Below are positions 1 through 29,984 of a stretch of 29,984 nt of DNA, piece by piece. Below the pieces are notes generated by a model. That model ran no database searches, was not told the origin of the DNA, and worked only from the letters and a program-made list of their open reading frames with translations. This stretch comes from a virus. The translations under genes were made by a program, and so were the position numbers. Position 1 is the first letter of the stretch. The number at the start of each line of letters is the position of its first letter. The stretch covers positions 1 through 29,984 of the IMG/VR virus record IMGVR_UViG_3300025769_000562, one strand, 5' to 3'.

Positions 1-485
1 TTAATGGTATCTCGCGGCAATCTGTACGCACCGCGATTAATACGCTTGTAAGTAGTAACGCAATTGAAGTGAACGCAAGAAAAGGAAGAGGGAACGCAAT
101 GAAGATACGAATTGTAGATACGAATAAAAAGACAGCAGTAAAAGCGAAGAAGAAGAAAACGAAGAAAGATGAGCCGGGTTTGTGTTACTTCGCGGACTGG
201 TCGCCGACAGATGCAGAATACGATCAATATGTAGCGTACTGCGAAGACGATCATGACTATCTAGCGCGACAAGCTGACGCGATGAAAGCGCACTTTATAG
301 ATGGAAAAGGTCGCAACGAGAAGCGAAAGGGCTGGCACAGAACAGTGCTAACGTGGCTACGTAACGCTAGAGAGCGTTATAACGACTTACCACGCAAAAA
401 AAGCGATGCTGACTTAATCGAAGAAGTGCGCAGAGAATTCGAGCAACGACAACTAGAGCTTATTAATAGCGAGATAATACAATGA
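1..485 (+). CDS. Replication initiator / helicase-loader-like protein, 5' partial
   Basis: The reading frame is already open at base 3 and continues to the stop at 483-485, so the gene starts upstream of the window. The first visible residues (GISRQSVRTAINTLVSSN) resemble the recognition part of a winged helix-turn-helix domain as found in phage replisome organisers. A Lys-rich linker follows, then a region ending in a WHRTVLTWLRNA segment similar to the C-terminal DnaT/replication-protein domain that contacts helicase. An ATG at 99 has a good ribosome site (GGAAGAGGG, 84-92), so a shorter product without the DNA-binding domain could also be made. The stop overlaps the next start (ATGA), coupling it to the ATPase gene. 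Role inferred: origin recognition or helicase loading. The family assignment is by eye. Confidence 0.65.
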   Translation, partial: NGISRQSVRTAINTLVSSNAIEVNARKGRGNAMKIRIVDTNKKTAVKAKKKKTKKDEPGLCYFADWSPTDAEYDQYVAYCEDDHDYLARQADAMKAHFIDGKGRNEKRKGWHRTVLTWLRNARERYNDLPRKKSDADLIEEVRREFEQRQLELINSEIIQ

Positions 486-1438
486 TAACGCCAGACGGCG
501 GTACGCTTAACGCTACTGCGCTGTTAGATGCTGAGCTTGGAACCCCACGACCGATCCTCGGGTTGTGGTTAGAAGAAGGCGCACTTGGAATGATTCACGC
601 ACCGCGTGGAGTCGGTAAGACGTTTTTTAGTCTATCACTCGCGTACGCTATATCTACCGGCCAGCCGCTTCTCGGTTGGTCAGCGCCTGAACCGCGCCGC
701 GTTCTCTACATAGATGGCGAGATGGGCGCATATAAGCTAAAGAAGCGCTTGCAGCAAATATGCAACGGTCAACCCGTCGCTATCGCACCCGACCGAATGA
801 GCATTCTAAGCATCAGCAGCTTTGGTGGCGACTTGCCAAACCTAAGCGACCCAGCGGCCCAGCTCGCTATCTACGGCCCTGCCTGCGCACACGCTGACGT
901 TATCATAGTCGATAACGAAGGATGCGTATGCAGCCAGCTAGACGCGAGAGACGACGAAGTGAAGCGTTGGGGCCGCTTACGCAGCTTTTACCTGTCGCTG
1001 AAGGCGCAAGGCAAGACAATCGTCCACGTGCATCATAGCGGCAAGTCCGGCGCACAGCTTGGTACCTCACAGCGTGAACAGCCAATGGACTGGATTGTCG
1101 GCCTACGGCCAACCACAGACGTGAAAAGCGGCTTTCAGCTACACTTCGAGAAAGCGCGCGACTACGCATCCCTAGATCCTATGCTCGTTACGTTTGATAT
1201 CGCAGAAAACGCGCTAACGTGGCAGCACAGGACGCTAGAGACGCTACTTTGTCGCAGTATTGAAGACGCGTATACTAAGCTAAAAAACTGGAACAACGTA
1301 GCTCTCGCACTAGGCATACCAATCGCTGACCTGCATAGGCTGCGTTTAAAACATAACATCATTATAAAAGGCGAGGAAAATGAAGAAAAAGGAGACGCGA
1401 CAAGAGCGCACAAAGAAAGAGAACGATGTTTTCGATGA
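482..1438 (+). CDS. RepA-like AAA ATPase / replicative helicase
   Basis: This 318-aa protein has a P-loop APRGVGKT at residues 40-47, a Walker B-like strand ADVIIVD near 138-144, and the HHSGKSGAQLGTS block near 185-197. That block matches the H-H-x-G-K...G-T-S pattern of RepA/RecA-fold hexameric helicases (AAA_25-type). The last ~60 residues look like a helix-turn-helix (NWNNVALALGIPIADLHRLRLKHNI). In known relatives these ATPases form rings that unwind DNA at the origin. Its place right after an initiator-like gene and before an origin-like region supports a replication role. The start ATG overlaps the upstream stop by 4 bp. It could instead be a recombination ATPase, but the HHxGK...GTS block favours a helicase. 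Confidence 0.75.
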   Translation: MITPDGGTLNATALLDAELGTPRPILGLWLEEGALGMIHAPRGVGKTFFSLSLAYAISTGQPLLGWSAPEPRRVLYIDGEMGAYKLKKRLQQICNGQPVAIAPDRMSILSISSFGGDLPNLSDPAAQLAIYGPACAHADVIIVDNEGCVCSQLDARDDEVKRWGRLRSFYLSLKAQGKTIVHVHHSGKSGAQLGTSQREQPMDWIVGLRPTTDVKSGFQLHFEKARDYASLDPMLVTFDIAENALTWQHRTLETLLCRSIEDAYTKLKNWNNVALALGIPIADLHRLRLKHNIIIKGEENEEKGDATRAHKERERCFR

Positions 1439-1736
1439 GGCGCTAGCGCGCATTGGAGCAGAGTTCGACGCGAAAAAGTCGCAAAAACGGCATCTCATGT
1501 ACATGTCGCGCATACAGCGCGCGATTGAGATTATGCCGATCAAGAAAAAGAAGCAGCTACAAGACTGGCTCGACAGACACGTCTTGAAGCTCATGCAGCA
1601 ACAAGCGCGCTTAGGCGTCAGGCGCAAACACTGTTACTGCGAAGAGTGGTTTTACAATCCCGATAAGTACATGCAGCACGTAGCTACTTGCAAAGAGTAC
1701 GCGAAACACGCAAAACCCCCCAAGCCGTCCAAATAG
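1380..1736 (+). CDS. Small basic protein with CCHC zinc-finger-like C-terminus
   Basis: This 118-aa Lys/Arg-rich protein is not recognised as a family. Residues 85-104 hold Cys85, Cys87, His100 and Cys104 (C-x-C-x12-H-x3-C), a plausible single zinc finger, followed by a basic tail. The N-terminal two thirds looks helical and charged. The start at 1380 follows GCGAGGAAA, a fair ribosome site, and lies 59 bp inside the upstream ATPase gene in another frame, so the two are probably co-transcribed. Nucleic-acid binding is a reasonable inference from charge and finger; its role in replication is inferred from position only. Confidence 0.6.
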   Translation: MKKKETRQERTKKENDVFDEALARIGAEFDAKKSQKRHLMYMSRIQRAIEIMPIKKKKQLQDWLDRHVLKLMQQQARLGVRRKHCYCEEWFYNPDKYMQHVATCKEYAKHAKPPKPSK

Positions 1737-2089
1737 GCCGCTAGGCGGCTCGTACAGCGCCTAAACGCCTCCCTCCTATACCTACCTAGCCATATTCGTT
1801 AAAACGCCGCTACGGGCCACGTAGGCGCTCTGTGCGCTGTATACGTATGCGTGTGCGCTTGCTACGTTGGATACGAACAATGTGGAAATGTGGACAATGC
1901 TCCGCTCCGCTACGCACCGTCGCTCAACTATTGAAAAGCTATTGATAACCTGTGGACAGCCCTACGGGACTGACCACAAGTTATCAACAACTTTTCAACA
2001 GCACGCGACTTTGACCACAGTTCCACAGTGTTGCACTACTGCTAGATATATAAATATAATAGAACCCGCGCACTGGCAGCGTTATCGCG
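1737..2089. other. Non-coding stretch after the replication genes
   Basis: No convincing gene is visible. A short dyad GCCGC-TAG-GCGGC (1737-1749) directly follows the stop at 1734-1736, but it lacks a T-run, so it is at best a weak transcription end. The part from about 1880 on is the left arm of the long inverted repeat described separately, with DnaA-box-like sites such as TGTGGACAA (1889-1897). Confidence 0.5.
1880..2042. repeat. Left arm of long inverted repeat, origin-like
   Basis: This arm is the reverse complement of 2425-2590. The core 1941-1993 matches 2475-2527 at 52 of 53 positions; the flanks are similar but diverged (for example GAAATGTGGACAA, CTCCGCT and CGCGACTTTG on this side). 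Each core is itself a dyad: an 18-nt TTGATAAC...TGTGG-type half (1942-1959), then CCC-TAC-GGG, then the complementary half ending in GTTATCAA. TGTGGACAA (1889-1897) and TTATCAACA (1981-1989) are each one mismatch from a DnaA box. An origin or large operator is the simplest reading. Confidence 0.7.
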
Positions 2090-2383
2090 TTACTTCGCTA
2101 GGTTGTAATGCGTATGCGCGAATATATGCTTCTCTAGCGCGTCACGCAGCATCTTAGCGCGATCTAAATCGATCGGTAGCGTTACACGCGCATCAGCGCA
2201 GTCTAAGACGCATAGTAGTGTGTTGTCGCTAGCTACGTGCAGCGATACCGCGTTAGCGATAAGCTCGCGCACAGGCTGCGTTACCTGCGCTCCGTCGGTT
2301 ACTTCGTCGTCACGTAGCTGCGAATAGGGCGCTTCGTCGTAGTCGTATATGTCGTGTGGCGTCAATGTCGGTCTCTTCTTCAT
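2090..2383 (-). CDS. Hypothetical protein between inverted-repeat arms
   Basis: The 97-aa product begins MKKRPTLTPHDIYDYDEAPY. The open frame extends to 2437, but the upstream part is hydrophobic, low-complexity and AT-rich, so the ATG at 2383 is preferred; its ribosome site is weak. The sequence has a balanced composition and a C-terminal amphipathic helix (LDRAKMLRDALEKHI), which looks protein-like rather than accidental. No family was recognised. It is the only plausible minus-strand gene in the window and lies centrally between the two arms of the origin-like inverted repeat. A small regulator is one possibility; nothing in the sequence proves it. Confidence 0.45.
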   Translation of the reverse strand: MKKRPTLTPHDIYDYDEAPYSQLRDDEVTDGAQVTQPVRELIANAVSLHVASDNTLLCVLDCADARVTLPIDLDRAKMLRDALEKHIFAHTHYNLAK

Positions 2384-2424
2384 AGCGATTTTTGTCGACT
2401 GTAAAAAATAAAAAAAAATTAATA

Positions 2425-2590
2425 GTAGTAGCTGCAACTCTGTTGGATTGTGGGCAAAGCGCGTGGTTGTGGGTAAGTTGTTGATAACTTGTGGTCAGTC
2501 CCGAAGGGCTGTCCACAGGTTATCAATGGCTTATCCACAGCCCTTGAGCGCGGTACTCGGAGCGCAGCGGAGAGTTTGTCCACATTTCAA
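2425..2590. repeat. Right arm of long inverted repeat, origin-like
   Basis: Partner of 1880-2042 in inverted orientation, about 480 nt away from core to core. The core is 2475-2527. This arm carries the best DnaA-type sites: TTATCCACA (2531-2539, exact), TTGTCCACA (2576-2584) and TGTGGGTAA (2468-2476). It lies just upstream of the minus-strand gene at 2090-2383 and so could also control it. Confidence 0.7.
2531..2539 (+). promoter_or_regulatory. DnaA box
   Basis: TTATCCACA is an exact match to the bacterial DnaA-box consensus. It lies immediately beside the 53-nt inverted-repeat core and close to several one-mismatch boxes, which makes chance less likely. Confidence 0.6.
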
Positions 2591-2710
2591 TATAGTTCTC
2601 TTCTGCCGTCAATACGCTAAAACGCTAATACGCAGTCGTTTAACGCAAATGTCGTAAAACACGTACAAAGAAATATGCGTAAACGCCTCGATCTAGCGAA
2701 AAACGCTAAA

Positions 2711-2880
2711 GTGTGGCCATTTTATTACGCTTTATTCGGTAACGATATCAGACGCTTAGGTCGGGTTGCGACAAAGAGCTAACCATTTTATTACGCTACT
2801 AACCATTTTATTGGGCTTTATTTGCTAACGATTACACGTAATTACGGCAAAATACGCTAAAGAGCTAACCATTTTATTTT
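2711..2880. repeat. 86-bp tandem duplication with four CCATTTTATT boxes
   Basis: CCATTTTATT occurs at 2717, 2783, 2803 and 2869. Spacings are 66, 20 and 66, so two 86-bp units each carry two boxes. Flanks agree as well: the first box of each unit is followed by a CTTTATT...TAACGAT segment and the second is preceded by AAGAGCTAA. There is no gene here. The boxes look like iterons or binding sites of a phage protein within the origin-like region. Confidence 0.65.
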
Positions 2881-2949
2881 GACGTTTTTTGCGTTTTGTC
2901 GCTTTTACCCCTGTTTAAAACACGTACACGCTAAAATAGAACGGATTAC

Positions 2950-2965
2950 TAGAATGCTTATTCTA
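2950..2965. repeat. Short dyad, possible operator
   Basis: TAGAAT-GCTT-ATTCTA is a perfect 6-bp inverted repeat, lying about 110 nt upstream of the best promoter in this region. It may be a repressor site, but a dyad this short can occur by chance. Confidence 0.25.
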
Positions 2966-3074
2966 ACTAGAGACGGTAACGTTTCATCCCGTAAATAATA
3001 GAGTCGAGTGGCATAGGGCAACGACTACGATATAGAACTAAACCAGACCAAAGAAAAAATAACAACGTTTGTAT

Positions 3075-3103
3075 TTGACTTTTCTTTCAAAATATGCTAA
3101 AAT
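3075..3103 (+). promoter_or_regulatory. Sigma70-type promoter
   Basis: TTGACT (3075-3080), a 17-nt spacer and TAAAAT (3098-3103) give five of six consensus bases in each hexamer with ideal spacing, in an AT-rich setting. Transcription would begin near 3110. The nearest good gene start is not until 3558, so the product may be a long leader or a small RNA. Confidence 0.6.
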
Positions 3104-3109
3104 AAATAA

Positions 3110-3271
3110 CAGATAGGATGTTACGGAAAACGAGAAGACGCTCAAGCCCTTCTACGTTTCAAATAGAGCGAAGCTCACGCAAAAAAAACTTTCTTTTCTT
3201 GCTACAAGAGCAGCGATAGCGAGGAAAGCTCAGCGATTGGCTTAGAACATTGCTGAAGCTATGCCTTTTTT
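3110..3271 (+). ncRNA. Candidate structured small RNA or leader
   Basis: Downstream of the promoter at 3075-3103 there is no gene, but two stable-looking hairpins can be drawn. One spans 3126-3160: arms around AGAAG/CTTCT extended by AAACG-type pairing with a bulge. The second spans 3227-3260: AGCT-CAGCGAT against ATTGCTG-A-AGCT. Six T residues follow at 3266-3271, five bases past the second stem, giving a loose terminator-like end. Together they would define an RNA of about 160 nt. No known RNA family was recognised. Confidence 0.3.
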
Positions 3272-3484
3272 GCGACAAGCGTATTATACGCAGCTACGCA
3301 GCACACGCAATACGTATCTTTTTTTCAAGCGACACACTTCATTACTAATAAGCGACAAAGCGCAACCACGCTATCCTAGGCGCGAGCAAAACAGCGTTCT
3401 ATACGATATGTACGTGTTTACTGCACAAACGCGACGTAAAAACGTACGTAAAACACGCAAAAACAAAAAAAATAACAAAAAGTG

Positions 3485-3513
3485 TAGACAGAGTATGACA
3501 GTTAGGGTATCTT
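3485..3513 (+). promoter_or_regulatory. Possible promoter for the 3558 gene
   Basis: TAGACA (3485-3490), 17 nt, TATCTT (3508-3513): five and four of six consensus bases with ideal spacing. It lies 45 nt upstream of the chosen start of the next gene. Weaker than the site at 3075. Confidence 0.35.
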
Positions 3514-3557
3514 ACAATTAAGCGATGCAACGAAGCACGCTAAATGGAGAAATGGCA

Positions 3558-3899
3558 ATGAATAACGATAAACTTACATACGGACAACTAACAGACGAGC
3601 AGAAACAAACGCTATCGGAGCACTGTATGCTCTTCACGCTGTCAGCGCAGGATTGCATGACGACAAGCGAAGCGGCGCGGGTCACATTAGGTCGTATGCT
3701 CGACAAAGTAGTGACGGGCGGCGCGGATGTGCTTTTACGCGATAGAGATGCACAAGCAGCGATTTTCACGCATACGCTCTCAGATGACGACAGAACGCAC
3801 TTCGCAGAACTCGATAAGCGTTCAGACGACGGAAGCGTGCTGGACTACTTGCGTAAGTACATGACGCTTTACACGCAAACACTACAAGCACGCAGCTAA
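3558..3899 (+). CDS. Hypothetical small acidic protein
   Basis: The 113-aa product begins MNNDKLTYGQLTDEQKQTL. The frame is open from 3525, but the ATG at 3558 sits 7 nt behind GGAGA (3546-3550) and fits best; 3552 is also possible. The protein is hydrophilic, acidic and probably helical, with no recognisable domain, membrane segment or metal motif. It stands alone between two non-coding blocks and has its own possible promoter, which suggests independent regulation, perhaps as an early-expressed accessory or anti-host protein (inference from position only). Confidence 0.55.
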   Translation: MNNDKLTYGQLTDEQKQTLSEHCMLFTLSAQDCMTTSEAARVTLGRMLDKVVTGGADVLLRDRDAQAAIFTHTLSDDDRTHFAELDKRSDDGSVLDYLRKYMTLYTQTLQARS

Positions 3900-3979
3900 C
3901 AACCACACCCCCAGCGCGGCTATCCTCGTCGCGCTTCAACACCCCCACGAACACTACTCACGACGCATCACTAACAAAC

Positions 3980-4023
3980 GTTAGCAAAGTGTTAGCGAAT
4001 TGTTAGAAAAGTGTTAGCAAAAC
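3980..4023. repeat. Four 11-bp tandem repeats (GTTAGCAAAGT type)
   Basis: GTTAG begins at 3980, 3991, 4002 and 4013, exactly 11 bp apart. The units are GTTAGCAAAGT, GTTAGCGAATT, GTTAGAAAAGT and GTTAGCAAAAC. A CTAAC just upstream (3971-3975) makes an inverted half-site. Eleven is not a multiple of three, so this is not a coding repeat. The spacing places each unit on roughly the same face of the helix, as in protein-binding arrays. Confidence 0.65.
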
Positions 4024-4323
4024 ACACATACATTAACCACGCTAACTACGCAAACTTTGCATAGCGATTCTGACGCCTGAGAGAAACGTAGAGACGCTTT
4101 ACGCGAATGGCTACCTAGCTACAGGCAAACGCTAAACGACGCTCACAGAGGCGCACAGACGCCTTAAACGCGATGTGAGCGATATACACGCACTACTACG
4201 CTTATGCGAGGGTGCGCACGTAGCGATGGTGGCGCGGTGGACGGTGTAGCCTTGGCTACATACTCAGCCGCGCACGCGTTTGAGTCGCTTCGCCGCCGCC
4301 CGCCAGCCGCCCTAATCGTAGGA

Positions 4324-4343
4324 CTGATTATGCGTATAATCAG
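4324..4343. promoter_or_regulatory. Perfect dyad containing TATAAT
   Basis: CTGATTAT-GCGT-ATAATCAG is a perfect 8-bp inverted repeat. Its right half includes TATAAT (4335-4340), a perfect -10 hexamer, although no good -35 is seen. An operator overlapping a promoter is plausible. Transcription to the right would reach the terminase operon through a leader of about 430 nt. Confidence 0.4.
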
Positions 4344-4704
4344 TGTTAGCGCCTGCGTGTGTAGTGATTACGCGCACTTACGCCGCTACGTAGCTACGAT
4401 AAACGCTTTTTTTCGTGGCTGAGGGCAAAAACGCCGCCAGGTTTCGCGCAAAACGCCCGGGGTGGGGGCGATCCCCGAAACCGTGGTCGCCACTGCTGTA
4501 TACAACCCCCATATCATTTACCCGCATTTTACGCCGGATATTTTGCCCCGTTTTTCGCGCCACATCCGCACCTTCGCCACCTTCGCCGCATCGTTTCCGC
4601 GTTACTTCCGCTACTTCACCTACGCGCTTTCGCATATTCGCATAGCGCATTCGCGTATTTGTACGTGTTTTGCGTATTTTTCGCGTGCATTATTGCGCGT
4701 AACG

Positions 4705-4713
4705 TGCTATATT
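4705..4713 (+). promoter_or_regulatory. Extended -10 promoter before the terminase operon
   Basis: TGC-TATATT (4705-4713) has the TGn element plus a five-of-six -10 hexamer. No strong -35 is visible at 16-18 nt upstream. It lies about 60 nt ahead of the small terminase start and could launch the structural operon. Confidence 0.35.
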
Positions 4714-4773
4714 TTTTACAGGTAGTTTTTTTAGCGGTTCTAAACGCGGTTTTAAAATGGGCGATTTTATTCT

Positions 4774-5343
4774 GTGCGCGATTATATCGATAAGGACGAC
4801 GACGGCGAGCAGGTCGAGGTTGACGCACCCGTAAAGGGCGTTGCTCGCAAGTGGTCGCTAGAAGACATGTACGGCGTTTTGGAGCGTCTTGCTGAGGGCG
4901 AGACGCTACCCGCTATCTGCGCTGATGAAGACTACCCGTCAAGCACTTCTTTCTTACAATACGTTTCACGCAACCGCGAATTAGCGCGTGAGTATATGCG
5001 CGCGAGAAAGATTCGTGCGCTTACCTGGATTGATGACCTTGTGCGCATAGCGGACGACGCGGAAGCGGATAGTTATTTAGACGACAACGGTAAGCCGGTA
5101 TGGAACCATGAGCATATACAGCGCAGCCGACTGCGTATCCAGGTGCGTCAGTGGGTTATTCAGCGTGATTTGCCGGAGCTTTTCAGCGCAGAGGGGCCAG
5201 CGGCGTCTGACTCATCTACGCGCACGAAGGTAGACGCACCCCCGCAGGAGACGCGGGAGGAGTGGGTTAAGCGGCAGCAGGAGCGTATAAAAGAGCTTAC
5301 GGAGCCGAAGGTATTAGATCCGAATCCGAAGGAGGGCGAGTGA
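4774..5343 (+). CDS. terS: Terminase small subunit
   Basis: This 189-aa protein resembles Sf6-type small terminases. An N-terminal helix-turn-helix region (about residues 25-70) is followed by YMRARKIRALTWIDDLVRIA and a QRSRLRIQVRQWVIQRDLPELF segment, the helical oligomerisation core of that family, then a charged Pro-rich tail. Small terminases bind the packaging site as a ring and feed DNA to the large subunit, encoded two genes downstream. The likely start is GTG at 4774: an in-frame stop (TAA, 4741-4743) lies upstream and no in-frame ATG occurs before residue 32. No clear ribosome site precedes it, so the start is uncertain. The stop overlaps the next start by one base. Confidence 0.75.
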   Translation: MRDYIDKDDDGEQVEVDAPVKGVARKWSLEDMYGVLERLAEGETLPAICADEDYPSSTSFLQYVSRNRELAREYMRARKIRALTWIDDLVRIADDAEADSYLDDNGKPVWNHEHIQRSRLRIQVRQWVIQRDLPELFSAEGPAASDSSTRTKVDAPPQETREEWVKRQQERIKELTEPKVLDPNPKEGE

Positions 5344-5567
5344 TGTCAAAACTTATACACATTGAGGACGACAGGGGCGGGGGTGCGATATTCCGTTACG
5401 ACGATATTCGAGCGTATCATTATTACGCATCTACGCCGGAGTTTTTAGCGGGGGATAAGCCCGTCGACTGGACGCTTGTCATTGAGCGTACCGGCGTACC
5501 TGACAGCGAGTTTTATTTTATGGATAAAACGTCTATCGATCGGCTTGTGGAGGCGCTTTTATCATGA
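5343..5567 (+). CDS. Hypothetical small protein between terminase genes
   Basis: A 74-aa acidic protein begins MSKLIHIEDDRGGGAIFRYDD. The ATG at 5343 shares a base with the upstream TGA and lies 6 nt behind GGAGGG (5331-5336), a strong ribosome site, so it is preferred over the GTG at 5340. No family was recognised; the sequence suggests a small beta-rich fold. Tight coupling on both sides (it ends in an ATGA overlap) implies co-expression with the terminase. Confidence 0.6.
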   Translation: MSKLIHIEDDRGGGAIFRYDDIRAYHYYASTPEFLAGDKPVDWTLVIERTGVPDSEFYFMDKTSIDRLVEALLS

Positions 5568-5773
5568 GCGACGGCGACCCATTACCACCGTGCCCGTATT
5601 GCGGCGTAATGCCGGAAATTGAGATGCTGCATCCGCAGGCGCCTCTATACATTGTGCGCTGTGAGCCGTGCGGCATTGAGTTTCAGGGGGAGCGCAGCAA
5701 GCGCGTGTACCGTGAGTGGGAGGATAACTACAAAGAGGTTAAGCGCAGAGAGTTCGACGATTATGCCGACTAA
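5564..5773 (+). CDS. Lar-like zinc-ribbon protein
   Basis: A 69-aa protein with CPYCG near residues 10-14 and CEPCG near 33-37, four Cys that can hold one zinc, followed by a YREWEDNYKE segment. This matches the layout of the small Lar-type (restriction-alleviation) zinc-ribbon proteins common in phages, where two CxxC pairs precede a conserved Trp. In the original Lar the role is to modulate a type I restriction enzyme, but most phage members have no tested function. The start overlaps the previous stop (ATGA) behind GGAGG (5549-5553). It overlaps the terminase start by 11 bp. Confidence 0.55.
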   Translation: MSDGDPLPPCPYCGVMPEIEMLHPQAPLYIVRCEPCGIEFQGERSKRVYREWEDNYKEVKRREFDDYAD

Positions 5774-8700
5774 AAACGATGACGACAGCGGTATTTTTAA
5801 CTTACCGAAGGCCGAGGAGGAGATAGGCGACGGTGCGGTATGGTTTCCGCAGGATGGGCCGCAAGCTGACGCGATACAAGCGACGTGGTGTACTGAGTTG
5901 CTCTACGGCGGTGCTCGGGGTGGGGGGAAAGGTTTAAGGCCGCATGAGCGCGTACAGACGCCTCTAGGGGGTCTTCCGATATCTGCGCTTAAGGTAGGGG
6001 ACGAGGTTGCGCATCCGAGCGGTAAGGCGACTAAGGTTATTGGCGTGTATCCGCGTAGTGAACAAGTGTTTTATAAAATACAGTTTTGCGATGGGTCGCA
6101 TATTGAGTGTGACGAGGATCATATCTGGAAAGTGCGCTACAGCGACAAAAATGGAGTACTTGGTCGCTGGCAGCTTATTACAACGAAGCTTTTAGTTGAG
6201 CGTTTTCCCACGCATGAGGGGAAAACGTTTATTCCAGCGATAAAACCGGTTCAGCACACGCTTTCTTTGCGCGTTCATGCGAATATTAAGATAAAACCGT
6301 ATTTGATGGGCGTTTTGCTCGGTTGCAAGCTTCTGCGCTCCGATTTGTTGCGTTTAAACGTTAGCCAGGAGCTGTGCGACAGTATTGAGCGGCATTTACC
6401 TGAGGGGGACACGCTAAAACGCCATTCGTGGGGCGGCGAAATTGTTGGTGGCGCTACCAGGCAGGCGCTTATCGATTTAGGGATAAACGACTTGCTCGTA
6501 CAGGACAAATACGTACCCTACGTGTACGAAATGGGGTCGATAGCGGACAGGCGCGACCTTTTAGCGGGGTTTTTGGACGCTGGGGCGACGTTTATAGATA
6601 ACGCTGTTTACTTTTTAACGAAATGCGAGAAAATAGCGGTTTGCGCTCAGCGTATTGCGTGGTCACTTGGCATCTATAGCAGAATATCGGGGCGTGACCA
6701 CGACGGCATGATAAAAACGTACAACGTTAGCTTAGTTCACGGGGAGCGCGATTTACCGTTTAAGCTCGCTACTAAAAAGACGTTATATAATCGTTTACCC
6801 AACACAGCGTTTAGGACGAAGGAGCGCCAAATAACAGCTATAACGAAGGCGAAAGCCGGGAAAAGCGTGTGTATCAAGGTATCGCATCCTGACGGGATGT
6901 TTGTCGCCGGAAAAAGCTACGTAGCAACGCATAATACGGACTACCTGCTTGGCGACTGGCTGCAAGACGTCGATAAGTACGGCGAAGCGTGGCAGGGTAT
7001 TTTTATCCGCCGCACATATGACGACCTACGGCACGCAATTAAGCGCTCACAGCAGATTTTTGGCGCAACCGGCGACTGTATGTATAAGGTGACCGCAAAA
7101 GAGTGGCAGTGGGAGAACGGCGCAACGTTACGCTTCGTTTATCTCGACTCATCGCAGGACGCCAGTCGTTTTCAGGGACATGAATTTGTCTGGATAGCGT
7201 TCGATGAGATTGGCCAGTGGAGCGATGACGCTGGATACTTAATGCTCACCGCGTGTCTGCGGTCATCTCACGACGTACCGACCAAGCGTATACGAGCGAC
7301 TGCCAACCCTGGCGGCCCTGGCCACCACTGGGTAAAAGCGCGTTTTATTGACTACGCTCCAGACGGGTATAAGCCGTTTGACGACCCCGAAACGAACATT
7401 ACGCGGATGTTTATTCCGTCTAAAGTCAGCGATAATAAAATACTGTTAGAAAAAGACCCCGATTACGCTGACCGGCTAAAGGGGGTAGGGTCGCCCGAGC
7501 TTGTGCGCGCTTGGCTCGAAGGCGACTGGACAGCGATAACGGGCGCGTATTTTAGTGAGTTCTCGACTAAGCGGCACGTTAGGCGGCCTTTTAAGATTCC
7601 GCCGCACTGGCTTAAGTTTCGCGCGTTCGATTGGGGTTCAGCGGCCCCGTTTGCGTGCCTGTGGTTCGCTGTAAGCGACGGAACGATAGAGGGGCTAGGC
7701 AAGGGCACGCTTGTTGTTTACCGTGAGTGGTACGGCGCTAGCGGCCCAAATAAGGGCCTACGGATGCGCCAGGAGGATGTAGCGCGCGGCATTATAGAGC
7801 GCGAGGAGCGAGGTGAGATTATAACGTATTCGGTTGCCGACCCTGCGATGTTTAAGGAGGAAGGCGGCCCAAGTATAGCGGAGGTATTTTATCGTGAAGG
7901 GGTTAATTTTCGCCGTGCTGATAACGCTCGGATTGTGGGTTGGAATAATATTCGGTCTCGCCTTATCGGCGATGATGATGGGTATCCTGGGCTAGTTTTC
8001 TTTTCAACGTGTACAAACTGCATTAGAACGGTCCCGGCGCTTCAGCACGACTTAAAGAAGCAAGAGGATATCGACACCACCGGTGATGACCACTGCTTTG
8101 CGGCTGGGACGCTAGTTGCGACAATTGACGGAGACATCCCGATAGAGCAGCTAACGGAGGGGTACGTCAAGAGCCGCCATGGCGATTATACCTATTTTTT
8201 CAATGGCCGAAGGACGCGGGAAGCCGCTGACGTAGTTAAGGTCACTTACAGCGATGGGACATGCGTAGTATGCACGCCCGATCATCAGTTTTTAACCCGT
8301 GACGGATGGGTGAAAGCGGTCAATCTATCCGGCACCATTAGTAGCGAGAATAGAACATGGACCCCACAATTGTTACAAAAAGCATACAAGAGTTTAACGG
8401 CCTGCGTTATTACAAATGCGGCAAGTACTTCAGCCGACAAACGAAGCGTAAAAAGGGGAGCACGCGGTTACATAGGGTTGTGTGGGAATATCATAACGGG
8501 CCAATTCCTGAAGGCATGGAAATCCACCATAAAGACCATAACAGAAACAATAATAGCCTTAACAATCTTGAACTACTCTCTACGACTGCACACCGCAAAT
8601 ACCACCGCAAGCTACGCGGTAGGACAGAGTTTAGTGAGGGAGCGCGAGAGGAGGCCGCAAAATGGCATAGGAGCGAAGCCGGGAGAGCGTGGCATAGGGA

Positions 8701-9113
8701 GCATGTCCGGAAAAATTGCGGGAAATTCTTGGATAACGTTTCTATTAAGAACGTCGAAAAAGAGTGCCAGCAATGCGGCAAGCCTTACTATACCACTAAG
8801 TTTGCGTCGAGTTTTAGCAAGTATTGTCACCCGAATTGCAAAGCAAAAGCGTTGCGTAAGCGTCGAAAGGCTGAAAGAGAAGCAAGATGTTTACTGCATA
8901 ACAGTACCGAGGGATGAAGCGTTCACCCTTTCTATTGGCGTAGTCGTGCATAATTGCGGCGATAGCCTCAGATATGGGTGCATGTCGCGCCCATACACCA
9001 AGCGCGCTGAAAATATTGCTTCCTCACAAGCTATTAAAGTGGTAAAACCTACACTTAACGACGTCATTCGCGCGAACAATAAAGTAAGCAAACCAACGTA
9101 TAATTTGATATAG
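5763..9113 (+). CDS. terL: Terminase large subunit precursor with two inteins
   Basis: The 1116-codon frame encodes a packaging motor interrupted by two inteins (residues 57-391 and 778-1064); removing both gives about 494 aa, normal for this family. The spliced Walker A reads GGARGGGK-T, followed by DYLLGDW. Walker B is VWIAFDE (Asp481-Glu482), and NPGGPGHHWV is the coupling motif. The nuclease domain shows FDWG (Asp623), VADP (Asp693) and, rejoined after intein 2, DH-CGDSLRYG (Asp1067). ATPase and DNA-cutting activities therefore both depend on splicing. The start ATG at 5763 lies inside the upstream gene and lacks a clear ribosome site, suggesting translational coupling; the open frame to 5619 is not used. 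The portal gene follows after 2 bases. Note the additional HNH frame inside intein 2. Confidence 0.9.
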   Translation: MPTKNDDDSGIFNLPKAEEEIGDGAVWFPQDGPQADAIQATWCTELLYGGARGGGKGLRPHERVQTPLGGLPISALKVGDEVAHPSGKATKVIGVYPRSEQVFYKIQFCDGSHIECDEDHIWKVRYSDKNGVLGRWQLITTKLLVERFPTHEGKTFIPAIKPVQHTLSLRVHANIKIKPYLMGVLLGCKLLRSDLLRLNVSQELCDSIERHLPEGDTLKRHSWGGEIVGGATRQALIDLGINDLLVQDKYVPYVYEMGSIADRRDLLAGFLDAGATFIDNAVYFLTKCEKIAVCAQRIAWSLGIYSRISGRDHDGMIKTYNVSLVHGERDLPFKLATKKTLYNRLPNTAFRTKERQITAITKAKAGKSVCIKVSHPDGMFVAGKSYVATHNTDYLLGDWLQDVDKYGEAWQGIFIRRTYDDLRHAIKRSQQIFGATGDCMYKVTAKEWQWENGATLRFVYLDSSQDASRFQGHEFVWIAFDEIGQWSDDAGYLMLTACLRSSHDVPTKRIRATANPGGPGHHWVKARFIDYAPDGYKPFDDPETNITRMFIPSKVSDNKILLEKDPDYADRLKGVGSPELVRAWLEGDWTAITGAYFSEFSTKRHVRRPFKIPPHWLKFRAFDWGSAAPFACLWFAVSDGTIEGLGKGTLVVYREWYGASGPNKGLRMRQEDVARGIIEREERGEIITYSVADPAMFKEEGGPSIAEVFYREGVNFRRADNARIVGWNNIRSRLIGDDDGYPGLVFFSTCTNCIRTVPALQHDLKKQEDIDTTGDDHCFAAGTLVATIDGDIPIEQLTEGYVKSRHGDYTYFFNGRRTREAADVVKVTYSDGTCVVCTPDHQFLTRDGWVKAVNLSGTISSENRTWTPQLLQKAYKSLTACVITNAASTSADKRSVKRGARGYIGLCGNIITGQFLKAWKSTIKTITETIIALTILNYSLRLHTANTTASYAVGQSLVRERERRPQNGIGAKPGERGIGSMSGKIAGNSWITFLLRTSKKSASNAASLTIPLSLRRVLASIVTRIAKQKRCVSVERLKEKQDVYCITVPRDEAFTLSIGVVVHNCGDSLRYGCMSRPYTKRAENIASSQAIKVVKPTLNDVIRANNKVSKPTYNLI
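5931..6935 (+). mobile_element. Intein 1 in TerL Walker A, class 3 type
   Basis: A 335-aa intein lies between Lys and Thr of the P-loop. It begins GLRPHERVQTP...LKVGDEV, a block A pattern with Gly instead of the usual Cys/Ser. It ends in VATHN before an extein Thr. Trp122 (DHIW, after block B His120), Cys370 (block F, SVCIKV) and Thr389 (before His390-Asn391) match the W-C-T set that defines class 3 inteins, in which the block F Cys starts splicing. The central domain resembles LAGLIDADG endonucleases, but the eighth position of each motif is Cys188 and Gly274 rather than Asp/Glu. Base composition is more T-rich than the flanking terminase sequence. Confidence 0.85.
8094..8954 (+). mobile_element. 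Intein 2 in TerL nuclease motif, class 1, with nested HNH ORF
   Basis: A 287-aa intein begins CFAAGTLVATIDG (Cys778), has block B TPDHQF (His841), block F DVYCITV (Asp1042) and ends VVVHN before Cys1065. These are standard class 1 features. It splits DH|CGDSLRYG in the nuclease active site. Between the splicing blocks the intein frame encodes a Ser/Thr/Lys/Arg-rich stretch with no recognisable domain, while another frame of the same DNA encodes an HNH endonuclease (8357-8917). The splicing part alone (before about 8350 and after about 8880) is the size of a mini-intein. Confidence 0.85.
8357..8917 (+). CDS. HNH homing endonuclease nested out of frame in intein 2
   Basis: This 186-aa ORF lies entirely inside the TerL frame, in the -1 frame relative to it. 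Residues 10-25 (IQEFNGLRYYKCGKYF) and 38-79 (LHRVVWEYHNGPIPEG...HHKDHNRNNN...LNNLELLS...H) are a clear HNH domain of the kind found in free-standing phage and intron endonucleases, with His57/His58 and Asn64-66. A basic middle part and a C-x2-C...C-x3-C zinc-ribbon-like end (CQQCGKPYY..., KYCHPNC) follow. A TAG at 8351-8353 closes its frame just upstream, so it needs its own start, the ATG at 8357; the ribosome site is weak (GAGAA). It ends at TGA 8915-8917. Homing endonucleases cut intein-less alleles to spread the element. Confidence 0.8.
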   Translation: MDPTIVTKSIQEFNGLRYYKCGKYFSRQTKRKKGSTRLHRVVWEYHNGPIPEGMEIHHKDHNRNNNSLNNLELLSTTAHRKYHRKLRGRTEFSEGAREEAAKWHRSEAGRAWHREHVRKNCGKFLDNVSIKNVEKECQQCGKPYYTTKFASSFSKYCHPNCKAKALRKRRKAEREARCLLHNSTEG

Positions 9114-9115
9114 TC

Positions 9116-11365
9116 ATGATTGATCTCCCAGACAACGAAAACGACAACTCCGCAGCGCGCTTTATCGCTGAGTGGGAAGACAGCCGCAAGAAGTCCCGCA
9201 AATTCCGCGACGACGCTAAAAAGCTAGTAGATGTATATAAGGATGAGAAGACCAGCATTAATGTGCTTGCGCAGCCGAGTAACGAAGGGTCGTATAACAT
9301 ATTCTGGTCGAATGTAAACGTACTTAAACCAGCGTTATATTCACGCACGCCCAAACCGGTTGTAGAGAGGCGTTACCGCGACTCAGACCCCGTAGCACGG
9401 GTGGCCGCGCAGGTGCTAGAACGCGATTTGGAATATGCGATAGGGGAATATGATTTTAATGAAACTCTGTTTTCTTGCCGGGATGACTGGCTTATCGTTG
9501 GCCGCGGCCAAGCGTGGGTTAGGTACATACCGACGATATCAACTGAAGAAGTTGAAGGCGAAGTTGTTGAGCGACTTGATTACGAAGAAGTAGTCTGCGA
9601 ATACGTCCACTGGAGCGACTTCGACCATTCCCCTGCGCGTACTTGGCGTGAAGTTACGTGGGTATCTCGCCGCGCCTTTATGACGCGCAAAAAGCTTATA
9701 GAGCGCTTTGGCGACATTGGCCGCGTTGTACCGCTTGCGTATTCTAGCAAGCACGAAGATGAGACGGCTGACGATGAGGACGTTTTAGGCGTATTCAAAA
9801 AAGCCATCGTTATCGAGCTTTGGAACAAAGAAGATAAAACGGTGTATTGGTTCTGTCCGCAAATGCCTGAGCGGCTGCTCGATAAGCGAGAGGACCCGCT
9901 AAACCTAAAAGACTTTTTCCCGTGCCCTAAGCCGCTACTAGCGACGCACACGACTGACTGCCTAATCCCAATTGCGGATTACAAGATGTACCAGCACCAA
10001 GCCGTGCAGCTTGACCGCTTAAACACACAGCGTTCTATTCTTATCCGCTCGCTTAAAGCGTCTGGGGTGTATGACGCGCAGTTTGAGGGCATCAAGCGCA
10101 TACTAGAAGAAGGTATAGAAAACCAGCTTATTCCTATCGAAGACTGGCCGCGCTTCCTTGAGTCCGGCGGCTTTGCTGGCGTAGTGCAGTTTATGCCGCT
10201 TAAAGACCTTGTGGCGCTTTTAAACCAAATTGACGCTAGTATCCAAATAACAAAGCAGCAGCTTTTTGAGATTACCGGCATGAGCGACCTTATACGCGGC
10301 GTTAGTGCTCCACACGAGACAGCGACAGCGCAGCAAATAAAGGGACAGTTTGCTACGCTTAGACTCTCAGATAGGCAGCGAGATATTCAACGCTTTGCGC
10401 GGGACCTTATAGCCATTAAAGGCGAAATAATGGCTGAGAAGTTTGAGCCGGAAACGCTCGCTTTAATGGCTGGCGCGTATACCGTGCAAGACCCACAGAC
10501 CGGCGAACAGTTACAGGTCTTAGTCGACACAGATAGCGGAACAGAGGTGTTATTTGACCAAGCGGTTGAGCTTCTTAGAACGGACGCGCTTCGTCGCTTC
10601 CGCATCGACATTGAGACGGATTCAACGATAGCCATCGATGAAGCGACAGAGAAGACAGCGCGTCTTGAGTTCCTACAGTATGCCACACAATACATTAACG
10701 CATCGCTTGGCGTCATCCAGGCTCGCCCCGAAATGCTTGGCGTTGTCGGCGAAATGCTCCTATTTGTCGTTCGAACATTCCGCACAGGCCGCGACCTTGA
10801 GACTAGCATCGAAAAGGTCTTTGGGGAGCTGGAAGCGCAGCAACGTGCAGCGGCAGAGAACCCACAACCAGCGCCGCCGGACCCTAAGATGTTACAAGTC
10901 CAGCAGCAAGCGCAAAAAGACCAAGCTCTATTACAGCTCAAACAACAAGAGTTACAGATCAAAGTTGGCGAAATCCAACAGGCTGCCGCTGAGAAGCAAG
11001 TAGAGATGCAGGTCAAGCAGCAAGAAGCGCAGATGAAAATGACGCTAGAGCTAGAGCGACTTAAAGGAGAACTTAACGTTGAAAGCCAGCGCATAATGGC
11101 CGAGCTGCAAATGAAAGCGGAGGAGTTTAGAAATAAAGAGAACATTGAAACCGCTAAGATATTAGCGAAGCAAACCGAAGCGCAAAAAGACAAGCCAAAG
11201 CAAGTTAAATTTTTCACAGACGAAAACGGCAAGCGCACAGCGCAGCTACTCGGCACAAATGGCGAGTTGCAAGACCAGTACGTGTTTGTAACGAAGCCAG
11301 ACGGTAGTCGGGTAGCCGTCCCAGTTGCGGAGGCAATGGACTTACCCACGGAGGGCGCGGAGTGA
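9116..11365 (+). CDS. Portal protein, P22-like
   Basis: The 749-aa protein is close to P22 gp1 in length (725). The N-terminal ~560 residues carry a portal-like core (INVLAQ, WSNVNVLKPALYSRTPKPVVERR, then DDWLIVGRGQAWVRY). Residues about 595-690 form a long Gln/Lys/Glu-rich coiled coil, as expected for the barrel-like extension of this portal class. Twelve copies make the head vertex ring through which the terminase pumps DNA. It starts 2 bases after the terminase stop with no obvious ribosome site, so it is likely coupled to terminase translation. The downstream gene overlaps its stop by 4 bp. Confidence 0.85.
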   Translation: MIDLPDNENDNSAARFIAEWEDSRKKSRKFRDDAKKLVDVYKDEKTSINVLAQPSNEGSYNIFWSNVNVLKPALYSRTPKPVVERRYRDSDPVARVAAQVLERDLEYAIGEYDFNETLFSCRDDWLIVGRGQAWVRYIPTISTEEVEGEVVERLDYEEVVCEYVHWSDFDHSPARTWREVTWVSRRAFMTRKKLIERFGDIGRVVPLAYSSKHEDETADDEDVLGVFKKAIVIELWNKEDKTVYWFCPQMPERLLDKREDPLNLKDFFPCPKPLLATHTTDCLIPIADYKMYQHQAVQLDRLNTQRSILIRSLKASGVYDAQFEGIKRILEEGIENQLIPIEDWPRFLESGGFAGVVQFMPLKDLVALLNQIDASIQITKQQLFEITGMSDLIRGVSAPHETATAQQIKGQFATLRLSDRQRDIQRFARDLIAIKGEIMAEKFEPETLALMAGAYTVQDPQTGEQLQVLVDTDSGTEVLFDQAVELLRTDALRRFRIDIETDSTIAIDEATEKTARLEFLQYATQYINASLGVIQARPEMLGVVGEMLLFVVRTFRTGRDLETSIEKVFGELEAQQRAAAENPQPAPPDPKMLQVQQQAQKDQALLQLKQQELQIKVGEIQQAAAEKQVEMQVKQQEAQMKMTLELERLKGELNVESQRIMAELQMKAEEFRNKENIETAKILAKQTEAQKDKPKQVKFFTDENGKRTAQLLGTNGELQDQYVFVTKPDGSRVAVPVAEAMDLPTEGAE

Positions 11366-12198
11366 AGGGGCCGTTTATCTTCGAAACGACAGCGACTACC
11401 GGCACCGGCACCATAACGCTAGGGGGCGCGCTCGATGGTTATATCGCTTTTAACGACCATTTTCGGGATGGCGATGTGGTTATGTACGTTATTCGTGACG
11501 GCAACGAGTTTGAAATCGGCCAGGGCGTGTTCACTGCTTCAGGGACAACGCTATCACGGGACGCAATTCATGCAACGCTTGATGCAGGTGTCTACGATAT
11601 AACCTCACCTACCGCAATAAGCTTAAGCGGAAACGCTGTCGTAACCTGCGACTTTACGCATAGAAGTATCGACTATAATTACCCTGGCTTAGTATCAACG
11701 CTACCGTTTCAAATATCGTGGCACTTAACCGGCGGTACTAATAGCGGTAAGTCGATAACCGCAGGGCGCGAGTATTATACCCCGTTTTTCTGGCTGGGTG
11801 GTGACTGCGATAGCATAAGCATTGGCGTAATTACAGCAGGAGCCGGCGATGTATCGCAAGCTATATACGCATGTGACGAAACAGGGAACCCCGGGGCGCT
11901 AATCGTAGATGCTGGCACTGTGAGCATAGCGACAACGGGATTAAAAACAGCAAGCTTTACCGCGGTACGAATGGACCCAGGTTGGTACTATACTTACCTC
12001 CAAACAGACATTAGCCCCGTTTTTGACGGCATCGACCAGGTACTACACGGTTCAAACGTTCTTGGAGTATTCGAGCATATTAACCTTACGTACCAGTATA
12101 AAGCAGGCACATACAGCGCAACCGCGCCAAGCCCAGCAAGTACCGGGCTATCTCTTGATATCGCACGAGCGCCGATACAAATGCTAGGAGTCGCGTAA
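11362..12198 (+). CDS. Structural protein with phage appendage N-terminal domain
   Basis: This 278-aa protein starts at GTG 11362, overlapping the portal stop, behind GGAGGG. Residues 5-105 (FIFETTATTGTGTITLGGAL..., later GTTLSRDAIHAT) match a module common near the start of tail-fibre and neck-associated virion proteins. The rest is Gly/Ser/Thr-rich and beta-like, with no transmembrane segment or enzyme motif. It is probably a minor virion protein or appendage-anchoring factor next to the portal. The next gene overlaps its stop by one base. Confidence 0.55.
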   Translation: MKGPFIFETTATTGTGTITLGGALDGYIAFNDHFRDGDVVMYVIRDGNEFEIGQGVFTASGTTLSRDAIHATLDAGVYDITSPTAISLSGNAVVTCDFTHRSIDYNYPGLVSTLPFQISWHLTGGTNSGKSITAGREYYTPFFWLGGDCDSISIGVITAGAGDVSQAIYACDETGNPGALIVDAGTVSIATTGLKTASFTAVRMDPGWYYTYLQTDISPVFDGIDQVLHGSNVLGVFEHINLTYQYKAGTYSATAPSPASTGLSLDIARAPIQMLGVA

Positions 12199-12656
12199 TG
12201 AGAGGACAGCGAAGCAAAATAACGTACATACAAAAAGAGGGCCTACGCGAAGCGCTAAGAGAGCAGCTATATTCTACGCGCGAAGTTTTTAAAGATGGCG
12301 TCGGGGAATGGTACGTAGATGGCGACGAAGCAAAAGCGACTGAAGTTACAAATTTCATTGCGAACTACAACGATAGGCCCAAAATTAAGGAAAGGCGCTT
12401 AACAGAGTTAAGAGAGTTAGCGTTAGAAAAACTAAACGCGATTTACGGCGGCGACGCTGTATTTACTGAGCCTGAGCAAGTGCGTTTTTTCCTTGATATC
12501 GATGCAAGCTACAGACCGCAGACAACGCAAGCGCCAAGACTTCTAGAAGTTAAAGATACGATTCAAGCGTTTGTGACGAAACGTAACGAAATTCGCGCGC
12601 TGACCAGTAGAGCCGATTTACTTAATTACGATATAACTACGGGGTGGCCGTCATGA
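12198..12656 (+). CDS. Hypothetical virion-cluster protein
   Basis: The 152-aa product is basic and helical (LTELRELALEKLNAIYGG is typical) with no recognised domain. It begins at an ATG overlapping the upstream stop by one base and ends in an ATGATG overlap with a tiny ORF. Being locked between appendage genes, it may be an assembly factor or minor virion component. Confidence 0.55.
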   Translation: MRGQRSKITYIQKEGLREALREQLYSTREVFKDGVGEWYVDGDEAKATEVTNFIANYNDRPKIKERRLTELRELALEKLNAIYGGDAVFTEPEQVRFFLDIDASYRPQTTQAPRLLEVKDTIQAFVTKRNEIRALTSRADLLNYDITTGWPS

Positions 12657-12733
12657 TGGGAATACCTATTGGAGCGTTTACGCTATGTCAGCACCCCCAC
12701 ATTATCCCTAAGTTCGTAAGGAGACGCTACTAG
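12653..12733 (+). CDS. Candidate 26-aa micro-protein
   Basis: The short frame begins MMGIPIGAFTLCQHPHIIP and ends in Arg-Arg-Arg-Tyr. Its ATG overlaps the upstream stop (ATGA) and its TAG is one base from the next ATG, the same tight packing as the real genes around it. Without it there would be a 78-bp gap in a region where gaps are rare. It contains the next gene's ribosome site (AAGGAGA, 12718-12724). It may be a translational coupler rather than a functional protein. Confidence 0.35.
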   Translation: MMGIPIGAFTLCQHPHIIPKFVRRRY

Positions 12734-12734
12734 C

Positions 12735-14549
12735 ATGTGGCTTAAGCAATCAACTGCTGTCACCATTCGCATCGGCCCCTTTTTAGACCGAACCGACGGC
12801 GTAACTGAGGAAACCGGGCTTTCGCTTGCCGCAACCGACGTGCAGATAAGTAAGAACTGGGGCGCCTTCGCGAATAAAAACAGCGCCACAGCGCCCACGC
12901 ATGATAGCGATGGCTGGTATACTGTCGCACTTAACACGACCGACACAGCTACTCTAGGACCGCTTGTCGTTAAGGTACAAGACAACACAACGCACCTACC
13001 TGTACGTGAGAGCTTTACCGTTGTTCCAGCGAATACGTATGATAGCTTGATTGGGAATAGCGACGCGCTTTCTGTCGATGTAACTAGGATATCAGGAGAT
13101 ACTAGCGCAGCAAATAACCTTGAAAGCCAGTACGACGGCACAGGGCTTGTGGGAGACAACTACCCAGCGACTCAATCGCAGGTAGGGGATATCGCAATCG
13201 CTGGGGCAGCGATTAACGACATATGCGAATCTTACACTTTAACGACGGGTACGCAAAGCTCAGGGACGTTTACGGATACGCAAACGCTAGATGGGACGTA
13301 CCACGAGCATACAGATAGCGCAGGCGCAATGGAGCTATACTACCAGTTCGATATTGGAAACAGCGGCATTCCCACAAGCGTTAAATTCGTTGGCCGATTA
13401 AACGGACAAAACGATACATTATCTGTGTTCGCGTATGATTGGGTCGGAGCAGCTTGGGAGCAGATAGGGACGCTATCGGGGACAAACGGGGGCAACGATT
13501 CAACTGAAACCTACGATCTATTAATTGGGCACGTAGGAACCGGTAGCAACGCTGGAAAAGTGAGAATTCGTTTTTATGCGGCTTCGGGGCTAACCACCGC
13601 TACCTTGAGAGTGGACCAGCTTATTGTGAGTTATGCGCAAGCACTCACCGGAATAGCCAACGGCAGCACAATCACTCTAAATGCGTCGACCGTCAATACC
13701 AACCTAATCGGTCGCGGTTGGTTTCTCGATCTAAACGGACAAGAGATAAGCGGGTCATATATATACCAATCGATTAGCGTTACGGGAGTTGGGACGGCGA
13801 CAAACGGCAGCCCGTATATTATTCAAGAGTGCCAACTCGGGAATGTCACACTAGATTGCTACGGTTACCTAGAGAAGGTAGCGTTGGGTGGCACATTTAC
13901 AGGCGCATCAACTTCAGGCGTGAGTAATGACGTCTTAACATTTAAAGGGTGTTTTAGTAGCGTAGCCGGTTCAGGTGCTCCCAGCATCGACTTTAGCGGT
14001 GTAACGAAAACAACGTCTCTAAACGTCAGAGAGTGGAACGGCGGGGGGACTTGGACATTCACCGCAGACTGTACCGTCTCAATAGAAGTCAACCGAGGCG
14101 GAACGCATACAATAACGACCGGCGGCGGCGATGTAGAGTTTAGAGGGACGCCGAAAGCGCTGGTGGTAACAACCTCAGGGAGCAGCACAACCAACATAGT
14201 GCTATGGTCGGGTGCGCCAATCACAATAAATGGGACTGGCGGGACCGTTACAGTAAAAGGACTCCACTGCGGGATAACGGACAATTCGACAGGTACGACA
14301 ATAACGGATTCCGGGAAAAACGTTTCTACGTTATCCGACCATACGCTTGCTGACTTATTTACATATACGGTGGAAGGGTCAGAGACGTTCGAGGAGCAGC
14401 TACGTTTAATGAGAGCGGAAGCCGCCGGAAAACTAGCGGTATCGGGCACGACTGTCACAATTAGAGACGCCGCCGACAGTAAAGACCGTATAACTGCGAC
14501 CGTTGATGCTAACGGTCAAAGGACGAGCGTAACGACAGATGGGTCATGA
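12735..14549 (+). CDS. Large appendage / tail-associated structural protein
   Basis: The 604-aa protein begins MWLKQSTAVTIRIGPFLDRTDG, an N-terminal domain (to about residue 100) repeatedly seen in phage structural proteins, with a DGWYTVALNTTDT core. A middle part (about 160-300) is a beta-sandwich-like region with FDIGN...VGRLNGQNDTLSVFAYDW. Residues 300-540 are Gly/Thr/Ser-rich with periodic short strands, suggesting a beta-helix or adhesin fold. The last ~50 residues (EEQLRLMRAEAAGKL...RDAADSKDRITATVD) are another common phage C-terminal module. It probably forms a surface or appendage structure. The start follows AAGGAGA (12718-12724). Confidence 0.6.
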   Translation: MWLKQSTAVTIRIGPFLDRTDGVTEETGLSLAATDVQISKNWGAFANKNSATAPTHDSDGWYTVALNTTDTATLGPLVVKVQDNTTHLPVRESFTVVPANTYDSLIGNSDALSVDVTRISGDTSAANNLESQYDGTGLVGDNYPATQSQVGDIAIAGAAINDICESYTLTTGTQSSGTFTDTQTLDGTYHEHTDSAGAMELYYQFDIGNSGIPTSVKFVGRLNGQNDTLSVFAYDWVGAAWEQIGTLSGTNGGNDSTETYDLLIGHVGTGSNAGKVRIRFYAASGLTTATLRVDQLIVSYAQALTGIANGSTITLNASTVNTNLIGRGWFLDLNGQEISGSYIYQSISVTGVGTATNGSPYIIQECQLGNVTLDCYGYLEKVALGGTFTGASTSGVSNDVLTFKGCFSSVAGSGAPSIDFSGVTKTTSLNVREWNGGGTWTFTADCTVSIEVNRGGTHTITTGGGDVEFRGTPKALVVTTSGSSTTNIVLWSGAPITINGTGGTVTVKGLHCGITDNSTGTTITDSGKNVSTLSDHTLADLFTYTVEGSETFEEQLRLMRAEAAGKLAVSGTTVTIRDAADSKDRITATVDANGQRTSVTTDGS

Positions 14550-15055
14550 GCTACTATAATTCTAATTATTATAGCTCAAATTATTACGCCTCTAACTATT
14601 ATAGAGGCGGCGCTGTAGTAGTAGAGGAGGAGACCGGCGGCCACTGGGGGCCTCAGCTCATCCCCACCGAAAGCGAAGTAAGAAAGCAGATGCGTAAGCG
14701 ACTGCCGAAAAAACAGATAACGAGAAAAGCTGTTAAGCAGGTAACGAAAAAAGTGGAAGAGTTTGAAACAAAACGCCGCGCGGTACTAGAAGATATTCCA
14801 AAGTCCATCCCAAAAGCTTTTGACGGACTATCGCTTGAAGAAAGCCGCGAGCTACTTATTGAGCTAATGGAAGCGCAAAAACGCTTAAAAGAAATTGAGG
14901 ATTCACAACGAGCCGTTTTTGGGTTAATAGGTCTAAAAGAGCAGGCCGATAAGATGATTAGCGAATCCGAACGGATTGCCGACGAAATTCGTAAGATAGC
15001 GATGACGCAGTACGACGATGAGGATGAATTGCTGTTCATACTTATGATTCAGTAA
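14546..15055 (+). CDS. Coiled-coil protein with Asn-Tyr-Tyr repeats
   Basis: This 169-aa protein has an N-terminal repeat of the form Ser-Asn-Tyr-Tyr (residues 2-19), then a short acidic/Gly-rich linker (about 20-35) and a basic-to-acidic helical, coiled-coil-like body (about 40-150) with a hydrophobic end. Tyr/Asn repeats of this kind occur in some phage virion proteins and may provide a sticky, disordered anchor. It overlaps the upstream appendage gene by 4 bp. The repeat DNA forms two hairpins close to the start codon, which could affect translation. Confidence 0.55.
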   Translation: MSYYNSNYYSSNYYASNYYRGGAVVVEEETGGHWGPQLIPTESEVRKQMRKRLPKKQITRKAVKQVTKKVEEFETKRRAVLEDIPKSIPKAFDGLSLEESRELLIELMEAQKRLKEIEDSQRAVFGLIGLKEQADKMISESERIADEIRKIAMTQYDDEDELLFILMIQ

Positions 15056-15063
15056 TATATAAT
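15035..15063 (+). promoter_or_regulatory. Possible internal promoter
   Basis: TTCATA (15035-15040), 17 nt and a perfect TATAAT (15058-15063) precede the gene at 15081. Transcription would start near 15070, within the strong ribosome-site leader AAGGAGAG. It could raise expression of the head genes that follow. Confidence 0.4.
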
Positions 15064-15080
15064 AAGGTAAGGAGAGACCC

Positions 15081-15458
15081 ATGAATCAAGTATATGACGT
15101 AAGCGGTGACATATGTTACTTAGACAGTAACAACAAAGTAAAAAGCGCACCGATTAAGCGCGCAGCGATTGCGGTAGCTTCATCCGGGGATAATACGGTG
15201 ATAGCGGCAGTATCGGGAAAGAAGATTCGCGTACTAGGGTATGTCATAAGCACAACAGGCACGGTAACAATTCGCTTCGAAGACGGGGCCGGAGGCACGG
15301 CGCTTACAGGTCAAATGGGCGCTCAAAGCGCGGTTGCGATACAAAGCGGGTTCCTACCCCACGGATGGTTTGAGACGTCGGTTGGTACGCTACTTAACTT
15401 AGAGCTAAGCGCCGCAATAAGTGTAGCCGGGCACCTTATTTATATAGAAGTGGATTAA
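15081..15458 (+). CDS. Conserved virion protein, beta-sandwich type
   Basis: The 125-aa product contains a pattern common in small phage structural proteins: a SSGDNTVIAAVSGKKIRVL strand pair, then VTIRFEDGAGGTALTG, a LPHGWFETSVGTLLNLELS segment and a terminal GHLIYIEV strand. This fold is usually found in decoration, head-fibre or appendage components. It follows a strong ribosome site (AAGGAGAG) and a possible promoter, which fits a protein made in many copies. Confidence 0.6.
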   Translation: MNQVYDVSGDICYLDSNNKVKSAPIKRAAIAVASSGDNTVIAAVSGKKIRVLGYVISTTGTVTIRFEDGAGGTALTGQMGAQSAVAIQSGFLPHGWFETSVGTLLNLELSAAISVAGHLIYIEVD

Positions 15459-15459
15459 T

Positions 15460-15681
15460 GTGGAAGAGGACGGTAATCGTTCTCTCCAAGAATTACGGGG
15501 AGCGATAGAAGTTTTGGGCGAGAAAGTAGATACGCTAGTATCGTTACACAGGGACATGATCAAATGGCTCTTAATAGTCGTTTGTGTTATTGCGCTAGGG
15601 CGCTCGGCGTTTGACTTGCTCGGCACATTCTTCGGTGACGCTCCCCCAATAGTAGAAATAAAACAAGGGGGCGGAAGATGA
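15460..15681 (+). CDS. Small single-span membrane protein
   Basis: The 73-aa protein has a charged helical N-terminus (LQELRGAIEVLGEKVDTLVSL), one hydrophobic segment at about 33-52 (MIKWLLIVVCVIALG) and a short C-terminal tail. It starts at GTG 15460, one base after the upstream stop; the overlapping ATG at 15458 is in another frame. The layout recalls XhlA-like or class III holin-type proteins, but no endolysin gene is seen nearby, so a lysis role is only a possibility. Confidence 0.5.
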   Translation: MEEDGNRSLQELRGAIEVLGEKVDTLVSLHRDMIKWLLIVVCVIALGRSAFDLLGTFFGDAPPIVEIKQGGGR

Positions 15682-15971
15682 GAAAGACATACGTATACGA
15701 TAAAAAACAGGGGAAAGTCGTTGAGCGTCACGAGCGCACAGACAAAGAGCACTTTCATTACGTTATAACAGATGACGTGCCCGAAGGAATGCAGCACCCG
15801 TGTAACGGCTTGTGGTATACGAGTAAATCAAACTTCCGAAAAACTACTCGCGCTCATGGGTGCGTTGAAATAGGCAACGAGACGCAAACACCAAGGGCGC
15901 CAAGCGTTGACCGCGAGAGCGTACGGAATGATATAATTAAAACGATGTATCAAACTGGACTAAAAAAGTAA
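15678..15971 (+). CDS. Hypothetical small virion-cluster protein
   Basis: A 97-aa basic protein begins MRKTYVYDKKQGKVVERHE and has a middle HPCNGLWYTSKSNFRKTTRAHGCVEIG segment. The pattern is seen in small phage proteins located just before the scaffold gene, but no function is known to me. It overlaps the upstream gene by 4 bp (ATGA) and precedes the scaffold gene by 27 bases. Confidence 0.55.
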   Translation: MRKTYVYDKKQGKVVERHERTDKEHFHYVITDDVPEGMQHPCNGLWYTSKSNFRKTTRAHGCVEIGNETQTPRAPSVDRESVRNDIIKTMYQTGLKK

Positions 15972-15998
15972 AAATAATTATAGACACGAGGGAAAAAC

Positions 15999-17048
15999 AT
16001 GGGCGACAATACGGACAATATTGAGACAGTAGGCGACACATTACGAGAGACGATACAAGCGCTTGACATGACAAGCGAGGATCTAGGCTTTGAAGATGAC
16101 GAGTTCGACAAGCGCCTAGAAGCGAAAGAAGAAAGCGAGCAAACAGATTTTAAAGACCAGGACGGCAGTGAGACCGCAGAGCCTTCAGCAGACGCCCCCA
16201 CCGAGGATGCGGAAACTGAGGAAATCTTAGCGGCCCCGAACTCCTGGACCGCTGAAGAAAAGGAGGCGTTTAATTCTTTCCCAGCCGAAGCGAAAAAAGC
16301 GCTTATCAGACGGCAGAAAGATATGGACCGCTACATAACGCAGCGCAGCCAAGAAGTAGCTGAACGAGAGAAGCAAATCGAGGAGATAGAGCGCTACATT
16401 GCCCCACACCGCGAAGACATGGCGCGGCAAGGTGTTACCCCACAGGTCCTAGAACAGTTCTACCAGTGGCATAAATACCTTTCCAACCCAGAAACCGCAG
16501 CAAACGGCATACAAGAGCTTGCAAAACGCTACGGCGTTAACCCCCGAGTACTCAACGTCAGCAACAATAACGCTGCAAGTCAGCCGCAAGAAGACAGCCG
16601 TATAACCGAGCTACAACAACGCATAGAGCAGCAACAGCAGCAACTAGCAGAGAGAGAGCGCAGGGAATACGAGCAGGGAGTAGCGGCAGAGGTTAGCGCG
16701 TTTAGGTCAGAGACGGACGAAAACGGCAAATCACGTTTCCCACTAATTAACCCAGGGGAAGCGCTTGAACAACCTCTTATAGAGGAGTTCAAGATGATAA
16801 GCCAAGTAAACCCCGAAATGCCCTTACGCGACAAGCTCGAAACCGCCTACAAACGAGCGTTAGCGCTTAACCCGCACGCCGCAGAAGCGATAAACAGCAG
16901 TAGAGCTTCAACGGCGGCAAAGGTACAAAAAGCGAAAACACTAGGCGCGTCCGTAACTGGTAGCGCTTCAACGTTTGAAGAGGCTCCACAAACTAACATG
17001 TCTTTGCGCGAACAGCTTGCAGCTAACTGGAAAAACTTAGCTGGATAA
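15999..17048 (+). CDS. Scaffolding protein
   Basis: The 349-aa protein is highly charged: an acidic N-terminus (about 1-80), then mixed-charge helical and Gln-rich coiled-coil sequence (about 100-225, with a QQQQQLAERERR stretch) and a basic C-terminal part ending in LREQLAANWKNLAG. Size, composition and position directly before the coat gene match P22-like scaffolds, which guide coat assembly and then exit the shell, with the basic C-terminus contacting coat. The ribosome site is GAGGGA ahead of ATG 15999. Confidence 0.8.
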   Translation: MGDNTDNIETVGDTLRETIQALDMTSEDLGFEDDEFDKRLEAKEESEQTDFKDQDGSETAEPSADAPTEDAETEEILAAPNSWTAEEKEAFNSFPAEAKKALIRRQKDMDRYITQRSQEVAEREKQIEEIERYIAPHREDMARQGVTPQVLEQFYQWHKYLSNPETAANGIQELAKRYGVNPRVLNVSNNNAASQPQEDSRITELQQRIEQQQQQLAERERREYEQGVAAEVSAFRSETDENGKSRFPLINPGEALEQPLIEEFKMISQVNPEMPLRDKLETAYKRALALNPHAAEAINSSRASTAAKVQKAKTLGASVTGSASTFEEAPQTNMSLREQLAANWKNLAG

Positions 17049-17064
17049 ATAAAGGATAAATAAA

Positions 17065-18036
17065 ATGGCATCACCAAATCTCTCTGAGCTGGTAACGACA
17101 ACCCTCAGAAGCCGCAGCAAAAAGCTTGCGGATAACGTAACATCGAATAACGCGCTTCTCACTAGGCTTAAAACCAAAGGGAAGATTCGACCGTTTAGCG
17201 GCGGACGCACCATCGTGGAAGAGCTTGATTACGCTGAAAACTCAACGTTTAAGCGTTACAGCGGATATGAGACGCTTGATATTTCACCAAGTGACGTATT
17301 TAGCGCAGCCGAGTTTAACATCAAGCAAGCTGCTGTGGCGGTAACGATGAGCGGGCTTGAAGAGCTTCAAAACTCAGGCGCTGAGCAAGTTATCGACCTC
17401 CTAGAGTCTCGCATAACTAACGCAGAAAGAACGCTTGCAAACAACATCTCAGCGGACATCTACAGTGACGGGACAGCCGACAGCTCTAAGCAAATCGGCG
17501 GCCTACAGTTGCTCGTGGCTGACGCGCCATCGACGGGAACAGTCGGCGGAATTAACCGCGCTACGTATAGCTTCTTTAGAAACTATGCATATGACGCAAC
17601 GACAGACGGTGGAGCCGCTGCAACAGCCTCAAATATCCAGCAGTATATGAACGAGATATTTGTCAACATTTGCAGAGGAACCGACAAGCCGGATTTGATG
17701 GTTGCCGACAATAACTATTACACCCTATACCTTGAGTCGCTCCAAAGCATCCAGCGGATTGCTTCTGACGAGATGGCGCAAGCTGGGTTTGCTAGCCTTA
17801 AGTACATGGGCGGCGACGTAGTTCTTGATGGTGGATACGGCGGAGACGCTCCAACGAATCATATGTATTTCCTTAACACGAACTACATACACTTTCGCCC
17901 ACACAGAAAGCGGAACTTCGTACCACTTGACGGTGAGCGCGTAGCCGTTAACCAAGACGCGATGGTTAAACTCATCGTTTGGGCCGGTAACATGACGCTT
18001 AGCAATGCATTCTTGCAGGGCGTTTTAAAAGATTGA
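17065..18036 (+). CDS. Major capsid (coat) protein
   Basis: The 323-aa protein begins MASPNLSELVTTTLRSRSKKLADN and has features of a widespread phage coat family with the HK97 fold: an early TIVEELDYAENSTFKRYSGYE strand region, a QIGGLQLLVADAPSTGTVGGIN motif near 147-168, and KPDLMVADNNYYTLY...MHYF-like strands in the second half. It follows the scaffold gene by 16 bases behind AAGGAT. It should be the most abundant structural protein. Confidence 0.8.
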   Translation: MASPNLSELVTTTLRSRSKKLADNVTSNNALLTRLKTKGKIRPFSGGRTIVEELDYAENSTFKRYSGYETLDISPSDVFSAAEFNIKQAAVAVTMSGLEELQNSGAEQVIDLLESRITNAERTLANNISADIYSDGTADSSKQIGGLQLLVADAPSTGTVGGINRATYSFFRNYAYDATTDGGAAATASNIQQYMNEIFVNICRGTDKPDLMVADNNYYTLYLESLQSIQRIASDEMAQAGFASLKYMGGDVVLDGGYGGDAPTNHMYFLNTNYIHFRPHRKRNFVPLDGERVAVNQDAMVKLIVWAGNMTLSNAFLQGVLKD

Positions 18037-18054
18037 TAAGTAGTTGAAAACACT

Positions 18055-18504
18055 ATGCTTTTAATAGAAAGATTTATGTCAAAAGTTCTTGTCGATTCTA
18101 CGGGGTGCCATGAGTGGCAATCTACGAAAAGTCGGCAAGGCTATGGCAAATTCTGGTTTGAAGGCAAGCAAGTACCAGCTCATAGAATGGCATATATGAT
18201 ATTTGAAGGGGCAATCCCTGATGGGTTGATTATATGTCATCACTGCGACAATCCAGGGTGTGTCAATCCCGAGCACCTTTATGCAGGGACTCATAAAGAT
18301 AACTTCAACGATATGCTAAAGAGGTTTAGACATTGGGGGAGAAGGAAGTTGAGTGATGAGCAAGTACTTGAGATATTAGAACTGATCGAACAGGGAGCAT
18401 ATAGCCAGAGACGTATAGGTGAAATGTACAATGTTAGTCAGATTACGATATCACGAATCAAACTAAAAAAAAGGCATTACTTAAAAGCACTAAAAATAAA
18501 ATAA
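18055..18504 (+). CDS. Free-standing HNH endonuclease
   Basis: This 149-aa protein starts MLLIERFMSKVLVDSTGCHEW, the typical start of HNH_3-type homing nucleases, with AHRMAY (near 42-47) and a HHCDNPGCVNPEHLYAGTHKDN metal/active-site block (near 62-83). A C-terminal helix-turn-helix (LSDEQVLEILELIEQ...RRIGEMYNVSQITISRIK) probably provides DNA specificity. It is inserted between coat and decoration genes. Its codons are visibly more AT-rich than the neighbours and its ribosome site is weak, both signs of transfer. It may cut related phages in the head-gene region. Confidence 0.85.
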   Translation: MLLIERFMSKVLVDSTGCHEWQSTKSRQGYGKFWFEGKQVPAHRMAYMIFEGAIPDGLIICHHCDNPGCVNPEHLYAGTHKDNFNDMLKRFRHWGRRKLSDEQVLEILELIEQGAYSQRRIGEMYNVSQITISRIKLKKRHYLKALKIK

Positions 18505-18518
18505 TTAGGAGATTTAAA

Positions 18519-19022
18519 ATGGCAGAACATTTTGTAACACCAGCGCTCGGTATCGACCTCGACTTGGCCGACACAGAGCAAAAATTCGCACTTGGAACAA
18601 TCGTGTGTGGAACGGATTCATCCGGTTCATACGCAGCCGAGTATATGTACGTTAAATCTGACGCAGCAGTAGCGCAGTACGCAGTAGTTAAAATCGATGA
18701 CGATTACACCATTGAAGAGCTTACGACTACGATCTCAGGCGTTGAGCCGACAGCCGTAGGAGTAGCGCAAGTCGCCCTTGATGGTTCTTCTACTGCTGTA
18801 TATGGCTGGGTAGTAATAAGCGGAAGCGGAACAGTACAAGCCATTTCTGGCGGTTCAGCGGCTGCAAACGTTAAAGTGTTTACTACGACTACAGCGGGTC
18901 ACATAGATGACGTATCTACGAACTCAGATTGTATTCAAGGGCTCAAGCTAGTAGGCGCAGAATCGGGCGGATCGGCTGCATTCTTTGCCGCTGGACGTAT
19001 GAGAACCAACTCACAAGACTAG
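18519..19022 (+). CDS. Probable head decoration / stabilisation protein
   Basis: The 167-aa protein is rich in Ala, Ser, Thr, Val and Gly and predicted to be mostly beta. It begins MAEHFVTPALGIDLDLADTEQKFALGT, has no Lys/Arg-rich tail or membrane segment, and follows the coat gene (with an HNH gene in between) behind AGGAGA. Position and composition fit a capsid cement protein. Identification is by context and composition rather than a firm motif. Confidence 0.55.
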   Translation: MAEHFVTPALGIDLDLADTEQKFALGTIVCGTDSSGSYAAEYMYVKSDAAVAQYAVVKIDDDYTIEELTTTISGVEPTAVGVAQVALDGSSTAVYGWVVISGSGTVQAISGGSAAANVKVFTTTTAGHIDDVSTNSDCIQGLKLVGAESGGSAAFFAAGRMRTNSQD

Positions 19023-19029
19023 AGTATAA

Positions 19030-19647
19030 ATGGGCGAGTTTATACGCGAGCTAGTCGCAGACCAGGACGTTGTTTTATGGGGGGGCGCTCCAGAGTACGA
19101 ACTCCCCTCCATTTCCACCCCCTTCGTTGTCAGCATTAATAACCACTATTTCTGGCAGGAAGGTAAAGGCAAATACGGGTATACGAGCGCAGTGTATCAC
19201 GGTGGGTGCATAGCTGGCATTATGGCGGCATTCATGAACCAGCCGCCCCAAAACCTAGAGTTTGTATGTCAGAACTCAGGTAGTCCATATGGCGAAAGCA
19301 TGAAGCCGTGGGCGACTGCAAAAGGCATAGGCTACTACGGATATGCTAGCAGGCCAGCCGAAAAGCTAATGCGCGGCACACCGCCAGAGGCGTATAACAA
19401 AGAATTTAGGCCACTAATACAGGTAGTACAGCAGCCGTTTACGGGAGTACTTGCAGCGTATCACTTGCTACGCTTCAACCCGAAAAGGCTTTATATATGC
19501 GGCATGAATTTCTACGCGAATGCACCGACAACAATCGTTGAGGGCAAGCGCGGAGAACACAACATAGAAGACAACAAACAAGCAATGAGGGCGATCTTAG
19601 ATGACAAACGAGCAATCCCAGACAAGTTTTTATCAGAAAGTTTATGA
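19030..19647 (+). CDS. Glycosyltransferase family 29-like protein
   Basis: The 205-aa product begins MGEFIRELVADQDVVLWGGAPEYELPS with a Rossmann-like VVLWGGAP start, a FVVSINNHYF strand and a QQPFTGVLAAYHLLRFNPKRLYICGMNFY block (near 138-166), followed by HNIEDNKQAMRAI. The PxTG...L...GxxFY pattern resembles the S-motif region of GT29 (sialyltransferase-like) enzymes. The donor and acceptor cannot be read from sequence. It overlaps the following methyltransferase gene by 47 bp, so both are probably made together. A role in decorating a virion or host-surface glycan is inferred. Confidence 0.45.
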   Translation: MGEFIRELVADQDVVLWGGAPEYELPSISTPFVVSINNHYFWQEGKGKYGYTSAVYHGGCIAGIMAAFMNQPPQNLEFVCQNSGSPYGESMKPWATAKGIGYYGYASRPAEKLMRGTPPEAYNKEFRPLIQVVQQPFTGVLAAYHLLRFNPKRLYICGMNFYANAPTTIVEGKRGEHNIEDNKQAMRAILDDKRAIPDKFLSESL

Positions 19648-20176
19648 CGATTTATACAGCATCGGCTACCATGAGAACCCGGCGTATTCACATTCATACG
19701 GACTTATCGAATACATGACTAAAGAGCTGCGATTTAAAACAGTGTTAGATGTAGGCGCCTCAATCGGCGCGGCTGTAAGCACTTTACGAAAGTATGGCAA
19801 AGAGGCAATGGGCCTAGAAGCCAGCTTAGTAGCCGTAAACAAAGCGGACATATTAAACCGCCCCGTAATGTGGGGAGAGAGTACCAAACTACCTTTTGCC
19901 GATAAACACGTAGATGTCGTTATGTCGACTGACATGTTGGAGCACCTAAAGCCTGAAGACGTAGATAAGACAGTAGAAGAGTTTCACCGAGTCGCGCGTG
20001 ACTATATCGCGATTAAAGTAAGCAGCGAGCCAGAGCGGGCTGGCTGGGGGAAGCGCGTAGGAGTGGACGATTTACACTTAACGCAAAAGCCGGTTTACTG
20101 GTGGAGAAATAAATTCACCGAAGCCGGTGGAACGATTATAATGGCTTTAAACGATACATTTGTAATAGAGTTGTAA
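19601..20176 (+). CDS. SAM-dependent methyltransferase (class I)
   Basis: The 191-aa enzyme shows motif I VLDVGASIGAAVSTLRKYG (about 48-66), an acidic end to strand 2 (MGLEAS), the motif around LPFADKHVDVVMSTDMLEHL (about 98-117), and a DDLHLTQKP segment later. These are typical of class I Rossmann methyltransferases acting on small molecules or glycans; no DNA-methylase catalytic motif (NPPY or PC) is seen. It starts inside the glycosyltransferase gene, with GAGGG upstream of ATG 19601. A terminator-like hairpin follows. Joint action with the glycosyltransferase, for example O-methylating an added sugar, is an inference. Confidence 0.75.
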   Translation: MTNEQSQTSFYQKVYDDLYSIGYHENPAYSHSYGLIEYMTKELRFKTVLDVGASIGAAVSTLRKYGKEAMGLEASLVAVNKADILNRPVMWGESTKLPFADKHVDVVMSTDMLEHLKPEDVDKTVEEFHRVARDYIAIKVSSEPERAGWGKRVGVDDLHLTQKPVYWWRNKFTEAGGTIIMALNDTFVIEL

Positions 20177-20182
20177 CCAAAA

Positions 20183-20251
20183 GGGCGAACAGTTTTGGGG
20201 GCGGCATTAAGGGGGGTTGCTCGCCCATTCCCCCCGTCGCTCCTTTTTTTT
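20183..20251 (+). terminator. Rho-independent-type terminator
   Basis: After the methyltransferase stop, GGGCGA (20183-20188) can pair with TCGCCC (20221-20226), or alternatively GGGGGG (20211-20216) with CCCCCC (20230-20235). A run of eight T (20244-20251) follows the second stem after a short gap. The T-run continues into an A-run, CCT8A7GG, which could act in the other direction. The next ribosome site follows at once. Confidence 0.45.
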
Positions 20252-20267
20252 AAAAAAAGGGATAGAT

Positions 20268-20975
20268 ATGGATAATAATTTTGTTAATTTGATGGCGCCA
20301 GATGCGTATGACACTACGCGCGACCGTAACAGTATGCTTCCGAACGCAGACAAAGGTGTACTTGTAACGTTCTTTGAGTACAACCATTACATGGGCTATA
20401 AGAGCAAAATCGAAGGTCGCCCAATCTATGAGCCGCGCACATACATCCGCAAAATAGCCGACTCAAAAAGCGACTTTTGCCGCCCTATGCGCGAAAGCGA
20501 TAAGCTTAAATACCCCCAGCAGTGGGCAGCGTATGAAGCGAACCAAAGCAGCCACGGCATAGTAGGGACGCTTTTAAACGACTACGCAAAAGCGAGCGGC
20601 AATCTTTCAGCGGGTGAGCTTGAAAACCTGCGCTCTAACCGCGTATACACGGTTGAACAGTTAGCGGAAATATCCGATGAGCGCATCAGCGAAATAGGCG
20701 GACACGCTAGAAAGAACAGAACGGACGCAGCGGTATGGCTTGAGAAACTAAAAGGGGGAGCCGTTGAACGCGAGCTACTCGATAAAATTGATAAACTCGA
20801 TGCGCAGTATAAAACTGAAATTCAATCGCTCAAAGCGGCTAAGACAGCAGATCCAGAAGAGGTACAGAACCTCAAAGAAGCGAATGACGCGCTAGCCGAC
20901 ATGAACAAAGAACTACTGAAGCAGTATGAAGAGCTTGCCGAAAAGGTAGCTAAGCTCGAAAAAAAGAAAAAGTAA
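20268..20975 (+). CDS. Conserved phage protein with C-terminal coiled coil
   Basis: The 235-aa protein begins MDNNFVNLMAPDAYDTTRDRN. The frame is open from 20217, but only the ATG at 20268 has a ribosome site (AGGGA). The N-terminal half (DKGVLVTFFEYNHYMGYKSK, PRTYIRKIA) looks globular; residues about 115-160 include VYTVEQLAEISDERISEIGGHARKN, a short helix-hairpin-like segment; the rest is a long charged coiled coil. It follows a terminator and precedes the tail-adaptor gene. It may be a minor head or neck component; no family name is certain. Confidence 0.6.
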   Translation: MDNNFVNLMAPDAYDTTRDRNSMLPNADKGVLVTFFEYNHYMGYKSKIEGRPIYEPRTYIRKIADSKSDFCRPMRESDKLKYPQQWAAYEANQSSHGIVGTLLNDYAKASGNLSAGELENLRSNRVYTVEQLAEISDERISEIGGHARKNRTDAAVWLEKLKGGAVERELLDKIDKLDAQYKTEIQSLKAAKTADPEEVQNLKEANDALADMNKELLKQYEELAEKVAKLEKKKK

Positions 20976-20992
20976 GCCGGATGGGGGGATAG

Positions 20993-21853
20993 ATGACAAT
21001 ACTAAACATGATTGACAACGTAACGCGCGAGCTGTCGTTACCTGTTCCCTCCACCGTCGCTACAAGCACCGACAACCAAGTCCGCCAACTGGTCGCAATA
21101 GCTGAGCGCATTGGCGACATAGCAGTAAGCCGGTTTGAGTGGCCGCAACTAATTAAACGCGAAACCATTACGCTTACAGCGAGTGACGCAACGTATTCTC
21201 TGCCAGTTGACTTCGATCGTTTTGTTGGCTCAACGATGTGGGATCAAACGAATCAATTCCCACTTATTGGACCGATACAGCCGCAAGAATTTGAGTACCG
21301 CACCTACGGCATAGGCGGCACTACCCCGCGTGTACGCTTTACAGTCCGCGGCAACGGTCTTGAGCGCCTTCACCTCTTTCCGACGCCGGGTAGCGCGGAC
21401 ACATATAGCTTCCTCTACCGCTCAAAAAACTGGATACTTCCGAAGCTATGGGCAGAGAGCGAGACGTTTGACGCGAACCAATACTGTTCGTATGACGGCA
21501 ACATATACCAAACGACAGCCGCAGGAACCGCAGGAGCGACGCCGCCAACGCATACAAGCGGAAGCGCCTCAGACGATAATATCACATGGGCGTATTCAGA
21601 CGTGCTATACAACACGTTTGAAGACGACGACGACTATAGCTTGATAGACGAAAAGACGCTAGAGATGGGTATTATAGCCGAATTTATGTATAGAAACGGT
21701 CTTCAATTTGACCGCACTTTATATGAATATGAAAAGCAGTTACGCAGGCAAGCCCATGCGCTAAACGGCGGTAAAACGCTTAACCTCGCGGGACCAAACG
21801 TCCCATACTTACTTAGCTACATTAACACACCAGACACAGGATTCGGATCATGA
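20993..21853 (+). CDS. Head-tail adaptor, gp4-like
   Basis: The 286-aa protein starts MTILNMIDNVTRELSLPVPSTV and continues VRQLVAIAERIGDIAVSRFEWPQL, the helical start typical of phage tail accessory / adaptor proteins (P22 gp4-like), followed by TYSLPVDFDRFV and a C-terminal helix block (EMGIIAEFMYRNGL...YEKQLRRQAHAL). Adaptors form a 12-fold ring below the portal. Residues about 160-202 (SYDGNIYQTTAAG...TPPTHTSG...NITWAYSD) appear to be an inserted virion module. It overlaps the next gene by 4 bp. Confidence 0.7.
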   Translation: MTILNMIDNVTRELSLPVPSTVATSTDNQVRQLVAIAERIGDIAVSRFEWPQLIKRETITLTASDATYSLPVDFDRFVGSTMWDQTNQFPLIGPIQPQEFEYRTYGIGGTTPRVRFTVRGNGLERLHLFPTPGSADTYSFLYRSKNWILPKLWAESETFDANQYCSYDGNIYQTTAAGTAGATPPTHTSGSASDDNITWAYSDVLYNTFEDDDDYSLIDEKTLEMGIIAEFMYRNGLQFDRTLYEYEKQLRRQAHALNGGKTLNLAGPNVPYLLSYINTPDTGFGS

Positions 21854-23628
21854 CGCAAATACCCGACGAGATACGCAATCAGCTTTCTACGCAGCAGTAC
21901 GTTGTCCTCAAGCGCCAGCCGCCAAGTCTTATACAGCAGTACCTTCAGATAGCGCAATCGCAGAGCGTGCAAGCGGCAAACGCGCAATTAGGCGCACAGA
22001 TGGAAGCGAATTTCTTCGGGCCAAACGGCCGCCCACCAGCCCCACAGGGACCGGAGGGACCGCGAGCACCAGGGATGGGCGAGCAGCTAACGAACATAGT
22101 AGTAGGCGGGGCAGCCGGCCAAATCGGCCAGTCCGTAGGAGGCTATGCCACTGGGGTGGTAGGCGATTGGCTAGGTGGTGGAAGCACCCCCCAGACACCT
22201 GTCCTAGTAAGCGCTCAGCGTGTCCCATCGACAACAGCCACAGGCGCAGGCGGAGGCACAGCAGGCACAACAGCCACAAGCGGAGGCTCCGGGCAGCTCA
22301 CGCAGACCGCGACGGGCGCGGGTTCAGCGTATGCGACAAGCCAATTAGCCAACACCGCCTACACCTCTGCACCTTCGGCACCTCAGCTAGTAAGCGCAAC
22401 GCGCGTACCGGCTGGCCAAATGACCGGCCAAATGACCGGCCAAGCAAGCGGCCAAATGACTGGCCAAACGACCGGCCAAATGACTGGCCAAATGACCGGC
22501 CAAACGACCAGCCAAGCGAGCGGAGCAAGCGCAGGCGCATACTTCCAAGGCGCGGCAGGGGCCGCACTAGTCGCTAGCGGCGCTTACGGGCTGTACGACG
22601 TATGGACCAGTGCCGGACAAACTAACGCTAGCGGCAGCGACGCAGCGAAGGCCACAGCTCAGGGCGCGCTATCGGGCAGCGCGATTGTCGTCGGCGCGTC
22701 AATGATAGCTTCCGCGATAGCCACCGGAGCGAGTTCGGGGTCTTACTTCGGCCCGTGGGGAACGGTAATCGGCGCGGTAATCGGGGGGATCATCGGATTG
22801 GGGGCGGCGCACTTCGGGAGCGATAAAGACAAATATCAGGTGATGCGCGAAAAGATTCAAGACACTTGGGTCGATATTGGACTCATTCGCAAAGAGGGGA
22901 ACAAGAGATATTACGGCGACTTTATGATTCATGAAGACGAAAGGCTCCCCGACGGTAGACGCATGGAGGAACTAGTCGCGGGGCAAGGAGATGGACGCAC
23001 AGACCCATTCAAAGGGCCAAATGGCGCAGCGCGTGGGCAGCTTATAGGCGACCTAAACCCACTAAACGTAATCTTAATCGGCGATCCGAAGAGCGTCGCA
23101 ATGGGTCAGAGCATCGGCGTAATGTACAACATGCTGGTGGAGGGCGGCGAACTCAAAGGCGATGCGACATACGAGCAAGTATACGACTTATACCTCCAAA
23201 CCTTTGGATCAGATAGATCAGTAGCTCTTCAGGGCATCCAAAACGTGTATGACGCCGGCAACATCAGCGAGCACGAATACAAGGTCCACACAGCGCAAAT
23301 TCACAGCATTTACGACAGAATGGAGCAGGGCGTACGCGGCAACTACGGCCTCGACCCGACGCTCCCAGAATACCAAAACACAGAAGAAGACAGGCGCCGC
23401 ATAGAGCGAGGTGATATCGCGCCGCTCGTCGAAGAAGACGTCGAGGCAGTTATGCAGCAGATGCAGCAACAGCACCACGGGCGCCCCACAGCGGGACGTG
23501 CGCCAGGCTTAGCATCACCACCGCCCAGCCAGCCGCAGCAACCTCAGCAACCTCTAACGGACGAAGAGCGCGAAGAGGGGATGCGAGAACTAGGTTCTCC
23601 TTACGCGCGACGAGGTAGATATGCCTAG
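21850..23628 (+). CDS. Probable internal / DNA-ejection protein with peptide repeats
   Basis: The 592-aa protein has a Gln/Pro/Gly-rich N-terminus, then nine copies of a Gly-Gln-x-Thr/Ser tetrapeptide (about 189-224), then a Gly/Ala-rich hydrophobic segment (about 270-322, with WGTVIGAVIGGIIGLGAAHFG) able to cross or disturb a membrane. A globular part follows (FKGPNGAARGQLIGDLNPLNVILIGDP; calcium-binding-hand-like DAGNISEHEYKVHTAQI helices) and a Gln/Pro-rich tail. Low-complexity plus membrane-active Gly zipper is common in podovirus ejection proteins. The function is inferred from composition and location. Confidence 0.5.
   Translation: MTQIPDEIRNQLSTQQYVVLKRQPPSLIQQYLQIAQSQSVQAANAQLGAQMEANFFGPNGRPPAPQGPEGPRAPGMGEQLTNIVVGGAAGQIGQSVGGYATGVVGDWLGGGSTPQTPVLVSAQRVPSTTATGAGGGTAGTTATSGGSGQLTQTATGAGSAYATSQLANTAYTSAPSAPQLVSATRVPAGQMTGQMTGQASGQMTGQTTGQMTGQMTGQTTSQASGASAGAYFQGAAGAALVASGAYGLYDVWTSAGQTNASGSDAAKATAQGALSGSAIVVGASMIASAIATGASSGSYFGPWGTVIGAVIGGIIGLGAAHFGSDKDKYQVMREKIQDTWVDIGLIRKEGNKRYYGDFMIHEDERLPDGRRMEELVAGQGDGRTDPFKGPNGAARGQLIGDLNPLNVILIGDPKSVAMGQSIGVMYNMLVEGGELKGDATYEQVYDLYLQTFGSDRSVALQGIQNVYDAGNISEHEYKVHTAQIHSIYDRMEQGVRGNYGLDPTLPEYQNTEEDRRRIERGDIAPLVEEDVEAVMQQMQQQHHGRPTAGRAPGLASPPPSQPQQPQQPLTDEEREEGMRELGSPYARRGRYA
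22414..22521 (+). repeat. 12-bp tandem repeat, nine units
   Basis: Units of the GGCCAAATGACC type begin every 12 bp from 22414 to 22510. The last unit begins AGCC, and variants GGCCAAGCAAGC and GGCCAAACGACC are interspersed. The length is a multiple of three, so gain or loss of units keeps the frame and changes only the number of Gly-Gln-x-Thr/Ser tetrapeptides. Confidence 0.85.
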
Positions 23629-25171
23629 CAAAATGCGCTCACAATCTGCTTCGTTTGCGGCGCCAGTGGGCGGCTGGAATGCCCGCGACCCTGAAGCGGA
23701 TATGCAAGCCACAGATGCGCTAGTTCTTGATAACGTGATACCGCGTAACCGTTATATAGAGCTACGTCCCGGCTTCTTAAACCATACTCAGTTCGACCCT
23801 GGGGCGGGGCCTGTAGGCGGCGGGTCTGTGAGCTTTAAGACGCTTATTGAGTATTCCAAAGCAGACGGCACGCGCAAGCTCATTGGTTGCGTTAGTTCGT
23901 TCATTTTCGATTTAACCACCGAGGACAGTCCGACAGCTTTATCGGGCACGACCCCGACGTCTGATAAATGGCAGCACGTAACAATGAACGGCGTTTTAAT
24001 ATTGGTAAACGGCTCAGACGTCCCACAGCAATACAACGGGACGACAAGATCCGACTTAACGATAACCGGGTCCGGCCTTACGTCCGCCTTCCTTGTCCAC
24101 GTAACCAATTACAAGGGCCGCGCGTATTACGTTGAGAAAGACACAGCGTCTATTTGGTATGCAGCAGCGGGGGCGCATTCCGGCGCTACTACGGAGCTAG
24201 ATTTATCGAGCGTGTTCAGAGATGGCGGCTACATACAGCTATGCGTCACATGGTCCCGCGATGACGGATCAGGAATGCAGGAATTTTTAGTCGTGATAAG
24301 CAACACGGGCGAAATGCTTATATATGGCGGTGACGACCCCGGCGCCTCCAACTGGACTATCGTAAACCGTTTTTACATATCGGAGCCGCTTGGCCGCCGT
24401 GCCGCGTACCCTCTCGGTTCAGACATAATCTTACTTACTCAAGAGGGAGTAATCCCAATATCTAGCGTAGTCGCAGCAGCCGGAGCAGAGATAAATTACG
24501 TTAAGCTTACCGATAAAATCGATAATGCATTTAACGAGCTTACGCGCGATAAGGTAGATACGTTCGGCTGGCAGTGTGTTAATTACGCAAAAGAGCAATT
24601 ACTTGTTATTAACGCGCCGATCATTGAAGACAAGGAATCCGTACAACTCGTTATGAACACGAAAACCGGGGCGTGGTGCAGGTTCACGAACCTAAACCCT
24701 TCTGCGCTTGTTGTATTTGACGGAGATCTATATTTTAGCGGCACAAGCTCAGATCCGAACGTATACAAATATGGGAACACACGCAGCGACAACGGCACCC
24801 GTGCAATACCGTTTGAAATTAAAACGGCGTATAACTATTACGGGAACATGGCGAACAAAAAACACTTCAAACTTGTTCGCGCGCATGTTAGATCTAATAA
24901 TACAGCAGTGCTTACTTTCGGCGTAGACGTGGACTTCGAGGGCAAGACTATAACGCAGACTATCACGCCGACATACGCTACAACGGCAGAGTGGGATATC
25001 GCTATGTGGGATACCGCAGAATGGGCAATATCTGGAACCGTCCAATCTGAGTGGCGTAATGTTACGGGACTGGGGCGAGCCGCGGCAATAATTATTAAAG
25101 CAGAAGCGGCCGGCGCAGAGTTTTCAATTTCATCGTTTGATATGATTTACGAAGAGGGGAGCTACTTATAA
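23621..25171 (+). CDS. Tail hub / DNA-stabilisation-type structural protein
   Basis: The 516-aa protein begins MPSKMRSQSASFAAPVGGWNARDPEADMQATDALVLDNVIPRN; the PVGGWNxRD...M...DAxxLDNxxP signature marks a broad family of podovirus tail proteins. The body (about 90-500) is beta-rich with short repeated strand pairs, propeller-like. In P22 the corresponding position is held by gp10, which caps the packaged DNA under the adaptor. A general tail-hub assignment is safer than a precise one. It overlaps the upstream gene by 8 bp and shares one base with the next. Confidence 0.6.
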   Translation: MPSKMRSQSASFAAPVGGWNARDPEADMQATDALVLDNVIPRNRYIELRPGFLNHTQFDPGAGPVGGGSVSFKTLIEYSKADGTRKLIGCVSSFIFDLTTEDSPTALSGTTPTSDKWQHVTMNGVLILVNGSDVPQQYNGTTRSDLTITGSGLTSAFLVHVTNYKGRAYYVEKDTASIWYAAAGAHSGATTELDLSSVFRDGGYIQLCVTWSRDDGSGMQEFLVVISNTGEMLIYGGDDPGASNWTIVNRFYISEPLGRRAAYPLGSDIILLTQEGVIPISSVVAAAGAEINYVKLTDKIDNAFNELTRDKVDTFGWQCVNYAKEQLLVINAPIIEDKESVQLVMNTKTGAWCRFTNLNPSALVVFDGDLYFSGTSSDPNVYKYGNTRSDNGTRAIPFEIKTAYNYYGNMANKKHFKLVRAHVRSNNTAVLTFGVDVDFEGKTITQTITPTYATTAEWDIAMWDTAEWAISGTVQSEWRNVTGLGRAAAIIIKAEAAGAEFSISSFDMIYEEGSYL

Positions 25172-26658
25172 TGGCATACAATCAGGACAGAGTAGCGCAA
25201 TTAACGCCGCGCCAAAAAACACGTTTTGACTATCTAAACAAGCAGGGTCGGAGCGCGGAAGCTAAGAAGTTCTTGCGCTCAAACACTAGGCTAGATAGCG
25301 GCATGGGCGCACCCCCACCAGTCCCGACAGTTACGCCGGACGACGATATGTTCAACGCCGCTGTTATGCCTATGGGTCCGGAAGCGTCAGCGAACACGCC
25401 CCCACCGCTAGATGCCGCCCCTATTGCGCGCCCTACCCCAGCAGCACCAGCGGCCACAGCGGCGGACCCTATAGTACAAGCGGCAGCGCCAGCGGCAAAC
25501 ATGCCGCAGATGACTGCCCCAGCAGCGGCAACGCAACCACCCCCGCAAGCCGTAGCGCCTACCGTCCAAGCCCCTACCCCGATAGAAGCGCCGCGTGCTG
25601 AAGGGTTAGGCGTACCACCGCCGGAGACTCCTGCAAACCTTCAAGCGCAGTTTGCAAACCCGTACATGCCTACCGCAGAAGAGTACAAAGCGCAGGCAGC
25701 AAACCGCGAAAACTTTGCTATTGAAGAGCGGCAGCGCATAGAGCAGGAGCTTTATAACCGCTTTGCTGATCGTATGGCGCCAGAGTTCGCGCGTGAAGAA
25801 CAAACGCTCTCACAGCAGCTCGTAAACCGTGGGATTCCAGTCGGAAGCGAGTTACACAATAGAGAGCTTCAGCGACTCCGCGAAAGCCAAGGCGAACGAA
25901 GATTAAACGCACAAACGCAGGCCATGCAGTTCGCAGGTCAAGAGCAATCGCGCCTTAGCGAAATCGGGCAACCTGAGCGACTGGCGCAGCTACAAGCAGC
26001 GCAACAAAGCGCAATTGCAGCAGGGGAAGCTGGTCAGCAACTAAAAATGCTTAGCGCAAACTTGCAGCAGCAACTAGAGCTAGCGAACTTAGACAGCGAG
26101 ACGAAGGTAAAAATACAAAACCTAGCCGCTCAAATAGATACATCGCTGGCTAACTTACAAGCGCAGACGCAAACAAACATAGCAAACATGCAAAGCGCAG
26201 CGGGCTTCCAGCAAGCACTTCTCGGCGCAGAGACGCAAATAGGCTTAGCGAACCTCGGCGTATTCGCGGATACGTTTGCACGTGAAGATCAACAAGCGTT
26301 TGCACGCGAAGAGGGTGTGACGGAGAGAGATTTCCAAATGCAGCTTCGTGAACTCGATCAGCGTTTTCAGCAGTCGCTTACTAATCAGCAGTATGATTGG
26401 CTACGTGAGGAGCTTGCAGCGAATCAAGACTTTGCGCGTAAGATGGCTAAACTTGACCGCCGCAACAAGCTGGACCTTACTAAGTTATCTGCCGCAGCGA
26501 GTCGCCCACAGTTCCGCGACTACTTAGCAGAGATAGCAGCGAGAGGAGAGCAGGACAGGCAAACAATAGACGCACAAAACCAAGCGATAATCGAGCAGAA
26601 CTTATATAGCGGCGTCGACCAAACGCCTATATTTACGCAGCCACCGACTAGAGGGTGA
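25171..26658 (+). CDS. Pro/Ala-rich coiled-coil virion protein
   Basis: The 495-aa protein has a short basic start (TPRQKTRFDYLNKQGRSAEAKKFL), a Pro/Ala/Thr-rich, presumably disordered stretch (about 45-150), and a long Gln/Glu/Leu-rich helical region (about 155-460) with LQAQTQTNIANMQSAA-like repeats. It shares its first base with the upstream stop. Such architecture is typical of internal or ejected proteins in short-tailed phages, and the three genes from here to 29829 look like one functional set. No enzyme motif was seen. Confidence 0.55.
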   Translation: MAYNQDRVAQLTPRQKTRFDYLNKQGRSAEAKKFLRSNTRLDSGMGAPPPVPTVTPDDDMFNAAVMPMGPEASANTPPPLDAAPIARPTPAAPAATAADPIVQAAAPAANMPQMTAPAAATQPPPQAVAPTVQAPTPIEAPRAEGLGVPPPETPANLQAQFANPYMPTAEEYKAQAANRENFAIEERQRIEQELYNRFADRMAPEFAREEQTLSQQLVNRGIPVGSELHNRELQRLRESQGERRLNAQTQAMQFAGQEQSRLSEIGQPERLAQLQAAQQSAIAAGEAGQQLKMLSANLQQQLELANLDSETKVKIQNLAAQIDTSLANLQAQTQTNIANMQSAAGFQQALLGAETQIGLANLGVFADTFAREDQQAFAREEGVTERDFQMQLRELDQRFQQSLTNQQYDWLREELAANQDFARKMAKLDRRNKLDLTKLSAAASRPQFRDYLAEIAARGEQDRQTIDAQNQAIIEQNLYSGVDQTPIFTQPPTRG

Positions 26659-26677
26659 TATATACAAGGATAAGACA

Positions 26678-27811
26678 ATGAGCGCACTCACCGATGAAAT
26701 TAAACGTATGCAAATGGAGCGGATGCAAAACTTGTACACCGGAATTGGTGGCGCCATCCTATCTACGCCGCTCCAAGGAGTAACGCAAGACAACTGGAAA
26801 GACGCCCTACTCGCTAACGTCCTCAAAAACTTCATCGGCGGCGGCTTAGCTGGCTACGGCATAGAGTCGGGGCGACAAGAAGCGGACGCGCTTACCCGTG
26901 AAGCACTAGCGTTGCAAGTCGGCATAAGGAGCGGCGACATAAAGCCTGAGAGCCTTGCTAGCGGCAGCTACGAATACAGTCCTGAGCTTAGCGGCGTAGT
27001 TGGCCAGCTAGTCGAAGAGAGCGCCACACGCAGCGCAGAAGAGGACGCACTAATGCAGGCGCTTATGATGAAAGAGAACATGCAGCAGCGCAAAGAACAA
27101 CGCAGCATAGCGAACGCGCTACTCAAGGAGCAAGCTCTGCAAGAGGCTGGGTTAGGACAGTACAGCGAAGCCGCCAGGTCGCCAAAAACAGTCGTCAATC
27201 TTGGGCGCACAGAAGCACTAAGCGATAAGATGGCAGAAAAAGCCCTTACAAAACTAGTCGACACGAGCACCAAACTTGTACCGGTTGAAAACGAAGTCAT
27301 TGGACTTGTAGAGCGGTTTAACGAGCTAAAGCAAAAGTTTCCTAGCGAAGACCTTAGCAACCCATCGGGCTGGTCTAACAGTCTTAAGCGGCAGTTTTCA
27401 GCGATATTCGGCGACAAGGACGCAAACGCGATTGCTCAGACAGTTCAAGGCGGACTCAACCGCATCGTCGAGATGGCAGCAGGGACGCAGACCGAGGGAG
27501 ATATTGGCCGGAAGGTTTTGGAGCTTAAAGGTAAGTCGGCAATCGAATCGCTTGATATAATGTCGACAGAGTTCGACCGCTGGAAGAATGACATTCTAAC
27601 AGCACGACAAGCGAGGGAAGGCCTAGCACGCGATATTCTATCAGGGCAAACCTCCCCCGACTTAATCGCGCGAATAGTGACCGGCGGCGCAGTCGCTCCA
27701 CGCACCGAAGTAGCTAAGACTGCGGCACTCGGCGGGGATGACTTAACACCTGAAGAGCAAGAATACCTAAAAATGGGCTATTCACGCGACGAAATAATAG
27801 CGACAAGGTAA
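26678..27811 (+). CDS. Probable internal / ejection protein
   Basis: The 377-aa protein begins MSALTDEIKRMQMERMQNLYTGIGGAIL. Residues about 20-65 are hydrophobic and Gly-rich (IGGAIL, NFIGGGLAGYGIESG), followed by mainly helical Glu/Lys/Arg-rich sequence and a C-terminal TPEEQEYLKMGYSRDEI helix pair. The ribosome site is AAGGA ahead of ATG 26678. It sits between two other putative internal proteins. The function is inferred from this context and the membrane-compatible start. Confidence 0.5.
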   Translation: MSALTDEIKRMQMERMQNLYTGIGGAILSTPLQGVTQDNWKDALLANVLKNFIGGGLAGYGIESGRQEADALTREALALQVGIRSGDIKPESLASGSYEYSPELSGVVGQLVEESATRSAEEDALMQALMMKENMQQRKEQRSIANALLKEQALQEAGLGQYSEAARSPKTVVNLGRTEALSDKMAEKALTKLVDTSTKLVPVENEVIGLVERFNELKQKFPSEDLSNPSGWSNSLKRQFSAIFGDKDANAIAQTVQGGLNRIVEMAAGTQTEGDIGRKVLELKGKSAIESLDIMSTEFDRWKNDILTARQAREGLARDILSGQTSPDLIARIVTGGAVAPRTEVAKTAALGGDDLTPEEQEYLKMGYSRDEIIATR

Positions 27812-27813
27812 AC

Positions 27814-29829
27814 ATGGTTGACGAGGAAAGACTAGCACGACTTGAGCGACTACGCGCTTTACGAGAGTTAAGAGAGCGTTCCGCCGCCCCCAGCCGCCCC
27901 AGCGGACCAGAGGGCATGATGTTCGGCGAACAGCAACCGAGCGCCCTCGAAGCCGCGATAAGCGCAATTCTCGGCGGTGGTCGCGGCTTAGCCGAGTACG
28001 CTACCCCTGAGCGCACCGGCGCAGCTTACGAATACGCGAAGACGCCAGAAGGCCGCGAGATGATCGGCGAAACCGTCGGCGGCATAGGTGGCGGCGCATT
28101 AGGCGCATTAGGCGGCTCATTTGCCTCACCAGGGGCTGGAACGTTTGCCGGGGGTGTAGCAGGCGGAGCGGCTGGTTCGCAGCTTGGCGGCGAGCTGGCG
28201 GAGTATTTAGGCGGCACAGAGCGCAGCAAGGAGGAGCGCATTAAGCGTGGTCTACTTGAGGCAGCTATCAGCGCAGCTATTCCCGGAGTCGGTGCAGCAG
28301 GGAAAGCGACCTACAGAGGGGCGCGTAAGCTTACCACAGCAGGCGCAGAGGACGCAGCTAGAGAGTTAATTGAGGGGTACGCTACCCGTAACGCTGACGA
28401 GCTTATAGGAGCCATAGCACGCGCTGAGGGCGCTGAAACGCTTACAGAGCGCGGAGTAGCAGAGACGACAGGTGACCCAGGGCTTGCCGCGCTAGAGGAA
28501 GCTTTACGGCGCTCAGGACGAGAGGACGCACAAGCGTTTGCAGCAAGAGACTTAGAACGCATGGGCGCACAAACGTCGTTAGCGAATGAGCTTATGCCAG
28601 AGGCAACGCTGAGTAAAGCAGCGCGTGGGGAAGCGATACGCGAAAGCATGGATGACGCCCTACAAGCCTCTAAGCGCAAAGTAAGCGCACTATACGAAGC
28701 AGTTGACCCGGAAGGGACGAGCATTATTGACTTAAAGCAAGCTAACGCAGACGTGCAATCCCTTGCTAAGAAGCTAAGCGGCAAAGAGGTTAAGGGGCGC
28801 GAACTTACGCCTGCGGTCAAAGAGCTAATTGATGACTTTGCAGCGACTGAAAATGTAGCCAAGGCTACAGGCCAGCCCTACGCTAATACGTGGGAGCAAG
28901 TCCAAAACCTTCGCTCAGCCGCTACCGACTTAATGCAAGGAGCGACCAACAGAGAGCGCAAGCTATTAACGCAAGTAGTCGAAAGCCTAGATAACAGCGT
29001 AGATGAAGCGATGAAGACAGGGGGGTTTACACCCGAGCAGGTCGCCATATGGAACAAGGGGAAAGCCCTACGAGCGCAGCAGGGGCAAATCTTTGAACGC
29101 GGCGTAGTCGGTAGAACGCTTAAAAAAGAGCGCGGAGACTACAGAATCGCAGACGAAAGGGTCGTAGATGCGCTCGTCGACGGGAAAGAGACAACGATTA
29201 AACAAGCACTCCGCGCAGCGAAGACGACAGAAGCGAAAGACGCGCTCAAGCAGTCAACAGCAGAAGCGTTTCGAAAAGCAGCGATAGGGACGACCGGCAA
29301 CCCGACGCCCTCAGGGGTTAAGCGTTTCGTTACGCAGAACAAAGAATATATAAAGGAGCTTTTCGGCGAGCAGCACTATAGAAACCTACGGCGACTACAA
29401 GATGACCTAATTTCAGACGCGCAGGCGAAGGAGCTTCGCAACCTAGCGAGCAAAGGCCAGTCGTCTACCGCAGCAGCGCAGCAGCTAAACAAGATACTCG
29501 GCAAGAAGGCAGGAGATAACAGCGTATACAGCGCACTGCAAACGGTTGCATTAACCGCTGGTGGGTCAAGTATTGGTGATACAGGCGGCGCAATCACCGG
29601 CTTTGCGGCAGGCAAAGGGCTTAGTAAAATCGGGCAGTATACTGGCGACAAAGTAGCTGACGCGCTTGTAGCGTCCATGTTCGACCCCATCGCACTAAAA
29701 GCGATGCTAAGAAGCGGCACAGAGCGCAACACGGAGCGGTTTATTAATAAGTTTTTAGCTACTGCCTTAGAAACCGAGATAGGTCGACAAGCGGCTAAAC
29801 CACTCGCGGAGGTCGTCACCGATGAGTAG
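27814..29829 (+). CDS. Large internal / ejection protein with Gly-zipper segments
   Basis: The 671-aa protein has a charged start (LARLERLRALRELRERS), a strongly Gly/Ala-rich segment at about 86-132 (GGIGGGALGALGG, GTFAGGVAGGAAGSQLGG) and another near 583-605, separated by long helical sequence with many RE/KA-rich repeats (AARELIEGYATRNADELIGAIARAEG and similar). The C-terminus is helical. Gly-zipper segments could insert into membranes during DNA ejection. It begins 2 bases after the previous stop. No lysozyme or peptidase motif was found, so the role is inferred. Confidence 0.5.
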   Translation: MVDEERLARLERLRALRELRERSAAPSRPSGPEGMMFGEQQPSALEAAISAILGGGRGLAEYATPERTGAAYEYAKTPEGREMIGETVGGIGGGALGALGGSFASPGAGTFAGGVAGGAAGSQLGGELAEYLGGTERSKEERIKRGLLEAAISAAIPGVGAAGKATYRGARKLTTAGAEDAARELIEGYATRNADELIGAIARAEGAETLTERGVAETTGDPGLAALEEALRRSGREDAQAFAARDLERMGAQTSLANELMPEATLSKAARGEAIRESMDDALQASKRKVSALYEAVDPEGTSIIDLKQANADVQSLAKKLSGKEVKGRELTPAVKELIDDFAATENVAKATGQPYANTWEQVQNLRSAATDLMQGATNRERKLLTQVVESLDNSVDEAMKTGGFTPEQVAIWNKGKALRAQQGQIFERGVVGRTLKKERGDYRIADERVVDALVDGKETTIKQALRAAKTTEAKDALKQSTAEAFRKAAIGTTGNPTPSGVKRFVTQNKEYIKELFGEQHYRNLRRLQDDLISDAQAKELRNLASKGQSSTAAAQQLNKILGKKAGDNSVYSALQTVALTAGGSSIGDTGGAITGFAAGKGLSKIGQYTGDKVADALVASMFDPIALKAMLRSGTERNTERFINKFLATALETEIGRQAAKPLAEVVTDE

Positions 29830-29892
29830 CGCGAAAACTATAGTAAGCATAAAACGGTCTAGATTAGTAAACATAACATTGCCTTTATTAAG

Positions 29893-29909
29893 TTATAATG
29901 ATATTATAA
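29893..29909 (+). promoter_or_regulatory. Promoter-like -10 within a perfect dyad
   Basis: TTATAAT-GAT-ATTATAA is a perfect 7-bp inverted repeat and its left arm contains TATAAT (29894-29899). No strong -35 is seen 16-18 nt upstream. It sits in the only long gap in this part of the operon, about 25 nt ahead of a strong ribosome site, so separate control of the following gene is plausible. Confidence 0.45.
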
Positions 29910-29932
29910 GATAAAGCGAGGAGATAAGTCAA

Positions 29933-29984
29933 ATGGCATTTAACGGAAGCGGAACCTTTAACCGCACAAACGGTACAAACACAG
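29933..29984 (+). CDS. Tail-appendage protein, 3' partial
   Basis: ATG at 29933 lies 8 nt behind GAGGAGA (29918-29924). The visible residues are MAFNGSGTFNRTNGTNT, similar to the start of a common phage tail-fibre / tail-associated protein (MxFNGxGTFxRxxGTNTG). Only 17 codons are in the window. Location after the ejection genes and behind a promoter-like dyad agrees with a receptor-binding or appendage gene. Confidence 0.6.
   Translation, partial: MAFNGSGTFNRTNGTNT

What the first reader, a model, noticed from the sequence alone, without database searches (positions are those of the whole stretch)
8094..8954. Complete HNH endonuclease gene nested out of frame inside a terminase intein
Seen directly: the intein frame is open through 8094-8954 with valid splicing blocks at both ends, and within it a second + frame from ATG 8357 to TGA 8917 encodes a full HNH domain plus a zinc-ribbon-like tail. 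A TAG at 8351-8353 closes the HNH frame upstream, so it is not an in-frame endonuclease lost by a single frameshift. Inteins usually carry the endonuclease fused in the same frame. Here the intein would still splice in one frame while the mobility enzyme is made separately from the other, letting the two be expressed independently. About 560 bp would be dual-coding. I know of no described case but could not search.
Basis: partly seen in the sequence, partly recalled or inferred. Interest (0 to 1): 0.92.

Follow-up and report, generated by a model that had tools for sequence, protein, structure and literature searches.

The report
Intein with hidden out-of-frame homing gene
Inside a phage DNA-packaging gene sits a protein that cuts itself out (an intein), and its DNA also spells, in a different reading frame, a complete DNA-cutting enzyme that probably spreads the element; about one hundred distinct relatives show this is a real, widespread gene arrangement and possibly the origin of naturally split inteins.

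Summary
Confirmed and extended. Window 8094-8954 is a 287-aa intein in terL with intact splicing blocks. A complete 186-aa HNH endonuclease (8357-8917) lies inside it in the -1 frame. This is not a local indel. Of 104 non-redundant homologous loci, 86 nest the HNH out of frame in a terL intein: 77 in the window's register, 9 in the other. In a separate scan that used only the intein/terL junction as query, 50 of 65 non-redundant loci were nested, 7 had the HNH between two intein half-genes, and 8 had no HNH hit (5 of them mini-inteins).

Synonymous shuffles, substitution classes and AlphaFold agree: the HNH frame is under strong purifying selection, while the intein frame across it is only kept stop-free and is predicted to be a disordered linker between two well-folded Hint halves. 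Mechanism (inferred): TerL splices normally, and the HNH is translated from its own internal start and homes into empty terL genes.

Closest published case found: the ShiLan out-of-frame HNH in a phage methylase, which does not splice. One relevant preprint could not be read. Two extras: relatives with split inteins, and a terL target look-alike upstream of HNH in about 40% of relatives. Splicing, HNH translation and cleavage are untested.

The parts
5619..9113 (+). terminase large subunit ORF (first in-frame start TTG 5619; likelier start ATG 5763), interrupted by two inteins
   Evidence: Terminase_6N; PHROG terminase large subunit
8094..8954 (+). intein 2, 287 aa, inserted in TerL nuclease motif DDH|C.D..RY; C1 ... 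TPDH ... VVHN|C
   Evidence: empty site in 67 of 80 TerL relatives
8094..8348 (+). N-terminal splicing half (residues 1-85; AlphaFold pLDDT about 94-98)
   Evidence: Foldseek to mini-inteins
8841..8954 (+). C-terminal splicing half (residues 250-287; AlphaFold pLDDT 94-98)
8351..8353 (+). TAG closing the HNH frame upstream
8357..8917 (+). out-of-frame HNH endonuclease gene, 186 aa, ATG start, TGA stop
   Evidence: AlphaFold mean pLDDT 92; best fold match I-HmuI
8468..8593 (+). HNH_3 catalytic domain (residues 38-79)
8765..8839 (+). zinc-ribbon-like Cys pairs C137/C140/C157/C161
   Evidence: invariant in alignments A1 and A4
8358..8840 (+). dual-coding stretch read in the intein frame: stop-free, mostly predicted disordered linker
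8961..8975 (+). 3'-extein target motif codons D-S-L-R-Y next to the intein (putative homing site region)

Best explanation
A mobile intein of a new layout. The terL mRNA is read in one frame to make TerL with a Hint domain whose two halves are joined by a long disordered linker; the Hint domain splices itself out. The linker DNA, read in another frame from an internal start codon, makes a complete HNH homing endonuclease. That enzyme cuts empty terL genes at the conserved nuclease-motif codons (D-x-x-R-Y), and repair copies intein and endonuclease in together. Shown by sequence: both frames, splicing blocks, clean empty sites, purifying selection on the HNH frame, stop-only constraint on the intein frame, conservation over about one hundred distinct loci. 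Inferred: splicing, internal translation of HNH, its target and homing.
For: 86 of 104 non-redundant homologous loci nested, two registers; junction-only scan: 50 nested, 7 with HNH between intein halves, 8 without an HNH hit, of 65 non-redundant. Stops absent in the intein frame where 2.1 (+1) or 10.2 (+2) are expected; non-nested HNHs observed = expected. Substitutions in 16 close +1 pairs: HNH-nonsynonymous rate 0.13-0.18 of HNH-synonymous; intein-frame replacements as frequent as intein-silent ones; HNH-silent changes that make an intein stop 0 vs 9.8 expected. Splice blocks conserved across 32 inteins. AlphaFold: HNH 92; Hint halves 94-98, middle below 50; fold matches to mini-inteins and I-HmuI. 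Empty site in TerL relatives. Shine-Dalgarno of 5 or more before HNH start 26% vs 7% (P 8e-7), of 6 or more 13% vs 1.5% (P 9e-7). No Rfam intron in the window.
Against: No experiment. The window's own HNH start has a weak Shine-Dalgarno sequence, as do many relatives (A-rich leaders instead). Window codon usage favours neither frame. The loci are phylogenetically related, so combined probabilities overstate independence. HNH target specificity is inferred from position only.
Confidence: 0.85

Rival explanations
1. Artefact: an in-frame endonuclease intein broken by a sequencing or recent natural indel.
For: Single-contig virus record; no reads available. One relative (L302) does show the HNH running in frame into the C-terminal intein half.
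Against: Independent contigs from many samples keep the same out-of-frame nesting; two different registers; both HNH ends closed by stops with own start codons; the frame is kept stop-free by selection. None of the 145 HNH-query loci was classed as nested in frame.
Confidence: 0.02
2. The element no longer splices; TerL tolerates the insert, as proposed for the ShiLan domain in a methylase.
For: Splicing was not observed; the ShiLan insert has no splicing motifs and is thought to be retained (PMC11855218).
Against: C1, T61/H64, V285 H286 N287 invariant or nearly so across 32 inteins; confident Hint fold; the insert lies inside the essential TerL nuclease motif; split relatives keep the same splice blocks in separate ORFs.
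Confidence: 0.06
3. HNH is made by ribosomal frameshifting from the intein frame as an IntN-HNH fusion, not by internal initiation.
For: TerL and HNH frames are offset by one and overlap; sequence ACAAAAAGC lies near the HNH start.
Against: A stop in the HNH frame just upstream of the start in the window, and upstream in most relatives; start codon and, in a quarter of loci, good Shine-Dalgarno sequences; the fusion would lack the C-terminal splice half.
Confidence: 0.08
4. HNH is a DNA-packaging cofactor of the terminase rather than a homing enzyme; nesting only couples its expression to terL.
For: HNH genes often lie next to terminase genes, also here as free-standing relatives; HNH proteins are reported as packaging components (Kala et al. 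2014, known here only from a citation in PMC12613952).
Against: Association with an intein at one site with many empty relatives; architectures (nested in two registers, split, free-standing, inserted with a second terL 3' end) mixed on the HNH tree (weak support); closest structure is the homing enzyme I-HmuI.
Confidence: 0.1

Closest known systems
ShiLan domain / Pacc40 gp60 insert: out-of-frame HNH in phage methylases (Arsenault et al. 2025, PMC11855218)
   Same: HNH gene in another frame inside a host gene, host frame kept open, patchy distribution, free-standing HNH relatives beside the host gene
   Different: ShiLan insert has no splicing blocks and is thought to be retained; here the host frame is a real intein in TerL, widespread, in two registers, with split forms
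Canonical mobile inteins (e.g. PI-SceI)
   Same: Hint splicing domain, residues C1...HN|C, homing endonuclease carried between the two splice halves
   Different: endonuclease is not part of the intein protein but a separate out-of-frame gene; the protein linker is predicted disordered
Split inteins with a free endonuclease gene between the halves ('fractured genes', Dassa et al. 2009, from my own knowledge)
   Same: free-standing endonuclease gene between IntN and IntC; relatives L078, L084, L117, L129, L235, L258, L260, L261, L265 and L280 have this arrangement
   Different: in the window the intein is one chain read straight through the HNH gene
Group I introns with HNH or GIY-YIG homing genes (I-HmuI, I-TevI)
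   Same: splicing element plus separately translated homing gene; HNH fold closest to I-HmuI
   Different: splicing is at protein level; no intron RNA found in the window
Free-standing phage HNH endonucleases next to terL (phages PhiSTP1, CL2, SN1, FBPa53)
   Same: homologous HNH protein
   Different: not inside an intein

Membership tests
Intein (class 1) | N-terminal Cys, TxxH, C-terminal HN followed by C/S/T | tested here: met
Intein (class 1) | continuous frame with host gene and clean empty allele in relatives | tested here: met
Intein (class 1) | Hint fold | tested here: met
Intein (class 1) | protein splicing activity | not testable with these tools
   needs expression
Canonical endonuclease-containing intein | endonuclease domain in the same frame, fused in the intein protein | tested here: not met
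   HNH in -1 frame in the window; none of 145 HNH-query loci nested in frame; one HNH-IntC in-frame case, L302, in the junction scan
HNH homing endonuclease | HNH catalytic motif intact and under selection | tested here: met
HNH homing endonuclease | site-specific cleavage of the empty host gene and homing | not testable with these tools
   only indirect: insertion at the D..RY motif and patchy occurrence
ShiLan-type non-splicing HNH insert | absence of splicing blocks in the host frame | tested here: not met
   splicing blocks present
Split intein | IntN and IntC on separate ORFs | tested here: not met
   window is contiguous; met in relatives L078, L084, L117, L129, L235, L258 and others
Group I/II intron | recognisable intron RNA | tested here: not met
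   no Rfam match at gathering score in the window

The most novel reading that the evidence does not exclude
Overprinted HNH inteins are the main mobile intein type at the TerL nuclease motif and a source of natural split inteins. A free-standing HNH that cuts the terL D-x-x-R-Y codons invaded the intein gene at a DNA look-alike of its own target, in any register; registers that left the intein frame open survived as nested inteins, and those where a stop arose were rescued as trans-splicing split inteins. The look-alike may now also serve as a binding site by which HNH represses itself.
Probability: 0.35. Interest if true: 0.93.

Novelty: new variant of a known kind. Interest (0 to 1): 0.84.

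Why it matters
It shows a stable solution to a conflict inside mobile inteins: splicing and mobility are encoded on the same DNA but on different proteins, so one can change without breaking the other. It is common in phage contigs yet annotators miss it: GenBank phages LS06-2018-MD07 and Highwayman carry it annotated only as terminase. It gives a testable route to split inteins, whose origin is debated, and the split relatives are new candidate trans-splicing tools. It also supplies a large natural set of same-strand overlapping genes in which one frame is constrained and the other only avoids stops.

Tried and rejected
Indel or base-call artefact: rejected by homologues. Group I/II intron: no Rfam hit in the window or (apart from a tRNA) in 15 loci first classed as free/other. 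Codon usage as arbiter of frames in the window: uninformative. Shine-Dalgarno enrichment: weak by rank test (P 0.026) but clear at strong sites. Programmed frameshift: only a poor slippery match. HNH tree: most deep forks weakly supported, so the 6 register changes counted are a rough figure, not proof of repeated origin. L141 looks frameshifted in the Hint region and was not used as a split case. The 'in-frame' L302 has its HNH frame running into IntC with the terL frame closing just after; possibly one indel or a partial split. Literature: 10 searches found no splicing intein with an out-of-frame endonuclease; the preprint bioRxiv 10.1101/2025.01.02.630785 ('... Non-Canonical Architecture') and Gorbalenya 1998 were not held and could not be read, so priority is not settled.

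Full report
Observation. The window is a virus record of 29,984 bases. The TerL frame is open from 5619 to 9113 and contains two inteins. The second, 8094-8954, gives 287 residues beginning CFAAGT and ending VVHN|C, with Pfam Intein_splicing at 2.5e-10. In the -1 frame, ATG 8357 to TGA 8915-8917 encodes 186 residues with HNH_3 at 2.7e-18. TAG 8351-8353 closes that frame upstream.

Not an artefact. A viral-contig search with the HNH protein gave 36 loci, and a profile gave more from viral contigs and bacterial or archaeal genome contigs. Of 145 loci, 125 have the HNH inside a longer open frame in another register: 114 in the window's register and 11 in the opposite one. Twenty are free or otherwise arranged, and none was classed as nested in frame. 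After removing near-copies, 77, 9 and 18 remain. The enclosing frames are terminase large subunits of several families with Hint domains. An independent scan used only the DNA of the intein/terL junction (V-H-N|C-x-D-A-x-R-Y) and no HNH sequence. Of 80 loci (65 non-redundant), 50 non-redundant loci are nested HNH inteins, 7 have the HNH between two intein half-genes, and 8 gave no HNH hit; 5 of those are mini-inteins and 3 are contig ends.

Which frame is constrained. Shuffling synonymous codons within each HNH predicts on average 2.1 stops in the +1 frame and 10.2 in the +2 frame of the respective nested loci; the observed number is zero in all. In the 18 loci not classed as nested, observed equals expected (4.7 vs 5.0; 13.1 vs 13.4). 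In 16 close +1 pairs, HNH-changing substitutions run at 13-18% of the HNH-silent rate. Intein-frame replacements are as common as intein-silent changes. HNH-silent changes that would put a stop in the intein frame are absent where 9.8 are expected. So the HNH is the constrained protein, and in the overlap the intein frame is merely kept open. AlphaFold agrees: HNH mean pLDDT 92; in the intein frame, residues 1-85 and 250-287 fold at 94-98 while 87-210 lie almost entirely below 50. The Hint halves match solved mini-inteins and the HNH best matches I-HmuI.

Insertion site. The intein sits in the TerL nuclease motif D-H-x-x-D-x-x-R-Y, at several nearby positions: the D..RY starts 2, 1, 5, -1 or -2 codons after the junction in 43, 20, 6, 2 and 3 loci. 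Of 80 TerL relatives of the window, 67 have an uninterrupted site, e.g. AEDHAGDETRYACMSRPW in L146 (58% identical) against GDDH|intein|CGDSLRYGCMSR in the window. This is a clean insertion.

Expression of HNH. Of nested starts, 26% have a Shine-Dalgarno match of at least 5 against 7% of other out-of-frame ATGs (P 8e-7), and 13% against 1.5% for at least 6 (P 9e-7). Examples: L002 GGAGG, L077 AAGGAGG, L111 GAGGAGGTG. Many others, the window included, have weak ones.

Split relatives. In L078, L084, L117 and L129, and in L235, L258, L260, L261, L265 and L280, the TerL-IntN ORF stops after the HNH start, the HNH gene follows, and a separate ORF encodes IntC plus the TerL C-terminus. L133 has a single stop just after the HNH. 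PHROG family 28563, of unknown function, matches the IntC/TerL-C part of the window's TerL, as expected if such small proteins are annotated elsewhere. The nested layout is therefore a plausible step towards split inteins. The tree of HNH domains mixes the architectures but is weakly supported.

Target look-alike. Within the nested inteins, 14-118 bases upstream of the HNH, a DNA copy of the terL codons D-x-x-R-Y occurs far above chance: 34 of 83 loci score above 12 bits, against 3 of 644 control windows in terL. It lies in different reading frames and at two different places of the Hint gene, and it resembles the host's own exon more than other hosts' exons (0 of 5000 permutations as high, also when matched for GC). 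Five mini-inteins without HNH lack a match to the motif. In several free-standing relatives just downstream of terL, the same motif lies at -62 to -137. L126 and L132 carry the HNH between two versions of the terL 3' end. I read this as the trace of how HNH entered inteins, or as a binding site for self-repression as known for I-TevI (own knowledge); neither is tested. The window itself has no strong copy.

Comparison with the literature. The nearest published case found is the ShiLan domain (PMC11855218): an out-of-frame HNH in a phage methylase without splicing domains. It establishes hidden out-of-frame HNH genes but not within a splicing intein. Ten literature searches found no description of the layout seen here. 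A relevant preprint (bioRxiv 10.1101/2025.01.02.630785) could not be read, so I claim a new variant of inteins, not priority.

What is shown and what is not. Shown by sequence: both frames, selection, conservation, empty sites, split relatives. Inferred: splicing, HNH translation, cleavage and homing.

Noticed in passing
related loci, 14-118 nt upstream of HNH start (e.g. L111, L115, L136, L140, L046, L077): DNA look-alike of the terL target codons D-x-x-R-Y inside the intein, in varying frames and resembling the host's own exon; possible invasion site or self-repression operator.
   Followed up: partly
L078, L084, L117, L129, L235, L258, L260, L261, L265, L280: Split TerL inteins with the same HNH family between IntN and IntC ORFs; candidate new trans-splicing pairs.
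   Followed up: partly
L126, L132: HNH gene lying between two versions of the terL 3' end, as if the HNH cassette brings its own copy of the host gene's end.
   Followed up: partly
window 5931-6935: First intein of the same TerL, after the Walker A motif GGARGGGK; starts GLRPHERVQTP (not Cys) and ends ATHN|T, with what look like degenerate LAGLIDADG motifs; possibly a non-class-1 intein.
   Followed up: no
window 18055-18504: Free-standing HNH_3 endonuclease with a C-terminal helix-turn-helix, directly after the major head protein gene.
   Followed up: no
L039 (OP947163.1) and L040 (OZ038341.1): GenBank phages LS06-2018-MD07 and Highwayman carry the nested layout; only terL is annotated, the HNH gene is missed.
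   Followed up: partly
L097: HNH gene inverted relative to the TerL-IntN ORF; a split intein with HNH on the opposite strand.
   Followed up: no
PHROG phrog_28563 (98 positions, unknown function): Matches the IntC plus TerL C-terminus of the window; probably the small C-terminal product of split TerL inteins.
   Followed up: no
L302: HNH frame runs in frame into IntC while the TerL-IntN frame closes just after the HNH; one indel or an intermediate form.
   Followed up: partly
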